A DNA stretch of 64,000 nt, from NCBI RefSeq assembly GCF_900112585.1, contig NZ_FOLY01000005.1, positions 186,001 through 250,000 of the forward strand, read 5' to 3'. Both the position numbers and the translations under genes were made by a program. The notes beneath the pieces are model-generated. The model was not told the origin of the DNA and searched no databases. It saw only the letters and a list, made by a program, of their open reading frames with translations. This stretch comes from Kushneria avicenniae. Its GTDB lineage: Bacteria; Pseudomonadota; Gammaproteobacteria; Pseudomonadales; Halomonadaceae. Shown here piece after piece: positions 1 through 64,000 of the stretch. Numbering within the stretch: position 1 is the stretch's first letter; each line of letters starts with the position of its first letter.

Positions 1-317
1 CCGCACTGGCTGCCATGCGTGACGATGCCATCCTGATCAACACCGCCCGCGGTGGTGTGGTGGATACCGACGCGCTGGTCGAGGCGCTGGCATCAGGGCA
101 GATCTTCGGGGCCGGGCTGGATGTGCTGGAAGAAGAACCGCTGGCCGTGGGCCATCCGCTGACCCGGTTTGAACGCGTCATCCTCACGCCGCATGCCGGG
201 TTTTATACCGAGGAGTCCTACGCTGAGCTCAAGGCGCGCACCGCGCAAAACGCGATTGATGTGATTGCCGGTCGGCGACCGCGCAATATTCTCAATCCGG
301 AAGTGCTGGACGGATAA
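1..317 (+). CDS. D-isomer-specific 2-hydroxyacid dehydrogenase, C-terminal part (5' end outside window)
   Basis: The reading frame is already open at the window edge (codons from position 3), so only about the last 104 residues are present. They carry the end of the NAD-binding domain and the return to the catalytic domain: INTARGG, then GLDVLEEEP with the conserved catalytic Glu, then TPHAGFY with the catalytic His. This is the usual signature of NAD(P)-dependent D-2-hydroxyacid dehydrogenases (phosphoglycerate, glyoxylate/hydroxypyruvate and related enzymes), which reduce 2-oxoacids in the cytoplasm. The substrate cannot be told from this part. A strong terminator follows at 345-378. Confidence 0.9.
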   Translation, partial: ALAAMRDDAILINTARGGVVDTDALVEALASGQIFGAGLDVLEEEPLAVGHPLTRFERVILTPHAGFYTEESYAELKARTAQNAIDVIAGRRPRNILNPEVLDG

Positions 318-344
318 GATCTCATTGAAGTCGATACCAAAATC

Positions 345-378
345 GTGGAGAAGCACATGGCGCTTCTCCACTTTTTTA
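345..378 (+). terminator. Rho-independent terminator after the 2-hydroxyacid dehydrogenase
   Basis: A perfect 10-bp stem (GTGGAGAAGC at 345-354 with GCTTCTCCAC at 362-371) closes a 7-nt loop and is followed directly by six T residues. It begins 28 nt after the stop codon. Confidence 0.9.
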
Positions 379-387
379 TGTCGGTCA

Positions 388-442
388 TTCCCTTGCTGTC
401 AGTCATTCCTTCTACGTCGATCCTTCCCTTGCTGTTGGTCAT
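388..442. repeat. Imperfect 19-bp direct repeat in the intergenic region
   Basis: Positions 388-406 and 424-442 carry the same 19-bp sequence (TTCCCTTGCTGT followed by a GTCAT end) with two mismatches, at a 36-bp period. It lies between the terminator and the aldo/keto reductase promoter region. No function can be assigned. Confidence 0.5.
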
Positions 443-486
443 CAATACCATCAGAGACTTGCCAAGCCCACCATCTTTGCCATGCT

Positions 487-500
487 GTTAGCCGGCTAAC
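487..500. promoter_or_regulatory. Perfect 14-bp palindrome upstream of the aldo/keto reductase (possible operator)
   Basis: GTTAGCCGGCTAAC is perfectly self-complementary and sits 58 bp before the start codon at 559. Symmetric sites with a GC-rich central dyad are typical of dimeric HTH repressors such as LacI/GalR members. The binding protein is unknown and no regulator gene is adjacent. Confidence 0.45.
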
Positions 501-558
501 TTGAATGTTAAATGGTGACTGAAACTGTTGGTCGCCATTCAGGCGGGGAGAACACTTC

Positions 559-1545
559 ATGGACTATCGCAATCTGGGTCGTACCGGACTCAAGGTATCA
601 CCGCTGTGTCTGGGCACCATGACCTATGGCACGCCACAGTGGCGCGACTGGGTACTGGACGACCGACAGAGTCGACCCTTCATCGAGCAGGCGCTCGATG
701 CAGGCATCAACTTCTTTGATACTGCCGACATGTACTCTGACGGCGCCTCCGAAGAGGTCGTGGGACGCGCACTGCGCGATTTCGCCCGCCGAGAGGAGGT
801 GGTGCTGGCCACCAAGGTGTATAACCCGACCGGCAACAAGACCCCCAACGAGCGGGGGCTGTCGCGCAAGCACATTCATCATGCCATCAATGCTTCGCTG
901 ACCCGATTGGGCATGGATTATGTCGATCTCTATCAGACTCATCGCTGGGATTACGACACGCCCATCGAGGAGACCATGGAGGCACTGCATGAAGTCGTGA
1001 AGGCCGGCAAGGCACGCTATATCGGCGCCTCCAGCATGCACGCCTGGCAGTTTGCGAAAGCCCAGCACGTGGCGGAGAAAAACGGCTGGACGAAATTCTC
1101 CACCATGCAGCCGATGGTCAATCTCATCTATCGCGAGGAAGAGCGCGAGATGATCCCGCAGTGTATCGATCAGGGCGTGGGCGTGATCCCCTGGAGTCCG
1201 CTGGCACGCGGGGTGCTGGCCGGCAGCAAGCCGGTGGGCGGTGAAGGTCAGACCACCCGCGCCAAAAGCGATGCGCAGATGCGGGCCTGGAATCTCGGCC
1301 TTGAGCGCGACGTGCCGGTGATCGAGGCACTTCATGAGGTGGCCGGGGCGCGAGGCGTCTCGCCGGCTCAGATCGCGCTGGCCTGGCTTCTGCAAAAGCC
1401 GGGTATTACGGCGCCGATCGTGGGGGCCAGTAAATCCCATCACATGGATCAGGCTCTGGGAGCACTCGAGATCGCGCTGAGCCAGGCCGAAATCGACCAG
1501 CTTGAAGCCCCCTATGTACCCCATGAGGTCGTCGGGTTTGTCTAG
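559..1545 (+). CDS. Aldo/keto reductase
   Basis: A 328-residue protein of the NADPH-dependent aldo/keto reductase superfamily, (beta/alpha)8 barrel, cytoplasmic. The N-terminus (YRNLGRTGLKVSPLCLGTM) is typical of the Tas/IolS/YghZ-like branch. The catalytic tetrad is visible: Asp and Tyr in FDTADMY, Lys in LATKVY and His in YQTHRWD. A C-terminal GAS-type cofactor segment (PIVGASK) is present. Length matches the family. The start is supported by GGGGAG eight bases upstream of ATG. It is a single-gene unit bounded by terminators at 345-378 and 1581-1607. The physiological carbonyl substrate cannot be predicted. Confidence 0.93.
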   Translation: MDYRNLGRTGLKVSPLCLGTMTYGTPQWRDWVLDDRQSRPFIEQALDAGINFFDTADMYSDGASEEVVGRALRDFARREEVVLATKVYNPTGNKTPNERGLSRKHIHHAINASLTRLGMDYVDLYQTHRWDYDTPIEETMEALHEVVKAGKARYIGASSMHAWQFAKAQHVAEKNGWTKFSTMQPMVNLIYREEEREMIPQCIDQGVGVIPWSPLARGVLAGSKPVGGEGQTTRAKSDAQMRAWNLGLERDVPVIEALHEVAGARGVSPAQIALAWLLQKPGITAPIVGASKSHHMDQALGALEIALSQAEIDQLEAPYVPHEVVGFV

Positions 1546-1580
1546 GTCACCCTTTCAGCCAACGGTCGTTTGAATTAAAA

Positions 1581-1607
1581 GAGCCCCGGCGTCTGTCGGG
1601 GCTTTTG
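1581..1607 (+). terminator. Rho-independent terminator after the aldo/keto reductase
   Basis: A 7-bp stem AGCCCCG (1582-1588) pairs with CGGGGCT (1597-1603) and is followed by TTTT. It begins about 36 nt after the stop codon. Confidence 0.85.
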
Positions 1608-1755
1608 CGTAAAAGACATTTTGAATCAATAAAATACGCAAAAGGGTTTGGCATCATCTGAATGCATCCCTAGACTTTTTGCCGGCTGAAGGGCCTGCAC
1701 CTGTCATCAAAACATTGAACCGCGCGCCCCGGCCGGGCAGCCATCAGGAGAGAGG

Positions 1756-3138
1756 ATGGAAAACTGGAGTCAGACCATGTCGGCAGGGCCGCTGCTGGGG
1801 ATTGCAGCGGGCGCCATTGCCGTGCTGTTGCTCATGGTCATCAAGTTCAGGGTGCATGCCTTTGTCACCCTGATTCTCGTCAGTCTGTTAACCGCTTTTG
1901 CCGCCGGTATTCCCGTCGATCAGATCGTGCCGACACTGGTCAGCAATTTCGGCAGTACGCTGGGTTCGGTAGCTCTGCTGATTGGACTCGGGGCCATGCT
2001 GGGCAAGCTGGTGGAGTCTTCCGGCGGGGCGAAGGTGCTGGCCGATCGCATGATTGCCATCTTCGGTGAGAAGCGCGCGCCCTTTGCACTTGGTGTGGCA
2101 TCGCTGCTGATGGGGTTTCCCATCTTCATGGACGCCGGTCTGATCGTGATGCTGCCGGTTATCTTTGCCATCGCCAGACGCCTTGATGGACCCATCATCC
2201 CCTTTGCGCTGCCCGCCGCCGCGGCGTTTTCGGTCATGCACGTCTTTGTGCCGCCACATCCCGGGCCAGTCGCGGCCTCCGAGCTCTATGGCGCCAACCT
2301 GGGGCTGGTGATGCTGACCGGCGTGGTGATCGCCTTTCCGCTCTGGTATCTGTCGGGCCATCTCTGGAGTCGTTTTGCCGCCTCGCGCATCACGCTCGAG
2401 CAGGTGGCCGGCGGCATGTTCGGCGACAGCAACGAAGAAGAGGTGAGCAATCCGCCATCGATCGGGGCCGTGCTCGGCATGCTGCTGCTGCCGATGGCGC
2501 TGATCTTCATGAATACCGGGCTGGATTTCCTGCGCGCCGCCGGCATGGTCGATAGTGACGCCGGCTGGTACAAGCTCTGCTCGGCGCTGGGTGAGACGCC
2601 GATTGCGCTTTTGATCTCGGTGCTGGTGGCACTGTGGGTGCTGGGCGGCCGCCGCGGCCAATCGGGTACGGCGCTCGAGAAGGTGCTGGATTCTGCGCTG
2701 GGTCCGATCTGTTCGGTGGTGCTCATTACCGGTGCCGGCGGCATGTTTGGCGGTGTGCTGCGCGCCTCGGGCATTGGCGATGCGCTGTCGGGCTCGCTCG
2801 AAAATCTGGGCCTGTCGGTGATCATGGCTGCCTATGTGGTGGCGGTGCTGATGCGCGTCGCCCAGGGGTCGGCCACGGTAGCGCTGGTGACGGCGGCGGG
2901 GCTGATGGCACCTGCCGTGGAAGCAGGAGACTTCTCGACCATGCAGGTGGTCGCCATTACGCTGGCCACCGCGGCCGGTTCGGTATTTGCCAGCCACGTC
3001 AACGATTCAGGCTTCTGGCTGGTCGGCCGGCTGATGGGCATGGACGTGAAGACCACGCTCAAGGTCTGGACCACTCAGCAGACGCTGGAGTCGATGCTGG
3101 GCTTTGCCATGGCGTGGATCGTTTTCATGATCTTCTGA
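1756..3138 (+). CDS. GntP-family permease (gluconate/hydroxyacid:H+ symporter)
   Basis: A 460-residue, very hydrophobic inner-membrane protein with about 12-14 predicted helices. Family landmarks include LIGLGAMLGKLVESSGGA (about residues 75-92), the GFPIFMDAG segment, HVFVPPHPGPVAA, and the C-terminal GSATVAL and SHVNDSGFWLV motifs. Together these define the GntP (gluconate permease) family. Members import gluconate or related sugar acids and hydroxyacids with protons. AGGAG lies five bases before the ATG. No gluconate kinase or dehydratase is nearby, so the substrate remains open. The 2-hydroxyacid dehydrogenase and aldo/keto reductase upstream fit hydroxyacid metabolism but are separate transcription units. 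Confidence 0.92.
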   Translation: MENWSQTMSAGPLLGIAAGAIAVLLLMVIKFRVHAFVTLILVSLLTAFAAGIPVDQIVPTLVSNFGSTLGSVALLIGLGAMLGKLVESSGGAKVLADRMIAIFGEKRAPFALGVASLLMGFPIFMDAGLIVMLPVIFAIARRLDGPIIPFALPAAAAFSVMHVFVPPHPGPVAASELYGANLGLVMLTGVVIAFPLWYLSGHLWSRFAASRITLEQVAGGMFGDSNEEEVSNPPSIGAVLGMLLLPMALIFMNTGLDFLRAAGMVDSDAGWYKLCSALGETPIALLISVLVALWVLGGRRGQSGTALEKVLDSALGPICSVVLITGAGGMFGGVLRASGIGDALSGSLENLGLSVIMAAYVVAVLMRVAQGSATVALVTAAGLMAPAVEAGDFSTMQVVAITLATAAGSVFASHVNDSGFWLVGRLMGMDVKTTLKVWTTQQTLESMLGFAMAWIVFMIF

Positions 3139-3161
3139 GACTCGATTCGCAAGGGGATCAA

Positions 3162-3189
3162 AAAAACGACGCTCTCGGGCGTCGTTTTC
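3162..3189. terminator. Bidirectional terminator between the GntP permease and the DUF3618 gene
   Basis: ACGACGC (3166-3172) pairs with GCGTCGT (3179-3185). The stem is flanked by a run of A on the left and TTT on the right, so it can terminate both the plus-strand permease and the convergent minus-strand cluster ending at 3209. Confidence 0.85.
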
Positions 3190-3208
3190 TATGGGCGAAG
3201 ACCAGGGA

Positions 3209-4228
3209 TCAGTTGCCGGGGCGCGTGCTGCCCGGAACGTGGTCCGTGGACAGCGTGCTGTCAAAGTGCGGTTCGCTGTCACTGTCATCGGTTGAGAAGG
3301 GCCTGCCTCTGTTCGATGACGTGTTGCGCTGCGGGTGGTCGCTATCATCGGAGGTATGCCTGTCGGTGGCTTCCTGAGCCTTGTCACTGGCGCGATCAAG
3401 CTGTTCGGAGCCCACTTCGCTGGCCCGATCCACCAGATGGTCACGGGTATCGCCCATGGCGCGCTGTTCGGCGCGCGAGGCGGGCAGCAGCGAGCCCAGC
3501 AGAGCGCCGGCTGCCAGACCCAGAGCGCCGGCGGCCACCGGGTTGTCATGGGCCATGTCACTCAGCCACGAGCCGGTATCACGCGCTTTTGAAGAGGCGT
3601 TATGCAAACGGTCGCTGGACCCCTGCTTCATGCGATGCATTCGGTCTCCGGCACCGCTTTTGAAGTTGTGCGCCCGTTCTCCAGCGCCATCCTTCACACT
3701 GCGTGCCTTGTCACCGGCGCCGTGCATGGCGTCACTGGCGCGCTGGCGCAGGCCGCCATCATCGTGCTGGCTCGATCGGCTCGAATAGTACTGATCGACC
3801 GACTCACCCTCACTATAGAGTGGCTCATCAAAGAGCGGCTCGTCGTAAAGTTCGTCATATTCATGCGTCTGCGGCGTGGTGTCCGCGGCCGCGTGACGCG
3901 CCTGCTTCTGGCGCTTGTCGTTGAACCGGGTCGGCACATCGCTACGGCTCGAACCCGAGCTCTGGGAATAGATCAGCCAGCCAATGCCCACGCCGATCAT
4001 GGCCGCTGGCATCGGGTTGTCACGGATCGAGCGGCCCAGATTGGAGAAGTAGTCTCTGGCCGAGTCGCTTTTTACGTATTCCATGGCGCTGTGCATCATG
4101 TGGTCGGAGGAAAAGCGCTCCTGAAAGTCACTGAGCGTGTCATCCAGATGAGAGCGGGTCCTGTTGATATCGGCTTCGATCTCTTCGGGGCTGCGGGTAT
4201 CCTGCTGATCCTGATTATGGTCGCTCAT
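3209..4228 (-). CDS. DUF3618 domain-containing membrane-associated protein
   Basis: A 339-residue protein. Residues about 13-45 match the DUF3618 signature (PEEIEADINRTRSHLDDTL). A short hydrophobic segment follows (NPMPAAMIGVGIGWLIY, about 72-90), then a long Ser/Asp/Arg-rich amphipathic stretch, then a second Gly/Ala-rich hydrophobic segment (NPVAAGALGLAAGALLGSLLP, about 235-255) and a polar tail. The start codon overlaps the stop of the upstream holin-like gene by one base (TAATG), so the two are translationally coupled. DUF3618 proteins commonly occur beside DUF1469 proteins and are thought to act at the envelope or in stress. Nothing enzymatic is visible. Confidence 0.8.
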   Translation of the reverse strand: MSDHNQDQQDTRSPEEIEADINRTRSHLDDTLSDFQERFSSDHMMHSAMEYVKSDSARDYFSNLGRSIRDNPMPAAMIGVGIGWLIYSQSSGSSRSDVPTRFNDKRQKQARHAAADTTPQTHEYDELYDEPLFDEPLYSEGESVDQYYSSRSSQHDDGGLRQRASDAMHGAGDKARSVKDGAGERAHNFKSGAGDRMHRMKQGSSDRLHNASSKARDTGSWLSDMAHDNPVAAGALGLAAGALLGSLLPASRAEQRAMGDTRDHLVDRASEVGSEQLDRASDKAQEATDRHTSDDSDHPQRNTSSNRGRPFSTDDSDSEPHFDSTLSTDHVPGSTRPGN

Positions 4229-4698
4229 TATCTTGTCTCCTCATCCTTCTGGCGGCTGGCGTGTTCCTTGAGCATGGACTGATCCTGCTGCAGGTTGTCC
4301 ACGGTGCGGTCCGGCGTCATGGCCTGAGTGCTCAGCGTGTCTCTGGCCTTTTTCATCATGCTCATGCCGATCAGGGCGACAACAGCGCCCACGATCAGGG
4401 CCGAAAGCCAGGGGGCCAGCACGTTGCTCAGACCCAGTACGACAGCGGCCAGCAGCACCAGAAGGCCTGCGTTGAGGACGGCACCGGCCACTACCATGGA
4501 GGCGATGGCCGCGCCGGCGCGCTTGATGTTCTGCTGCATCTCGGCCTTGCCAAGCGCAATTTCCTGACGGACCAGCGAGGTAACGTCGTTGAGCAGCGAG
4601 GAGAGCATCCCCACCATGCCGCGAGGGGTTTCACCGCTGTGCTCGTCGTGTCGACGCTCTTCGGGATTCGGGTCCTTTTGATCTGAAGGTTGTGTCAT
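4228..4698 (-). CDS. Holin-like membrane protein (Phage_holin_3_6 / DUF1469 family)
   Basis: A 156-residue protein with a charged N-terminus, an amphipathic segment (SSLLNDVTSLVRQEIALGKAE), two adjacent transmembrane helices (about residues 64-85 and 92-112) and a polar tail. This is the architecture of the DUF1469 family, called phage holin superfamily III by similarity. Chromosomal copies are normally not part of prophages, and no other phage gene is present here. It is the middle gene of a three-gene minus-strand cluster (5270 to 3209), coupled to the DUF3618 gene. The likely role is at the inner membrane, perhaps in envelope stress. This is inference. Confidence 0.82.
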   Translation of the reverse strand: MTQPSDQKDPNPEERRHDEHSGETPRGMVGMLSSLLNDVTSLVRQEIALGKAEMQQNIKRAGAAIASMVVAGAVLNAGLLVLLAAVVLGLSNVLAPWLSALIVGAVVALIGMSMMKKARDTLSTQAMTPDRTVDNLQQDQSMLKEHASRQKDEETR

Positions 4699-4787
4699 GA
4701 TCGAACGCTCCCTGTTGATTGAAACACTATGGTGCTGGATGCCTGTTGAACGGGCCGGTTCTGTTGAACGAGCCGGTCAGGGGCAGC

Positions 4788-5270
4788 TCAACGATTGGAG
4801 CTTTTCAGAAAGCGCGACAGCAGAAAACCGCCGGCCACCATGCCACCGATAAACAGCGCCGGCTCGCGGCGAGAGAAGTCCTGAGCCTGTTTCAACAGGG
4901 ATTCGCTGTTTTCATCGCGCAGGTGGTCCGCCAGCGTGTCGGTTCTATCGGCCAGACGATACGTGTAGTCCGCCAGCGATACCTGGTCCTGATCCTTGAA
5001 CTGCATCGCCATGCTGCGCACGGCCTCGGAGAAGTTCGAGATATAGTCGGCCACGAAGCCCTTCTGGGCATCGGCGCGGCGCAGGGCTTCCTGGCGAGCC
5101 TGATCAGCGGTTTCCTTTGCTTTCTGCTGCGCCTGCTCACGATTCTGACGCGCCTGGCCATCGTCCTGGCGACCATTGCTCTGATGGGCATTGTCCTGAG
5201 CGCCATTGCTTCCTGCGCTGCCTTGCTGGCGGTTATCGCCATGCATGAAACGTTCATCCGTGTCGTTCAT
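4788..5270 (-). CDS. Small membrane-associated protein of the DUF3618/DUF1469 cluster
   Basis: A 160-residue protein read from ATG at 5270. A longer frame runs back to 5396, but its first 42 codons have no family-like features, and the polar MNDTDERF start fits better. Residues about 25-75 are Gln/Ala/Arg-rich and probably coiled-coil. The middle holds a helix-rich segment (NFSEAVRSMAMQFKDQ), and the C-terminus ends in one hydrophobic helix (EPALFIGGMVAGGFLLSRFL). It precedes the holin-like and DUF3618 genes on the same strand with 89 bp between. I recognise no enzyme fold. The recurring N-terminal charge and single anchor suggest a structural or stress role. Confidence 0.7.
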   Translation of the reverse strand: MNDTDERFMHGDNRQQGSAGSNGAQDNAHQSNGRQDDGQARQNREQAQQKAKETADQARQEALRRADAQKGFVADYISNFSEAVRSMAMQFKDQDQVSLADYTYRLADRTDTLADHLRDENSESLLKQAQDFSRREPALFIGGMVAGGFLLSRFLKSSNR

Positions 5271-5594
5271 GAGGTGCACCCTGAAGCCGGTAAATTTAAC
5301 CTGAATCAACCCTGCCAAAACCTCTGAATATCCTTTTTGATATCCACTTTGAAACAGTAGATTGAGCCGCCACTGCGTCAAGACAAAAAAAGACAATAAG
5401 TCAGTAAAAGGCAGAAGAAATTGTTATAAATGGTTTAAACATGATTCATGTTAAAAACGGTGTTGAGGCAGGGCATGACAGGAGCGGTCATCGCGTCACA
5501 GGACAAAAAAGGCGCTCGACAGTAAAAAAAGATGAAGGCCGGAAATTATTGAGGTTGATGGAAAAAATAAGCGTTGTCGCCAGGAAAAGCCCTG
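5271..5594. other. Intergenic region upstream of the DUF3618/DUF1469 cluster
   Basis: A 324-bp stretch that is clearly more AT-rich than its surroundings. It contains no gene I can support. On the minus strand a TTGACG hexamer (complement at 5376-5381) is a possible -35 element for the cluster, and GGATAT occurs twice a few bases apart near 5330-5350. The left end of the tetR terminator (5585-5608) enters it. Promoter assignment is tentative. Confidence 0.4.
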
Positions 5595-5608
5595 TCAGGA
5601 AACAGGGC
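5585..5608 (-). terminator. Rho-independent terminator overlapping the end of the tetR gene
   Basis: GCCCTGT (5589-5595) pairs with ACAGGGC (5602-5608) around a 6-nt loop. Read on the minus strand the stem is followed by TTTT. It includes the stop codon of the TetR gene (5595-5597). Confidence 0.75.
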
Positions 5609-6242
5609 CACGCTGCCAGATCACGATGCCTTCGATCAGGGTATTGACGACCATCTCACTGTCTCGGGCCAGCTCGAAGAGCGTCTGCTTCAATAGCCAG
5701 TCGGTAGCAGTGCCCTTGATGCAGGAGAGCAGCAGAGAGGCGGCCATATCTGCATCGAGCTCGCCTCTCAGGGTGATTTCGCCACAGCTCAGGCCACGCT
5801 CGAGAATATGACTGATGATGTCGCGACACTCACGCATGTGCAGGTCGAGTTTCTCGTTGACCCAGGCAAACTCCCCGATGAACTCGTTGCGCGAGTTGGT
5901 CAGCAACAGAATGCGTTGAAGCTGCTCATCACGTGACAGGGATTGCAGATCCTGAATCAGGGTCAGGCGCATGATGGACACCGGCGCCTGGGCACCCAGC
6001 TCGCACTGGGCCAGATGGTTGGCAAGGCGCTCCGGCATCTGGCGCTTGCGTTCGAGCAGGGCCGAAAGGATGCCGCTTTTCCCTTCGGGGAAATGCCAGT
6101 TCAGTGCCCCGCGAGTCACGCCGGCACGGGTGGCAATGTCATTGTGTGTTGTGCGGCTGAGTCCCTTTTCGATAAAGAGGTGTTCGGCGGCATTGATCAA
6201 AGCCTGGCGCGTCAGCTCTGCTTCTTCCTTGGTCTTTCTCAT
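5595..6242 (-). CDS. TetR-family transcriptional regulator, AcrR/TtgR-like
   Basis: A 215-residue repressor-type protein. The N-terminal HTH (residues about 10-56) reads RKTKEEAELTRQ, then AAEHLFIEKGLSRTTHNDIA, then AGVTRGALNWHF, closely resembling the AcrR/TtgR/MexR-type DNA-binding domain. The rest is the all-helical ligand-binding and dimerisation domain. AcrR relatives repress multidrug efflux operons and release DNA on binding hydrophobic compounds. No efflux operon is adjacent. The gene is instead divergent from the molybdenum hydroxylase operon at 6725, with an AcrR-like palindrome at 6335-6352. Control of itself and possibly of that operon is an inference. Confidence 0.88.
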   Translation of the reverse strand: MRKTKEEAELTRQALINAAEHLFIEKGLSRTTHNDIATRAGVTRGALNWHFPEGKSGILSALLERKRQMPERLANHLAQCELGAQAPVSIMRLTLIQDLQSLSRDEQLQRILLLTNSRNEFIGEFAWVNEKLDLHMRECRDIISHILERGLSCGEITLRGELDADMAASLLLSCIKGTATDWLLKQTLFELARDSEMVVNTLIEGIVIWQRGPVS

Positions 6243-6334
6243 GGACGTCTTCTTGACGTAGACCCTGTCTCACGAAATGAGTAAACACGACTGCGTGGAC
6301 AGGGCGTTTCACACAGGCGATCGCACAATAATGC

Positions 6335-6352
6335 ATACATGCGCGATTGTAT
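6335..6352. promoter_or_regulatory. AcrR/TetR-type operator candidate
   Basis: ATACATGCGCGATTGTAT is an 18-bp near-palindrome with one mismatched pair of positions. The ATACA/TGTAT half-sites resemble those in AcrR-family operators. It lies 93 bp upstream of the tetR start, inside the divergent promoter region. Confidence 0.55.
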
Positions 6353-6642
6353 ATTTGCAGTGTGTGATCATGAATAGATCATTGGTCTTTACCACGGATT
6401 TCAGCGTTTGAGCACGATGGTCCGGCCGGGTGGAGGTCTGCCCGGCAGTGGCCGGCTTGATGGTCTGAAATTCGTTACCTACCTTATTAACTCCTGACCG
6501 CATCCATAAGGCCCGTGACAACGCATCATGGCGCCATCCGCCGCCCTCCGTGACGGGCGACACGCAATACGAATCACCGATCCGATAGCCATAGCGCATG
6601 ATCCGGTGCCCGACACGTCGGGTATCGCGGCCTTCGGACGAT

Positions 6643-6699
6643 GCAGTGACCGTACTGCAGACAACAAGCAGTGACCGTACAAACAAGTAGTGATCGTAC
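6643..6699. repeat. Three direct repeats (GCAGTGACCGTAC-type) upstream of the molybdenum hydroxylase operon
   Basis: GCAGTGACCGTAC occurs at 6643-6655 and 6668-6680, and a variant GTAGTGATCGTAC at 6687-6699. The last two are exactly 19 bp apart. The first also forms an inverted repeat, GCAGT-N6-ACTGC. The array ends 25 bp before the ATG at 6725, which suits binding of an activator or repressor on successive helical faces. Confidence 0.55.
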
Positions 6700-6724
6700 A
6701 AGACGACTGATGAGGATCTGACCT

Positions 6725-7318
6725 ATGGCATCTGTTAACCGTCATTCGACGGGCGTGGGGTTTTGTACCCCCGGCGCCCAGGCAGAAATCGCCGAACGCC
6801 CCAGAGCCGCTTCCGGCAAAACGTCCGATACCCGCCGTATCACTCTGACCGTCAATGGGCAGCAGCACGCACTGCAGGTCGCGCCCAATGCCGTACTGCT
6901 GGATGTGCTGCGTGATGAGCTGAATCTTTTCGGCACCAAGAAGGGCTGTGACCACGGCCAGTGCGGCGCCTGCACCGTTCACGTCAACGGTCGCAGCGTC
7001 AACAGCTGCCTGATGCTGGCCTGCATGCAGGAAGGTGCCGAGATCGTCACCATCGAAGGACTGGCCGAAAGCGCCGGCTTCGAACAGGGTCACCATCCGG
7101 TACAGGAAGCCTTTCTCGAGCACGATGCCTACCAGTGCGGCTACTGCACGGCAGGGCAGATGATGACCGCCTCGGCCATCATCAGCGATGACAGCATCGA
7201 CGGCGACGAAGCCTCGCTGCGCGAGGCCATGAGCGGCAACATCTGCCGCTGCGGCGCCTACAAGAACATTCTCGAGGCGGTACAGCAGGCACGCGGCAAG
7301 ATGCGGGGAGGCCAGTAA
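6725..7318 (+). CDS. Molybdenum hydroxylase [2Fe-2S] subunit, copy 1 (PaoA-like, no Tat leader)
   Basis: A 197-residue small subunit of a three-subunit xanthine-dehydrogenase-family enzyme. The plant-ferredoxin-type cluster ligands are C75, C80, C83 and C95 (GCDHGQCGACT then SC). The second, alpha-helical cluster is bound by C138, C141, C174 and C176 (CGYC and CRC). It passes electrons from the molybdenum centre to the FAD subunit. Residues 1-38 lack the twin-arginine leader seen in E. coli PaoA and in the second copy at 10867, and an in-frame stop at 6719-6721 rules out a longer start. This enzyme is therefore predicted to stay in the cytoplasm. It is the first gene of a three-gene operon. 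Confidence 0.92.
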   Translation: MASVNRHSTGVGFCTPGAQAEIAERPRAASGKTSDTRRITLTVNGQQHALQVAPNAVLLDVLRDELNLFGTKKGCDHGQCGACTVHVNGRSVNSCLMLACMQEGAEIVTIEGLAESAGFEQGHHPVQEAFLEHDAYQCGYCTAGQMMTASAIISDDSIDGDEASLREAMSGNICRCGAYKNILEAVQQARGKMRGGQ

Positions 7319-7319
7319 C

Positions 7320-8309
7320 ATGCGCACGTTTGAACTTGAAAGTGTCGAGGCCATCGATCAGGCCGTTCGCCATCGCAGCGTTCATGACGGTCAGGCCTTT
7401 ATCGCCGGGGGCACCACGTTGCTGGACCTGGTCAAACTCGATGTGATGCAGCCCGAAAAGGTGGTCGATGTCACCCGACTGCCGCTCAAGCGTATCGAGC
7501 TGCTTGATGACGGGCGTCTCAAGGTAGGCGCGCTGGTCTCCAATACCGAGCTGGCCCGACACGACATCGTGATGCGTGACTACCCGGTGCTCAGCGAGGC
7601 GCTGCTCTCCGGGGCCTCTACCGGTCTGCGCAACATGGCCACCACCGGGGGCAACGTCATGCAGCGCACGCGCTGCCCCTATTTCCGCGATCCCGATATG
7701 CCCTGCAACAAGCGCGAGCCCGGATCGGGCTGCTCGGCCATTGACGGCATCAACCGTAACCACGCCGTGCTGGGCACCAGCGATCAGTGCATCGCCACGC
7801 ACCCCTCCGACATGTGTGTCGGCATGGTCGCCGCCGGCGCTACCCTGGTGCTGGAAGGCCCCGAGGGCCAGCGTGAAGTGGCTTTCGAGGACTATCACCT
7901 GCTGCCGGGGAACACGCCCGAGCGCGAGCACGACCTGAAGCCGGGCGAGCTGATCACCCATGTGATTCTCGACGCGCCGCGCGGCGGCGGTCAGCACTAC
8001 CTCAAACTGCGCGACCGCGCCTCCTATGAATTTGCGCTCGCCTCCTGTGCCGCCATCGTTACCCTCGATGGCGACAGCGTCAGTGACGTGCGCCTGGCAC
8101 TTGGTGGTGTCGCGACCAGACCCTGGCGCGCCACGGCTGCAGAAGAGGTCCTGAAGGGGCAGCCGGCCACGCAGGAGAATTTCGAGCGCGCTGCCGAGGC
8201 CGCCTTTACGGATGCTGTGGCCTACAGCCACAACGGCTACAAGATCACGCTGGGCAAGCAGGCGATTGCGCGTGCGCTCAGGGATGCCACCGCCGCCGCT
8301 CGCGTCTGA
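7320..8309 (+). CDS. Molybdenum hydroxylase FAD-binding subunit, copy 1 (PaoB-like)
   Basis: A 329-residue medium subunit starting one base after the stop of the [2Fe-2S] subunit. FAD-binding segments are visible at GGTTLLDL (30-37) and ATTGGNVMQR (107-116), with the CO-dehydrogenase flavoprotein C-terminal domain after about residue 225. Between them lies an insertion with five cysteines (C119, C129, C138, C157, C166; RCPYF, PCNKREPGSGC, QCIAT, MCV). In E. coli PaoB this insertion binds an extra [4Fe-4S] cluster and marks the aldehyde oxidoreductase branch rather than classical xanthine dehydrogenases. Its presence makes PaoABC-type function the best reading. Confidence 0.92.
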   Translation: MRTFELESVEAIDQAVRHRSVHDGQAFIAGGTTLLDLVKLDVMQPEKVVDVTRLPLKRIELLDDGRLKVGALVSNTELARHDIVMRDYPVLSEALLSGASTGLRNMATTGGNVMQRTRCPYFRDPDMPCNKREPGSGCSAIDGINRNHAVLGTSDQCIATHPSDMCVGMVAAGATLVLEGPEGQREVAFEDYHLLPGNTPEREHDLKPGELITHVILDAPRGGGQHYLKLRDRASYEFALASCAAIVTLDGDSVSDVRLALGGVATRPWRATAAEEVLKGQPATQENFERAAEAAFTDAVAYSHNGYKITLGKQAIARALRDATAAARV

Positions 8310-8324
8310 TCACGGAGAGATCAC

Positions 8325-10556
8325 ATGACCACCGATACCGGAAAGACCCGCGAACACAATTTAAGCGCCGAGAAGCCGCGCATTGACGGCACGCTCAAGC
8401 TGACCGGTGGCGCCGACTACGCCGCCGACCGTAACCTGCCCAACCAGACCTGGGGGTATCCGGTCACCAGTACGATTACCAGCGGTAAGCTGGTGTCGCT
8501 GGAACTCGACGAGGCGCTGGCGATGCCGGGCGTGCTGGATATTTTCCATCACGACAATTTCGACCGGCTCAGCCGTTCACCCAATAGCTTCGCTGAAGAA
8601 AACCTGACCAGCGAACCGCGCCTGCCGTTCGAGGACAACGAGATCCACTATCAGGGCCAGTACATTGCCCTGGTGGTGGCCGACACCCTGAACCACGCCC
8701 GCGCGGCGGCCAGAAAAGTCAGGGCCAACTACGAGCGCAGCGATGATTTTCTGACCGATATCAGGACGCTGGATCGCGGCGAAGGCGACCTGCCCGGCGA
8801 AGAACAGTCAGGCGATGCCTCCTCGCTGGGGGATGCCGACTCGGCGCTCGAATCGGCCAGCGTCAGGCTCGATCAGCGCTACACGATCGCCCAGGAAAAC
8901 CACAGCGTCATGGAGATGCATGCCTCGGTGGCGCAGTGGGAAAACGACATGCTGACCATCTACGAGTCCTCTCAGGGAGTGGTCTTCCAGCGCAACGCGC
9001 TGGCCAAAATCTTCGGCATTCCGCCCGAGAAGGTCACGGTCATTTCGCATTTCATCGGCTCGGGCTTTGGCAGCAAGCTTTTCATGTGGCCGCACGCCAT
9101 CATGACCGCCGTCGCGGCGCGTCGTCTGGGCCGCCCGGTCAAGACGGTGCTGTCGCGACAGCAGGAGTATCTGGCCACCGGCTATCGCCCGACCTCGCTG
9201 CAGCGCGTGCGTCTGGGCGCCGACGACAGCGGCCGACTGCTCTCCATCCATCACGACGGCTGCAACGAAAGCTCGCCGGCCGGCAAGCACGATGACACCG
9301 TCAGCGGCGCCACGCCCAAGATGTATGACTGTGGCAATGTCGCTGTCACCAATCGGCTGGTCACGGTCAACAAGTGCCCGCCGTGCCCGATGCGCGCTCC
9401 CGGAGAGTCCTCCGGTAACTTTGCACTGGAAACCGCGCTTGATGAGCTTGCGGTCCAGCTCGACATGGACCCGCTGGAGCTCAGAAAGAAAAATTTTGCC
9501 GACAAGGACCCGGCTTCCGGCCTGCCTTGGTCGAGCAATCATCTCAGAGAGTGCTGGGACAATGCGGCCAGCCGCTTTGGCTGGGACAAGCGCAATGCCA
9601 CGCCCGGTGCGATGAAAGACGGTGACGAGATCATCGGCTATGGCATGGCGACCCAGAGCTGGGAAGCGATGCGCCAGCACTGCAGTGCACGCTTCGGATT
9701 CCGCGCCGACGGTTCGCTGCTGGTCGCCTGTGGTACTCAGGACATCGGCACCGGCACCTATACCATCGTGGCACAGACGGCCAGCAAGCTGACCGGTATC
9801 CCCATCGAGATGATCGATGTGCGCCTCGGGGATTCCTCGCTGCCCTCCGGACCGCTGTCGGGGGGCTCGTTTGCCACGTCCACCGTGTTGCCGGCGGTTT
9901 CGGCGGCCTTTGACGAAGCGGTGTCGCAGCTCAAGACGCTGGCCACGGCCGAAGGCGGCGCGTTTGAAAATGCTGACACGGATGCCATCGAGTTCCAGGA
10001 CGGCAGGCTCGTGCACGGCGGTCAAAGCGTTGACGTCACGCAGCTGCTCAAGGACAACCAGCTGGGGCTGGTGGATGCCGTGGGGTCTGCTCAGCCCGGC
10101 GACGAGCAGAGTCAGTACAGCTTCCGCTCCTTCGGCGCCGTGTTCGTGGAAATTCGCTGGGATCCGGGCATCTCGCGTCTGCGCGTGGCGCGCGTGGTCT
10201 CGACCATCGATATCGGCCGCGCCATCAATCCGATGACGGCACGCAACCAGGTCGAGGGCGGCATTGTCATGGGCATGGGGATGGGCCTGTTCGAGCAGGC
10301 CGAGTTCGATCACAGCGGCTATCCCTACAATAACAACCTGGCGGACTACATCCTGCCGGTGAATGCCGACATGCCGGAGGTGGACGTCGAGCTGCTCGAC
10401 TATCCCGACTATCACCACAATGCCTTCGGCGCGCGCGGCGTCGGCGAAATCGGGCTGACCGGTGTGGCAGCCGCCATTTCCAACGCCGTTTATAACGCCA
10501 CCGGCAAGCGCATTCGCGATATGCCGATCTCGATCGAGAAAATGCTGGCGTCCTGA
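8325..10556 (+). CDS. Molybdenum hydroxylase molybdopterin-binding subunit, copy 1 (PaoC-like)
   Basis: A 743-residue large subunit, a typical length for PaoC/YagR. It has the aldehyde oxidase/xanthine dehydrogenase a/b hammerhead domain (residues about 15-140) followed by the molybdopterin domains. Cofactor-contact motifs include GSGFGSK, MRAPGESSG and GTQDIGTGTYT. The C-terminal GARGVGEIG holds the catalytic Glu near residue 707 that activates the molybdenum-bound water. Likely reaction: oxidation of an aldehyde or N-heterocycle to the hydroxylated product. An SD-like GGAGA precedes the ATG, 15 bases after the preceding stop. No XdhC/PaoD maturation chaperone lies in the operon. A terminator follows at 10580-10612. 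Confidence 0.92.
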   Translation: MTTDTGKTREHNLSAEKPRIDGTLKLTGGADYAADRNLPNQTWGYPVTSTITSGKLVSLELDEALAMPGVLDIFHHDNFDRLSRSPNSFAEENLTSEPRLPFEDNEIHYQGQYIALVVADTLNHARAAARKVRANYERSDDFLTDIRTLDRGEGDLPGEEQSGDASSLGDADSALESASVRLDQRYTIAQENHSVMEMHASVAQWENDMLTIYESSQGVVFQRNALAKIFGIPPEKVTVISHFIGSGFGSKLFMWPHAIMTAVAARRLGRPVKTVLSRQQEYLATGYRPTSLQRVRLGADDSGRLLSIHHDGCNESSPAGKHDDTVSGATPKMYDCGNVAVTNRLVTVNKCPPCPMRAPGESSGNFALETALDELAVQLDMDPLELRKKNFADKDPASGLPWSSNHLRECWDNAASRFGWDKRNATPGAMKDGDEIIGYGMATQSWEAMRQHCSARFGFRADGSLLVACGTQDIGTGTYTIVAQTASKLTGIPIEMIDVRLGDSSLPSGPLSGGSFATSTVLPAVSAAFDEAVSQLKTLATAEGGAFENADTDAIEFQDGRLVHGGQSVDVTQLLKDNQLGLVDAVGSAQPGDEQSQYSFRSFGAVFVEIRWDPGISRLRVARVVSTIDIGRAINPMTARNQVEGGIVMGMGMGLFEQAEFDHSGYPYNNNLADYILPVNADMPEVDVELLDYPDYHHNAFGARGVGEIGLTGVAAAISNAVYNATGKRIRDMPISIEKMLAS

Positions 10557-10579
10557 TCCCGAGCCAGATTTTTGTGTCA

Positions 10580-10612
10580 AAAGGCCGACCCCCGCAAGGG
10601 GCCGGCTTTTTG
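10580..10612 (+). terminator. Terminator after the first molybdenum hydroxylase operon
   Basis: An imperfect GC-rich hairpin (GGCCGACCCC with GGGGCCGGC) flanked by AAAA on the left and TTTTT on the right, starting 24 nt after the stop codon. It separates the two enzyme operons. Confidence 0.8.
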
Positions 10613-10702
10613 GGATCGATTTTTCCTGCTCCGAATAAATTGTCTGAACAATGACTGAAAGGTGCTTACTGGCAATCTCTTCACGCTCGGTCCAGGCTTG
10701 AA

Positions 10703-10720
10703 TCGTTTGCCGGCAAACGA
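10703..10720. promoter_or_regulatory. Perfect 18-bp palindrome, operator candidate for the second operon
   Basis: TCGTTTGCCGGCAAACGA is perfectly self-complementary and lies 146 bp upstream of the start at 10867. The central CCGG dyad and the flanking TTTG/CAAA half-sites resemble LacI/GalR-type operators. No LacI-family gene is in the window. Confidence 0.5.
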
Positions 10721-10776
10721 GTTGACCGGTCATCACTGATATTCCCAAGATTTCAGAGCGCCTCGAGGCGCCATCG

Positions 10777-10796
10777 CTGGCAGCTGGCACTGCCAG
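10777..10796. promoter_or_regulatory. Inverted repeat CTGGCAG-N6-CTGCCAG near the second operon start
   Basis: Perfect 7-bp arms with a 6-bp spacer, 70 bp before the ATG at 10867. Its place near the expected promoter suggests a regulator site. The regulator is unknown. Confidence 0.4.
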
Positions 10797-10866
10797 GACT
10801 CATATCGACCGTGACGAGACAGGGCGCGATACAACACCAATGCCCTGATGCAATGAGGAGTAACTC

Positions 10867-11544
10867 ATGAGTGATCACCACAAGGGTGATGGATCGGGCG
10901 TCGAGACCTTCGATGCCCGCTCGCCGTCAAGGCGACGTTTTCTCAAATCCATGGGGGCCTCGGGGCTGGCAGCGGCCACGGCACCGGCCTGGGCGCAGAT
11001 CGCTCAGGCGGGACAGTCGCAGGCCGAGCCCGTTGAACCGCGTGATGATGGCGCGCCCGCCGAAGGCGAGCAGCAGATCCGGCTCACCGTCAACGGTGTC
11101 GAGCACACCCTGAACGTCACCCCTAACGCCGTACTGCTCGATGTGCTGCGTGATCGTCTTGAATTGACCGGCACCAAAAAGGGCTGTGACCAGGGCCAGT
11201 GCGGCGCCTGCACGCTGCTGGTCAACGATACGGCGATCAACTCCTGCCTGTCGCTGGCCGTGTCACATGACGGTGACGAGATCACCACCATCGAAGGGCT
11301 TTCCAACGGGGACGATCTGCATCCGGTGCAGGCGGCCTTCTGGGAACACGACGCCTACCAGTGCGGCTACTGCACTTCGGGGCAGATCATGAGCGCCGTC
11401 GCCATTCTCAACGATGACAATATCGGCAGCGATGATGCCTCGGTACGCGAGGCGATGAGCGGCAACATCTGTCGCTGTGGCGCCTACAAGAACATTCTCG
11501 CGGCCGTGCAGGATGCCCGCGGCAGGATGAAGGGAGCGAGCTGA
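10867..11544 (+). CDS. paoA: Molybdenum hydroxylase [2Fe-2S] subunit, copy 2, Tat-exported (PaoA-like)
   Basis: A 225-residue iron-sulfur subunit. Residues 20-45 form a twin-arginine leader (SPSRRRFLKSMG, an Ala-rich core, then an AWA-type cleavage site), as in periplasmic E. coli PaoA. Two [2Fe-2S] sites are complete: C107, C112, C115, C127 and C166, C169, C202, C204. The mature part is strikingly similar to copy 1 (shared GTKKGCD-GQCGACT, DAYQCGYCT, EAMSGNICRCGAYKNIL), so the operons are paralogous. The folded three-subunit complex is expected to be carried to the periplasm by this leader. The stop codon overlaps the next start (TGATG). Confidence 0.93.
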   Translation: MSDHHKGDGSGVETFDARSPSRRRFLKSMGASGLAAATAPAWAQIAQAGQSQAEPVEPRDDGAPAEGEQQIRLTVNGVEHTLNVTPNAVLLDVLRDRLELTGTKKGCDQGQCGACTLLVNDTAINSCLSLAVSHDGDEITTIEGLSNGDDLHPVQAAFWEHDAYQCGYCTSGQIMSAVAILNDDNIGSDDASVREAMSGNICRCGAYKNILAAVQDARGRMKGAS

Positions 11545-12527
11545 TGCACAATTTTGACTATGCGCGGGCCGACAGTACGCGCCAGGCGGTCTCTTCCCAC
11601 GGTCCCGATAAACAGGCGGCCTATCTGGCCGGCGGCACCACGCTACTGGATCTGGTCAAGATCGACATCATGCGCCCGGAGCAGGTGGTCGACATCAACC
11701 GGCTCGATCTCAAAAGGATCGAAACCCTGAATGACGGCCGTACCCGGATCGGGGCACTGGTGACCAACACGGCACTCGCTCGCGATGAGCGCATCGCAAG
11801 TGACTATGCCGTGCTCAGTGAGGCGCTGCTGTCAGGGGCCACTACGCAGCTGCGCAACAAGGCGACCACTGCCGGCAATGTGATGCAGCGCGTACGCTGC
11901 CCGTACTTCCGCGACGGGGTGTCAAACTGCAACAAGCGCGAACCGGGCTCGGGCTGTGCCGCCATCGAGGGCCATAACCGCAGCGTGCACGCCGTGCTCG
12001 GCACCAGCGAGCACTGCATCGCCACGCACCCCTCCGACATGTGCGTGGCGATGGCCGCCATTGGCGCCACGATCACCGTCGAGGGCCCGGAAGGGCAGCG
12101 CGAGATCGACTTTCTCGACTTTCACCTGCTGCCGGGGGATACCCCCGAGCGCGAGCACGCTCTGAAACCGGGGGAGCTGATCACTCACGTCACGCTGGAT
12201 GCCCCGCTCGACAACAGCCGCTCTCACTATCTCAAGCTGCGCGATCGCGCCTCCTATCAGTTCGCGCTGGCCTCGAGCGCCGTGATCGTCACCCTTGAGG
12301 GCGACACCATTACGGATGCCCGTGTGGCGCTGGGCGGGGTGGGCACCAGACCCTGGCGTGCCCATGAGGCAGAGGCCGCCCTCAAGGGGCAGAAAGCGAC
12401 CGAGGCGACCTTTCAAAAGGCCGCCGGCATTGCGTTCAAGAGCGCCACGCCCTATGCCCATAACGCCTTCAAGATTCCGCTCGGCCAGCAGGCCATCGTG
12501 CGCAATCTCACCACCCTGACCGCCTGA
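11544..12527 (+). CDS. paoB: Molybdenum hydroxylase FAD-binding subunit, copy 2 (PaoB-like)
   Basis: A 327-residue flavoprotein subunit whose ATG overlaps the preceding TGA by one base. It has FAD motifs at GGTTLLDL (30-37) and ATTAGNVMQR (107-116), where copy 1 has a Gly for the second Ala. The cysteine-rich insertion for a [4Fe-4S] cluster is intact (C119, C129, C138, C158, C167). It accepts electrons from the [2Fe-2S] subunit and passes them to an external acceptor. For PaoABC this is oxygen or an unidentified periplasmic acceptor. It has no leader of its own and should be co-exported. Confidence 0.92.
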   Translation: MHNFDYARADSTRQAVSSHGPDKQAAYLAGGTTLLDLVKIDIMRPEQVVDINRLDLKRIETLNDGRTRIGALVTNTALARDERIASDYAVLSEALLSGATTQLRNKATTAGNVMQRVRCPYFRDGVSNCNKREPGSGCAAIEGHNRSVHAVLGTSEHCIATHPSDMCVAMAAIGATITVEGPEGQREIDFLDFHLLPGDTPEREHALKPGELITHVTLDAPLDNSRSHYLKLRDRASYQFALASSAVIVTLEGDTITDARVALGGVGTRPWRAHEAEAALKGQKATEATFQKAAGIAFKSATPYAHNAFKIPLGQQAIVRNLTTLTA

Positions 12528-12552
12528 AGGCGCGACCAGACAGGAGAACGTC

Positions 12553-14784
12553 ATGAGTGACAGCATCATTGGCGCCGGTGCTATTGGTTCCGGACCAAAG
12601 CGCATTGATGGCCAGCGCAAGGTCACGGGTGCAGCGCCCTATGCCGCCGATCATCATCCCGATAACGTGGCTTATGGCTACGGGGTCTTCAGCACCATCG
12701 CCAGCGGCACCGTTGCCGGGCTCGACCTGGACGCCGCGCGTCAGTCCCCCGGGGTGATCGACATCTTTCATCACGAGCATTTCCCCGAGTTGCACCGCTC
12801 GCCATCCTCCATGGCCCAGGGCAACAAGGTCGAGGAGACCCGCCTGCCGTTCGAGGACAACAAGGTGTATTACGAAGGCCAGTTCGTGGCGCTGGTCGTG
12901 GCCGACACCTTTGAAAACGCCCGTGCCGCGGCGCGTAAGGTCGGTGTGAATTACAAAAGTGACCAAGCGATTGCCAATCTGGATCAGGGCGTGACGGCGC
13001 ACGGCACCCAGAAGGGGCAGGGCAATCATGAACGCGGTGATGCGGCGGGTAACTTTGACGGCGCCGCCCACAGCATCGATGTGACCTATACCACGCCGGT
13101 CGAAACCCACAACCCGATGGAGATGCATGCCTCGGTCGCGAGCTGGGAGGGCGATCGCCTGACCATTTTCGAGTCCTCCCAGGGGGTAGTGCAGCAGCAG
13201 GGGGCGCTTGCAAAGATCTTTGGCATCCCGCCGGAACACATTCGGGTAGAGTCGCCGTTTATCGGCTCGGGCTTTGGTGCCAAGCTCTGGATGTGGCCCC
13301 ATGCGGTCGCAGCGTCCGCCGCGGCGCGGGAAATCGGCCGTCCGGTGCAGCTGGTCGTACCGCGCCAGCAGATGTTCACGACCACCGGGCATCGTCCTGA
13401 AACGTGCCAGCGCATGAGGCTTGCCACGGATGAGAACGGTAAGCTGGTGTCGCTGCGTCATGAGTCGATCAACACGACCTCGTTTACCGATCAGTATGTT
13501 GAAACCTGCGGCAGCGTGACCAAAAGCCTCTACTCGTGTCCGAATCTGACGGTCAGTCATGAGACCACGCAGGTCAATCGTGGCACGCCGACCTCGATGC
13601 GGGCACCCGGTGCGGCGCCCGGGCTCTTTGCACTGGAATCGGCCATTGACGAGATGGCCCTTGAAGCCGGCGTTGACCCGCTCGAATTTCGCATGAACAA
13701 CTATGCGGAACGCGACGAGAGTCTGGATCTCGACTTCTCCAGTAACCACATCCGCGAGGCGACCGAGCGGGCTGCAGAGAAGTTTGGCTGGCATGATCGC
13801 AATCCGGACGTCGGCTCGATGCGCGATGGCCATGAAATCATTGGTTACGGCATGGCGGCCTGTAACTGGGAGGCCCTCAAGCGGGAATGTGAGGCGCGGG
13901 TGTCGCTGCGTGCCGACGGCACGGCGTATGTCACCTGTGCCACCCAGGACATCGGTACCGGCACCTATACCATCATTGCCCAGACCGTGAGTGATCTGAC
14001 CGGGTTGCCGATCGAGAAGATTACCGTGCGACTGGGAGATACCAGCTACCCGAAAGGCCCCATCTCGGGCGGTTCCTGGACCACGGCCACCACGCTGCCG
14101 GCGGTGGCCGCTGCCACGCGCAAGGCCATCGAGGAACTCAAGGGGTATGCCACGAGCGGGAAGGGTGACTTTGCCGACGCGGCAAGCGACAGTCTCACGT
14201 TCGAGAACGGGCAGCTCACTCATGATGGGCAGAGCGTGGACTATGTCGACGTGCTCAAGGGGCAGAAGCTGGCCAGTGCCGATGGCCATGCTCATACCCA
14301 GGGGGCTGACAGCCAATACTCCTATCGCTCCTTCGGGGCGCACTTTGTTGAAGTGCGCTGGGACCCGGGCATTTCGAATCTGCGCGTCTCAAGAGTGGTC
14401 AGCGCCATCGATGTCGGTCGCGTGATCAATTCGATGACGGCACGCAACCAGGTCGAGGGGGCCATCGTCATGGGGCTGGGCATGGCTCACTTCGAGGCCA
14501 CCGAGTATGACGCGCGCAATGGCCGACCGGTGAACAACAACTATGCCGAGTATGTGGTGCCGGTGCACGCCGACCAGCCGCCGGAGGTCGATGTAATCCT
14601 GCTCGACTATCCTGATCTGGAATTCAACGAATTCGGTGCCCGCGGCATCGGCGAAATCGGGATTACCGGGATGGCGGCGGCGGTGGCCAATGCGGTCTAC
14701 CACGCGACCGGCAAACGCATTCGGGATCTACCGATCTTCAAGGAGAAGCTGATGGAGAACATTCCGGCCGTCCAGTCGGCCTGA
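12553..14784 (+). CDS. paoC: Molybdenum hydroxylase molybdopterin-binding subunit, copy 2 (PaoC-like)
   Basis: A 743-residue catalytic subunit, the same length as copy 1. The hammerhead domain is at about residues 10-135, followed by the molybdopterin domains (GSGFGAKLWMWPH, MRAPGAAPG, ATQDIGTGTYT). The catalytic Glu is in GARGIGEIG near residue 702. Copy 1 reads APGESSG where this copy reads APGAAPG, so the two probably differ in substrate preference. The ATG follows AGGAGAACGTC. By family the cofactor is molybdopterin cytosine dinucleotide. A dedicated chaperone (PaoD/XdhC) and MocA are not in this window. The deacetylase-fold gene lies 113 bp downstream. Confidence 0.92.
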   Translation: MSDSIIGAGAIGSGPKRIDGQRKVTGAAPYAADHHPDNVAYGYGVFSTIASGTVAGLDLDAARQSPGVIDIFHHEHFPELHRSPSSMAQGNKVEETRLPFEDNKVYYEGQFVALVVADTFENARAAARKVGVNYKSDQAIANLDQGVTAHGTQKGQGNHERGDAAGNFDGAAHSIDVTYTTPVETHNPMEMHASVASWEGDRLTIFESSQGVVQQQGALAKIFGIPPEHIRVESPFIGSGFGAKLWMWPHAVAASAAAREIGRPVQLVVPRQQMFTTTGHRPETCQRMRLATDENGKLVSLRHESINTTSFTDQYVETCGSVTKSLYSCPNLTVSHETTQVNRGTPTSMRAPGAAPGLFALESAIDEMALEAGVDPLEFRMNNYAERDESLDLDFSSNHIREATERAAEKFGWHDRNPDVGSMRDGHEIIGYGMAACNWEALKRECEARVSLRADGTAYVTCATQDIGTGTYTIIAQTVSDLTGLPIEKITVRLGDTSYPKGPISGGSWTTATTLPAVAAATRKAIEELKGYATSGKGDFADAASDSLTFENGQLTHDGQSVDYVDVLKGQKLASADGHAHTQGADSQYSYRSFGAHFVEVRWDPGISNLRVSRVVSAIDVGRVINSMTARNQVEGAIVMGLGMAHFEATEYDARNGRPVNNNYAEYVVPVHADQPPEVDVILLDYPDLEFNEFGARGIGEIGITGMAAAVANAVYHATGKRIRDLPIFKEKLMENIPAVQSA

Positions 14785-14897
14785 GGTGTTCGCCATTGTT
14801 TGACTCTTGTGCCGGTGCCTCCGGGTGCCGGCATTGTCATGTCTGCGGCAGGGGCGGGTGAGGCCTGCGTGGTCATGGTCATCAACAGGAGCACGGC

Positions 14898-15794
14898 ATG
14901 ACGCTGAAACATCTGCGCCACCACGAGCGTTTCGACTACCGAGCGATCACTGATCGCGATGATTTCCGCTGGCCTGGCGATACCCGTCTGGCGGTCTATG
15001 TGGGCATCAATCTGGAGCATTTCGCCTTTGGCGAGGGGCGCGGCCCCGGCATTGCACCGCCGGCGCCGGAAGGGGAACCTGACGTGCTCAACTATGCCTG
15101 GCGCGAGTACGGCAACCGCGTGGGCGCCTGGCGTTTTCTGGAGATGCTGGAAGCGCTATCACTACCGGCCGGGGTGATCGCCAATACCTCGATTCTAGAT
15201 CACTGCCCCGAACTGCTGGAGGCTTTCGTGGCCCGAGGGGACGAGCTGATCGGTCATGGCCACACCAACGCCGAGCGTCAGGGGCAGATGCCGCCGAGCG
15301 AGGAGGCCGCACTGATTGCCCGCTGTCGTGAGCGTCTGGCGAGCCACTTTGGCACCGCGCCCGAAGGCTGGCTTTCGCCGTGGATTTCGGAAAGCGATCG
15401 CACCCCGGACCTGCTGCAGGAGGCAGGCTTTGGCTACACGCTCAACTGGTCACATGATGACCGCCCCACCGCCATGCGCACGCGCCGCGGTCAGCTTCTG
15501 TCGATTCCCTATCCGCAGGAGTTGAACGACATTCCGACCATCTCGACCCATCGGGTCAGCATGAACGAGTTTGCCACCATGATGCGCGATCAGTTCTTCG
15601 AGCTGCTCGAACAGTCCCGCCACCAGCCGCTGGTCATGGGTATCGCCCTGCACCCCTGGCTGACCGGCCAGCCCTTCCGGCTGCGGCTGCTGCGCAGGGT
15701 ACTCACCGATCTGGCCGGCCATCGCGAGGCCGAAGGTGTCTGGTGGACCACGCCCGGCCAGATTGCGCGTCATGTGTCCAGACAAGCCGTCTGA
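14898..15794 (+). CDS. Polysaccharide-deacetylase-fold amidohydrolase (PuuE/NodB-like), cytoplasmic
   Basis: A 298-residue protein of the NodB/carbohydrate esterase 4 fold. Recognisable segments are the N-terminal strand LAVYVGINLEHF, the metal-site region ELIGHGHTN (about residues 114-122), and the LSPWISES and HPWLTGQPFR blocks. It has no signal peptide or membrane anchor, so cell-wall deacetylation is unlikely. Cytoplasmic members such as PuuE act on small cyclic amides (allantoin and related ureides). Its position after two molybdenum hydroxylase operons, a family often used in purine or N-heterocycle breakdown, fits opening of an oxidised heterocycle. That link is inference from context. 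Confidence 0.78.
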   Translation: MTLKHLRHHERFDYRAITDRDDFRWPGDTRLAVYVGINLEHFAFGEGRGPGIAPPAPEGEPDVLNYAWREYGNRVGAWRFLEMLEALSLPAGVIANTSILDHCPELLEAFVARGDELIGHGHTNAERQGQMPPSEEAALIARCRERLASHFGTAPEGWLSPWISESDRTPDLLQEAGFGYTLNWSHDDRPTAMRTRRGQLLSIPYPQELNDIPTISTHRVSMNEFATMMRDQFFELLEQSRHQPLVMGIALHPWLTGQPFRLRLLRRVLTDLAGHREAEGVWWTTPGQIARHVSRQAV

Positions 15795-15802
15795 TTCCGA
15801 AG

Positions 15803-16684
15803 TCATGCCACTGATGGGTAGAAAAACCGCTGGAGGGCGTCGGCGACGGCCTCTGGCTGCTCCTCGGGCTGGAAGTGTCCGCATGATGCAATGGTCTCGG
15901 CATGCGCATTCGAACAAAACGGCGCCAGTGACCCGCCCATATCCTTGATCGAGCCCTGATCGGCCCCAAGGCCCAATACAGGCAGCGCGAGCCGATGACC
16001 CTCTGTCAGTCGACGATTCTGATCGGCTGATAAAGCCAACGCTCGGTAATAGGCGAGGCCCGCTCTCATGGCACCGGGAGCGGTGAAAATACGCAGATAT
16101 TCGTCCAGCGCCGTTGTGTCATGACAGGCCGGGTCAGCAGATTTTTCTCTGAAAAACCACTCAAGATAGGGACGCTCACGGCCTTCAAGTAAAATCTCCG
16201 GAAGATCCGGCAGGGCATGAAACGAGAAATGCCAGGTTTTCCACGAGTGATCAGAAGACGACGGCAGACTGGCAGGCAGCGTCACGCCCGGAATACCCGA
16301 GTCGAGAAGCGCCAGGGCGCGTATTTGTGTTTCGAAAAGGTGGGCATAGGGAAAGGCTACCCATGCACCGACATCATGTGCGGCCAGACAGTACTCTCCG
16401 AGGTCCAGTTCGACCACCAGATCGTGCACCCGATGCGCCACGGTTTGCGTGTCGTAACCACTCAGCGGCTTGTCGGTGTCGCCCTGGCCGGGCAGATCGA
16501 TGGCCACGACTCGAAAGCTCCTGGCCAGATGGGCCATGACGTGTCGCCAGGCAAACCAGCTTTGTGGAAAGCCTGCCAGCAAAACAATCGCCGGGGCATC
16601 ATGGGGGCCACATTCAACGTAGTGAAAGCGCAGACCGTTGGCCCGTTTGAAGTGATGAGAAAAATGAAGTGCTCTGGAATTCAT
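15803..16684 (-). CDS. Alpha/beta hydrolase (epoxide hydrolase / haloalkane dehalogenase-like)
   Basis: A 293-residue alpha/beta hydrolase read from ATG at 16684, which has GAGGAA eight bases upstream. A frame continues to 16729 but without a comparable ribosome site. Motifs include the oxyanion HGxP-type turn LLAGFPQSW (about residues 35-43), the nucleophile elbow AAHDVGAW with Asp as nucleophile, and the catalytic His in CGHFQPEE near the C-terminus. An Asp nucleophile points to epoxide hydrolase or dehalogenase types rather than Ser esterases. It lies 83 bp after the TetR gene on the same strand with no obvious terminator and is probably controlled by that regulator. Confidence 0.85.
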   Translation of the reverse strand: MNSRALHFSHHFKRANGLRFHYVECGPHDAPAIVLLAGFPQSWFAWRHVMAHLARSFRVVAIDLPGQGDTDKPLSGYDTQTVAHRVHDLVVELDLGEYCLAAHDVGAWVAFPYAHLFETQIRALALLDSGIPGVTLPASLPSSSDHSWKTWHFSFHALPDLPEILLEGRERPYLEWFFREKSADPACHDTTALDEYLRIFTAPGAMRAGLAYYRALALSADQNRRLTEGHRLALPVLGLGADQGSIKDMGGSLAPFCSNAHAETIASCGHFQPEEQPEAVADALQRFFYPSVA

Positions 16685-16767
16685 GCAGGCTTCCTCGAAA
16701 GCAGTAGATATGGTCCGAACTCCGGACATTTCGGGGGCGTCAAGGGGACGCGCAGGTGTGCGGGAAC

Positions 16768-17370
16768 CTACTCCAGAAGTCTGAGCGCCTGATTTACAAA
16801 GGCGGTGTTGTCATGGGTCAGATCACCGGCCCTACCGACCACGCGCATACCCTGAAACAGCGCCAACAGCAGGTCGGCCGTCGTCTCGCACTCAACATGT
16901 CTGGCGATCGAGCCATCCTGATGGCCTTCCGACACCAGCCGGCTCAGCACTTGTCGGCGTGACGTGAGCTGGTGACGCAGTATCGCTGCCGCATCACCAA
17001 CCTGTTCAATTTCGGTGACGCCGGTCACAACCATGCAGCCCAGACGGCCGTCGTGCCCCTGACTCAGGTTCAGGTAGTACTCCAGCAGCGTCGCGATCCT
17101 GTCACGTGCATTGCTCAAGGGCGTGAGGCGCTGCTCAAGGTCCGCCTCACGCAGGGCGATGTAGCGTTCGAGTGCGCTGGCAAACACCCCTGCCTTGTCG
17201 CCATAGGCCTTGTAGATACTCCCCACCGTCAGTTTGGAGGCCGAAGTAAGCGTGCTGAGGCTGATACCGGCAAAGCCGGTGTGACTGAAAAGTGCGATGG
17301 CGGTATCAAGAAACCTGTCTTCGTCAAAGGCGCGAGGACGGCCGCGGGCAGGAGCTTTTGAAGATGACAT
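16768..17370 (-). CDS. TetR-family transcriptional regulator
   Basis: A 200-residue regulator. The start at ATG 17370 gives the usual basic N-terminus (SSSKAPARGRPRAFDED). A longer frame to 17433 would cross the operator. The HTH covers about residues 14-58 (RFLDTAIALFSHTGFAGISLS, then LTVGSIYKAYGDKAGVF). The C-terminal half resembles the TetR_C group with GCMVV near the middle, as in regulators that sense electrophiles or small organic molecules. A perfect inverted repeat at 17385-17406, just upstream, is the obvious autoregulatory site. The alpha/beta hydrolase downstream and the divergent SDR at 17603 are likely targets. Confidence 0.88.
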   Translation of the reverse strand: MSSSKAPARGRPRAFDEDRFLDTAIALFSHTGFAGISLSTLTSASKLTVGSIYKAYGDKAGVFASALERYIALREADLEQRLTPLSNARDRIATLLEYYLNLSQGHDGRLGCMVVTGVTEIEQVGDAAAILRHQLTSRRQVLSRLVSEGHQDGSIARHVECETTADLLLALFQGMRVVGRAGDLTHDNTAFVNQALRLLE

Positions 17371-17384
17371 GGCCAGGACTCTAT

Positions 17385-17406
17385 TTTGGAAATGATTGTT
17401 TCCAAA
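17385..17406. promoter_or_regulatory. TetR operator candidate (TTTGGAAA-N6-TTTCCAAA)
   Basis: Perfect 8-bp inverted arms at 17385-17392 and 17399-17406 with a 6-bp spacer, 15 bp upstream of the tetR start and in the region shared with the divergent SDR gene. The 22-bp length is typical of TetR-family sites. Confidence 0.7.
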
Positions 17407-17602
17407 TTTAGGCGGAGACTTCCAGTCCGTCAATACTCTGGTGCATACAGGATTGATTTATGCTCCGTCATCCCTAGATTGTCATGATGGCGAAGCGCAG
17501 AAGCTGCGTTTATCAAGGACCGCCTCATTCAGGCCCGTATACCGCTACGTCGGCCTGTGGCCTGAGGCTTTCAAGCCCAAAAACTGACATGGTGAGACAG
17601 CT

Positions 17603-18319
17603 ATGAAACACGATCCGCAGCGTCCATCGCGTGTGGCGATGATCTCCGGTGCCAACCGCGGCATCGGCGCCGCCATCGCTCGTCGTCTGAAAGAGGAGGG
17701 ATGGCAGTTGAGTCTGGGCGTGCGTCGACCCGACGAGATCGACCCGGCGCTGACCGGCGATCAGGTACTGGTACATCAGTATGATGCATCGACCGATGCC
17801 TTTGATCAGGCGTGGGTCGAGGCCACGGTCAACCGATTCGGGCGGCTTGATGCGCTGATCAACAATGCCGGCGTCATGATCCCCAAAACGGTGATCGAGG
17901 CCGAAGATGCCGATATCGACACGATTTTTGACATCAACGTCAAGGCGCCGCTCAGGCTGGCGCGCGCGGCCTGGCCGCATCTGAAATCAACCGGTGCCGG
18001 CCGGGTGGTATCGGTCGTTTCGCTGTCCGGTCATCGGGTCAAGAGTGCGAAAACCGGATTGTATTCGATGAGCAAGTATGCCGCCCTGGCGCTGTCCCAT
18101 GCCCTGCGCAAGGAAGGCTGGGAGGAGGGTGTTCGAGCCACGGCGCTGTGCCCGGGGATGGTCGCCACCGACATGGGCGAAGCGGCTGGCAACATTCCGC
18201 TGGAGCAGATGACCCAGCCCGAGGATCTGGCCCGACTGGTGTCGATGGCACTCAATATGCCCAATACGGCAAGCCTTGCCGAGCTCAACGTCAACGCCTC
18301 GCTGGATGATTATTATTAA
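17603..18319 (+). CDS. SDR-family NAD(P)-dependent oxidoreductase
   Basis: A 238-residue classical short-chain dehydrogenase/reductase. The Rossmann cofactor motif is SGANRGIG (residues about 15-22). NNAGVM is the structural motif, Ser lies in VVSVVSLSG, and the catalytic YxxxK is YSMSKYA. A CPGMVATDM segment follows. It is cytoplasmic and reduces or oxidises a carbonyl or alcohol using NAD(P)H. It is divergent from the TetR gene at 17370 and shares a 232-bp upstream region containing its operator, so a small detoxification unit (SDR plus alpha/beta hydrolase under one repressor) is plausible. Substrate is unknown. Confidence 0.92.
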   Translation: MKHDPQRPSRVAMISGANRGIGAAIARRLKEEGWQLSLGVRRPDEIDPALTGDQVLVHQYDASTDAFDQAWVEATVNRFGRLDALINNAGVMIPKTVIEAEDADIDTIFDINVKAPLRLARAAWPHLKSTGAGRVVSVVSLSGHRVKSAKTGLYSMSKYAALALSHALRKEGWEEGVRATALCPGMVATDMGEAAGNIPLEQMTQPEDLARLVSMALNMPNTASLAELNVNASLDDYY

Positions 18320-18500
18320 ATAAATACGACTGCTGAAAGGGGAGCTTCCTGGTCTAAAGTCGTGTGACGATATGCCCCGGCACCGTGTCGCGAGCGACGG
18401 GGAACTTTTGCTGTAGGATTCAAATGATCCATTAACTGGCGCGACTGACGGTCTGATCTTCGGCGCCAGCGAAGCATCCTGCAGTATTCGGGAGAGGGCA

Positions 18501-18902
18501 ATGTCGCGCCGGTTCATGCATCAAAGCGTTACTCAGCGCCAGGCGGTCAGCCTGGCGCTGATGGCCATGATCATGATGTTTGCCGGGCCGCTGATCTCTC
18601 AGACAAGGCTTGTCGGTACCGAAGAACATCAGGGGCATCGCTCGGCCGCCATGACGCATTCGGTCATGATGTCTGCCGCCATGGCGAGCGAGCATCATCA
18701 GGCCAACGTTTTCAAATGGTTCGATCAGTGTGGCTACTGCTCGCTCTGGCAGCACTTTCCCGCGACCCCACCTGATCATCTCCCCCTGCTGCGCGATCAT
18801 GGAAAACCGCCTTCTTTGGTGGTGATGCACACCCTGCGCGGCATGGCCACGGCACCGGTTTTTCCCCATGCACTATCGCGTGCGCCCCCCATGTTTTCCT
18901 GA
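18501..18902 (+). CDS. DUF2946-type secreted protein of the copper locus
   Basis: A 133-residue protein with an N-terminal hydrophobic segment (VSLALMAMIMMFAGPLI, residues about 16-32) that should act as signal or anchor. It is rich in His and Met, and the CGYCSLWQHFP motif is typical of DUF2946. Members are usually encoded next to copper TonB receptors, as here (the receptor begins 91 bp downstream), and are expected in the periplasm. The paired cysteines and His/Met residues suggest copper handling. That is inference from motif and neighbourhood. GGGAGAGG precedes the ATG. Confidence 0.8.
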   Translation: MSRRFMHQSVTQRQAVSLALMAMIMMFAGPLISQTRLVGTEEHQGHRSAAMTHSVMMSAAMASEHHQANVFKWFDQCGYCSLWQHFPATPPDHLPLLRDHGKPPSLVVMHTLRGMATAPVFPHALSRAPPMFS

Positions 18903-18993
18903 AAACAAACAGGTCCTGTTCCTTGAGCGGCGTCGTCCAGCGACCGCGTCAGTACAAGGCATGAATCAATAATATCGTTTTCAAGGGAACATC

Positions 18994-21150
18994 ATGTTCA
19001 CGACCACGCACGCCCGTCGCTTGTCCGAACGGGGGCACCCCACGCATGTCCGCTGTAACCCGGTGCGCAAAACCAGGCTGACCGCCTGCATTGCCCTGGC
19101 CACCACGGGGACATGGATGACCGGTCCCGTCGGCGCGCAATCAATGATGCCGGATACGCCAGTTGAACCGGATCAGCAGCCCATGGTCATTACGGCCGTG
19201 GCGCTGAGCTCGCCCATTACCGTAGAGACGGATCCGGGCAAGCCGCGTCAGCCGGCGCCTGCCAGTGATGGTGCCGATTACCTCAAGACCATCCCGGGCT
19301 TTTCCTCGATCCGTAATGGCGGCACCAACGGAGACCCTGTCTTTCGCGGCATGTTCGGTTCGCGTCTGAAAATATTGACCAATGGCAGCGAGATGCTTGG
19401 CGCCTGCCCCGTGCGCATGGACGCCCCGACCTCCTACATTTCGCCTGAAAACTATGACCGCCTGACGGTGACCAAGGGGCCGCAGTCCGTACTCTGGGGG
19501 CCGGGTGCTTCGGCGGCCACGATCCGCTTTGAACGCGGGCCGGAAAAGTTCGATGAGCCGGGTATGCGAGTTGATGGCAGCGTCATGCTCGGCACCTACG
19601 GTCGTTTTGATCGACGTATTGACGCTGCGGCAGGCAATGGGGACGGCTATTTCCGTGTGACCGGCAACAAGTCTGAGGCCAATGATTACAAGGATGGTGA
19701 CGGCAATGCGGTGCCATCTCAGTGGAACAAGTGGAACGGTGACTTTGCGCTTGGCCTGACGCCCGACGACGACACCTGGCTTGAGCTCAATGCAGGACGC
19801 GGCAACGGCGAGGCGCGCTACGCCGGGCGCGGCATGGATGGCAGCCAGTTTTTAAGGTAAACGGCCGGCATTCGTTTTGAAAAGGAAAACATGAGCGAGC
19901 ACTGGCGTAAGCTGGAGATGCAGGCCAACTATGCCTACGCCGATCACATCATGGACAACTATTCGCTGCGTGATCCTGCTCCCATGGACATGGGTGGTGG
20001 CATGGACATGGGTGGTGGCATGGACATGGGTGGTGGCATGGACATGGGTGGTGGCATGGACATGGGAGGCGACATGAACATGAGCGATGCCATGGCCATG
20101 CGTCTGGATCGCCGCACGCGCAGTGCCCGTACTGCCTCGACCTGGGAGTGGGGCAATCTCGAGTGGATTGCAGGTGTGGACGCGCAGAAGCAGAACCATC
20201 GCAATTACGATGATACCGGCTGGCAGAGCGACTATGAGCAGCTCCAGTATGGCCTTTTCAATCAGCTGACATGGTTTGCCGGCGAGCGGGATCGCGTGAT
20301 TGGCGGTTTTCGCCTTGATCGCTATCACGTCGACGATAACAACCAGGACACGGCCACTGCCGGGGACACTCGCCGAAAGACGCTGCCCGGTGGTTTTGTC
20401 CGTTATGAACAGGATCTGGCCTCGGCTCCGGTGACCTGGTATGCCGGCGTGGGCCATACCGAACGCTTCCCCGATTACTGGGAGCTCAAGCCCGGCCAGG
20501 ATGGCCCTGATGGCAGCCTGAACGCCTTTGATGGGGTTGAGCCCGAAAAGACTACCCAGCTGGATGTGGGCGCCCAGTATCAGGGGGCGCGTACGCGTGC
20601 CTGGGTTTCGGGCTATGTCGGTTATGTGAATGATTTCATTTTGTTTGACTATGACGGCGCCAATACCCGGGTCGACAATGTTGATGCCACCATTGCCGGC
20701 GCAGAGCTGGGCGCGTCATATGACTTCACTGACAGCCTGACCGGTGAAGCCTCGATGGCCTACGCCTGGGGTCGCAACGTCACGGACGATGAGCCGCTGC
20801 CCCAGATTCCGCCGCTTGAAGGCAGGATGAGCCTGACCTACGAGCAGGACAACTACAGTATTGGCGCGCTCTGGCGGGTGGCGGCGGCGCAAAATCGTAT
20901 CGCGCTCGAAAAGGGCAACGTCGTGGGTCAGGATCTTGGGGATTCCACCGGCTTTGGCGTATTTTCCCTCAACGGCGCCTACCGCTTTACTCAGGACATG
21001 ACACTGAGCGCCGGCGTCGACAATGTGTTCGACAGTACCTACAGCGAACACCTCAATCTGGCCGGCAACGCCGGGTTCGGCTATCCCGGCAATACCCGTG
21101 TCAACGACCCGGGACGCATGTTCTGGACCCGACTCGATTTCAGTTTCTGA
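18994..21150 (+). pseudogene. TonB-dependent copper receptor (OprC/NosA-like) interrupted by one in-frame TAA
   Basis: Both halves lie in one frame: codons 1-288 (18994-19857), a TAA at 19858-19860, then codons to a normal stop at 21150, 719 codons in all. That is the length expected for OprC-type receptors. The first half has a signal peptide (about residues 24-49), a plug domain with GGTNGDPVFRGMFGSRLKIL and the start of the barrel. The second half continues without a gap (GIRFEKEN, then YADHIMDNYS) and ends with the aromatic DFSF barrel signature. The Met/Gly repeat at 19984-20073 adds extra potential Cu(I) ligands. The simplest cause is a GAA-to-TAA change. An internal ATG at 19891 cannot yield a working receptor, since the plug would be missing. 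Sequencing error or readthrough is possible. Confidence 0.85.
19984..20073 (+). repeat. 18-bp tandem repeat encoding MDMGGG units
   Basis: Four identical copies of ATGGACATGGGTGGTGGC (19984-20001, 20002-20019, 20020-20037, 20038-20055) and a fifth degenerate one (20056-20073), all in the receptor frame. Each unit encodes Met-Asp-Met-Gly-Gly-Gly. Perfect copies at DNA level imply recent expansion or slippage. Confidence 0.95.
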
Positions 21151-21198
21151 TGTTTCAATATGGCGGCTGAATGGCAGCCGTCCACTGTGGAGAATGAC

Positions 21199-21561
21199 AT
21201 GATGAAAAAATATCTGATGGGTTCTGTCATGCTGGCAGCATTGGCGGTCAGCACCCAGACGTTGGCCCATGCCCACCTCAAGGACGCCGTGCCCGGTGAA
21301 AAAGAAAGCGTTTCTGCCCCGCAGGAGATCAGCCTGACCTTCAGCGAAGGCCTTGAGCTGGCCTTCAGCGGCGTTGACGTGGTGAATACCGACGGTGACT
21401 CGGTCACCCTTGAGGACGCTCGGCTGCAGGATGACGGCAAGACCCTAGTGACGCCGATCGGCGAGCCTCTGGACAGCGGCAGCTACGACGTGCGCTGGCA
21501 TGTGCTGTCAATCGATGGCCACAAGACCCAGGGGCAGTACCGCTTCGACGTCGCGCCGTGA
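21199..21561 (+). CDS. copC: Copper resistance protein CopC (periplasmic copper binder)
   Basis: A 120-residue protein. ATG 21199 is preferred because GGAG lies six bases upstream. ATG 21202 is an alternative, and the longer frame from 21160 lacks support. A signal peptide (MMKKYLMG, then an Ala-rich core ending TLAHA) should leave a mature N-terminus beginning with His, the residue that coordinates Cu(II) in CopC. The second site appears in the C-terminal SIDGHKTQG (Asp and His). The single beta-sandwich length is normal. It overlaps copD by four bases (GTGA) and follows the interrupted copper receptor by 48 bp. Confidence 0.92.
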   Translation: MMKKYLMGSVMLAALAVSTQTLAHAHLKDAVPGEKESVSAPQEISLTFSEGLELAFSGVDVVNTDGDSVTLEDARLQDDGKTLVTPIGEPLDSGSYDVRWHVLSIDGHKTQGQYRFDVAP

Positions 21562-22448
21562 TCGAGCCGGCCGGTGCGCTGCTGATCGTCCGATCTGTCT
21601 TCACGCTGACGGCACTGCTGCTCTGGGGTGGCAGTGCCTGTCTGCTGTTGATCGCGGATCAAACGCTGCGTGACGGGCTATGGCAGCGCCTGCGCCGCTG
21701 GGGCGTGAGCGCGGTCATGTTGGGCGGGCTCTCGACGCTTGCTACGCTGCCGATACTGACCGCCTCGATCGGCAGCGGCTGGACGGATGCGCGCTCGCCG
21801 TCCATGTTCGGGCTTGTCGCCACGAAGACGCTGGTGGGCAGCGCCTGGATCTGGCAGCTGGCAGCTTTTCTGGTACTTGGGCTGGTGCTCATTGTCCCGG
21901 GGATGCGATGCCCGGCAGGCATTGCGATCGCTACATCCCTGATGCTGGCCACGCTGACCGTATCAGGGCACACGGCAATGCATGAGGGGGCGATCGGTGT
22001 CCTGCATCGCTTCAACGACTGGGGGCACCTGCTGGCCGGCGGTTTCTGGCTGGGCGCACTGGTGCCGGTCGTGATGCTGTTGGGGCAACTGAGACAGCCG
22101 TCGAGGCGCTTGGGCGCCATTGATGCGCTGATTCGGTTTTCCACCGCCGGACATCTGGCGGTGGCGGTGGCACTGCTCACCGGTGTCGTCAACACCTGGC
22201 TGGTGGTGGGCACATGGCCGCCAGACCCAGACGTGCTCTACCAGCGGGCACTTTGGCTCAAGGTGGCGATGGTGGGGATTTTGATCATGATGGCGATTTA
22301 TAATCGTTACCGGCTGGTCCCGCGGTTATCCCGGGAAACCGACGCGCTCGACACGCTGCGTCGGGTCTCTATCATGGAAATCGTTCTCCTGATCGGCGTG
22401 GTCACGCTGGTGGTCTGGTTCGGTACGCTCTCACCCGATCAGGGGTGA
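21558..22448 (+). CDS. copD: Copper resistance protein CopD (inner-membrane copper transport)
   Basis: A 296-residue integral membrane protein with about eight hydrophobic helices, starting at GTG that overlaps the copC stop. The C-terminal CopD domain includes RFNDWGHLLAGGFWLGALVP (about residues 149-168), with conserved Trp and His, and a closing helix pair. CopD works with CopC to move copper across the inner membrane into the cytoplasm for cuproenzymes. With DUF2946 and the receptor it forms an uptake-type copper locus. No CopA/CopB oxidase or P-type ATPase is present. Confidence 0.92.
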   Translation: MIEPAGALLIVRSVFTLTALLLWGGSACLLLIADQTLRDGLWQRLRRWGVSAVMLGGLSTLATLPILTASIGSGWTDARSPSMFGLVATKTLVGSAWIWQLAAFLVLGLVLIVPGMRCPAGIAIATSLMLATLTVSGHTAMHEGAIGVLHRFNDWGHLLAGGFWLGALVPVVMLLGQLRQPSRRLGAIDALIRFSTAGHLAVAVALLTGVVNTWLVVGTWPPDPDVLYQRALWLKVAMVGILIMMAIYNRYRLVPRLSRETDALDTLRRVSIMEIVLLIGVVTLVVWFGTLSPDQG

Positions 22449-22498
22449 TAGTGAGTCACCTGCGGGCATGTATGGCGCCGTACGCGGGCAACACCGGT

Positions 22499-23716
22499 TC
22501 AGGCCCAGGCGGGGAAGGGGTCACGAAGCCCGGCCGTCGCTGCCGGGAGGGGAACACCCCGCGGCAATTCGATCAGACACGCCTCCAGCGCAGCGCGAAT
22601 GGCGTGCTCGTCCATGTGCTGACCGATGAACACCAGCTCGTTGCGACGATCGCCGTATTGCGTGTCCCAGTACTGCTGAAGGGTATCGCGCCAGCCCGGG
22701 TCATTCGGCCAGCGTTCTTCCGGCATGCCGGCCCACCAGTAGCCGTAGCGCTCGGTGCGAATGAACGCACCGGCCTGACTCATCATGCCAACGTGGTCCG
22801 GGCGGGTGGCGAGCCAGAACAGCCCCTTGGCACGCACCACGCCGCGCCAGCAGTCGCCATCCTTGATGAAATCATCCAGCCGCTGCGGGTCAAAGGGGCG
22901 GCGCGCGCGGAACACGAAGCTCTTGATGCCGTACTCTTCACTCTCCGGCATATGGCTGTCGGGCTCGTTGAGCTCGCGATACCACAGCGGGTGCTGACGT
23001 GAGCGCACGGGGTCGTAGAGCCGGGTATCGAGAAGCGCTTCGATGTCGACATCGGCGTAGTCGGTCTCGATGACATCGGCCCCGGCGTTGAGGCTTTTGA
23101 CAATATCGCGCACGGCGACCTGCGTGGTCGGTGTGGCGTCGCTGATCTTGTTGAGAATAATGCGATCGGCGAACTCGATCTGATCGACCATCAGATCCAC
23201 CAGCGTGCGGGCATCCGCCTCGCCGTTGACTTCGCCGCGGTCCTGCAGAAACTCGGTCGAGGCGTAGTCCCTGAGCATGCTGGCGGCGTCGACCACCGTG
23301 ATCATGGCGTCGATGCGAGCGATATCGTCGAGTGAAAAGTCGTGTTCGTCGCGAAACTCGAACGTCGCTGCCACCGGCAGCGGCTCCGAGATGCCGGTGG
23401 ATTCAATCACCAGCGCGTCATAGCGACCCTCGCGCGCCAGAGCGCTGACCGCCTCGATCAGATCGCCGCGAAGGGTGCAGCAGATGCAGCCGTTGGTCAT
23501 CTCCACCATGGTTTCTTCGGTGCGTGACAGATGCGCTTCGCCGCCGCGCACCAGGTCGGCATCGATATTGACCTCCGACATGTCGTTGACGATCACCGCC
23601 ACTCGCCGGCCTTCGCGATTGGCCAGCAGTCGATTGAGCAGGGTGGTCTTGCCGGCGCCAAGAAAGCCGGAAAGAATGGTGACCGGCAGCCTGTTGTCTG
23701 GAACCTGTGTCGTCAT
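22499..23716 (-). CDS. zigA: COG0523 GTPase, ZigA-type zinc metallochaperone
   Basis: A 405-residue G3E-family GTPase. The P-loop is [11 protein letters not shown] (about residues 17-27). The zinc-binding CxCC motif lies in [11 protein letters not shown] (about 74-84), and NKIS provides the guanine-specificity motif. The CobW C-terminal domain has the long ZigA/YeiR-like region ([11 protein letters not shown], then FIGQHMDE). ZigA-type proteins load zinc onto client enzymes during zinc starvation. A Zur-box-like sequence sits 13 bp upstream of the start (23729-23747). Another COG0523 gene lies directly upstream. The stop is 50 bp from the end of copD, convergent. Confidence 0.9.
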
Positions 23717-23728
23717 GAGTTATCTCGC

Positions 23729-23747
23729 AATGATATATCGTAACGTT
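23729..23747 (-). promoter_or_regulatory. Zur-box-like site upstream of zigA
   Basis: AATGATATATCGTAACGTT matches 14 of 19 positions of a gammaproteobacterial Zur consensus recalled as AATGTTATAATATAACATT. It directly precedes the gene, so Zn-Zur repression is the expected control. Confidence 0.6.
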
Positions 23748-23766
23748 TAAAAGCATGCACCGGTCA

Positions 23767-23803
23767 TGAACAGGCCCTCACCATGCAGGGGCTGGCCTGT
23801 TCA
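23767..23803 (-). terminator. Hairpin after the upstream COG0523 gene
   Basis: TGAACAGGCC (23767-23776) pairs perfectly with GGCCTGTTCA (23794-23803), with further pairing inside. It lies 10 bp beyond the stop of the minus-strand gene ending at 23814. There is no T run, so it may be a processing or attenuating structure rather than a strong terminator. Confidence 0.4.
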
Positions 23804-23813
23804 CGACTGACGA

Positions 23814-24932
23814 TCAGCTGGCGAGAAAATCGCCCAGCGTCATCTCCAGCGTCTCGCGCGGGATATCACGGGTGATGAACACCAGCCGCGAGAAGCGCTC
23901 GCCGCCCGGCCACGCCTCGAGTTCGACCGGCGGATGGAAGAGATGCTGCACCCCGTGGATGATCAGCGGCCGGTCACGGCCCTCGATATCCAGCATGCCC
24001 TTGATGCGCAGCATGTCATGGCCCATGAGGCTGGTGATCATCGACAGCCATGCCTCCAGACGCGAGGCCCTGATCGGACGCTCGAACACGAAGCAGTGGG
24101 CACGGATATGCGCATCGTGGCGATTGGGATCAGGCAGCGGTGCCGCCGGCATCATGCCGGCCTGAACCTCGGCGTTATCGACGCTTGCAAACATCGCGCC
24201 GGGAGACAGCGTGGGCGAGTGCAGGGAGGCGTTCGAGGCGGCCTCGCCCAGCCAGCGCTGAATATCGGCGCTGCGCGCGTCCATGTCCTCGGGTCCCAGT
24301 CCCAATAGTTCATCGGCCTCGATACGGCCGTGATCGAGCAGCTTCTGGAACGCACTCGGATTGATCGCGGCGAGCCGCTGGCGCAGGGCGTCCAGCTGTT
24401 CTCTGGAAGCCACATCCTGTTTGGTGATCAGCAGCATGTCTGCCATCGCGGCCTGACGCAGCGCCTCTTCATGGCGGTCCAGCGTCACACTGCCACTGAC
24501 GGCGTCCATGGTCGTGACGATGCCATCAAGCGCGTAGTGACGTGCAACTTTTGCCTCGCTCATCAGGGTATGCACGATCGGCGCCGGGTCGGCCAGCCCG
24601 GTGGTCTCGATGATCAGCCGGTCAAACTGGCGCTTGCCTTCCCGTGAAAAGCGCCATACCGCGTCCTTGAGCGTCCGGGCCAGGTCGGTGCGAATCGAGC
24701 AGCAGATACAGCCGTTGCTGAGCTCGATCTGCTCGCCGTCGGTGCTGGCGGAAAAGAGCTCATGGTCGAGCCCGATTTCACCGAACTCGTTGATGATGAC
24801 CAGCGCCCGCGACATGCTCGGCTGACGCACCAGCTCGTTGAGCAGGGTGGTCTTGCCGCTGCCCAGAAACCCGGTCAGGAGCGTGACGGGAATGCGTCGT
24901 GCATCCGGTGGAGAAGTATCGAAATAGGACAT
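23814..24932 (-). CDS. COG0523 GTPase, CobW/YjiA-like
   Basis: A 372-residue G3E GTPase. Motifs: P-loop GFLGSGKTTLL (about 21-31), NEFGEIGLD (switch I region), NGCICCSIRTD with the metal-binding CxCC (about 73-83), ETTGLADPAP, TKQD for guanine recognition, and a C-terminal CobW domain ending in MTLGDFL. It is distinct from the ZigA-like neighbour (different length and C-terminus), so the two are not a recent duplication. A Zur-box-like site at 24978-24996 suggests induction by zinc shortage and a zinc rather than cobalt client, although the B12 genes lie elsewhere in this window. Confidence 0.88.
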   Translation of the reverse strand: MSYFDTSPPDARRIPVTLLTGFLGSGKTTLLNELVRQPSMSRALVIINEFGEIGLDHELFSASTDGEQIELSNGCICCSIRTDLARTLKDAVWRFSREGKRQFDRLIIETTGLADPAPIVHTLMSEAKVARHYALDGIVTTMDAVSGSVTLDRHEEALRQAAMADMLLITKQDVASREQLDALRQRLAAINPSAFQKLLDHGRIEADELLGLGPEDMDARSADIQRWLGEAASNASLHSPTLSPGAMFASVDNAEVQAGMMPAAPLPDPNRHDAHIRAHCFVFERPIRASRLEAWLSMITSLMGHDMLRIKGMLDIEGRDRPLIIHGVQHLFHPPVELEAWPGGERFSRLVFITRDIPRETLEMTLGDFLAS

Positions 24933-24977
24933 GTCATTGCCTGAAAAAGCGGTGAGCGACTCGCGTCATCGGTCAAT

Positions 24978-24996
24978 AATGTTACTTTATAACACT
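24978..24996 (-). promoter_or_regulatory. Zur-box-like site upstream of the second COG0523 gene
   Basis: AATGTTACTTTATAACACT agrees with the same Zur consensus at 15 of 19 positions, with both half-sites (AATGTTA and TATAACA) well preserved. It begins 45 bp upstream of the start codon. Confidence 0.65.
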
Positions 24997-25041
24997 TTGG
25001 TCAACTCGATATCGCGATCAGCCGCTCACTGCCGGTAACGC

Positions 25042-25485
25042 TCAGGCATTGACTGGCGTGTCAGCCCTGCGCGCGGTCGGTACAGGAAAGACCACGTCAT
25101 AGACCCAGTTGAAAACGAAGGCATATACCACATAGAACAGGGCCAGTGAGGTCACCAGCGGTGCGGCCTGGGCAGGCGTCTGGCCGAGATAGAGCGCAAT
25201 CAGCGGCAGCAGCACGCAGATCAGCCCCAGCTCGAAGCAGATGGCGTGAAGCACTCGCATGACGACGGTCTTGTGCACATGGCCGCGCAGTCGCTTGAGC
25301 ATGTGGTCCACGCCCAGGTTGTAGAGATAGTTCCAGATCGTGGCGACCACGGCGCTGATGACGCCGACCATGCCCATGTGGGTAGTGTCCAGAGAGAAGA
25401 GCAGGTGGCCCAGCGGGATGACGATCAAAAGCCCGATGATTTCAAACATCAGGGTGTGGCGAATACGATCGAGGGGAGTGCGCAT
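25042..25485 (-). CDS. PACE-family efflux transporter (AceI-like)
   Basis: A 147-residue inner-membrane protein read from ATG 25485. This gives the family length of about 145-150, while a longer frame to 25524 adds unrelated residues. It consists of two tandem bacterial transmembrane pair domains with four helices. Characteristic features are the early Arg/Glu stretch (RIRHTLMFEIIGLL), WNYLYNLGVDHML at the end of the first pair, and FNWVYDVVFP at the end of the second. PACE proteins export chlorhexidine, acriflavine and, probably naturally, short diamines. It is divergent from a LysR gene with a LysR-type box between, the usual arrangement for PACE genes. Confidence 0.9.
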   Translation of the reverse strand: MRTPLDRIRHTLMFEIIGLLIVIPLGHLLFSLDTTHMGMVGVISAVVATIWNYLYNLGVDHMLKRLRGHVHKTVVMRVLHAICFELGLICVLLPLIALYLGQTPAQAAPLVTSLALFYVVYAFVFNWVYDVVFPVPTARRADTPVNA

Positions 25486-25550
25486 GGTGTCGAGCTTCCG
25501 GTCAGTGTTGCCACGCACTATCATTCATGAAAGTGACAAACCCAAGTTGG

Positions 25551-25575
25551 AATCCATCTGTTTGGTTGATGGATT
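25551..25575. promoter_or_regulatory. LysR-type box (AATCCAT-N11-ATGGATT)
   Basis: Perfect 7-bp arms with an 11-bp spacer fit the T-N11-A rule for LysR regulators. The site lies 65 bp upstream of the PACE start and 31 bp upstream of the lysR start, in the shared divergent region. Confidence 0.75.
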
Positions 25576-25605
25576 ATCCGCTGATTATTTCTCGTAGAGC
25601 CTGTC

Positions 25606-26508
25606 ATGACCCCGACGCTCGAACAGCTCAACGCCCTGGTGGCGACTGCCGATACCGGCTCCTTTTCCGCCGCCGCGAGGTGTCTTGGCAAGGCGCAGTC
25701 GCTGGTCAGCACCCATGTGGCCAACCTGGAGCTTGATCTGGGACTGACGCTTTTTGATCGTAGTGCCCGGCTACCGGTGCTGACCGCAAGCGGCGTGCGC
25801 ATGGTGGCTGAGGCGAGAAGCGTGCTGGGGCAGCGCGAGCGTTTTCTGGGCGTGGCGCGTCGTCTCGAGGCCCACATCGAGCCGCGCCTGAGTCTGGCCA
25901 TCGACGAGTTCTATCCCGAGCATCTGATCGGTGCGCTGATGCAGGATTTTGCCCGTCAGTATCCGAGCGTCGAGATCGAGATGCATTTTCCGCTGCTGGA
26001 GGACGTCGGTCGCATGCTGGAGTCCGGGCAGGCAGATCTGGGTGTTATCTGCCGGCCACAGCCGCTGTTTCCAGCACTTGAGACCCGTCCGCTGGGGCGC
26101 GTGCCACTGCGACTGGTGTGCGCTCAGAATCATCCGCTGGCGGCAGCGAGCAGCGTGACGCCGGAGGACCTGAGACAGCATCGTCAGCTGATTGTCGCCA
26201 CGCGTGGTCAGCCCGGCTCGCGGCTGGCCGAGCGTATCGGGGCGGATGTGTGGTGGGTGGAGAGCCACTTCGTGATGCTGGAGCTGGTCAAGCACGGGGT
26301 CGGCTGGACACTGATGTCCGATCACGTCATTGCGGCCTCGCCGGCGCGGCCGTCGCTGGTCACGCTCACCGCACCGGCGCTCGAGCGCTGGGTGGCGCTC
26401 AAGCTGGGCTGGCATGCCGGTCGTGGGCTGGGTGTGGCCGGCAGCTGGCTGCGTGATCGATTTCTCGCCCAGCCTCTGACGCCGCCGATACCGCTCGAGC
26501 GCGGCTGA
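25606..26508 (+). CDS. LysR-family transcriptional regulator (probable PACE gene activator)
   Basis: A 300-residue LysR regulator. The winged HTH is at residues about 3-62 (LEQLNALVATADTGSFSAAAR, then LGLTLFDRS), followed by the periplasmic-binding-protein-like effector domain. Length and layout are normal. Divergent orientation from the PACE efflux gene and the perfect T-N11-A box between them suggest it controls that gene, as AceR does aceI in Acinetobacter. Its effector may be a diamine or biocide, by analogy only. The stop lies five bases from the stop of the convergent PilZ/HD-GYP gene. Confidence 0.9.
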   Translation: MTPTLEQLNALVATADTGSFSAAARCLGKAQSLVSTHVANLELDLGLTLFDRSARLPVLTASGVRMVAEARSVLGQRERFLGVARRLEAHIEPRLSLAIDEFYPEHLIGALMQDFARQYPSVEIEMHFPLLEDVGRMLESGQADLGVICRPQPLFPALETRPLGRVPLRLVCAQNHPLAAASSVTPEDLRQHRQLIVATRGQPGSRLAERIGADVWWVESHFVMLELVKHGVGWTLMSDHVIAASPARPSLVTLTAPALERWVALKLGWHAGRGLGVAGSWLRDRFLAQPLTPPIPLERG

Positions 26509-26513
26509 GTGTT

Positions 26514-28235
26514 TCAGTAGGGCGTCAGGCCAAAGCCTTCCGGGCGCATCAGGCCTTCCAGCGTTCCCAGCTGGGCAAAATCGACCCGGCTCAGGATGTC
26601 ATTCATGGTGCGCCCGTCACGACCCAGATAACGCACCACACGCACGCGGCGTGGCTGGCCGCTGTCATCAAGCTCCATGACCCAGGCCAGGTAGCCGCTG
26701 GAAAACTTCACCAGGCTGCCGATCGGATAGAAACCGTGGCGCTGGATATAGCGCGTCACCCAGTGTTTATCGAAGCGCCCGGGGCGGTGATAGAGATAGC
26801 GATAGGCCTCGACGGCCGTTTTACCCCGCCGATCACCGCGGGTGCGGGTCATGGCGTCGACGGTATCGATCACCGCTGCCATGCGGGCGATCGGCGAGAG
26901 TACCGCCTCTTCGCGCCCTTGCGGATAGCCGCTGCCGTCCAGGCGTTCATTGATGCACTGGATCACGTCATGGCGCATGCTCGGCGAGAGCCGGTCGAGG
27001 CCCTCGAGTGCGGACAGCAATACGTCGACATGGCTTCGCAGGTAATGGCGCTGATGCGTATCAAGCTGTCCCTCGATCGAGGGCAGTGTATTGTCCACCA
27101 GCATCAGCTTGCCCATGTCATGCACCAGCGCAGCCATGACCGCATCGCGGGCCTGTGTGGCATATTCGGGTTCAGCACTGATCAGATCTCCCAGCCGTAC
27201 AGCCACGTTCAGGGAATGCTGAATCCAGCCCGGCTGCCTGTGCAGGCAGTGCAGGGCGTAAAAGAGGTTCTGGCGCTGTTGGTTCAAGAGTGTCAGCAGG
27301 GTGTCGGCGCTATCGAGAAGACAGTGCGCCGGCAGCGGACGCTGATTCTGTAGGGCCAGCAAAAAGATATGCAGCTGACGGGCCACTTCAAGCAGCGCAT
27401 CCACCATCGGCGTGGCCTGGCCCTTTTTCCGTTGCCGCTTCGTGTGACGCCTGTCGCCCGGCTCTCGGGAAGTATAAAGCGGCGAGGGAAAGCTCATGCG
27501 CCCGCCCGAGCCGGTACGATAGACCGCCTCGCGCTCGGTCTCGTTGACCATATACATCAGGCGCTGCTCGTGAGCACGCTCCGTGCCGGTAAAGACAACC
27601 CCAACGGCGGCGTAGTGCGAGCGTCCGGCCGGATTGACGTGGCGAATCCGGCCCATTGAGCTGAAAATTTCATCGTTGGGAAAGGACAGCTCGAGCCGGG
27701 CTATGGCCTCATCGGTTTTCAGCGATGCGCTGGCGGCCAGCGGTATTTCCAGCAGCGCGCCGCCGATGGAAATATTGCGCAGTCGCCCGGTAATGGGTGG
27801 CTGATCCTCATAAAGGGTCAAACCGGCCCTGACCTGCATCCCCTTCAGAAGACGCACCCGCTTGCTGCTGCGTTTGGACGTAGTATGTAACGCCTGTGGC
27901 AGCGAACACTGAATCTCGAGCAGATCGTTCTTGCGGACGACCTCAAGGGCCATGGCGTCAAAACGCAGCGTTTCGGTGTCGCCTTCGGCATTGAGCGTCA
28001 GCGACTGGTCGACAATCCCTGAAGCCTCAAGCGCCTGGGCATCCAGCAGAGCGAGCGACAGGATACGGCGCTCATGATTCAGCCCACCCAGCGTCACCGG
28101 ATAACATATCGGTGATTCGCCCAAGCTGATTGACAGCGCATGAGTGTGATACCCCAGCGTGTCTATTATCCCGGCGATATGCTCGGTATCGCGGATCTCG
28201 ATTCGTGGAAGAACCTCCGCCTCGCTTGTGTCCAT
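26514..28235 (-). CDS. PilZ domain protein with C-terminal degenerate HD-GYP domain
   Basis: A 573-residue protein from ATG 28235, with GAGCAGG upstream. A GTG at 28283 would add 16 residues. An N-terminal YcgR-like domain (about 5-115) is followed by PilZ (about 123-230) with the c-di-GMP-binding Arg cluster KRSSKRVR and NISIGG, then a basic linker and an HD-GYP domain. HD (LVHDMGK, about 372-373), upstream H (QHSLNV), SHVD and the late D (VIDTVDA) are kept, and DGSGYPQG is intact. The paired His just before it (HHE in active enzymes) read I428-N429. Those His bind the metal in characterised HD-GYP phosphodiesterases, so catalysis is doubtful and a c-di-GMP sensing role is more likely. Confidence 0.85.
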   Translation of the reverse strand: MDTSEAEVLPRIEIRDTEHIAGIIDTLGYHTHALSISLGESPICYPVTLGGLNHERRILSLALLDAQALEASGIVDQSLTLNAEGDTETLRFDAMALEVVRKNDLLEIQCSLPQALHTTSKRSSKRVRLLKGMQVRAGLTLYEDQPPITGRLRNISIGGALLEIPLAASASLKTDEAIARLELSFPNDEIFSSMGRIRHVNPAGRSHYAAVGVVFTGTERAHEQRLMYMVNETEREAVYRTGSGGRMSFPSPLYTSREPGDRRHTKRQRKKGQATPMVDALLEVARQLHIFLLALQNQRPLPAHCLLDSADTLLTLLNQQRQNLFYALHCLHRQPGWIQHSLNVAVRLGDLISAEPEYATQARDAVMAALVHDMGKLMLVDNTLPSIEGQLDTHQRHYLRSHVDVLLSALEGLDRLSPSMRHDVIQCINERLDGSGYPQGREEAVLSPIARMAAVIDTVDAMTRTRGDRRGKTAVEAYRYLYHRPGRFDKHWVTRYIQRHGFYPIGSLVKFSSGYLAWVMELDDSGQPRRVRVVRYLGRDGRTMNDILSRVDFAQLGTLEGLMRPEGFGLTPY

Positions 28236-28546
28236 CAATGGCGCCTGCTCAAGAGATAGAACGGTCGCGTGCCGGTGCGGCACGAGGTAGACACGTTATC
28301 GGCGGTAGAAGCCGATGCATTTAGATCAATGCGGTGTTCGATAGACAAAAGGAGGAAGCACCGGGTGCCAGCGTCCGATGCGAAACAGGACATCATGGGC
28401 GGGCCGGCGCTTTTATCTGTTGGGATATTTTCTGAGCTGCCTGGGCTATTTAGAGAGTAGTCATCGGTTACCTACTTCTAAAAAAAAATAAATATCATTA
28501 ACATCAAAAGTGCCAATCATGACGCAATGACGACCGAGGCACACAC
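28236..28546. other. 311-bp intergenic region between the PilZ/HD-GYP gene and the araC gene
   Basis: The two genes are divergent. The left part is GC-rich and holds only the alternative GTG start of the PilZ gene. The right part (about 28440-28515) is strongly AT-rich and contains the Fur-like site at 28484-28502. No gene is supportable. Confidence 0.45.
28484..28502 (+). promoter_or_regulatory. Fur-box-like site upstream of the araC gene
   Basis: The 19-bp window ending in ATCATTAAC matches 13 of 19 positions of the classical Fur consensus (GATAATGATAATCATTATC). It is embedded in A/T-rich sequence, which raises the chance of a fortuitous match. Its position 45 bp before an AraC/siderophore-receptor pair supports it. 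Confidence 0.45.
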
Positions 28547-29485
28547 GTGACGATCTCTCAACGCCATACGGTGGCGCACTTTTTGGGGTATGGGTATCGC
28601 TATAGCATCGATTACCGCTTTCCCAGGATTCCTGCCTCACAGCACGCAGCGCATACTCCTATCGCCAACGGCCGCGTCGAGGAGATAGAGCTGACGAGCG
28701 GCGTAGATCTGTTCATTTCCGATCTGGACGTTCAGCAGCCCTATCAGTCGATTTCGAAAGGTGCCACGTCATTGCTTGTGGTGGTCATGCTGGAAGGTTG
28801 CGCCCACTTCGATACCCACGACCAACAGCGCTGGATCACCGCAGGCGAGGCGTGCTGTATTCGGCTGGACGCCGGTTTAACCCTGAGCGCTTTTCATCCC
28901 GCCCATCAACGGCTACGCATTCTGTACTTGTCGCTCAACGCCGCCGCCATTCAGGCCTGGTATGGGACCCATTCACCGGCTGCAGCGCTGCACATTTGGG
29001 CCTTGAGTCCTGGCTTGAAATTCGCGTTGGAAGAAGTTGTCGCCTCCCCTGAAAAGGGCGATATTCAGCGCCTGAGCCTGCATGGACTGGCCCTGCAGGT
29101 CATTGCTCAGGGAATGGCACGGCCTGCTGCCCGGCCTGGCGAACAGGAGACGTCACACTACCAGCGTCTGGAGCTTGTTCGTCACTTGCTGGACGATGAG
29201 CCGACCCATGACCATTCGCTGCATGATCTAGCCAAACGAGCGGCAATGAGTCCCAGTACACTTCACCGCCACTTCAAGGCAACCTATGGGCTTACGCCCA
29301 TCGATTATTTGCGCCAATGCCGGCTGGTGATGGCCAGGGAGCTATTGTCACGCGGGCAAAGCGTTCAGCAGGCAGCGCATGGCTGCGGCTATCGCCATGC
29401 CAGCAACTTCATCACGGCCTTCAAGAAAGTATATGGCGTCTCTCCCGGTGCATTAGCAGAAAGTTCCCCACCTACTGTGGATTGA
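28547..29485 (+). CDS. AraC-family transcriptional regulator of the siderophore receptor
   Basis: A 312-residue regulator starting at GTG. The N-terminal part is a cupin-like sensing domain, and the C-terminal AraC double HTH spans about residues 215-300 (HSLHDLAKRAAMSPSTLHRHF, then GLTPIDYLRQCRL, then AAHGCGYRHASNFITAFKK). It resembles PchR-type regulators that respond to siderophores. The TonB receptor gene begins 129 bp downstream on the same strand with its own Fur-like site, so this protein probably activates the receptor when the cognate siderophore is present. Codon use here looks less GC-rich than in the flanking genes, which would fit acquisition. Confidence 0.88.
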   Translation: MTISQRHTVAHFLGYGYRYSIDYRFPRIPASQHAAHTPIANGRVEEIELTSGVDLFISDLDVQQPYQSISKGATSLLVVVMLEGCAHFDTHDQQRWITAGEACCIRLDAGLTLSAFHPAHQRLRILYLSLNAAAIQAWYGTHSPAAALHIWALSPGLKFALEEVVASPEKGDIQRLSLHGLALQVIAQGMARPAARPGEQETSHYQRLELVRHLLDDEPTHDHSLHDLAKRAAMSPSTLHRHFKATYGLTPIDYLRQCRLVMARELLSRGQSVQQAAHGCGYRHASNFITAFKKVYGVSPGALAESSPPTVD

Positions 29486-29537
29486 TCATCTCACATAACC
29501 CTTTGCATGGGTGGCATAACGCGCAAGGCGTTTTTGG

Positions 29538-29556
29538 TGAAATGATTCTCATTCCC
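29538..29556 (+). promoter_or_regulatory. Fur-box-like site upstream of the siderophore receptor
   Basis: TGAAATGATTCTCATTCCC contains the well-known AATGATTCTCATT core and agrees with the Fur consensus at 12 of 19 positions. It lies 59 bp before the receptor start. Confidence 0.65.
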
Positions 29557-29614
29557 ATAGTCGAATTTCACTTCAGCGCACCAGCGATTTATTTCCAAAC
29601 GGGAACTCTGCTCC

Positions 29615-31750
29615 ATGTCACACCTACCTCGCCAGGCCCTTGCACTGCTTGTATGCGCTTATCCACTGGAGATTTTTGCCGACGAAACGCTCAACGATAT
29701 CGTTGTCATCGGAGAGCGTACATCAACTACCAGCGAAGCCACAAAGCGCTATACGGTGCCAGTCACCCGAAGCGCTACCGGTCTGGCCCTGACCCCAAGA
29801 GAAACGCCCCAGTCCACTAGCGTGGTGACGCGCCAGCAGATCGACGATCAAGCACTTCAAACCACGGGAGATGTGCTCTCGCATAGCGCCGGCATTTCCG
29901 AGAACCGTGCCGATAGCAACCGCACGAGCTATTCGGCCCGAGGCTTTGACATTCGCAGCTTCCAGTTCGATGGGCTGAACATTCCCATTAACAGATTCTG
30001 GAACTTTGGCGATACCGATTGGGATACGGTGATCTATGACCGTGTCGAGGTGGTCCGCGGCGCTACGGGGCTTTTGACCGGCGAAGGCGAGCCATCCGCC
30101 AGCGTCAATTTCGTCCGCAAGCGGCCGCTTCCTGAGCCTGCTGTATCGTTCTCGACGGCGGCTGGTCGCTGGGACCGCCAGCGTATCAGCGCCGACGTAT
30201 CGATGCCGCTGACCAGCGATGGCACTACGGGCGTACGCTTCGTCGCTGCCAAAGACCGTAAAGACAGTTTCATGGCCCACATGGAAGACGATCACGAAAC
30301 CCTGTATGGCGTCATCAGCAGCGAACTGACACCCGGTACCCAACTGACCGCCGGGGTCGAATACCAGCACAACGAGACGCTTGGTGCCGGTGCCAGCCCT
30401 CCTCTTTTCTATGCGGATGGCGGCCGGACGGATTTTGACCGCAGCGCAGCCAACAATACCCCCTGGTCGACGTTCTACAACGAGACCACCCGCGTGTTTG
30501 TCGATGCAAGTCACACGCTCGATAACGGCTGGACACTGCGCGCCGCCATGAGCCATAACGACGGCAATTACGGTCTTGAATATCTGTATCGCGGTGGTTA
30601 TCCCGACCGCGAGACCGGGCTCGGCATGTCGAATTCGTTTCTGAACTATCGTGGCAACCGCACCCAGCAGACCTTTAACTTCACCGCCGAAGGCCACTTC
30701 GATCTGCTTGGTCGTCAACACGAACTGGGGCTGGGCTGGGTGCGCAGCGAAGACGATTTCGAGATCAAACGGGCTGCTCCGATAGGCGATACGCCTGAGG
30801 TGGACAGCTACTTCAACTGGCATGGTAGCGTTGCCACACGCCCGCAATGGGGGGACTACAGCAGCTCCGATGACACGAATGTAACCCAGAATGGTGGCTA
30901 TCTCGTGTCACGCTTCTCGCTCAGCGACCCTCTCAGCCTGATCATCGGCGCGCGTCTCAGCGACTGGGAACTGGACCAGACCTACTATGGGGATGAGCGC
31001 CAGTATCGCTACAGCAACGAGTTAACCCCCTACGCAGGCCTGGTTTACGATGTCAATCGCTGGGCATCGCTCTACGCCAGCTACACGGAAATTTTCCAAT
31101 CGCAGAATGCGCGTTTCGAAGATGGCTCACTACTCGACCCCATCCAGGGGCGCAGCTATGAGGTCGGCGCCAAAACCAGCTTCTTTGGTGGCCTACTGGA
31201 TGGCAGCGTTGCCCTGTTCCGTACCGAACAGGATAATGTGGCCGAGGCCATTCCCGGCGTCGAAGTTATCGGTCAGCCGGGCACCGCTGCCTACCGCAGC
31301 GTGGACGGCAATCGGGTCAACGGTGTCGAACTGGAGTTGGTAGGCGAACTGATGCCGGATTGGAACCTCAGTGCCAGTTATACGCTGGCCAATGCCGAGA
31401 ATGCCGACGGCGAGCGCACCAATACCACGCATCCCCGCCGGCAGCTAAAGCTGTTCACCACCTATCAGTTACCCGGTGAGTGGCAGGGACTCACCATCGG
31501 TGGCGGTGCCCGCTGGCAAAGCGATACCTGGCGTGACGCACGTAGCCCGAACGGCAGGGTGCAGGTGGGACAAGGCGGTTATACGGTGGCGGACATGATG
31601 GCGCGTTACCGTTTCAACGAGGTGCTCAGCGCCCAGCTCAACGTCAACAACGTGTTCGACAAGCGCTACTACGAGCAGATCGGCTTCTACAGCCAGTACT
31701 GGCTCGGCGAGCCACGCAACGCTGTGCTTTCCCTGAACCTGGACTGGTAA
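29615..31750 (+). CDS. TonB-dependent ferric-siderophore receptor (FhuE/FpvA type)
   Basis: A 711-residue outer-membrane receptor. A short signal peptide (about residues 1-22) precedes ETLNDIVVIGER, which provides the TonB-box region. The plug has LTPRETPQSTSVVTRQQI and the SYSARGFDIRSFQFDGL motif of the TonB-siderophore subfamily, followed by RVEVVRGATGLLTGEGEPS. A 22-strand-type barrel ends in the aromatic LNLDW signature. The FhuE/FpvA/FoxA group binds coprogen, pyoverdine, ferrioxamine and similar hydroxamates. There is no N-terminal signalling extension, consistent with control by the AraC gene rather than an ECF sigma/FecR pair. Confidence 0.93.
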   Translation: MSHLPRQALALLVCAYPLEIFADETLNDIVVIGERTSTTSEATKRYTVPVTRSATGLALTPRETPQSTSVVTRQQIDDQALQTTGDVLSHSAGISENRADSNRTSYSARGFDIRSFQFDGLNIPINRFWNFGDTDWDTVIYDRVEVVRGATGLLTGEGEPSASVNFVRKRPLPEPAVSFSTAAGRWDRQRISADVSMPLTSDGTTGVRFVAAKDRKDSFMAHMEDDHETLYGVISSELTPGTQLTAGVEYQHNETLGAGASPPLFYADGGRTDFDRSAANNTPWSTFYNETTRVFVDASHTLDNGWTLRAAMSHNDGNYGLEYLYRGGYPDRETGLGMSNSFLNYRGNRTQQTFNFTAEGHFDLLGRQHELGLGWVRSEDDFEIKRAAPIGDTPEVDSYFNWHGSVATRPQWGDYSSSDDTNVTQNGGYLVSRFSLSDPLSLIIGARLSDWELDQTYYGDERQYRYSNELTPYAGLVYDVNRWASLYASYTEIFQSQNARFEDGSLLDPIQGRSYEVGAKTSFFGGLLDGSVALFRTEQDNVAEAIPGVEVIGQPGTAAYRSVDGNRVNGVELELVGELMPDWNLSASYTLANAENADGERTNTTHPRRQLKLFTTYQLPGEWQGLTIGGGARWQSDTWRDARSPNGRVQVGQGGYTVADMMARYRFNEVLSAQLNVNNVFDKRYYEQIGFYSQYWLGEPRNAVLSLNLDW

Positions 31751-31879
31751 GCGAGGGCGCAGTCCCGGGTAAAGGCCTTTGCCAATATCATCGAGCCGGC
31801 CAGCGCGCCCGGGCGACAGACTGCGGCTTCACGGTGGCTGTGAACCGCTCGTCCGCTGCCGCCTTGGCAGCCGGGAATG

Positions 31880-31905
31880 AAAGAGCCGCCCGAACGGGCG
31901 GCTCG
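31880..31905 (-). terminator. Terminator of sstT
   Basis: Perfect 10-bp arms GAGCCGCCCG (31883-31892) and CGGGCGGCTC (31895-31904) form a very stable hairpin. On the minus strand TTTC follows. It lies 31 bp beyond the sstT stop codon. Confidence 0.75.
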
Positions 31906-31935
31906 AAGAGACACATACGGCGTCGATTCCGAGAC

Positions 31936-33195
31936 TCAGGCCGCGTCGTTCCGGGTCTCGCCGTCCAGGCGTCGTTTGGCCCCCGGAGAGCGACAGGCTG
32001 CGGCGGTGAAGAGCACGTCGGTAGAGGAGTTGAGGGCGGTCTCGGTGGAGTCCTGCAGCACGCTGATGACAAAGCCGACGGCGACAATCTGCATCGCGAC
32101 GTCGGCGGAAATGCCGAACAGGCTTGCCGCCATCGGAATCAGCAGCAGCGAGCCGCCGGCCACTCCGGACACGCCGCAGGCGGCGAGGGCCGAGACCACG
32201 CAGAGCAGAAACGCCGTCAGGAAGTCGACGCTCAGGCCCAGCGTGTTCGCCGCGGCCAGCGTCATCACGGTGATGGTGATCGCTGCGCCGGACATGTTGA
32301 TCGTTGCGCCCAGCGGGATCGATACCGAATAGGTGTCGCGATGCAGGTCGAGGCGTTCGCACAGTGCCATGTTGACCGGAATGTTGGCGGCGCTGCTGCG
32401 GGTGAAAAAGGCGGTGATGGCGCTGCCCCGCAGGCAGGTGAAAACCAGCGGATAAGGGTTCCTGCGCGTATGGGCGAACACGATAAGCGGATTGGTCACC
32501 AGCGCCACGAACGCCATGCAGCCCAGCAACACGGCCAGCAGGTGAGCGTAGTTGGCAAGTTCCCCCAGGCCCGTATCGGCAAGCGTGTTGGCCACGAGTC
32601 CGAAGATGCCCAGCGGGGCAAAGCGAATGATAAAGCGCACCAGCCCCGATATCGCAGTGGAAAGATCACCGAGTGCATTGCGGGTCGAGTCGCTTGCCTG
32701 GCGCAGCAGCAGTCCCAGCCCCACCGCCCAGGCGAGAATGCCGATGAAGTTGGCTTCCATCAGCGCGTTGACCGGATTGTCGACGGCGCTCAACGCGAGA
32801 TTGCGCAGCACCTCGATGATGTCGGAGGGCGGTGCGCCATCGGCGGGCGGGGCGTCGATCGCCAGTGTCGTCGGAAAGGCGAAGCTCGCCACGACCGCCA
32901 CCAGCGCTGCCACCAGGGTGCCAACCAGATATAGGCCGAGAACGCCATGCACCTGCGTCGGGCGGCCGCGCTGATGTGCGGCGATTGCCGCCATGACCAG
33001 CACGAAGACCAGAATCGGCGCGATCGCCTTCAGGGCATTGATGAAAAGATCACCGAGTATGGCAAAGCGTTGCGCAATGTCGGGTGCCCAGAGGGCCAGC
33101 AGGGTGCCGGCGACGATGCCGATCAGAATCTGCGGGATCAGCCCCAGTCGGGGCAGTGATGCTCGTGGGGAGCGATGATCGGAACTGGCGGACAT
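31936..33195 (-). CDS. sstT: Serine/threonine:Na+ symporter SstT
   Basis: A 419-residue transporter of the dicarboxylate/amino acid:cation symporter (DAACS) family, read from ATG 33195. The family length is about 410-420. The upstream in-frame extension to 33300 is not membrane-like. Diagnostic segments are [14 protein letters not shown], the serine-rich re-entrant loop [34 protein letters not shown] and the final [20 protein letters not shown]. These are shared with SstT rather than glutamate carriers. It sits in the inner membrane and imports serine and threonine with sodium, which suits a halophile. Confidence 0.93.
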
Positions 33196-33432
33196 GGAGC
33201 ACTCTTGTAGGCCGGAATATGTGATGCGCGGGCGCCGTGAAAAGCTCGCAGCGCCTGCGAAACGGCGCATTCTAGCACCGCCACGCCGACCATACGCCAT
33301 TGCGTCTGTCTGCCGTTTAAATCGCTCCTGTCTGATGTTTTAACAGGGTGACTGCCCAGTGATCAGTGCCGTCCGATGGCTGGAATATGGCCCGCTACCG
33401 TGCAGGTTGCCCGGTGTTGCTCGGGGGCAGAC

Positions 33433-33882
33433 CTACTTTGTCGACCAGGTGCGCCCGCCCGGTGGGTTGGCGTTGCCGTCCTCGCAGGTCATGCCGGAGC
33501 TTGAGTAGCTGCGCGAGCCATCATCATGGCGGCAGACGTTGGCCTCGCCCTGACGGACGCCGTCATAGCCGTTGAGCCGGTAGCTGTCGGGAACGTAGTT
33601 GCTGCGCCAGTGTTCGAGCTGTTCGGGCGGTAGAATGACGCCGACATCCACATCACGCACCGGATCAAACTGCTGTGGGTCGCGAATGCCAAACGGCGGC
33701 GGGCGATGAGGACGGCGATGGTCGATCCCCGGACCGCGATAGTCGACATCGGGACCGCGATGATCAAGGATCACCGCGTCACCGGCCAGGGCCGCTGGAA
33801 AGGGCCCTGCAAGCGTTACCGTGGCGACAAGACAGGCCAGAACATGGCCTGACAGGGCAGTCCTTGATGGTGTGCACGGCAT
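33433..33882 (-). CDS. Secreted hypothetical protein
   Basis: A 149-residue protein with a good signal peptide (VLACLVATVTLAGPFPAALAG, about residues 14-34) and AGGGAGAG before the ATG. The mature N-terminal part is a His/Arg/Asp/Pro-rich stretch (DYRGPGIDHRRPHRPPP). The C-terminal part is more ordered (LPPEQLEHWRSNYVPDSYRL) and has two cysteines (NVCRHDDGSR and MTCEDGNA) that could form a disulfide in the periplasm. I do not recognise a family. It is a single gene on the minus strand, between dedA and sstT. Confidence 0.65.
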   Translation of the reverse strand: MPCTPSRTALSGHVLACLVATVTLAGPFPAALAGDAVILDHRGPDVDYRGPGIDHRRPHRPPPFGIRDPQQFDPVRDVDVGVILPPEQLEHWRSNYVPDSYRLNGYDGVRQGEANVCRHDDGSRSYSSSGMTCEDGNANPPGGRTWSTK

Positions 33883-33968
33883 GGCGTCTCTCCCTGTGAC
33901 TGATCCGCAAAAGAGCGGGCCTGAATGGCCTTATCGGCGCGGCGGGCGCGTTCTGAAGCCCTTTTGCA

Positions 33969-34592
33969 CTATAGCGCGTCCCGGGTGCGCCGGCGCACAA
34001 GGCGCCAGAGGACAGGCAGGAGCATGACGGCGGCCACGCCCAGAATGATGATTTCCAGGTGGTCGCGCAGAAAGGGCACGTTGCCCAGAAAATAGCCCAG
34101 CGACACCAGCCCGCCGGTCCAGAGCAGGGCGCCCATCAGGCTGAAGCCGGTAAAAACGATCCAGGGCATGTGACTGATGCCGGCCACAAACGGGGCAAAG
34201 GTGCGCACCAGCGGTACAAAGCGTGCCAGCATGACCATCTTGCCGCCGTGATGCGCGTAAAAGGCCTCGGTCCGGGCCAGATGCTCCCGGCGCAGCCAGC
34301 GCGAACGCTCATTGAAAAGCCGGGTCCCGTAGCGCCGCCCGATCCAGTAGTTGAGGTTGTCCCCCAGAAGCGCCGCCGTGGCAATGCCGGCGCCGGCTGC
34401 CCAGGGGTTCAGATGGCCGCTGCCGGCGATGGCGCCGGTAATGAACAGCAGTGAATCGCCGGGCAGAAAGGGCATGATGATCAGCCCCGTTTCGCAGAAG
34501 ATGACTGCAAATACCAGGGCGTACACCCATACGCCATGGTCGGCCACCAGGCTCAAAAGGTGCTGATCCAGATGCAGGAAAAAATCGAGCAA
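33969..34592 (-). CDS. DedA-family membrane protein
   Basis: A 207-residue protein read from TTG at 34592, which has AGGGGC seven bases upstream. A TTG at 34646 would add 18 residues but has no ribosome site. The VTT/SNARE-associated domain has the motifs PFLPGDSLLF (about 40-49), LLGDNLNYWIGRRYG and the long signature RFVPLVRTFAPFVAGIS with the conserved Arg, ending in a basic tail. DedA proteins are inner-membrane transporters of the membrane-potential and undecaprenyl-phosphate/lipid flipping group and affect envelope stress tolerance. It is divergent from tmcA. Confidence 0.88.
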   Translation of the reverse strand: MLDFFLHLDQHLLSLVADHGVWVYALVFAVIFCETGLIIMPFLPGDSLLFITGAIAGSGHLNPWAAGAGIATAALLGDNLNYWIGRRYGTRLFNERSRWLRREHLARTEAFYAHHGGKMVMLARFVPLVRTFAPFVAGISHMPWIVFTGFSLMGALLWTGGLVSLGYFLGNVPFLRDHLEIIILGVAAVMLLPVLWRLVRRRTRDAL

Positions 34593-34761
34593 GGCGACTG
34601 CCCCTGAGGATGAATGGCGGCCAATACTGCGCCCGGGGCAGGACAAAAGGCAATGATCGCCTGTGGCGCATGATCAGGTCACACTGATGGCTTTTATATG
34701 GCACGTCCTGCCGCGATGCTGTCGATGCGTTATTCGTGAGGTGGTCTTGTCCGACGATGAT

Positions 34762-36969
34762 ATGAACGCCCTGCGCCAGTGGCGCAGGACCCTGAACGCT
34801 GCCCGCCACCGCGGGCTCTTGTGGCTGTCCGGCCCGGCGGAAACGGTGCGCGCGCGCGCCGATGCCGTGCTCGAAACGCTGGCGCTGACGGAGGTTGTGT
34901 GGGTGGGCGCATCAGTGCCCGATGCCTTGAAGCACTCGATCGAGCCTCTGGTGATGAGAAAAGCCCGCACCCGGCTGGGCACCGAGCAGGGCGCGGTGGT
35001 GTTTGACGCCTTCGAAGGTTTTGATCCGGACGCCTTCGGCGCGCTGGCCGGTACCGTGCGGGCCGGTGGGCTGCTGCTGTTGCTGACGCCCGATCGCTGG
35101 GGAGAGACGCCGGACCCCGACTACGCTCGTCTGGCCGATCATCCGTTTGAGGTGGCGGCGCTGGCCTCGCGCTATCTGGCCCGGCTGGCACGTCTTCTTC
35201 TTGACGCGGACACCACGGTGGCGCGCTGGGCCGACGGGGAGGCGCTGCGTCTACCGGCAGCCGCCGCTGATGCACCGGTCGAGTCGGTACCGGTCGAGGA
35301 TGAAGGCTGCCTGAGCCCTGATCAGGCCCGGGCGGTGACGGCCATCACGCGGCTGCGCCGGCGGCGCCCGCTGGTGCTCACGGCCGATCGCGGCCGCGGC
35401 AAGAGCGCGGCGCTGGGTATCGGGGCGGCGCGCCGGCTCATGGACAACGACACGCGCATTCTCATCACGGCGCCGCGCTTTTCAAGCGTGGCGCCGGTGT
35501 TCGAACGTCTCGCCGCGCTGCTGCCGGAAGGCGTTCAGCAGGATCAGCGCTTTCTCTGGCAGGGGCGCGAGGTCTGTTTTGTCGCCCCCGACCGGCTGGT
35601 GGATCACCTTGAGTCCTGGGGAGGCGATGGCAGCGTGCTGCTCATCGATGAAGCGGCGGCGCTGCCGGCGTCGCTGCTGAATGAGGCACTCAAGCACTTT
35701 CCGCGCGTGGTGTTTGCCACCACCGTGCACGGTTACGAGGGCAGCGGCCGCGGCTTTGCGCTGCGCTTTCGTGCTCGACTGGACCGGCTCACGCCGCAGT
35801 GGAAGGCAATGACACTCAGAACGCCGGTGCGCTGGGCGGACAATGACCCGCTGGAGCGCAGCGTCACCCGGCTGCTGATGCTGGCCGCTGAAGTGCCTGC
35901 CGAAGTTCCCATCGAAGCTCCCATCGAGGCTCCTATCGAAGTTCCCGCCGATCACGAGGCTGGGCCCCTCCTTTATCACCATCGCTTCGACCGGGACGCG
36001 CTGGCCCTTGATGAGAAGCGCCTTGAAACGCTGTTCGCGCTGCTGGTGCAAGCGCACTATCGCACCTCACCCGCGGACCTGCGCACCCTGCTGGATGGGC
36101 CGAACATCGGCATCGAGACGCTGGAGAGCAATTCAGTGGCGGGGCAGGGCCGGCTGCTGGCGGTGGCGGTGACCGTCGATGAGGGCGGCTTCGACGAGCG
36201 GCTGGCCGAGCAGGTGGCCCGTGGTGAGCGCCGCCCGCGCGGTCATCTAATGGCGCAGTCGCTGGCGCTGCACGCTGGCGTGGTGGCGGCCGCCACGCAC
36301 CGGCTTCGACGCGTCATGCGCCTGGCCGTGCTGCCCGCGCGCCAGCGTCAGGGGCTGGGCCGGACCCTGATCGAGAAGGTACTGGAAGGCGCGCGCGCGG
36401 AGGACATGTCGCTGCTGGGTGCCAGCCTGGGCGCCGAGCCCGGTCTGATGGCCTTCTGGCAGCGCTGTGGGCTGGCCTGCGTGCGTCTGGGGCTGCATCC
36501 TGAAACCTCTACCGGTGAGCACCCGGTCATGATGAGCCGGGCGCTCAATGCGCGCGGCGAGGAGCTGCAGCATCGGCTGCGTGAGGCGATGCGCGCCCAA
36601 TTGCCGGCGCTGCTGGCTTTTGAACTCTCCAGGCTTTCGCCGGCCGTGGTGGCGCAAACGCTCTCGGATCAGGCGGTGATTGCCCCTGAGTTGCCGGAGA
36701 CCGCCCGCGCGCAGCTCGAGCGGCTGGCGCTGGGGCAGGCGCCGCTGGTGCCGAGCCGTCAGGCGCTGGCCTGGCGGGTGCATCAGGCACTGCGGGAAAG
36801 TGACCGGGCGGCCATTCCGCCCGAGCTGATCATCCTATGCGCCTTGCTGTGGCAGGGGCGCTCGCTGGCATGGCTGGCCCGGCAGGAGGGGCTGACCGGT
36901 CAGGCGCAGGCGATGGACTGGGTGCGACGCCAGACGCGCGCGCTGCTGGACCGTCAGGCACTGCCCTAG
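34762..36969 (+). CDS. tmcA: tRNA(Met) cytidine acetyltransferase TmcA
   Basis: A 735-residue enzyme that uses ATP and acetyl-CoA to make N4-acetylcytidine at the wobble position of elongator tRNA(Met). In order: an N-terminal DUF1726-like domain, an ATPase module with Walker A TADRGRGKSAAL (about 205-216) and Walker B LLIDEAAALP (about 292-301), a GNAT domain with LPARQRQGLGRTLIEKV (about 520-536), and a C-terminal tRNA-binding tail. The start is uncertain: ATG 34762 fits the family N-terminus, but GTG 34741 or TTG 34747 are possible and the frame is open back to 34663. A repetitive insert sits in the middle (35890-35949). Confidence 0.9.
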   Translation: MNALRQWRRTLNAARHRGLLWLSGPAETVRARADAVLETLALTEVVWVGASVPDALKHSIEPLVMRKARTRLGTEQGAVVFDAFEGFDPDAFGALAGTVRAGGLLLLLTPDRWGETPDPDYARLADHPFEVAALASRYLARLARLLLDADTTVARWADGEALRLPAAAADAPVESVPVEDEGCLSPDQARAVTAITRLRRRRPLVLTADRGRGKSAALGIGAARRLMDNDTRILITAPRFSSVAPVFERLAALLPEGVQQDQRFLWQGREVCFVAPDRLVDHLESWGGDGSVLLIDEAAALPASLLNEALKHFPRVVFATTVHGYEGSGRGFALRFRARLDRLTPQWKAMTLRTPVRWADNDPLERSVTRLLMLAAEVPAEVPIEAPIEAPIEVPADHEAGPLLYHHRFDRDALALDEKRLETLFALLVQAHYRTSPADLRTLLDGPNIGIETLESNSVAGQGRLLAVAVTVDEGGFDERLAEQVARGERRPRGHLMAQSLALHAGVVAAATHRLRRVMRLAVLPARQRQGLGRTLIEKVLEGARAEDMSLLGASLGAEPGLMAFWQRCGLACVRLGLHPETSTGEHPVMMSRALNARGEELQHRLREAMRAQLPALLAFELSRLSPAVVAQTLSDQAVIAPELPETARAQLERLALGQAPLVPSRQALAWRVHQALRESDRAAIPPELIILCALLWQGRSLAWLARQEGLTGQAQAMDWVRRQTRALLDRQALP
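35890..35949 (+). repeat. 12-bp tandem repeat in tmcA
   Basis: Five 12-bp units (GAAGTTCCCATC type, with a few substitutions) encode tetrapeptides of the form E-(V/A)-P-(A/I). They sit in a loop between the ATPase and acetyltransferase modules that I do not recall in TmcA relatives. Confidence 0.85.
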
Positions 36970-37049
36970 GGGCTCGGGGCTGAAGGGCCGCCGTGAATGG
37001 CGTATTCTTGAGGACAGATATCGAGTCATACCCCATCGGGAGAGTCTGC

Positions 37050-38504
37050 GTGAACGAACATCTGGACACACTGGAACCGACGCTCTTGTGGCGCCACTTT
37101 CGTACCTTCTGCGAGGTGCCGCGCCCGTCAGGCAAGGAAGACGCACTGGCCGGACGGCTGGAGGCCTGGGCCACCGAGAAGGGGTTTGAGCACGAGCGCG
37201 ACGAGGCCGGCAACCTGCTGATTCGCAAGGCGGCCACGCCCGGTCACGAAGACCGCCCCGGCGTGGTGTTGCAGGGCCATCTGGATATGGTCTCCCAGGC
37301 CGCCCCCGGCGTGGCGCATGATTTTGATCGCGATTCGATCGACACCGAGATCCGAGACGGCTGGCTCTACGCCCGCGGCACGACGCTGGGCGCCGACAAC
37401 GGCGTGGGCGCCTGCGCGGCGCTGGCGATTCTGGAAGATGAGCATCTGACCCACGGGCCGCTCGAGGCGCTGATGACCGTCGAGGAGGAGGCCTCGCTGG
37501 TCGGTGCGATCAATCTCAGGCCGGGTTGGCTCAAGGGCACCTGCCTTTTGAATCTGGATTCCGAGGACGAGGGTCAGGTCTACATCGGTTGTGCCGGCGG
37601 CGCCTCGGTGCGTACGAAGGTCGCGCTGGTCGATGCGCCCTTTGATGGCCCCATGGAAACGCTGGCCATCAGCGTACACGGCCTCAAGGGCGGCCATTCG
37701 GGGCTGGATATCCATCTGGGCCTGGGCAACGCCAACCGACTGCTGTCGCGCCTGCTGCATCGTCTCTGCAATTACGGTCTGCGGCTGGTCGATTACGACG
37801 GCGGCACCATGGGCAATGCCATCACGCGCGAAGCGAAGGCCACGGTGGCCCTGCCGAAGCAGCACCACGAGGCCGTGATGGCCGAAATCGAGCGCTATCA
37901 GACGATCTATCGTGAGGAGCTGGCCGGTCTTGATGACGGTGTGACCGTCAGCGTCGAGTCAGGCCGGGCCGAGCAGGCGCTGTCGAGTGAAGACACCTAC
38001 CGCCTGATGGGGCTGATGCACGGTCTGCCCTATGGCGTGGCCGGCATGAGCCGCTCGGCGCCGGGCGTGGTCGAGACGTCCAACAATCAGGGCATCGTGA
38101 GTCTGAAGGACGGCACCTTTTCGATCCAGCTGATGGTGCGCTCGCTGCGAGATTCGGCCCGCGATGAGCTGGTGGCCCGCATTGCAACCCTGATGCGGCT
38201 GACTGGTTTTGAACCCGCCATCAATGAGGGCTATCCGGGCTGGACGCCGGCACCGGAATCCAAGCTGCTGGCGCGCTTTGAGCGGGTCCACGAGCGCGTT
38301 ACCGGCCAGGCCCCCGAGGTTCGCGTCATTCATGCCGGGCTTGAATGCGGCCTGATCGGCTCAAAAAATCCCGGCATGCAGATGATTTCGTTCGGGCCCA
38401 CCATCCGCGGGGCGCACACGCCGGATGAGCGTGTGGAGCTCGCCGCAGTGGAAAACTTCTACACCGTCCTCAGGGCCATGGTCGAGGATCTGGCGCGCCC
38501 CTGA
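37050..38504 (+). CDS. pepD: Aminoacyl-histidine dipeptidase (peptidase D)
   Basis: A 484-residue M20C metallopeptidase starting at GTG 37050 with GGGAGA six bases upstream. E. coli PepD is about 485 residues, and the frame before this codon is not conserved-looking. Metal-site motifs are LQGHLDMV (about 78-85), TTLGADNGVG (about 110-119), MTVEEEASLVGA with the catalytic Glu pair, NLDSEDEG, and a late HAGLECGLIG His. It hydrolyses Xaa-His and other dipeptides in the cytoplasm using two zinc or manganese ions. It follows tmcA by 80 bp, and a strong terminator closes the unit. Confidence 0.93.
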   Translation: MNEHLDTLEPTLLWRHFRTFCEVPRPSGKEDALAGRLEAWATEKGFEHERDEAGNLLIRKAATPGHEDRPGVVLQGHLDMVSQAAPGVAHDFDRDSIDTEIRDGWLYARGTTLGADNGVGACAALAILEDEHLTHGPLEALMTVEEEASLVGAINLRPGWLKGTCLLNLDSEDEGQVYIGCAGGASVRTKVALVDAPFDGPMETLAISVHGLKGGHSGLDIHLGLGNANRLLSRLLHRLCNYGLRLVDYDGGTMGNAITREAKATVALPKQHHEAVMAEIERYQTIYREELAGLDDGVTVSVESGRAEQALSSEDTYRLMGLMHGLPYGVAGMSRSAPGVVETSNNQGIVSLKDGTFSIQLMVRSLRDSARDELVARIATLMRLTGFEPAINEGYPGWTPAPESKLLARFERVHERVTGQAPEVRVIHAGLECGLIGSKNPGMQMISFGPTIRGAHTPDERVELAAVENFYTVLRAMVEDLARP

Positions 38505-38531
38505 GGTTCAGTTGCGGTCAGGTTACCCTGA

Positions 38532-38562
38532 AACGCCCGAGACCTGTCTCGGGCGTTTTTCC
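38532..38562 (+). terminator. Rho-independent terminator after pepD
   Basis: ACGCCCGAGA (38533-38542) pairs perfectly with TCTCGGGCGT (38547-38556) around a 4-nt loop, with AA before and TTTTT after. Confidence 0.93.
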
Positions 38563-38679
38563 TTGATTGCCATCCCTGATTTATCAATTAAAACAGTAAT
38601 TTATTTATGAGTATTTTTGGCCATGTGTGCAACGAAAGAATACACAGGCTCAAGGTTTTGGTGATTGTTCTTAACACAT

Positions 38680-38698
38680 GACATTAATTATCATTCCC
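38680..38698 (+). promoter_or_regulatory. Fur-box-like site upstream of the siderophore uptake operon
   Basis: GACATTAATTATCATTCCC matches 13 of 19 positions of the Fur consensus and lies 65 bp before the receptor start. A second partial half-site (AAATGATCATAA) follows at about 38706-38717, so extended Fur binding is likely. Confidence 0.65.
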
Positions 38699-38762
38699 AC
38701 CCTGCAAATGATCATAAGCAGGCTTCAATAGCCAATAATCATCGATCAGCAGGGAACAGAAG

Positions 38763-40940
38763 ATGATAGCCAGAATAAAATGCATTACCGACTCGCCCCC
38801 GCAATGGTTAACAAAAACCGCATGGGGCGTGCTGCCATTCGTTCTTGTACTGCCGATGAGTGCCTCGGGCGCCGAGCAGAGTGACCCGGAAGACATGGTC
38901 ATTACCGCCAGCCGCGTGGGTGCCGAGCAGGACGACTCGCCGCAGGTTGTCCGCATCCTGACCCACGAGCAGATTCAGCAGCAGCGCCAGCTGACCTCGG
39001 ACTCCTCGGAAATTCTCAGCAATCTGCTGCCGTCCTATTCCCCGCCGCGTCAGAAAATGACCGGCAGCGGTGAAACCCTGCGCGGGCGTACGCCGCTGGT
39101 GATGATCGATGGTATTCCCCAGTCCAATCCGATACGTCCTACCGGGCGCGAGCTGCATACCATCGATTTTGCGATGGTCGATCACATCGAGGTGCTGCAG
39201 GGCGCCAATGCCACCAACGGTCTGGGCGCCAGCGGGGGCGTGATCAACATCATCACCCGCCGGCCGGAGCCCGGGTCGTTTACCCAGCATGTCGAGGCCC
39301 AGGTCACGACGCCGACTTCACAGCTCAAGTCCGAGACCACCAGCTACAAGACCACCTACGGTTTCAGTGGCAACAAGGGCCCGCTCGATTATGTCTTTGC
39401 GCTGGGCTATGAGGACCAGGGACTTTATCTGGATGGCGACAACAAGGCCGTCGGGGTGGATAACACCCAGGGCGATCTGATGGATTCGCGCAGCTACGAT
39501 CTGCTGGCCAAGGGCGCCTGGTGGTTCAACGACAACCAGCGCCTGCAGCTGAGCTTCAACCATTACACCGTGCGTGGCCAGAATAACTACGTTGACGTGC
39601 CGGGGGATCGCACACGCGATATTGCAACGACATCCGAGCGCGGCGATCCGGAAGGAGAGGCGCCATACAACAAGGTCTCGACCACCGGCCTGACCTATGA
39701 CGATTATGATCTGGCCGGCATGCACCTCAATCTGCTGGCGTTTTATCAGGACTACAAGGCGCTGTTCGGTGCCGATGATTCAGCCACCTTCCAGGACCCG
39801 AGCATCGCGCCGGTTGGCACGCTTTATGATCAGTCCTACGCCACCACCACCAAATACGGCACCAAGGCGTCGCTGACGAAGGATGATCTCTGGGACGATC
39901 GTCTCAAGCTCACCGTCGGATTCGACACCCTGTTCGACAGCTCTGAACAGTCCCTGCATCGTACGGATCGGACCTGGGTGCCCGAGGTCAACTACACCGA
40001 TCTGTCGCCCTTCGTGCAGATGGAAGTCACGCCCATCGATTCACTGACCCTGACGGCCGGCGCGCGCTATGAGTATGCCAACCTGGATGTCGATGGCTAT
40101 CGGACCGTGGCCTCCAACGAGGGCGGCGTGGATGTAGAGAGCGGCTCGCCAAGCTTCAACGAAACGCTCTATAACGCCGGCGTGGTCTGGCGTCCAATCG
40201 AGCACTGGAGCCTGTTTGCCAACTATTCGGAAGGCTTCGAGATGCCCGATGTCGGGCGTGCCCTGCGGGGTATCGAGGAACCCGGTCAGTCAGCCGATGA
40301 TTTTGACAACCTGCGCCCGATCGTCACCGACAATATCGAAACCGGTGTGCGCTATGACGATGGTCGACTCGATGCCGAGCTGAGCTACTACGTCTCCTCT
40401 TCGGACTTCGGCAGCCGATTGGATACGAATGACAGTGATCAGTTCGTGCTGCAGCGGCAAAAGACCAAAATCGACGGCATCGATGCCACCATCGGCTATC
40501 AGTTCACTCCGAAGCATCACGGCTCGCTGAGCTACTCGCACATGCGCGGGCGTTATGACAGCGATGGGGATGGTTCACTGGATGGCAAGCTCGATGGCCT
40601 CAACGTCTCGCCGGACCGTCTGATCGCGCGCTGGTCTGCGCAGTGGTCTCCGGAGTGGTCAAGCATGGTGCAGGTCAACCACGCTTTTGATCGCAACTTT
40701 GATGAAAGCGCCAATGGCTGGGACCGTGACTTTGACGGCTACACCTTGGTGGATGCGGCCATCGGCCACAAGCTGCCGGTCGGTCAGGTCAATGTCGGCA
40801 TTTCCAATCTCTTTGATGAGCGCTACATCACCTATTACTCGCAGAGTGCCTTGAACAGCCCGGATGCCGAGTACATGAACGAGCGCTATTTCGCCGGTCG
40901 CGGTCGCACGCTGACCGTCGGCTACAGCCTGAAGTTCTGA
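38763..40940 (+). CDS. TonB-dependent ferric-siderophore receptor (IutA-like)
   Basis: A 725-residue outer-membrane receptor. It has a signal peptide (about residues 17-37, ending SASGA), then the TonB-box region PEDMVITASR and a plug domain with LPSYSPPRQKMTGSGETLRGR, PLVMIDGIPQ and VLQGANATNGLGASGGVINIITRRP. These resemble IutA-type receptors for carboxylate/hydroxamate siderophores such as aerobactin. The barrel ends in the aromatic GYSLKF signature. It is the first gene of a six-gene import operon ending in a reductase. No siderophore synthesis gene is present, so use of an outside or distantly encoded siderophore is possible. Confidence 0.93.
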   Translation: MIARIKCITDSPPQWLTKTAWGVLPFVLVLPMSASGAEQSDPEDMVITASRVGAEQDDSPQVVRILTHEQIQQQRQLTSDSSEILSNLLPSYSPPRQKMTGSGETLRGRTPLVMIDGIPQSNPIRPTGRELHTIDFAMVDHIEVLQGANATNGLGASGGVINIITRRPEPGSFTQHVEAQVTTPTSQLKSETTSYKTTYGFSGNKGPLDYVFALGYEDQGLYLDGDNKAVGVDNTQGDLMDSRSYDLLAKGAWWFNDNQRLQLSFNHYTVRGQNNYVDVPGDRTRDIATTSERGDPEGEAPYNKVSTTGLTYDDYDLAGMHLNLLAFYQDYKALFGADDSATFQDPSIAPVGTLYDQSYATTTKYGTKASLTKDDLWDDRLKLTVGFDTLFDSSEQSLHRTDRTWVPEVNYTDLSPFVQMEVTPIDSLTLTAGARYEYANLDVDGYRTVASNEGGVDVESGSPSFNETLYNAGVVWRPIEHWSLFANYSEGFEMPDVGRALRGIEEPGQSADDFDNLRPIVTDNIETGVRYDDGRLDAELSYYVSSSDFGSRLDTNDSDQFVLQRQKTKIDGIDATIGYQFTPKHHGSLSYSHMRGRYDSDGDGSLDGKLDGLNVSPDRLIARWSAQWSPEWSSMVQVNHAFDRNFDESANGWDRDFDGYTLVDAAIGHKLPVGQVNVGISNLFDERYITYYSQSALNSPDAEYMNERYFAGRGRTLTVGYSLKF

Positions 40941-40961
40941 ATCGGCAGGACAGGAGTTCTT

Positions 40962-41900
40962 ATGCCGGACCCGGTTGATACGGCCTTTTCGATGGTTGGT
41001 TGCGCTCCGAGGCTGTCGCGCCGGCACCTGCTGGGGGCGATGCTCGCCCTTGGCATCATGCCCGTGCCGGCACTGGCTGGCTCGCGCCCGGTCCGGGTGG
41101 TGACCCTGTTTCAGGGCGCCACCGACAGCGCCGTAGCGCTGGGCATCACGCCGGTCGGGGTGGTGCGCTCCTGGCAGGACCCGCCGATCTATCCCTATCT
41201 GCGTCCTGCGCTGGCAGGCGTCACCATGGTCGGGCTGGAAACCCAGCCCAGTCTGGAAGACATCGCGCTGTTGTCGCCCACTTTGATCGTGGCCTCTCGC
41301 TTTCGTCATGAACGCATTGCGCCGCTGCTGGAAGGGCTGGCGCCGGTGGTCATGCTCGCGGATATCTACCGTTTTCAGACCACGCTGGAGGCCATGGGGC
41401 ACGCGCTGGGCCGTGAGCGCCGGGCCGCGATCCTGATGATGCAGTATCGCGCCCGCGTAGTGGCGCTGCGTGCACGACTGGCGGCACACTTTGGCGCGCG
41501 CTGGCCGGTAACGGTGTCACTGATTGACATTCGTGCCGATCAGGTGCGCAGCTATCTGCCCGAGAGCTTTGCCGGACGGGTACTGAGCGATCTGGGCTTT
41601 CGCTGGAACGCCACCGCCCGTGAATCCAGCGGTGTCATGATCAAGCTGGGCGGCGTCGAAAGCCTGCCGGCGCTGGAGGCCGAGATGTTTTTTGTCATGC
41701 GCCACTCCGGGAGTCCGGCGGTGGCGGATTACGCCCGGCGGCTCATGTCTCACCCGCTCTGGCAGCGCATGCAGGCACCGCGTACCGGGCAGGTGGTCGA
41801 GGTCGATGCCGTCGCCTGGATTCTTTCCGGCGGGATGCTGGGCGTGCTGAACCAGCTCGATGAGATCGAGGCCTGGCTTGAGCGCGAGGCGGTGTCATGA
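40962..41900 (+). CDS. Ferric-siderophore ABC transporter, periplasmic binding protein (FhuD-like)
   Basis: A 312-residue TroA/FhuD-fold binding protein starting 21 bp after the receptor, with AGGAG before the ATG. The N-terminus reads [23 protein letters not shown] (residues about 18-40), a twin-arginine-type signal peptide, and it is not a lipoprotein. Helical-backbone features include [26 protein letters not shown] and the C-terminal [17 protein letters not shown]. It carries the ferric siderophore from the receptor to the permeases. Its stop overlaps the next start (ATGA). Confidence 0.88.
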
Positions 41901-42916
41901 GTGATACCACGCCCGAGCGGTCGGTGCAGGGTGTTGGTGTTTTGCTGTCGCTGACGGCGCTGCTGCTGGCGGCCATGCTGATGAGCCTGATGGCCGGGGC
42001 GCAGTGGTCGACGCCTGTCGCCGTATGGCAGGCGCTGTTTCATCCCTCGGGGCTGGTGGTAGAAGATCTTTTGATTCGTACCACCCGGCTGCCCCGCACG
42101 CTGGTGGCGGTGGTGGTCGGGGCGGGTCTGGCGGTAGCCGGTGCCCTGATGCAGACCCTGACCCGTAACCCGCTGGCCTCACCCGGCATCGTCGGCATCA
42201 ATGCCGGCGCCATGTTTGCCGTCGTGGTGCTGGTGTCGATGTTTCCCCATGCCGCGCTCTGGGCCTGGTATGGCGGTGCGCTGGGTGGTGCGGCGCTGGC
42301 GGCGCTTCTGGTCTGGATGCTGGCCCTTCGAGGGCAGTCACCCGGCGGGCCGCTTCGGCTGGTGCTGGCCGGTGCGGCGCTGACAGCGCTTTTCAATGCC
42401 TTCAGCCAGGCCCTGCTGGTGATCGACCAGCAGGGCCTGGACACGGTGCTGTTCTGGCTGGCCGGTGCCGTCTCCGGCCGACCGCTGACACATCTCTGGC
42501 CGCTGATGGCTGTCACGCTGGTGGCCCTGATGCTCTGCTGGCCGCTGGCGCGCAGCATGAACGCGCTGGGCACCGGAGAGGCCATGGCCCGTAGCCTGGG
42601 CGTGCGCGTGTATCGTCTGCAGGGCGCCATCGTGGTGCTGGTCGTGGCGCTGGCCGGGGCCTGTGTGGCCATGGCCGGCAACATCACCTTTGTGGGGCTG
42701 GTGGTGCCGCACATGGCGCGTCGGCTGCTGCCCGCCGATCATCGGCTGTGGTTACCGGGCTGTGCACTGCTCGGGGCCACGCTGTTGCTGCTGGCGGATG
42801 TGGTCGGGCGCTGTGTGCTTCAGCCGCGGGAGGTGCCGGTCGGCGTGATGACAGCGCTGATCGGGGCACCGCTTTTTATCGTGATGCTGCGTCGTCAGGG
42901 GCGTCGTCATGGTTGA
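41897..42916 (+). CDS. FecCD-family iron-siderophore ABC permease (first)
   Basis: A 339-residue inner-membrane permease with about nine to ten helices. Family motifs are [22 protein letters not shown], the [22 protein letters not shown] segment (about residues 69-90), the cytoplasmic coupling loop [10 protein letters not shown] and the later [17 protein letters not shown]. It overlaps the binding-protein gene by 4 bp and the next permease by 8 bp. The two permeases form a heterodimeric channel, as in FecCD, rather than a fused FhuB. Confidence 0.92.
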
Positions 42917-43934
42917 GCGCACGCTGCGCCTTGGGCGCTTTTCACGCCGCTTTTTACCGACCGCCTGGGCTCGGGTGGCGGCGCTTTTGCTGGTAATGAT
43001 GCTGGTGCTGCTGGTGTCACTGGCGCTGGGCCGGGTCATGCTCGGCCCCGGCGCGCTGCTGGAGGCGCTGATGAATCCGCACGCGCCGACCGGGCTGATC
43101 GTGCGCGAGCTGCGCCTGCCTCGGATCCTGCTGGCAGCACTGATCGGGGCCGCACTGGGCGTGGCTGGATGGCTGTTGCAGCAGGTCATGCGCAACCCGC
43201 TGGCCTCGCCAGACATTATCGGCGTGACCAGCGGGGCCAGTGCCGCGGCGGTCAGCTATCTGGCGTGGCTGGCCGTGCCGCTGGGCATGGCGGGGCTGCC
43301 GGTGGCGGCCATGCTGGGGGCCGCCGGGGCGGCACTGGCGGTCTATACCCTGGCCTGGTCGCACGGGGTGACGCCGCTGCGACTGGTGCTGACCGGCATC
43401 GGCATGGCGGCGGCGCTTGGCGCCGTGACCACGCTGGTACTGGCGATCAGCCCGTTGACCACGACGCTTTCGGCCTATGTGTGGCTGACCGGCAGCGTTT
43501 ACGGCGCCAACTGGTCGGATGTCTCGAGCCTGGCATTGTGGTGTGTGGCGCTTTTGGTGCCGCTGGCGGCGCTGATGCGCCAGGTCATGCTGGCGCCGCT
43601 GGATGATGCGCTGGCCACCGGTCTGGGGCTTGCGGTGCAGCGTCACCGGGCAGCACTTCTGGCGCTGGCCTCGGCGCTGGCCGGGGTGGCGGTGGCGTGG
43701 GGCGGTGCCTTTGTTTTCGTGGGGCTGGTGGCGCCGCATCTGGCCCGGCGGCTGTCGGGCTATTCGGGCACGGCACAGATGGTGCTGGCACTGCTGTATG
43801 GGGCGCTGCTGGTCATGCTGGCCGACCTGGTGGCCCGTACGCTCTTTCTGCCGCTGGATCTGCCGGCCGGCATCTTTGTGGCCGCGCTGGGCGCGCCGTT
43901 TTTTCTGGCCCTTTTGATTCGCGAGGTACGCTGA
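42909..43934 (+). CDS. FecCD-family iron-siderophore ABC permease (second)
   Basis: A 341-residue permease overlapping its partner by 8 bp. It shows [44 protein letters not shown] (about residues 74-95), [13 protein letters not shown] as the coupling loop and [18 protein letters not shown]. The N-terminal 25 residues are basic. It pairs with the preceding subunit. The ATPase gene follows after 6 bp. Confidence 0.92.
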
Positions 43935-43940
43935 CACGCC

Positions 43941-44732
43941 ATGGCCACGGTATCGGCTCACGCTCTGATGCTGGGCTATCAGCGTCGCCGGATTCTCGAT
44001 CAGCTCGAGCTGGATCTGCCCGAGGGAAAAATCTCGGTGCTGGTGGGCAGCAACGGCTGCGGCAAGAGTACGCTGCTCAAGGCGCTGGCGCGGCTGCTGT
44101 CGCCCTGGTCCGGGCAGGTGTGTCTTGATGGCACTGACATTCATCAGCTGCCCACCCGTGAGGTGGCGCACCGGCTCTCGCTTTTGCCCCAGCAGCCGGT
44201 CGCTCCGGAAGGCATGACGGTACGCCAGCTGGTACAGCTGGGTCGTCATCCGCATCAGCGCTGGCTCTCACAGTGGTCGCCGGATGACGAGCATCAGGTG
44301 GCCCGCGCGCTGGAGCGTACCGGTCTGGAGGCGCTGGCCGATCAGGTGGTGGATACGCTCTCGGGCGGACAGCGCCAGCGTGCCTGGATTGCGCTGGCGG
44401 TGGCCCAGAACACACCGCTGATGCTGCTTGATGAGCCCACCTCCTTTCTGGACATGAATCACCAGATGGAGGTGCTCGATCTTTTGCATGAACTCAATCG
44501 CGAGGAGGGGCGGACCATCGTGATGGTGCTGCACGACCTGAATCTGGCCGGTCGCTACGCCGATCACATGGTGGCGCTTCGGGCCGGGCAGGTATATGCC
44601 CGGGGCACGCCCGCGCAGGTGATGATCCCTGAGCGGATCGAGGCCATTTTCGGGCTGGCCTGTCGGGTCATCGAGGACCCGTGCTCCCACACGCCGCTGT
44701 GTATTCCGCTGAGCCGACAGGCGCGCTCATGA
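43941..44732 (+). CDS. Iron-siderophore ABC transporter ATP-binding protein (FecE/FhuC-like)
   Basis: A 263-residue ATPase. Walker A is GSNGCGKST (about residues 36-44), the Q-loop is in SLLPQQPVAP, the signature is LSGGQRQRAWIA (about 136-147), Walker B is LMLLDEPTSFLD and the switch His is in MVLHDLNLA. It powers the two FecCD permeases from the cytoplasmic face. Its stop codon overlaps the next ATG (ATGA), giving a fully coupled operon with the reductase. Confidence 0.95.
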   Translation: MATVSAHALMLGYQRRRILDQLELDLPEGKISVLVGSNGCGKSTLLKALARLLSPWSGQVCLDGTDIHQLPTREVAHRLSLLPQQPVAPEGMTVRQLVQLGRHPHQRWLSQWSPDDEHQVARALERTGLEALADQVVDTLSGGQRQRAWIALAVAQNTPLMLLDEPTSFLDMNHQMEVLDLLHELNREEGRTIVMVLHDLNLAGRYADHMVALRAGQVYARGTPAQVMIPERIEAIFGLACRVIEDPCSHTPLCIPLSRQARS

Positions 44733-45523
44733 GTGGCGCGAGAGACTTCACGCCGCAGACGTGGGCCTTTCTGACCGACACGCTGGCGCTGGTGTCGGCG
44801 CAGCACTCGGATGTCCGCGCAGCTCGAGTCGCTGAGCTGTGCGAGCCCGCCTGCTGCGCTCGCATGCTCGATCAGCTCTCACCCACCATCGGCTCGCCCG
44901 GTCGACGCGTGACGGCGTCGCTGCTCTCCAAGCGGCTGGGATTTTTACTGACCGGGGCTGGGCTTTATGCGCTGTCGGCCTGCAATCGGGTGCTGGATGT
45001 CTCAAGCGATAACTGCCTGATCGAGTGGGCGCACGATGGCGGCCGCTGGACCTCCTCGCTGCCGCTTGTGACGCTTGAAAGCATCTCGCTTGACGGTGCC
45101 GATCGGGAGGGGCTTCGAACGAGGCTGGTGACGCAGCTGTTTGCCGGCGTGATGCAGCCGCTGTGGCAGACATTTCACGAGGTCAGCGGCGTGCCGCTCA
45201 GCATGCTGTGGGAAAACGCCGCCGTGCGCGTTTACTCCCTTTACGAGCGCCGCATGGCGAAACTCGATGATCCGCAGGCCAGAGCGCGACGCGATGAGGA
45301 TTTCAAATTTTTGCTGACGGCGCCGCCGTCCCTGTTCGGCGCCCCCTGGAACCCGCTGGCCCGCTTTTATTACCCTGAAACACCGACAGAGGATGGCCGG
45401 ACACAGCGCTTTCGGCGTACCTGCTGTCTCTATTTCAAGGCCACCTGTCCGGCCGAGTACTGTCAGAGCTGTCCGCTGTTGAAGCCGCGGAGACGACAGT
45501 CCGGGACGGGCTCGCTAATATAA
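44729..45523 (+). CDS. Siderophore-iron reductase, FhuF-like [2Fe-2S] protein
   Basis: A 264-residue protein read from ATG 44729, coupled to the ATPase gene. A longer frame to 44681 runs inside that gene. The FhuF-type body has SLLSKRLGFLL and PLWQTFHEVSGVPLSMLWENAAV. The C-terminal cysteine motif TCCLYFKATCPAEYCQSCP supplies the CC and CxxC ligands for the unusual [2Fe-2S] cluster of FhuF, plus one extra Cys. It should reduce the imported ferric siderophore in the cytoplasm, releasing ferrous iron. It completes the operon begun at 38763. Confidence 0.88.
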   Translation: MSGARDFTPQTWAFLTDTLALVSAQHSDVRAARVAELCEPACCARMLDQLSPTIGSPGRRVTASLLSKRLGFLLTGAGLYALSACNRVLDVSSDNCLIEWAHDGGRWTSSLPLVTLESISLDGADREGLRTRLVTQLFAGVMQPLWQTFHEVSGVPLSMLWENAAVRVYSLYERRMAKLDDPQARARRDEDFKFLLTAPPSLFGAPWNPLARFYYPETPTEDGRTQRFRRTCCLYFKATCPAEYCQSCPLLKPRRRQSGTGSLI

Positions 45524-45586
45524 GACCGGGAACCGACCGCGACGACGGTCGAAAAATTACTGCCAAACAATTAAAAAGGGCGCTTC

Positions 45587-47179
45587 ATGTTGACCCCGCT
45601 TCTCTACTGTCGCCGCCGTCTGGCGGTACTGGCGACGCTTGGTGCTGTCACGATACTGATGGCTGCACCTGCCAGCGCTGACGACACGCTCACGGCGCGC
45701 AGCGCCGACATCATGGCCGAGCTTCGCGATCAGCCGCCGAAGCTTCGCATGTTCCTGCAGCGCATGCCCAAGGGCGGTGATATACACCACCATCTGTGGG
45801 GCACCCCCTGGCCGGAGACGCTGCTGAAAGAGGCCGGCCGGGCCGGCATGTGCGTGCATGCCGATGGCTCGGCGATCGCGCCGACACCCTGTGAGGGGGA
45901 GACGCTGGCCCCTGCCGAAGGTCTGGCACAGCGTGACAGCGCGCTCTACGCCGAGCTGCTCAATGCCCTGTCGATGCGCAATACACCCATCGGGCCCGGC
46001 ACGCCGCCGGTGGATGGCCACGACCAGTTCTTTTCGACCTTCGACCGTTTCGCCCCGATCGCCGCAGCCTCGCCCGGCGCGCTGCTGAGCGCCTCGAAGC
46101 AACTGGCCGCCGGGGATCACCTGAGCTATCTCGAAACCATCTCCAACCCTGGCGCCGTGCACGCCTTCGGTGCCATGGCGCAGTCGCGCGGGCTGGATGT
46201 TGATGATCTTGACGCGGCCTGGCAGGCGCTGTCGCCGCAGATCGATGAGTCACTGGCAGACGCCCGCCACGAAACCGATGAGATGTTTGCCACAGCACAA
46301 TCAAGGCTGGGCTGCGACGGCAACAAGGCCGCGCCGGGCTGTGACGTGACGGTGCGTCTGCAGGGTTTTGCCGTACGTACCCAGCCGCCCATGGCGGTCT
46401 TTGGGCAACTGATGATGGCCTTTGCGCTCGCCGATGCCGACCCGCGCTATGTCGGCGTCAATATCGTCGCGCCGGAGGATAACCCGGTGGCGCTTGAGGA
46501 CTACGACCGCCACATGCAGATGCTGGCCTTTCTGTCGAAGCGCTATCCCGGGGTGCCACTGGCGCTGCATGCCGGGGAGCTGACGCTCGGCCTGGTGCCG
46601 CCGTTCGAGCTGCGTGATCACATCGAAAAGGCCGTCGATATCGCCGGTGCCCGCCGCATCGGCCACGGTGTAGACATTGCCTTTGAACGGAATGCGCCGC
46701 AGCTGTTGCAGACCATGGCGGAGCAGGACGTGGCGGTGGAGATCAACCTCACCAGCAATGACGTGATTCTCGGGGTCCGTGGTGAGGAACACCCGATCAA
46801 TCTCTATCGCGATGCGGGGGTGCCGCTGGTGCTGGCCACCGACGATCAGGGCGTGTCTCGCATCGATCTGACCCATGAGTACGAGCGCGCCGTCACCGAG
46901 CAGGGGCTCGACTATCCGGCACTCAAGCAGATGGCGCGCAACAGCCTTGAGTACAGCTTTCTGGCGGGTGAGAGCCTGTGGGCGACCGGCGAAACAGGCA
47001 AAACGCGCGTCGCCGCCTGCCAGAGCGCTTCGCTTGATGCCGCCCCGAAAGGGCAGTGCGCCGACCTGCTGGAACACAGCGATCGCGCTCGGCTGCAGTG
47101 GCAGCTCGAGCAGAATCTGCTGGCCTTCGAGTCAGCGGTCACGCAATGGCCGCAGTGGCTGGGCGGGGCGTCACGCTGA
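45587..47179 (+). CDS. Secreted adenosine deaminase-like enzyme (ADGF/CECR1-like)
   Basis: A 530-residue protein with a signal peptide (LAVLATLGAVTILMAAPASA, residues about 12-31), so periplasmic or extracellular. The metal-dependent deaminase fold is complete: HxH in GDIHHHLWG (H67, H69), LHAGEL near 327-332 (Zn His and catalytic Glu), IGHGVD near 361, and ATDDQGV near 417 with the final Asp ligand. It is much longer than cytoplasmic Add (about 330-350). The extra N-terminal region and two cysteine pairs resemble the secreted ADGF group. It probably deaminates external adenosine to inosine, feeding purine salvage. Confidence 0.88.
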   Translation: MLTPLLYCRRRLAVLATLGAVTILMAAPASADDTLTARSADIMAELRDQPPKLRMFLQRMPKGGDIHHHLWGTPWPETLLKEAGRAGMCVHADGSAIAPTPCEGETLAPAEGLAQRDSALYAELLNALSMRNTPIGPGTPPVDGHDQFFSTFDRFAPIAAASPGALLSASKQLAAGDHLSYLETISNPGAVHAFGAMAQSRGLDVDDLDAAWQALSPQIDESLADARHETDEMFATAQSRLGCDGNKAAPGCDVTVRLQGFAVRTQPPMAVFGQLMMAFALADADPRYVGVNIVAPEDNPVALEDYDRHMQMLAFLSKRYPGVPLALHAGELTLGLVPPFELRDHIEKAVDIAGARRIGHGVDIAFERNAPQLLQTMAEQDVAVEINLTSNDVILGVRGEEHPINLYRDAGVPLVLATDDQGVSRIDLTHEYERAVTEQGLDYPALKQMARNSLEYSFLAGESLWATGETGKTRVAACQSASLDAAPKGQCADLLEHSDRARLQWQLEQNLLAFESAVTQWPQWLGGASR

Positions 47180-47195
47180 GCAGGCAGGGCAGGGG

Positions 47196-48386
47196 TCAAT
47201 GCGCCGCCACCGGGCGGCGCAGCACGCTGACCAGCACGCTCAACGACAGCAGCATCACGAAGACGCCGTAGACATCAATCGTGGCTTCAAGACCGAAATG
47301 CTGGGTGGCGATGCCAGCGGCCAGCGCCGGCAGGCTGGCGGAGAGGTAGCTCACCACGTAGAACACCGCCATCAGTGATGAGCGCTCGCTGGCCGGTGCC
47401 AGTGGCATGACCGCGCGCAGTGCCCCCATGAAGCCCGAGCCAAACCCCAGCCCGGCAACGCCATAGCCGGTAATCAACAGCACAAGACTTGGCAGGTAGA
47501 CGCTGATCAGCACCAGTACCAGCCCGGTGGGCAGCAGGGTGCTCGAGATCAGCAAAATGGTGCGGGTCGTGAAGCGGCGAAAGCGCCAGACGCTGATGCC
47601 GCCCATGACCGATAAAATGCAGGCCAGCAGCCCACCCATCAGGGCGCTGTGAAATCCGGCGACCTGCTCGGCCAGCGCCGGCCCCAGCGACAGGCTGAAG
47701 CCACCCAGCGCCCAGGCGGCCACGTTGGCCGGCATGGTGCGCACGAACGTGGGCAGAACGACGGCCGGCACGCGGGCGCGCGGCGTCATCGAGGCCAGCG
47801 CGCCCGGTCGGCGCGTCACGCTTTCTTTCATGCGACCCAGCCCCAGCATCTGCCAGGCGAATATCACGATCATCACGACATAGACCAGTCGCAGCGGCCA
47901 GGGGGCTCCGGCCACCAGCACGCTGGCGCCCAGCGCTCCGAGTCCCATGCCGATCATGGGGGCAACGCTTGCCATGATCGGGCCGCGCTGATGGTCGCTG
48001 TCCATCAGCGCCGCACTCAGTGCGCTGGTAACGATGCCGGTCGCCAGGCCCTGCAGGAGGCGGGCGGCGAACAGCCATGCGAGATCGGTGGCCAGCAGAA
48101 AACAGCCCATCGAAGCCAGCTCGATCACAAGGCCTGCAAGGATGACCGGACGGCGGCCGAGATAGTCCGACAGCGCGCCGGTGAACAACAGCGTCACCAG
48201 CAGCGCAAACAGATAGCTGGCAAACACCAGGGTGAGCATGAACGCGGAGAAATGCCAGCTCTCCTGATAGAGCGGATACAGCGGCGTGGGCACGCCGGAA
48301 GCGGCCAGAAACGCCATCAGCACCAGGGTGTAGAACACCAGCTGACGCGGACGGGCAACGTCCGGGGCCGTGACATCACGGGACAT
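47196..48386 (-). CDS. MFS transporter
   Basis: A 396-residue permease with 12 predicted helices, read from ATG 48386. An extension to 48464 is soluble-looking and unsupported. MFS landmarks are GVPTPLYPLYQESW in helix 1, the loop 2-3 motif GALSDYLGRRPVILAG (about residues 66-81) and RLLQGLATGIVTSALSAALMD in helix 4. The second half keeps the central loop (LGRMKESVTRR). The substrate is unknown; drug or small-metabolite efflux is likely for this subgroup. It is convergent with the adenosine deaminase (16 bp between stops), and a nucleoside link is only a guess. Confidence 0.88.
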   Translation of the reverse strand: MSRDVTAPDVARPRQLVFYTLVLMAFLAASGVPTPLYPLYQESWHFSAFMLTLVFASYLFALLVTLLFTGALSDYLGRRPVILAGLVIELASMGCFLLATDLAWLFAARLLQGLATGIVTSALSAALMDSDHQRGPIMASVAPMIGMGLGALGASVLVAGAPWPLRLVYVVMIVIFAWQMLGLGRMKESVTRRPGALASMTPRARVPAVVLPTFVRTMPANVAAWALGGFSLSLGPALAEQVAGFHSALMGGLLACILSVMGGISVWRFRRFTTRTILLISSTLLPTGLVLVLISVYLPSLVLLITGYGVAGLGFGSGFMGALRAVMPLAPASERSSLMAVFYVVSYLSASLPALAAGIATQHFGLEATIDVYGVFVMLLSLSVLVSVLRRPVAAH

Positions 48387-48700
48387 GAGAGGCGATACCT
48401 TGAGCGATAAAAAGCGTTGAAGTGGCGCCAGTGTAGGGGATTGTCTCGCCACCGGCAGTGGCATCTTTCAATCGAGGCCATGGCCTGACCCTCATGAACC
48501 GATCAAGCCGTCGCTTCAGGGCCCTCGGCAGTGGCGGAGAAAACTTTAGCGAGAAAGTTGAATAGGGCATGAATTCGCATTCATTCCTGCTCATTGACCC
48601 CGGCGCGCTCATGGCACCCTTGGCGCCATGATGTGAAGGCAGCCGCTGGAGATGACACCCGGCGGTCTGCACCACGACCGTCGATCAGGAGAGTCAGGGC
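48387..48700. other. 314-bp divergent intergenic region between the MFS gene and flhF
   Basis: No gene is supportable. The flhF side contains the sigma-54-like element at 48612-48626. The rest (48390-48600) shows no strong hairpin or repeat apart from two AATTCGCATTCATTC-like AT-richer steps near 48570. Confidence 0.4.
48612..48626 (+). promoter_or_regulatory. Sigma-54-like -24/-12 promoter element upstream of flhF
   Basis: TGGCACCCTTGGCGC keeps TGGCAC and the GG-N10-GC spacing of sigma-54 promoters, though TTGC is replaced by GCGC. It lies about 75 bp before the flhF start. In Pseudomonas and Vibrio flhF is transcribed with sigma-54 and FleQ/FlrC-type activators. Confidence 0.35.
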
Positions 48701-50995
48701 ATGGGGGTACACCGTTTTATCGGCACCAGCGCACGCGACGCCATGCGCCAGGTGCGCGAAACGCTGGGTGACGAGGCGCTGATTCTTTCCAACCGCCAGG
48801 TCGATGGGGGGGTCGAGATCGTGGCGATGCTGGATGCCGATCAGCAGAGCCTGACCGGCCATGAGCGCCCGCCCGAACCCGCAGCGCCGTCGCCTGTCGC
48901 GCCTGATCCCGAGCCGGCACCGCGCCCGGTCTCTGTCACCGCCCCGCAGGAGATGCAGGCCTTCAGCGCGCAGCTGATGAATGAATTTGCCGCCATGCGC
49001 GATCTGCTCGACAGCCGCCTGAGTGCCGCACCGGCGCCTGAAGAGGCAAAAGCCACACCGGCCACCCGCCTGCGCCAGCGCATGATTGGCGTGGGGTTCA
49101 GTCAGACGCTGGTGCGCGAGCTGATCGCATTGCTGCCGGCAGAGTTTGCCGACACCGCCGATGAGGAGATCGACGAGGCGCTCAATGGCTGGATCAGTCG
49201 TCAGCTCGCCGCCCGGCTTGAAACCCTGGACGCCAACAGTGACCTGCTTGCCGAGGGCGGGGTGATGGCGCTGATCGGGCCGACCGGCGTGGGCAAGACC
49301 ACCACCACCGCCAAGCTCGCCTCGCGCTACGTGATGGCCCACGGCAACCGCGATGCGGCGCTGATTACCACCGACAGCTACCGTATCGGCGCTCAGGAGC
49401 AGCTGCGCATCTACGCGCGCCTGCTGGGCGTGGAAGTACACGCGCTGGAAGGCGATGGCGATCTGGGCGCGCTGCTGGCACGGCTCATGACGCCGCGCCG
49501 GGCGCTTTTACAGATGCAGCGGGCCACGCCCAAACGCACCATCCTGATCGACACGCTCGGCATGAGTCAGCGCGACCCCCGGCTGGCGACCGAAGTCGCG
49601 CGTCTCGGCGAGGCGGGCGTGCCCATTGCGACCCTGCTGGTGCTGGATGCGGCCAGTCACGGCGATACCCTCGAGCAGGTGGTGGCGGCCTATCAACAGG
49701 CCGCAGCGCAAGCCGGCACGCCGATTCGCGGCTGCATTATCACCAAGCTGGATGAGTCCGCGCGTCCGGCAACCGTGCTGGACATTCTGGCCCGCCATCG
49801 GCTGCAGGTACTGTTTGTGGGCAACGGTCAGCGCGTACCGGAAGACCTGGCCGCGGTGGACGTCGCTGCATTGGTGCATGAGGCGCTCTCGGTCGACAGC
49901 GCCTCGCCGTTTGGCTATGACGCGGCCACGCTTGCCGAGATGGCCGGGCAAACGCGTCAGTCGAAGGCGCACGCCCTGTCGCGTGATGTGGTCAGTCACG
50001 GCCGATCGCTGCAGGCGATGTTCGAGACGCTGGCCAGGCGGGCCCCGGGCACGACGCTGCTGGAGCAGCTCTGGACCCACGGCATGAGCAATGCCGCCAG
50101 TGAGAGCTTTGCCGCCCACATGGCCGCGCGCGCACCGATCACGATGGCCCCGGGGGAAGAGCAGGCGCTTTGGTGGTCGAAGGAGAAGGGCTCACGCCGG
50201 CAGGACTGGCTGATGCCGCTGGTGTCGCTGGACGACCACGGTCTGCCGCTGCCGCAGACCTGGCTGCGCCACCGCCTGCCGACCTCGGAGGCCGAGCGCA
50301 TGCGCTGGGCGCGCGAGACCCATCAGAGCGTCTGGCATCTGATGGCTGCGCCGCCGGCGCCCGGGGAGATGCACCGCCTGTCCGCCGACCGGCAGCTGTG
50401 GATGGCCGCGGCCACGGCGTCGCGCCAGGTGCGCCACCAGGGTGAGCGTCAGCGGCTGGTCGATCTGGCAGGTCTTGCCGATGAGGTCGATCAGCGCCAG
50501 TGCCGCTGGCGCGGCCGCACGGTCACCATGGTGCTCTCCTGTCTGCCGGCGCTGTACGAGACGCGCGGCAGCACCGCGTCGGTCGAGGTGCTGGTGTGGT
50601 ATGCAAGGCTTCATGATGTCGATGACAACCGCGTGCTGGCGCAGCGCTACTGGCTCTCCAACGCCGTGACCGGCCGCGATGTGGCCTCCAGACTGGCCCG
50701 GGCCGTGGCGCTTGAGGGGCTCGAGGGATTGACCCGGCAGGCCATGCGCCGGCTGGAAGAGCACGGCGTGGCACGCAGCGATCGTGAGACCCGGCTACAG
50801 CTGGCTTCCGGGTTGGCAGCACTGGCCACCCGGCTGGAGCTGTGTGGTGAGGACTGGGCCATGGACGTACGTGCTCAGCTGTTCAATCTTTCCGGCGGCA
50901 CGCGCCGACGCACCGGCACCGTGCTGCTGGAAGCGCTGCTGCAGGCCTTTACGGCTCGTGATGCCCTGAGAGAGGCCCGGGGAGCCGGCGCGTGA
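48701..50995 (+). CDS. flhF: FlhF-type SRP GTPase with a long C-terminal extension
   Basis: A 764-residue protein. The N-terminus (VHRFIGTSARDAMRQVRETLGDEALIL) and the low-complexity Pro-rich linker (about residues 50-75) are typical of FlhF. The GTPase has GPTGVGKTTTTAKLA (about 192-206), TTDSYRIGAQEQL, DTLGMSQRD in place of the common DTAGM, and ITKLDES. FlhF places and builds polar flagella at the membrane. Known FlhF proteins end soon after the G domain (about 400-500 residues). Here about 330 further residues, Trp/Arg-rich and helical, match nothing I recognise. No FleN/FlhG, FlhA or FliA gene is adjacent, which is unusual. Confidence 0.88.
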   Translation: MGVHRFIGTSARDAMRQVRETLGDEALILSNRQVDGGVEIVAMLDADQQSLTGHERPPEPAAPSPVAPDPEPAPRPVSVTAPQEMQAFSAQLMNEFAAMRDLLDSRLSAAPAPEEAKATPATRLRQRMIGVGFSQTLVRELIALLPAEFADTADEEIDEALNGWISRQLAARLETLDANSDLLAEGGVMALIGPTGVGKTTTTAKLASRYVMAHGNRDAALITTDSYRIGAQEQLRIYARLLGVEVHALEGDGDLGALLARLMTPRRALLQMQRATPKRTILIDTLGMSQRDPRLATEVARLGEAGVPIATLLVLDAASHGDTLEQVVAAYQQAAAQAGTPIRGCIITKLDESARPATVLDILARHRLQVLFVGNGQRVPEDLAAVDVAALVHEALSVDSASPFGYDAATLAEMAGQTRQSKAHALSRDVVSHGRSLQAMFETLARRAPGTTLLEQLWTHGMSNAASESFAAHMAARAPITMAPGEEQALWWSKEKGSRRQDWLMPLVSLDDHGLPLPQTWLRHRLPTSEAERMRWARETHQSVWHLMAAPPAPGEMHRLSADRQLWMAAATASRQVRHQGERQRLVDLAGLADEVDQRQCRWRGRTVTMVLSCLPALYETRGSTASVEVLVWYARLHDVDDNRVLAQRYWLSNAVTGRDVASRLARAVALEGLEGLTRQAMRRLEEHGVARSDRETRLQLASGLAALATRLELCGEDWAMDVRAQLFNLSGGTRRRTGTVLLEALLQAFTARDALREARGAGA

Positions 50996-51022
50996 GCCCG
51001 GCGGTCATGAACGAGGGCCACC

Positions 51023-51478
51023 ATGTCCAGTGATCAGGCCAGCGGCCTGCGCCAGTGGTCACAGGCACGCGCGTCAAACGTGGATCGACCGGTTCCGGCG
51101 GTGCTGGTGGTCATGGTCTGGACCCATGACCGCGCAGCGATCAGGGCGATGGTGTCGCAGCTGCGGCTGCCTGCGGGGGTGTCCGCCTGGCAGCCCCGGG
51201 TGCTGGTGCTGTCCGAGCCGCTGCCCGAACCTCTGCCGGCGTCTCTGTCCGAGTCATCGTGCTGGGTGCTTCATCCGGTGTCGCTGCCGCCCCGGGAGGC
51301 ATCAGGGCTGGCCAGTGCCCTGCGAGTGCTTTATCGCGCCGGTATGCCGCAGACCGTGCTGCTGACGGCGCCCGAACCCGGACTGGTCCGGGCCGCGCGT
51401 GATTATCTGGGCGTGCGGCTGGTGCAGGATCAGCAGGCCTGGCAAGAGGCTGTCATGGCGGCGTCCGGCGCGGGTTAA
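51023..51478 (+). CDS. Hypothetical protein downstream of flhF
   Basis: A 151-residue protein beginning 27 bp after flhF. It alternates strands and helices (AVLVVMVWTHDRAAIRAMVSQL, RVLVLSEPLPEP, TVLLTAPEPGLVRAARDYLGV), suggesting a small alpha/beta domain. There is no P-loop, so it is not FleN/FlhG, which usually occupies this place. No signal peptide or membrane helix is evident. It is probably co-transcribed with flhF. I do not recognise the family. Confidence 0.6.
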   Translation: MSSDQASGLRQWSQARASNVDRPVPAVLVVMVWTHDRAAIRAMVSQLRLPAGVSAWQPRVLVLSEPLPEPLPASLSESSCWVLHPVSLPPREASGLASALRVLYRAGMPQTVLLTAPEPGLVRAARDYLGVRLVQDQQAWQEAVMAASGAG

Positions 51479-51606
51479 GGTAGACGTCAGGGCGATGTTG
51501 ATGAAATACTTCGCATCCTTACGTTTTTCTCCACGCCGCCGTTTCCTGCCAGCAGGCACTATCGCCTGCCGGCGGCGTGCGTCGTTCACAATGTCGATCA
51601 TTTCCA

Positions 51607-53682
51607 ATGAGAATTGTCTCGAGTATTACCGGTGACCACTGGGTGCTGGCGCTGCGTACCGTGCTGGCGGTCTGGCTGGCGCTTTATGTCGCGCTGCGTC
51701 TGGATCTGGCGCAGCCGGCCTGGGCGATTCTGGCCGTGATGATCGTGACCCTGCAGCCGGTCATGTTCACCGGCGGCACGCCACCGCTGGGCATCATCAT
51801 CCATCGCTGTATCGGCCGGTTGATCGGCACCTTTCTGGGCGCGCTGATGGGGCTGGTGCTGATTGCGCTCTTTGCCCAGCAGCCGATGCTCTATCTGCTC
51901 GCCGCCGGCGCCTGGCTGGCCTTTTGTACCTTTTGCGTGATGCTTTTAAACGATGAGCCGGCCAGCTACATCATGATGCTCAGCGGCTATACCGCCACGC
52001 TGGTGTCGTTGACCGCCATCGGCACCGGGGTGGATAACATCTTTGATCTGGCCCTGGCGCGCACCACCGAGACGGCGCTGGGCATCGGCGCCGGCTTTTT
52101 GATGCATGTGCTCATTGCGCCGCGCTTTGGCAGTCGTGCGCTGCCGGGGACGCTTCATACCCTGATCAGTGGCGCCGCCGGTGAGGTGCGCGTGGCGCTT
52201 GATCGGACACGCTCAAGAGCGGTGCTCAACGAACGACTGCGTACCCTGATGGGCAAGCACCAGCAGTTCGAGGCCCAGCATGGTCTGGCCCGCTTCGAGT
52301 TTCGCCGCTTTCGCCGGTTGCTGCCGGCGCTGGATCGCTTTGCCGGCGACAGCCTGGCGCTGATGACCGGGCTTCGTGAACTCGAAGAGGCCATCGACCG
52401 GCTGTCGCACTGCGATGGCGCCGAGGCGATCATGACGGCTCTGCGCGATCCGACGCTGCCCTTTCTGACAGCGCTGGAGCAGGACGATGACCAACTGCCG
52501 GCGCTTCCTGAACTCCCTGATGTGGCCAGCCAGCAACCGCTGGAGGCGCAGGTGACCCTGGTGCGGGCCACACTGGTGCGCGAGCGCCTGAGCGAGGTGA
52601 TGCGGCTTTTGCACCATGGCCGGTCGCTGAGTCTTGCCATGCGTCATCATCGCCATGCCGGGCTGGTACGGCTGACCGGTCGCCGCCCGCGTCGGGCAAA
52701 CCATCCCGAGTACGGCGTGGCGCGCTACAACGCCCTGCGCGTTTTTATCGCCTTCGAGCTTCTGGGGCTTTTCTGGATCCACAGCGGCTGGACCTCCGGG
52801 TATCTCTCCATGATGCTGCTGGGCGTGTTTATCGTGCTGTTTGCCAAGGCGCCCAATCCGGCGGCGGTGGTGCGGCAGTTTCTGACCGGCACGATCTGGG
52901 CGGTGATCATTGGCTGTCTGTTTTCCTACGTTGTCTTTCCGTCCATCACCGGGTTTCCGCTGCTGGCGCTGAGCCTCGCGGTGCCGGTGGTGATCGGCAC
53001 CCTGATGACGCCGCACATGCGCTACGCCGCGGTCGGTCTGGCCGGCGCGGTGACGCTGATGACGCTTTTGAATCTGCACCGCACCTACGTGTTTCACCCG
53101 ACCCAGTTCATCAACGGGGGGCTGGCCTCGATTCTGGGCACCATTGTGACCATGGTGACCTATTCACTCTTTCGCCAGCGCACCCCGGCCGAACGTCTGG
53201 AAACGCTGGTGGCAGCCTACTGGCGTGGCCTTGAGCGGGTCACCCGAGCACGGCGGCTGCCGTCGCGGACATGGCTTGAAAGCCGGCTTTATGACCGTTT
53301 GAGCCGCCTGCTGGCGCTGGGCAGCAATGAACCGATGCTGCGCGAAGCGGTGGATTTACATGCCCTGGCGATGTGCCTGTGGCGACTGCGCCGTCTGGCG
53401 CGCGTGAGCGGATCGCATCAGCGCGAGATTGAGCGCTGGGTTGCCCGGCTCGGTCGACAGCTGCCTCACTCCGGGCGCGACGAGCAGGCCTGGCGGCGTC
53501 TGGCGGCGGAAAGCGAGTCGCAGGCGGCTGCTCTTTATGATCTCAAGCCGCTGCCTATGGCATTGCTCGGAGAGTTCGAGATGCTCTCGCATCTATTGCG
53601 GGATCTGCCCGGCGCCGCGACCCAGGCCCGCGAGGCGCTGTCGCAGGGCGAACACGAACAAGGAGCCACGGATGCTCGATGA
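51607..53682 (+). CDS. FUSC-family inner-membrane exporter (AaeB/YccS-like)
   Basis: A 691-residue protein read from ATG 51607. Two membrane blocks of about five to six helices each (about residues 15-180 and 385-530) are each followed by a soluble helical region, the fusaric acid resistance/aromatic acid exporter layout. FUSC signatures appear at TLQPVMFTGGTPPLGIIIHRCIGRLIGTFLGA and again at the second block (PSITGFPLLALSLAVPVVIGTLM). It should work with the HlyD-type adaptor at 53890 and the DUF1656 protein to expel aromatic or hydroxylated acids. Its stop overlaps the DUF1656 start by 11 bp. Confidence 0.9.
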   Translation: MRIVSSITGDHWVLALRTVLAVWLALYVALRLDLAQPAWAILAVMIVTLQPVMFTGGTPPLGIIIHRCIGRLIGTFLGALMGLVLIALFAQQPMLYLLAAGAWLAFCTFCVMLLNDEPASYIMMLSGYTATLVSLTAIGTGVDNIFDLALARTTETALGIGAGFLMHVLIAPRFGSRALPGTLHTLISGAAGEVRVALDRTRSRAVLNERLRTLMGKHQQFEAQHGLARFEFRRFRRLLPALDRFAGDSLALMTGLRELEEAIDRLSHCDGAEAIMTALRDPTLPFLTALEQDDDQLPALPELPDVASQQPLEAQVTLVRATLVRERLSEVMRLLHHGRSLSLAMRHHRHAGLVRLTGRRPRRANHPEYGVARYNALRVFIAFELLGLFWIHSGWTSGYLSMMLLGVFIVLFAKAPNPAAVVRQFLTGTIWAVIIGCLFSYVVFPSITGFPLLALSLAVPVVIGTLMTPHMRYAAVGLAGAVTLMTLLNLHRTYVFHPTQFINGGLASILGTIVTMVTYSLFRQRTPAERLETLVAAYWRGLERVTRARRLPSRTWLESRLYDRLSRLLALGSNEPMLREAVDLHALAMCLWRLRRLARVSGSHQREIERWVARLGRQLPHSGRDEQAWRRLAAESESQAAALYDLKPLPMALLGEFEMLSHLLRDLPGAATQAREALSQGEHEQGATDAR

Positions 53683-53893
53683 GTGGTCGTTTCTGGGGTT
53701 TCTGACGCCGCCCCTGTTTGTGCCGGTGTTTCTGGCCCTGCTGCTGTTCTGGGGCGTACGCCGAGTAATGTCGTATTTCGCGCTGTATCGATTTTTCTGG
53801 CAGCCGGTGCTGGCGGACATCGCCATGTTTACGCTGCTGTTGTGGGCGGTACTGATGTTCAGCGGGGCACTGCCGGCCGGAGGGGGAACATGA
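53672..53893 (+). CDS. DUF1656-family small membrane protein (AaeX-like)
   Basis: A 73-residue protein with two transmembrane helices (TPPLFVPVFLALLLFWGVRRVM and VLADIAMFTLLLWAVLMFSG). AGGAGCC precedes the ATG, which lies inside the end of the FUSC gene. DUF1656 proteins, such as AaeX, sit between FUSC exporters and HlyD adaptors in such operons. A structural or assembly role in the efflux complex is probable but unproven. The stop overlaps the next start (ATGA). Confidence 0.9.
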   Translation: MLDEWSFLGFLTPPLFVPVFLALLLFWGVRRVMSYFALYRFFWQPVLADIAMFTLLLWAVLMFSGALPAGGGT

Positions 53894-54855
53894 CGGACAA
53901 GGAGTCGGGTATGAACAGCGTATCAGCGCTGGCAGGGCGTTTTGTACGCGTGGTGTCAACGCTTTTGCTGGTGGGGGCTGCGCTGCTGGCGGCCTGGTGG
54001 ATCTGGCATCACTACATGCATGACCCCTGGACCCGGGATGGCCGTATCCGCGCCGATATCGTTCAGGTCGGGGTAGATGTCTCGGGGCTGGTCGACACGC
54101 TCGAGGTCCACGACAATGACCTGGTTCAGAAGGGCGAGGTGCTCTTTACCATCGACCAGGCGCGCTATCAGCTGGCGCTGGATCAGGCAAAGGCGGACCT
54201 GGCACGGTTCAAGGAGCAGCGTGACGAGGCGAAGGCCACCAGCAATCGTCGCGAGCGGCTCAACAACTACGTCTCGCAGGAGGCGCGCGACAACGCTCGA
54301 TTTGAATACCGTTCGGCCGAGGCGGCGGTGCAGAATGCCGAGGTGGCGGTGCGTGCCGCGCAGCTGGACCTGGAGCGTTCGAAGGTGCGTGCGCCTGTGG
54401 ATGGCTATGTAACCAATCAGCAGCTGCGCCCCGGGCAGTACGTCAGCTCGGGCACCCAGGCCATGACGCTGGTGGATGAGCAGAGCTTCTATGCGCTGGG
54501 TTATTTCGAAGAGACCAAGCTGGGGGGGATTCACCCCGGTGATCCGGCGCGCGTGCGCCTGCTGGGACGCGACCGGGAGCTCCACGGTCACGTGGATTCG
54601 ATCGCCCGCGGCATCGTTGATAACAGCCTGACCGGTCAGTCCGGCGGGCTGGCGGCGGTGAATCCGTCCTTTGACTGGGTGCGTCTGTCCCAGCGGATTC
54701 CGGTGCGCATCCGGCTGGAGAACGTGCCCGATGATCTGGTGCTGTCCGCCGGACAGACGGCGACCATCTACGTCGATGCGCCCGGCCATGAGCCACAGGA
54801 AAACGGCTGGGGCGCTGCGCTGCGCCGCCAGCTTGAAGAGATTTTCGACATCTAG
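53890..54855 (+). CDS. HlyD/EmrA-type efflux periplasmic adaptor (AaeA-like)
   Basis: A 321-residue membrane fusion protein starting at ATG 53890 with GGAGGGGG upstream and 4 bp of overlap with the DUF1656 gene. One N-terminal helix (STLLLVGAALLAAWWIWHHYM, about residues 20-40) anchors it. The HlyD signature begins DPWTRDGRIRADIVQVGVDVSG, and the lipoyl/hairpin region (VDTLEVHDND, then KVRAPVDGYVTNQQLRPGQYV) is characteristic of AaeA/EmrA relatives. It links the FUSC pump to an outer-membrane channel, not encoded here. The set is a typical aaeXAB-like aromatic acid efflux operon. Confidence 0.92.
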   Translation: MTDKESGMNSVSALAGRFVRVVSTLLLVGAALLAAWWIWHHYMHDPWTRDGRIRADIVQVGVDVSGLVDTLEVHDNDLVQKGEVLFTIDQARYQLALDQAKADLARFKEQRDEAKATSNRRERLNNYVSQEARDNARFEYRSAEAAVQNAEVAVRAAQLDLERSKVRAPVDGYVTNQQLRPGQYVSSGTQAMTLVDEQSFYALGYFEETKLGGIHPGDPARVRLLGRDRELHGHVDSIARGIVDNSLTGQSGGLAAVNPSFDWVRLSQRIPVRIRLENVPDDLVLSAGQTATIYVDAPGHEPQENGWGAALRRQLEEIFDI

Positions 54856-54869
54856 AAGCCGCCTCGTTG

Positions 54870-55562
54870 CTAGCGGCTGTAGGGCGTTGCCGGTGCCGGC
54901 CCGCGCGGGTCGGCGTAGAGGTTGCCGCCCCGGCCCGGGTCGCTGAAGGAAGGCGGTCGCGACTGGCCGGGCAGTGGGTAGCCATGGGGTGGCAGCGGAT
55001 AGCCGGCCGATGGTGGCCGGTAGCCGCCCGGCGGGCGGTTGCCGGGGCGCTGCCATCGATCGGGCCCGTAGTACTCATTTCCGCGCGGCGCGGTGCCGTA
55101 GATGGTGTCGCGCTGCTCGCGATCAAACTGGCGACGCTGGGCCTCGTAAAGGCGCTCGTAGTGACGCCTCAGCCGCTCGTCGGGGTCGATGCGCTCTGGG
55201 CGATGCCAGCCAAAGCCGGGTCGGCCATCGTAGCCCCACTGACCGTTATAGATCGGCGGGCCGCTATAGCCGGGACGGCCACCGCTTCCTGATCGACCCT
55301 CATGGCCGGGCCGGTCATCAAGCCCCGGACGCCGGTCAAAACCCGGATGGCGATCAAAATCCGGGCGGTGGTCGAAGCCGGGGCGGCCGGGGTGATGCCA
55401 GCCGCGTTCGCCGAAGGTGTCGTGCTGGCGGAACTGTGAGTGGTTCTGCGAAAAATGAGAGCGATCCCGGTCAAAGTGCGAGCGTATCGGTTCGCGTTCC
55501 TCGGCCTGTGCCACACTGCTGAGTAACAGTGCGGCAAACCCTGTCAGTAGTAACGGTCTCAT
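54870..55562 (-). CDS. Secreted low-complexity protein, Pro/Gly/Arg/His-rich
   Basis: A 230-residue protein with a clear signal peptide (MRPLLLTGFAALLLSSVAQA) and GGGAGGGG before the ATG. The mature protein is full of short motifs built on (R/H)PGFD(R/H)RP (about residues 55-95), then an Arg/Glu-rich helical stretch (DERLRRHYERLYEAQRRQFDREQ, about 135-157) and a Pro/Gly/Tyr-rich tail. No catalytic motif is visible. It is convergent with the HlyD-type gene. The composition resembles periplasmic metal-related or structural proteins but I assign no family. Confidence 0.6.
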   Translation of the reverse strand: MRPLLLTGFAALLLSSVAQAEEREPIRSHFDRDRSHFSQNHSQFRQHDTFGERGWHHPGRPGFDHRPDFDRHPGFDRRPGLDDRPGHEGRSGSGGRPGYSGPPIYNGQWGYDGRPGFGWHRPERIDPDERLRRHYERLYEAQRRQFDREQRDTIYGTAPRGNEYYGPDRWQRPGNRPPGGYRPPSAGYPLPPHGYPLPGQSRPPSFSDPGRGGNLYADPRGPAPATPYSR

Positions 55563-55637
55563 GACGGCCCCTCCCGGGAGTCGTTCGATGCAGCCTTCAT
55601 TCTAGCCTGGCAGGGCACGGGCCGCGCCATGCCGGGA

Positions 55638-56288
55638 TTACTCTTCGGTCGTCGCCTTTTTTGCCGCTTGTCGCTCAAGCTGACGGCGTAGCTGCGGCGT
55701 CGCAACGCGTAGCCGCCAGGGCGCGTCGCGGTGTTCGGGCTGGGCGTAGTCGATGCCGATGCGCGGGCTTCGGATGATGTCCTCCTCACCGACGGGCGTG
55801 CCTGGCTCGATCCACAGGCCCTCACCGCTGCACAGATCAATCCGGTTAAAGGCCGTTTTGGTGATGCCCATGGCGCGGGTCAGCTTGCCGGGGCCGTTGA
55901 GCATCTCGCGGCCGCGCTTGCCGTTACGCCGCTCTACCATGGTCTCTTCACCCTGAATCGGCTCAACGGCGCGGATCAGCACTGCGCAGGGGTCATCCTC
56001 GACCTCGGTCACCAGATTGAGCATGTCGTAGATGCCGTAGATGATGTAGACATAGGCATAGCCCGCCGGGCCGAACATGACCTCGGTGCGCTGGGTGCGC
56101 CCGTGGGAGGAGTGACAGGCCGTGTCCTGAAGACCGAGATAGGCTTCGGTTTCGGTGATCCGGCCGACCAGACGTTCCCGGCCGTCATCGACGACAAGAT
56201 GACAGCCCAGCAGTGCCCGGGCGACCTCAAGGGTCGGTTGCTGATAGAAGCTTCTGGGCAGCGGGGCCGGCGGGGAAACTGCAGGCAT
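55638..56288 (-). CDS. 3-methyladenine DNA glycosylase (Mpg/AAG family)
   Basis: A 216-residue enzyme read from ATG 56288, which has a perfect AAGGAGG seven bases upstream. The longer frame to 56432 is rejected. Mpg motifs are RSFYQQPTLEVARALLGCHLV near the N-terminus, GRITETEAYLGLQDTACHSSHGRTQRTEVMFG (Glu of the catalytic site in ETEAY), AYVYIIYGIYDMLN and LNGPGKLTRAMGI. It excises alkylated purines to start base-excision repair. It is the last gene before the divergent cob cluster. Confidence 0.93.
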   Translation of the reverse strand: MPAVSPPAPLPRSFYQQPTLEVARALLGCHLVVDDGRERLVGRITETEAYLGLQDTACHSSHGRTQRTEVMFGPAGYAYVYIIYGIYDMLNLVTEVEDDPCAVLIRAVEPIQGEETMVERRNGKRGREMLNGPGKLTRAMGITKTAFNRIDLCSGEGLWIEPGTPVGEEDIIRSPRIGIDYAQPEHRDAPWRLRVATPQLRRQLERQAAKKATTEE

Positions 56289-56430
56289 TGAACCTCCTTG
56301 TGAATATGTCTGACGCGACGGCATCGTTGCCTTTCGAGTCAGAGGGTGCGATAGCATGACCCCCAATAATGGATGAGTCCGGCGCATTTCGCCGATTCTG
56401 ATCGTTTTCCTGTTCCCGTATCGAGTGTCC

Positions 56431-57825
56431 ATGTTGCCTGAACCGCACGACTTCCATCAGATGCAGGGCCCCGGCTGGCAGACCGCACGGGGCGCCTGTC
56501 CGTCGCTGGCCACGCCCATGGAGACCGGCGACGGCTGGCTGGCACGCCTGCCGCCGTTGGTGGCGCCGCTCGAGAGCGAGGAGGTCATCACGCTGTGCGA
56601 GGCCGCCGAGCGCTTTGGCAATGGGCTGATCGAGGTAACCCGGCGCGGCAATCTGCAGCTGCGCGGGCTGGCCGAGGGCGCGCATCGGGGGCTGGCGGAC
56701 TACCTGACCCGGCGGCTGTCGCAATACTGGCTGGACAGCGGCGCGCCGGCGGTGTCGCTTGATCCGCTGATGGATGTCGATGAAGCCATTGATGCGCCCA
56801 CGCGCGCGCTGGCCCGGCGGCTGCGCGGCCAGATCCTGACCGGGGCGCCGGCAGCGCTGGCCCCCAAGTGCGCCGTGGTGATCGATGCCGGCGGCTGGGC
56901 GGGGCTTGCCGGGCTTTCCGGCGATGTCCACCTGCGGCTGGACGGCGCTCGTGGCGGCTGGATCGGTGTGGCGGGCGACCAGGGCAGCGCCACCTGGCTG
57001 GGGTGGATGGTGGCTTCGAAGCTTGCCAGCGCCGTGCTCGGCCTTCTGAGTGAAATGGAGATGCTCGGTCCGGCGGCTCGGGGGCGGGACCTGCTGTCGC
57101 GGGTGTCGGTCTATGCGCTGTGCGACCTGCTGGGCTGTCGCCCCGGCGCCCCGCCGCTGCGCAGCGGCCTGACTCAGGGCCCGGATGTGGCGGCCCGGCG
57201 CCAGCGTGATGTGCTGGATATCGTCTGGCCGTTCGGACAGATGCCAGCGCTGGCGCTGTTGCGTTTTACCCGCGAGGCGCAGCGCCGTGGCGCGCTGGGC
57301 TTTGCTGCCGCGCCCGGGCGCCACTGGCGACTGGTGTGTCGCGAGCATGCCGATATCGACGCCATCGCGGGCGCCGCGCGCGAGGCCGGAATGATTGTCT
57401 CAGACGACGATGCCCGGCTGACCCTTGTTGCCTGCACCGGGGCGCCGGGCTGTGCCAGCGCCTTCATGGCCACCCACGACGCCGGCCGGGCGCTGAGCCG
57501 TCGCTGGGCGAGCCTGTTTGATGCATCGGTCAGCGTGCACCTGTCCGGCTGTGCCAAGGGCTGTGCCAGTCTTGATGTCTGCACCTTTACCCTGGTCGGC
57601 CTTGAGCCGGGGGTCGGTCTGGTTTTTCAGGGCAACCCGCGCGGCGCAGCGCGGCTGATTGCCGGAGACGCTGCCGCGCTCACAGCGGCGTTCGAGCATC
57701 TGGCCGTCATGCTTTCCCGACAGGGGGAGGTACTGCCGCTGGACAATGCAGCGCTGGACCGGGTCGGCGAGGAGCGCGTAGTGGCCCTGCTGCGCGCGGG
57801 CAGCGGTGTCGATACCGACGCGTAA
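56431..57825 (+). CDS. cobG: Precorrin-3B synthase CobG
   Basis: A 464-residue member of the nitrite/sulfite reductase ferredoxin-like family. Two N- and C-terminal half-repeats and the siroheme-type [4Fe-4S] motif are visible: CTGAPGC (CX5C) then SGCAKGC (CX3C), with about 36 residues between them. CobG uses molecular oxygen to hydroxylate precorrin-3A at C20 and form the gamma-lactone, so its presence defines the aerobic B12 route. ATG 56431 is used; GTG 56425 is two codons earlier. It is divergent from the DNA glycosylase by 142 bp, where I see no B12 riboswitch. Confidence 0.9.
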   Translation: MLPEPHDFHQMQGPGWQTARGACPSLATPMETGDGWLARLPPLVAPLESEEVITLCEAAERFGNGLIEVTRRGNLQLRGLAEGAHRGLADYLTRRLSQYWLDSGAPAVSLDPLMDVDEAIDAPTRALARRLRGQILTGAPAALAPKCAVVIDAGGWAGLAGLSGDVHLRLDGARGGWIGVAGDQGSATWLGWMVASKLASAVLGLLSEMEMLGPAARGRDLLSRVSVYALCDLLGCRPGAPPLRSGLTQGPDVAARRQRDVLDIVWPFGQMPALALLRFTREAQRRGALGFAAAPGRHWRLVCREHADIDAIAGAAREAGMIVSDDDARLTLVACTGAPGCASAFMATHDAGRALSRRWASLFDASVSVHLSGCAKGCASLDVCTFTLVGLEPGVGLVFQGNPRGAARLIAGDAAALTAAFEHLAVMLSRQGEVLPLDNAALDRVGEERVVALLRAGSGVDTDA

Positions 57826-57903
57826 GGGCGGACGCTGCCGTGTCGCCAGGGTAGAATGGCGCGCCTGATTGCCCCGATATCCACTTCGACCACGAGGGAG
57901 CCC

Positions 57904-58575
57904 ATGACCGATCGCCATGGCACGCATGACGCACCTGCCCAACGTTCCCTTTATGAGTATGAACATGACGGGCAGGCCATCTATCGTCAGTCGTTTGCCA
58001 TCATTCGTGAAGAGGCGGATCTGGCGCGCTTTTCGCCGCTCGAGGCCGACGTTGCCGTGCGCATGATTCACGCCTGCGGCGTGGTGGCGCTGGCCGAGCA
58101 GATCGTTTTCGGCGGGGGCGATATCCACCGGGCGCGCGAGGCGATTCTCGACGGCGCGCCGATTCTGTGCGACGCCGGCATGGTCGAGCGGGGTGTGACC
58201 CGGGCGCGGCTGCCGGCCGGCAATGACGTGATCTGCACCCTGCATGACGCCCGCACGTTTGATCTGGCGGCACGCCTTGGCAATACCCGCACGGCGGCAG
58301 CGATCGAACTCTGGGGCGAGCAGCTTGACGGTGGCGTGGTGGTGATCGGCAACGCGCCGACCGCGCTCTTTCATCTGCTGGATCTGCTCCATCAGGGCGC
58401 GCCGCGTCCGGCGGCCATCATCGGCGTGCCGGTGGGCTTTGTCGGTGCGGTGGAGTCCAAGCAGGCCCTGATCGATGCCGGATTCGACATTCCCTTCATT
58501 ACGGTTCGCGGACGCATGGGCGGCAGCGCCATCGCCTCGGCCACCATCAACGCGCTGGCAAGCGACCGACTGTGA
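57904..58575 (+). CDS. cobH: Precorrin-8X methylmutase CobH
   Basis: A 223-residue enzyme from ATG 57904, with GAGGGAG upstream. It moves the C11 methyl group to C12 to yield hydrogenobyrinic acid. Key features are IYRQSFAIIREEADLARF, a region with the catalytic His (RMIHACG) and IIGVPVGFVGAVESKQAL, typical of CobH/CbiC. It follows cobG by 78 bp, and its stop overlaps the start of cobI. Confidence 0.95.
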   Translation: MTDRHGTHDAPAQRSLYEYEHDGQAIYRQSFAIIREEADLARFSPLEADVAVRMIHACGVVALAEQIVFGGGDIHRAREAILDGAPILCDAGMVERGVTRARLPAGNDVICTLHDARTFDLAARLGNTRTAAAIELWGEQLDGGVVVIGNAPTALFHLLDLLHQGAPRPAAIIGVPVGFVGAVESKQALIDAGFDIPFITVRGRMGGSAIASATINALASDRL

Positions 58576-59381
58576 TGCGATCAACGCCCGAATTTTCCGC
58601 GTCTTCCGGCGGTCAGCCGTCCGCCTTCGGGCGTCTTTATGGTGTGGGCACCGGCCCCGGCGACCCGGAGCTTTTAACTCTCAAGGCGGCGCGGGTGCTG
58701 GCCGAGGCCGACGTGGTCGCCTGGTTTGCCAAGGCCGGCAATCAGAGCAACGCCCGGCGCGTGGTCGCGGCGCATCTGCGCCCCGGTCAGCCCGAGCTGG
58801 CGCTCTATTATCCGGTCACGACCGAGCTGCATCGTCATTCCAGCGGCTATCGCGACGCCATCACCGCCTTCTACGAAGAGAGCGCGGAGCGGTTGGCCTC
58901 CGAGCTTGCCGCCGGACGCAGCGTGGCGGTGCTCTCGGAAGGGGACCCGCTCTTTTTCGGCTCGTGGATGCATCTGCATGTGCGTCTGCGCGAGCGCTTC
59001 GATGTCGAGGTCATTCCCGGCGTGACCGGCATGGCCGGCGGCTGGTCGAGCGCCGGCGTGCCGATCTGTCAGGGCGACGACGTGCTCACGATTCTGCCGG
59101 GGACGCTGGATGAGGCCGCGCTGGTGGATCGTCTTACGCGCTGCGAGGCCGCCGTGATCATGAAGGTGGGGCGCAACCTGCCGCGCATTCGTGCGGCGCT
59201 GGCTCGGGTGGGTCTTCTGGAGCGGGCGCTCTATGTCGAGCGCGCCACCATGGCGGGCGAGCAGATCATGGCGCTGAGCGCGCGCGATGATCGCCCGGCA
59301 CCCTATTTTTCGATTGTGCTGGTGCCCGGCTGGGCAGCCTGCACACATCCTGTCCACTCCGATGCGCGGGTGCGCTCATGA
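58572..59381 (+). CDS. cobI: Precorrin-2 C20-methyltransferase CobI
   Basis: A 269-residue SAM-dependent tetrapyrrole methyltransferase. The family P-loop-like motif is LYGVGTGPGDPELLTLKAAR (about residues 22-41), with VLSEGDPLFFGS and EVIPGVTGMAGGWSSAG. CobI adds the C20 methyl to precorrin-2. GTG 58572 gives a GTGA overlap with the cobH stop, and ATG 58575 is the alternative one codon later. Its end overlaps cobJ by four bases (ATGA), so cobG-H-I-J form one coupled operon. Confidence 0.94.
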   Translation: MMRSTPEFSASSGGQPSAFGRLYGVGTGPGDPELLTLKAARVLAEADVVAWFAKAGNQSNARRVVAAHLRPGQPELALYYPVTTELHRHSSGYRDAITAFYEESAERLASELAAGRSVAVLSEGDPLFFGSWMHLHVRLRERFDVEVIPGVTGMAGGWSSAGVPICQGDDVLTILPGTLDEAALVDRLTRCEAAVIMKVGRNLPRIRAALARVGLLERALYVERATMAGEQIMALSARDDRPAPYFSIVLVPGWAACTHPVHSDARVRS

Positions 59382-60163
59382 GCGGCCGGCTGATGGTGAT
59401 CGGGCTGGGCCCCGGGGAGGCGCGCTATCTGACGACGCAGGCGGCGGATGCGCTGGCCAGTGCCGACTGGTTCTACGGCTACGGCCCCTATGTAGATCGC
59501 GTGGTGGCACCGGACGACCCGCGTCGGGTGGTCTCTGACAACCGCGAGGAGGGCGCGCGGGCGCGTGAGGCGCTTATGCTGGCGGCCCGCGGCGAATGTG
59601 TGGCGATGCTCTCCGGCGGCGATCCGGGCGTCTTTGCGATGGCCTCGGCAGTGTGTGAGCAGATCGAGCGCGGTCCGCAGGCGTGGCGGGCGCTGACAAT
59701 TGACATCGTGCCCGGGGTGAGCGCCATGCTGGCGGCCGCGGCGGCCTGCGGGGCGCCGCTGGGCCACGATTTTGCCACCCTTTCGCTGTCCGACAATTTA
59801 AAGCCCTGGGCGCTGATCGAGCGCCGACTGCTGGCCTGTGCCGGTGCCGGCATGGCCATGGCGCTGTATAACCCGATTTCGAAGGCGCGCCCCTGGCAGC
59901 TGGGCGTGGCGCTTGAGCGCCTGCGCGAGGTGCTCTCGCCGGAAACGCTGGTGATTTTCGCCCGCGCCGCCGGCCGCGCCGATGAGCAGATCACGACCGT
60001 AACGCTTGAAAAGGCTCGCGCCGAGCAGGCCGACATGGCAACGCTTGTGATCATCGGCAGTGAGGAGACCCGCCGGGTCGAGCGCCCTGATCAGGCACCG
60101 CTGATCTATACGCCGCGCTTTGCCCCGGGTCATGATCCCGAGACGCCGGACTCAAAGGGCTGA
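59378..60163 (+). CDS. cobJ: Precorrin-3B C17-methyltransferase CobJ
   Basis: A 261-residue methyltransferase. Motifs are VIGLGPGEARYLTTQAADALASAD near the N-terminus, GYGPYVDRV, SGGDPGVFAMASAV and DIVPGVSAMLAAAAACGAPLGHDF, which are typical of CobJ/CbiH. It performs ring contraction with C17 methylation to make precorrin-4. The length matches the short, single-domain form. It ends 12 bp inside the tail of cobK, which is transcribed the other way. Confidence 0.95.
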   Translation: MSGRLMVIGLGPGEARYLTTQAADALASADWFYGYGPYVDRVVAPDDPRRVVSDNREEGARAREALMLAARGECVAMLSGGDPGVFAMASAVCEQIERGPQAWRALTIDIVPGVSAMLAAAAACGAPLGHDFATLSLSDNLKPWALIERRLLACAGAGMAMALYNPISKARPWQLGVALERLREVLSPETLVIFARAAGRADEQITTVTLEKARAEQADMATLVIIGSEETRRVERPDQAPLIYTPRFAPGHDPETPDSKG

Positions 60164-60928
60164 CACCCAGTCGAGCAGCGCGGCCATGCCGGTGGTCTCA
60201 AGCCTGTCCACAACCGGGGTGTCGGGCATGACCGGACGGCGGATCATGATGACATCGATGCCCAGCGCTCTCGCCGCATCGAGCTTGGCCCGCGTGGCCT
60301 CGCCGCCGCTGTGCTTGGTCACCAGCACGTCAATGGCGCGACTGCGCAGCAGGTGGCGCTCCTGCGCCAGCGTAAAGGGACCGCGTGCGATCAGATTATC
60401 CACATGGGGAAGGGCGAGCGGCGGATCGATGGGATCAATGCTGCGCACCACATAGTGATGCTGTGGGGCGGCCTCAAAGCGGGCTGCCTGAGCGCGTCCG
60501 AAGGTAAGCAGCACCCGACGCGGCGTCTCGCCCAGAAGGGTGACGGCCTGATCGGTGCTGTCGCATTCAAACCATCGATCACCGCTCTGGCGCTGCCAGC
60601 CGGGTCGGGCCACGCGCACGATGGGCAGACCGGTCCGGCGTGCGGCCTCGTGAGCGTTGTGTGCCATCTGCGCGGCAAAGGGATGCGTGGCGACAATGAT
60701 GCCATCGATGCGATGGGCGCTCAGCCAGGCCACCAGCCCGGTCACGCCGCCAAAGCCGCCGATGCGGGTGGCCACGCCGTTGTTGATGGGCACGCGGGTG
60801 CGACCGGCCAGCGACAGGGTGACCGAGACCCTCGGCAGGGCGGCCAGCTGCGGCGCGATCCGGCGGGCTTCAAGCGTGCCGCCGAGCAGCAGCAGACGTC
60901 TATGCCGGGAAGAGGCGGGTAAGGACAT
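60152..60928 (-). CDS. cobK: Precorrin-6A reductase CobK
   Basis: A 258-residue NADPH-dependent reductase from ATG 60928. A longer open frame upstream runs through the cobL start and is not credible. Motifs: LLLLGGTLEARRIA (dinucleotide site), IDGIIVATHPFAAQMAHNAHEAA, LPIVRVARPGW and VLVTKHSGGEATRAKLDAAR. It reduces precorrin-6A to precorrin-6B. It lies on the opposite strand from the other cob genes, with a 12-bp tail-to-tail overlap with cobJ and a 96-bp divergent gap before cobL. Confidence 0.93.
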   Translation of the reverse strand: MSLPASSRHRRLLLLGGTLEARRIAPQLAALPRVSVTLSLAGRTRVPINNGVATRIGGFGGVTGLVAWLSAHRIDGIIVATHPFAAQMAHNAHEAARRTGLPIVRVARPGWQRQSGDRWFECDSTDQAVTLLGETPRRVLLTFGRAQAARFEAAPQHHYVVRSIDPIDPPLALPHVDNLIARGPFTLAQERHLLRSRAIDVLVTKHSGGEATRAKLDAARALGIDVIMIRRPVMPDTPVVDRLETTGMAALLDWVSAL

Positions 60929-61024
60929 GGTCGGCAACGTCGTGATCGATGGAAGTGAACAGGCCGTAGCGATGCACCCGATAACGGTGCCCGCGGATGG
61001 CACAATATAACAGGAGAGTGATGC

Positions 61025-62314
61025 ATGAGCCCCAGTGACGCCCCTGCCGATGCAGCAAGCGTTGACGATGGCAGCGGCCACGAGCCCTGGCTTTCCATCG
61101 TCGGCATTCAGGAGTCCGGCGCCGAGGAGCTGTGCGAACGGGCACGCGAGGCGATCAGCCAGGCCTCGGTGGTCTTTGGCGGCTCGCGGCATCTGGCGTT
61201 GACCGGCACGCTGATTCAGGGCACGCCGATCGCCTGGCCCTCGCCCCTGAGCGAGGGCATCAGCCAGCTGATGGCGCTGCGCGGTCAACGGGTCTGCGTG
61301 CTGGCTTCGGGCGATCCCTTTCACTATGGCATCGGCTCGACCCTGTCGGAATACATTCCCGCCGCCGAGATGATGGTCTTTCCCGCGCCGTCCGCCTTTT
61401 CGCTGGCCTGTGCCCGCCTGGGCTGGCCGCTGCAGAAAAGCCGGCTGTTGTCGCTGCACGGTCGCGCCATGAGCCGTCTCAACGGCCATCTGCATCACGG
61501 CGTGCGTGTGGTGGCACTGACCAGCGATGGTCAGGCGCCGGCCCTGATGGCCGGCATGCTTGTCGAACGCAACATGGGCGAGACCCGCCTGACCGTGCTG
61601 GAAGCGCTGGGCGGGCCGCGTGAGAAGATCGCGTCCTTTACCGCGCAGGCGCTGGCCCGCGAGGATCGAACCTTTGATGCTCTCAATGTGGTGGCGCTCG
61701 AGATCGTTCAGCAGGGCGAGGGTGCCGTGGCCGGGCTGGCGCCCGGGCGCAGCGATGCGCTGTTCGAGCATGACGGTCAGATTACCCGTCGCGATATTCG
61801 TGCCATGACGCTGGCCCGGCTGTCACCGCGCCCGGGGGAGCGGCTATGGGACATCGGTGCCGGTGCCGGCTCGGTCGCCATCGAGTGGCTGCTGCTGGAT
61901 GATTCACTCGAGGCCGTGGCCATCGAGCGCGACGAGACCCGCCGCCAGCGCATTCGTCGCAATAGCGAAACACTGGGTGTGCCGCGCCTTGAGATCGTCT
62001 CGGGTGAGGCGCCCGCCGCGCTGGATGGCCTGGCCACGCCACAGGCCATCTTCGTGGGCGGCGGGGTGAGCGACATGGCGCTGATGGCGCGCTGCTTTGA
62101 TGCGCTGGCCCCCGGCGGCCGGCTGGTGGCCAACGCCGTGACGCTGGAAAGCGAGCTGGCGCTTGGCGAGTGCCATCGCCTGCTGGGCGGTGAGCTGATG
62201 CGACTGAGCCTTGAGCAGACCGCGCCGCTGGGCAGCATGATCGGCTGGACGCCAGCGCGTACCATTACGCAGTGGGCCTGGACCAAACCGCTGGATTTTC
62301 AGGGGGTGTCATGA
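61025..62314 (+). CDS. cobL: Precorrin-6Y C5,15-methyltransferase (decarboxylating) CobL
   Basis: A 429-residue bifunctional enzyme. The N-terminal CbiE-like half has [38 protein letters not shown] and [19 protein letters not shown]. The C-terminal CbiT-like half (from about residue 250) has the Rossmann SAM motif [17 protein letters not shown] and a late FVGGGVSD. It methylates C5 and C15 and decarboxylates the ring-C acetate to give precorrin-8X. It is coupled to cobM through an ATGA overlap. Confidence 0.95.
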
Positions 62315-63102
62315 CGGTCCATTTCATCGGTGCCGGCCCCGGGGCGGCCGACCTGATCACCGTGCGCGGTCAGCGCCTGCTCGCGCAGTGTCCGGTGTGT
62401 CTCTATGCCGGCTCCACGGTGGCCACTGAACTGCTGGAACACTGTCCGAGCGGGGCGCGTCTGATCAATACCGCGCCGCTGGACCTTGATGCGATCGAGG
62501 CCGAGTATCTGCGCGCCCATCACAACCATGAGGCGGTGGCCCGGCTGCATTCGGGCGATCTCTCGGTGTACAGCGCGCTGGCCGAGCAGCTCAGGCGTTT
62601 GAGACACCACGGCATCGATTATACCCTGACGCCCGGTGTGCCGGCCTTTTCGGCGGCCGCGGCGCTTGTTGAGTGCGAGCTGACGGTGCCGGAAGTGGCG
62701 CAGAGCGTGGTGCTGACCCGGCTGTCCGGAAGGGCGTCGAAAATGCCGGAGCGTGAGCAGCTTGAAACCTTTGCCGAAAGCGGTGCGACGCTGGCGATCC
62801 ACCTGGCGATCCATCGGCTGGAAGAGATTACCACGCGGCTGACCCCCTTTTACGGCGCGGACTGTCCGGTGGCGGTGGTCTATCGCGCCAGCTGGCCGGA
62901 GGAGCGTCTGGTTGAGGGCGTGCTGGGTGATATCGTCAAGCGGCTGGCAGCGGACCCGATCGAGCGCAGCGCGCTGATTCTGGTCGGTCCGGCGCTGGCA
63001 AGTGATGATTTCCGCGACAGCGCGCTGTATGAAGCCGGCTATTGCCGGCGCTTTCGTCACGGCAACGCGGGCGATGCTCCGGTCGTGTCAGACAAGGGAT
63101 AG
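62311..63102 (+). CDS. cobM: Precorrin-4 C11-methyltransferase CobM
   Basis: A 263-residue methyltransferase starting within the cobL stop (ATGA). Motifs: [70 protein letters not shown] and [10 protein letters not shown], characteristic of CobM/CbiF. It adds the C11 methyl to precorrin-4, making precorrin-5. The next step, C1 methylation by CobF or CbiD, has no gene in this window, nor does the cobaltochelatase. Confidence 0.95.
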
Positions 63103-63111
63103 GAAAAAAGC

Positions 63112-63651
63112 ATGCAAAACGATCTGCCCGGCACGGGCGCCGATGATGACGCCGCCTATGCCTTCCGGGAGCATCGACTGTCGTGGGTGGCCTACGGAGA
63201 TGCCGTTCTCAAGGGGGGCGTGGCGATCGCCATCAGCGTTGCGCTGATGCTCTCGCCGCGCTGGATCACGGTGGCGCCCATTACCGCACAGGTGCTGTTT
63301 TACGCCGGTATTGCCTTTGCCCTCTGCGCGCTGGCGCTTTCAATCTATCGACTCTGCTATCTCCGCCGCGTGCGGCTTTATACCGATCAGGACGGCGTAT
63401 GGTGCTATCGCGGCATTCTGCCGTGGCGGCGCGGCATCGTTGGCACCAACTGGCGCGACGTGCGCCAGGCGAGCTACGGCACCGGTTTTGTGCGCTGGGT
63501 CACGAAGGCCTACCCGATCAACGTGGACAATCGCTTTACCGATACTGACCCGATCACGCTTGCCCACGTGCACCGTGGCCATGAGTTTGTCGGCCATGTG
63601 AATGCCTGGCGCAACCGGATGCTGCGCCAGGACGACGAGACGCTGCGCTGA
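63112..63651 (+). CDS. Small membrane protein of unknown function
   Basis: A 179-residue protein with AGGAAAAAAGC before its ATG, nine bases after cobM. The N-terminal 30 residues are polar and are followed by two transmembrane helices (about residues 34-50 and 58-80). A C-terminal soluble domain of about 95 residues (RRVRLYTDQDGVWCYRGILPWRRGIVGTNWRDV, and so on) looks like the bacterial PH-like domains of YdbT-type proteins, though I am not certain. It may be co-transcribed with cobL-M, but no known role in B12 synthesis exists. Confidence 0.7.
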   Translation: MQNDLPGTGADDDAAYAFREHRLSWVAYGDAVLKGGVAIAISVALMLSPRWITVAPITAQVLFYAGIAFALCALALSIYRLCYLRRVRLYTDQDGVWCYRGILPWRRGIVGTNWRDVRQASYGTGFVRWVTKAYPINVDNRFTDTDPITLAHVHRGHEFVGHVNAWRNRMLRQDDETLR

Positions 63652-64000
63652 TCAGGTTTCGACCGGCGGCTGATGCTCCCTGACGACCCTGCGATCGCGA
63701 ATGCAGTCCTCTTCATGGGACGCCTCCCGCCAGGGTTCCTGAATACCGGTGCTGACCCACTCGGCCACCGCCGGGTGGGACAGCAGCCGATCCACATAGG
63801 CCATGGCCTGCTCATTGAGATCGAGCTGATAATTTTTGAGGCGCACCGCCACCGGAGCGAAAAAGGCATCCACTGCGGTAAAGCGATCGCCGGCCAGCCA
63901 GGGGCCGCCAAAGCGCTCCAGTCCGAAACACCACAGCGATTCGAGACGCTTTAGATCACGCTTGAGCGCCTCGCTCGGCGTGGTCAGCGCAATGACCAGC
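63652..64000 (-). CDS. Glutathione S-transferase family protein, C-terminal part (5' end outside window)
   Basis: Reading on the minus strand from the window edge gives about 115 residues of open frame ending at TGA (63652-63654). It carries the GST C-terminal helical domain, with RLESLWCFGLERFGGPWLAGDRFTAVDAFFAP containing the N-capping box and hydrophobic staple region typical of GSTs, then LNEQAMAYVDRLLSHPAVAEW. The thioredoxin-like N-terminal domain lies beyond position 64000. The stop codon directly abuts the stop of the small membrane protein gene. The substrate cannot be predicted. Confidence 0.82.
   Translation of the reverse strand, partial: LVIALTTPSEALKRDLKRLESLWCFGLERFGGPWLAGDRFTAVDAFFAPVAVRLKNYQLDLNEQAMAYVDRLLSHPAVAEWVSTGIQEPWREASHEEDCIRDRRVVREHQPPVET

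Follow-up and report, generated by a model that had tools for sequence, protein, structure and literature searches.

The 64,000-nucleotide window from Kushneria avicenniae (Halomonadaceae), by which we mean the whole stretch of DNA analysed, carries two full A-B-C operons of the PaoABC kind, both on the forward strand. At a rough probability of 0.72, we interpret them as an old, maintained compartment-split pair of PaoABC-type probable aldehyde oxidoreductases, predicted to lie on opposite sides of the inner membrane.

Anatomy of the two operons

Operon 1 comprises a [2Fe-2S] subunit without an export signal (A1, 6725..7318, 197 aa), an FAD subunit with a four-Cys [4Fe-4S] insertion (B1, 7320..8309, 329 aa) and a molybdopterin subunit belonging to clade I of the tree described below (C1, 8325..10556, 743 aa). 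Operon 2 repeats this order with A2 (10867..11544, 225 aa), a [2Fe-2S] subunit bearing the Tat leader SPSRRRFLK, B2 (11544..12527, 327 aa), an FAD subunit with the same four-Cys [4Fe-4S] insertion, and the molybdopterin subunit C2 (12553..14784, 743 aa), of clade II; the catalytic Glu is conserved in both large subunits. The common gene order described in the initial annotation is borne out by the open reading frames and by the expected Pfam domains, which score over cut-off in all six proteins. Among NCBIfam models, PaoA scores best for both A subunits, PaoC for both C subunits and a glyceraldehyde dehydrogenase beta model for B1 and B2, all with scores under cut-off (against the equivalogs: C, 608 and 634 bits against 1180 for NF041671; A, 197 and 227 bits against 322 for NF008514). 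Identity between the operons is 55 % for C, approximately 60 % for A and 65 % for B. The equal length of the large subunits, also remarked upon in that annotation, holds here but is a coincidence: among six named Kushneria the called C1 has 744–748 aa (798 aa in L006, where the start is called further upstream) and the called C2 737–746 aa, and equal length was dropped as evidence.

The cluster ligands were said to be conserved in both operons, including the extra [4Fe-4S] insertion of both FAD subunits, and alignment agrees. Eight of the nine PaoA cysteines are present in both operons, Cys167 being the sole exception, as are the four PaoB cysteines (119, 129, 138 and 157; B1 was aligned with 5g5g_B). 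Among the homologous operons collected, the two [2Fe-2S] Cys ligand sets of A occur in 55/55 clade I and 47/47 clade II sequences, and the [4Fe-4S] Cys ligands of B in 55/56 (one row has a gap) and 47/47. Glu occupies the position of PaoC E692, which we take to be the catalytic Glu, in 57/57 clade I and 45/47 clade II sequences, the other two being gaps. Between the clades, C shows 13 fixed column differences, of which one is a gap and the other 12 are residue changes; two of the 13 fall within the MRAPG loop.

The Escherichia coli PaoABC enzyme (YagTSR; PDB 5G5G/5G5H) shares with both Kushneria enzymes the subunit order, the cysteines for two [2Fe-2S] clusters and the extra [4Fe-4S] cluster, the FAD domain and the catalytic Glu692, at 38–39 % identity to the Kushneria C subunits. 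The Tat leader on its A subunit is shared with operon 2 only, and its operon includes paoD, whereas Kushneria has an unlinked xdhC-mocA pair instead. The best solved match to C1, C2 and both A subunits is the aldehyde oxidase 5Y6Q, presumably from Methylobacillus. As deposited, its A chain has 162 residues, with the domain starting at about residue 5 and no leader in the entry; leaderless PaoABC-like enzymes are already known.

Export signals and the age of the split

The claim that only A2 carries a Tat leader was upheld by a profile search of both A subunits and by the leader pattern. In A2, SPSRRRFLK is followed by a hydrophobic stretch, and the protein reaches the cut-off of TIGR01409 (20.5 bits against 16.7) and misses that of PF10518 (20.3 bits against 22.7); A1 matches neither model at E values up to 0.001. 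Among operons in which an A subunit was found, the leader is present in 0/55 of clade I and 46/47 of clade II (57 and 47 operons, respectively; L052 and L068 have no A subunit in the stretch read), and in all 38 clade II operons from Halomonadaceae. Distant relatives are a mixture of leaderless and leader-bearing forms, 11/27 having a leader. The rule behind these counts is our own pattern, which missed L095, where RRALL precedes a run of hydrophobic residues in the frame, and counted L115 among the leaderless although it contains an RRRK stretch; the check covered the clade II matches other than G018 and G021–G024. By this pattern, the predicted leader state follows clade.

The large-subunit tree places C1 and C2 in sister clades, as expected of the paralogous sister enzymes first proposed. 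Supports in a 40-row tree were 100/99 for clade I, 99/96 for clade II and 98/94 for the two together, and a 98-row tree again recovered the split; the latter held 97 of 131 operons plus 5Y6Q, with 27 loci excluded by hand, among them mostly near duplicates, but also L028 and L053 (incomplete C2) and L052 (without A). The 5Y6Q sequence falls outside clades I and II on a long branch, its place unsure. Trees from A alone and from B alone did not recover clade I, yet did not reject it.

Two other accounts of the pair fare poorly against these data. The absence of a leader from A1 could be an artefact of a misplaced start codon or of faulty sequence, and gene starts are most often misread at N-termini. 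However, an in-frame TGA (6719–6721) lies one codon 5′ of the A1 ATG and bars a longer product, just as the initial annotation had argued, and our pattern detected no leader in up to 95 residues of open frame preceding each of the 55 A domains of clade I, which represent 12 group-coded genera of the family; we regard such an error as barely credible. Operon 1 might also be a recent tandem copy that arose within Kushneria and was followed by leader loss or gain, a history that would suit the shared gene order, the head-to-tail placement and the similarity of C1 and C2. This is very improbable: the AU test rejects a single clade of Kushneria C1 and C2 (p 0.000326), so that a genus-level duplication is rejected for C under this model, and also a single clade of 28 Halomonadaceae copies (p 0.0000919), and C2 is closer to proteins of Pseudomonas (62 %) and Methylophaga (65 %) than to C1. 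Thus, of the proposal that duplication and leader loss or gain had placed sister enzymes in different compartments, the sister paralogues and the different predicted compartments stand, but duplication inside the lineage does not. Clade II also includes members from Pseudomonas, Paraburkholderia, Cupriavidus and Methylophaga, and together with the rejection of a recent duplication this means that the split is old, older than Kushneria. The adjacency of the operons may be either retained or secondary.

The direction of leader change is less clear-cut. Four of five outgroup rows in the 40-row tree were scored as lacking a leader; this would, if anything, point to gain of the leader in clade II. 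A hint of loss comes from the A1 tail RHSTGVGFCTPG, which resembles the beginning of a clade II leader from a different genus, RSSTGVGIYEPG, more closely than 300/300 shuffles. The group-mean resemblance also exceeds shuffles (9/300 as high for group Ia, 1/300 for Ib), but 20 of 25 single tails gave p > 0.05, including one from Kushneria (L006), in a test with hand-picked starts and related rows that was prompted by the very sequences it used. A clade II enzyme of Methylophaga (L016), 65 % identical to C2 and, unlike the Kushneria pair, encoded by a single operon in a 22 kb locus, has a leaderless A subunit although it lies within the exported clade; the leader state has, therefore, changed more than once.

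Linkage, control regions and maturation

Clade I and clade II operons lie on one strand of one contig, separated by no more than about 29 kb, in 32/32 genomes with both, as judged from a scan that scored up to three candidates per genome. The order is I–II in 14 genomes and II–I in 18, and linkage persists across both gene orders and five group-coded genera. Only one clade was matched in many Halomonadaceae, and so the pair is not obligatory. The arrangement is tightest in Larsenimonas, a near-continuous six-gene cluster in which A2 is called 50 bp (L010) and 3 bp (L011) after C1. Among Kushneria genomes, G003 has a C2 broken across two reading frames, and in G189 only part of C2 was matched. 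Genes resembling emrA and emrB, a family assignment checked on one representative, adjoin clade I in 13/25 regions examined; no such pair was found in the four Kushneria regions examined.

The control DNA of the two operons differs, as had been suggested. After C1, a G+C-rich hairpin followed by T residues (10583..10606, forward strand) was recognized by visual inspection in each of the seven aligned Kushneria and is a probable terminator. Between it and A2 lies a perfect 18 bp palindrome, TCGTTTGCCGGCAAACGA (10703..10720, without strand), a candidate operator matched in 9/10 Kushneria by a relaxed pattern, L030 being the exception. A different conserved block, TTCGTTACCTACCTTAT (6471..6487, forward strand), stands approximately 240 bp before A1, is invariant in five Kushneria aligned and is a candidate control element. 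Neither A1 nor A2 had an upstream hit in strict promoter and terminator scans, and the strict terminator scan did not pick up the hairpin. A divergent TetR-type regulator gene (5595..6242, reverse strand; nearest NCBIfam models MtrR and AcrR, under cut-off) also precedes the pair in three other Kushneria examined, and we infer that it is linked to operon 1.

Median omega was 0.09–0.17 for A and C in both clades, based on 36 pairs for each among nine Kushneria (all 10 but G003), indicating that both clades are under purifying selection in this genus. At the 25 loci with both operons (22 for B), clade I has more cysteines than clade II in 20/25 for A (5 equal), 20/22 for B (2 equal) and 22/25 for C (2 equal), counts that argue for the compartment assignment. 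Acidity was also considered as a compartment marker and was rejected: an exported halophile enzyme is expected to be more acidic, but the sign was the opposite, clade II being the more acidic at only 10/25 (A), 6/22 (B) and 1/25 (C) loci, a result that speaks against the compartment assignment.

The genome encodes TatC and also, unlinked to the operons, an xdhC gene that shares one base with a MocA-like gene. No paoD chaperone gene was found in the operons and no XdhC_C match in the window. Elsewhere, two XdhC_C matches exceed the cut-off, one at C8:648364 and one at C12:320600 next to xanthine dehydrogenase; a third, at C8:408961, falls under it. A single unlinked xdhC-mocA pair may mature both enzymes; the MocA-like gene beside xdhC is consistent with an MCD cofactor, and no more than consistent.

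A proposed placement on two sides of the inner membrane

In our model, enzyme 2 would be assembled in the cytoplasm, and the A2 leader would direct its export through Tat, as in E. coli PaoABC, for which hitchhiker export of leaderless subunits has been demonstrated (PMC4273604). Enzyme 1, none of whose subunits has a recognizable leader, would stay inside, and the unlinked XdhC-family chaperone and MocA-like cytidylyltransferase would probably supply cofactor to both. The pair would derive from the old split between leaderless clade I and mostly exported clade II. Aldehydes are the presumed substrates, although the NCBIfam equivalog cut-offs are missed, and a role in detoxification is suggested by the EmrAB-like genes near the inside enzyme in several other genera.

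The same hitchhiker route, the normal one for leaderless subunits in E. coli, raises the question of whether enzyme 1 is confined to the cytoplasm at all. With A1 and A2 approximately 60 % identical and B1 and B2 65 % identical, and with A2 following so closely upon C1 in Larsenimonas, B1C1 or A1B1C1 could be exported in mixed complexes that include the leader-bearing A2, one signal serving two catalytic cores. Against this, 55 of 57 clade I operons have an A subunit of their own, including in genomes without a clade II match, and we think mixed export improbable. A stronger challenge accepts different compartments but denies a joint function, the linkage being merely inherited and each enzyme having its own substrate and signal. 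The separate control regions in Kushneria, the many genomes with one enzyme of the two and the 13 fixed differences in C, with two in the MRAPG loop, would fit such independence, but linkage kept through two orders and five group-coded genera and the near-continuous Larsenimonas cluster speak against it; we put it at somewhat less than even odds. A maintained, compartment-split pair remains our preferred reading.

A more ambitious and rather unlikely extension is that Halomonadaceae possess a two-sided aldehyde detoxification module: cytoplasmic and periplasmic oxidases of common origin, served by one shared cofactor-loading pair and linked in several genera to an EmrAB-type exporter that would expel the toxin or the product formed inside. 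In this view, the cytoplasmic enzyme arose when its Tat leader lost the twin-arginine and hydrophobic parts and kept its first residues as a relic tail. Our estimate for the whole was lowered slightly because four of the five outgroup rows are leaderless. Periplasmic aldehyde oxidation for detoxification is described for PaoEFG of Pseudomonas, which is described there as combining a 2Fe-2S protein with a molybdopterin subunit and a cytochrome c, rather than as an A-B-C enzyme with FAD (PMC12064950).

No description of a tandem compartment-split pair was found among titles and abstract openings in the open literature. If our reading is correct, the pair would represent a natural experiment on export versus retention of a folded, cofactor-loaded enzyme, the two enzymes having subunits of one kind and probably a common cofactor and chaperone, and differing in a leader. 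It could show whether an XdhC-type chaperone depends on the Tat leader. It could also address the electron acceptor on each side, which for PaoABC had not been identified as of PMC3958847, and the reason for oxidizing aldehydes on both sides of the membrane.

Two PaoABC-type operons and their control regions

The window, G000:C12:186001-250000 in the coding of its own 3.6 Mb genome, holds two sets of plus-strand genes for [2Fe-2S] (A), FAD (B) and molybdopterin (C) subunits: operon 1 (A1-B1-C1, 6725-10556) and operon 2 (A2-B2-C2, 10867-14784). All six proteins have the expected Pfam domains, over cut-off. The best NCBIfam models were PaoA for A1 and A2 (197 and 227 bits, cut-off 322), PaoC for C1 and C2 (608 and 634 bits, cut-off 1180) and, under cut-off, glyceraldehyde dehydrogenase beta for B1 and B2; by NCBIfam cut-offs, neither operon reaches strict PaoABC equivalog status. 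The closest solved relatives were 5Y6Q and E. coli PaoABC 5G5G/5G5H (queries A1, B1, C1, A2 and C2). Judged from domains, models and solved relatives, the PaoABC type of both operons is clear. The initial annotation had described two A-B-C sets with kept cluster ligands, and the domains and conserved residues bear this out: both operons retain eight of the nine PaoA cysteines, all four extra-cluster cysteines of B and the catalytic glutamate of C.

Its proposal that A2 alone has a Tat leader, with a stop excluding a longer A1, also stands. A TGA at 6719-6721 lies in frame with A1, one codon from its ATG, and A2 carries SPSRRRFLK and a hydrophobic stretch, passing TIGR01409 (20.5 bits, cut-off 16.7) and falling under the cut-off of PF10518 (20.3 bits, cut-off 22.7). 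Downstream of C2, at 14898-15794, lies a gene resembling allantoinase/polysaccharide deacetylase (104.7 bits with the PuuE model, cut-off 424.6); such a gene also lies 3′ of the pair at loci L004 and L008, and was not found at L006.

The two operons are likely to be separately controlled in Kushneria, judging by intergenic sequence. A hairpin 3′ of C1 was seen by eye in 7/7 aligned Kushneria and was folded for two (window copy −23.1 kcal/mol), an 18-bp palindrome lies 5′ of A2 in 9/10 Kushneria, and a block 5′ of A1, TTCGTTACCTACCTTAT, is conserved in five aligned Kushneria and differs from the element before A2. Strict promoter and terminator scans before A1 and A2 called none. Immediately 5′ of A1 the window carries three copies of a 19-nt repeat of the AACAAGCAGTGACCGTACA type (6638-6700); in four other aligned Kushneria most of the stretch is missing and one similar motif remains.

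Distribution, leader state and ancestry

A family search of 275 genomes (E 1e-100, at most three candidates scored per genome) gave a match in 104. Clade I (the C proteins related to C1) and clade II (those related to C2) occurred together in 32 genomes: 10 Kushneria, three Larsenimonas, G169, G148, G151 and 16 of genus g20 (in G189 the C2 match is only partial). Both C proteins are present in 10/10 Kushneria genomes; in single-contig G003 (locus L028), C1 lies in one reading frame and C2 is divided between two. In 32/32 two-clade genomes the operons share a contig and a strand, in the order I-II, head to tail, in 14 (Kushneria, Larsenimonas and G169) and II-I in the remaining 18, where the first C lies 2.7 to 29 kb from the second. 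At two Larsenimonas loci (L010 and L011) the A2 start was called 50 and 3 bp 3′ of C1, spacing that suggests co-transcription. Genus g5 has clade II alone in 10/10 genomes, and g8 clade I alone in the seven with a match above 50% identity. At four g20 loci (L120, L121, L122 and L139) a conserved gene of ~572 aa and a small gene separate the operons; the small gene of L122 matches the CrcB model NF002454 (99.8 bits, cut-off 312).

Leader state follows clade closely in a survey of 131 operons that includes the E. coli reference; an A subunit was present in 129 of them. A Tat leader was found in 0/55 clade I A subunits (57 operons, all Halomonadaceae) and in 46/47 clade II operons, all with A (Halomonadaceae 38/38, other taxa 8/9, Methylophaga being the sole exception). 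Among more distant operons 11/27 had a leader by the survey rule and 16/27 were leaderless, so leaderless PaoABC-like enzymes are common. A third PaoC-like operon, distant (36-38%) and likewise leaderless by this rule, is present in two Kushneria (L103 in G006, L104 in G008). L089 (genome G552) is a leaderless long-branch member grouped with clade II; a clade II operon with a Tat leader lies ~28 kb away on its strand, and the two may be an inside/outside pair, independent of this one, in another family.

The initial annotation read the operons as adjacent paralogues arising by duplication. The pair is real and conserved, but the split is older than was thought. In a 40-row C tree, C1 and C2 fall in sister clades (clade I 100/99, clade II 99/96, both together 98/94), and clade II extends beyond Halomonadaceae to Pseudomonas, Paraburkholderia, Cupriavidus, Methylophaga and family f163; a 98-row quick tree agrees. 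AU tests rejected Kushneria C1 and C2 as one clade, and likewise the 28 Halomonadaceae C copies as one clade. The minimum number of leader-state changes was three on the 40-row tree and seven on the 98-row tree, counts that cannot separate gain from loss. The A (39 rows) and B (34 rows) trees support clade II; clade I is unresolved in both and rejected by neither (p 0.167 and 0.433), and A-gene exchange between clades therefore finds no clear support.

Constraint, maturation and predicted roles

Median omega among nine Kushneria (36 pairs each, not independent) was 0.154 for C1, 0.118 for C2, 0.165 for A1 and 0.090 for A2. Fixed differences between the clades occupy 13 columns of C, one a gap, and include PaoC positions 236 (H/P), 247 (F/W), 354 (E/A) and 356 (S/P); some of these columns presumably line the active site. 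Across 25 loci holding both operons, clade II has fewer cysteines than clade I in A, B and C, the direction expected for an outside enzyme, and is on average less acidic in all three, the opposite of expectation; neither test is strong, because two clades make one contrast.

No XdhC_C gene lies in the window, the own-genome profile matches (two over cut-off, one under) all being elsewhere. Of the two over cut-off, the match at C12:320600 adjoins xanthine dehydrogenase; that at C8:648364 shares one base with a MocA-like gene, the nearest NCBIfam models of this pair, both under cut-offs, being the XdhC-type maturation factor of aldehyde oxidoreductases and MocA. The XdhC-like chaperone YagQ (PaoD) is described as required for active PaoABC (PMC10609526, PMC2997495), and a single xdhC with mocA lies near several molybdoenzymes on pAO1, where the source terms a shared role speculative (PMC2997495). 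Were one chaperone shared by both enzymes here, its action would not depend on a Tat leader.

An EmrA-like and an EmrB-like gene occur no more than ~5 kb from the C gene in 13/25 clade I regions (Larsenimonas 3/3, Kushneria 0/4, others 10/18) and in 0/4 clade II-only regions, counts in which same-genus regions are not independent and some regions stop at contig ends. Family assignment was checked for a single representative (L124), and TetR-like neighbours were scanned in two (L010 and L121). Such neighbours point to detoxification and export, although pairs of the EmrAB type are common.

Searches of an open-access library turned up no account of such an inside/outside pair, which is weak evidence of novelty. 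E. coli PaoABC is described as exported as a trimer via the PaoA leader (PMC4273604), and as preferring aromatic aldehydes and not using NAD+, with its acceptor not identified in that account (PMC3958847). By analogy, enzyme 2, the product of operon 2, should work like E. coli PaoABC, and enzyme 1, the product of operon 1, should carry out the same kind of chemistry inside the cell. The inside/outside PaoABC-type pair, its compartments predicted from sequence, is real, conserved and maintained.
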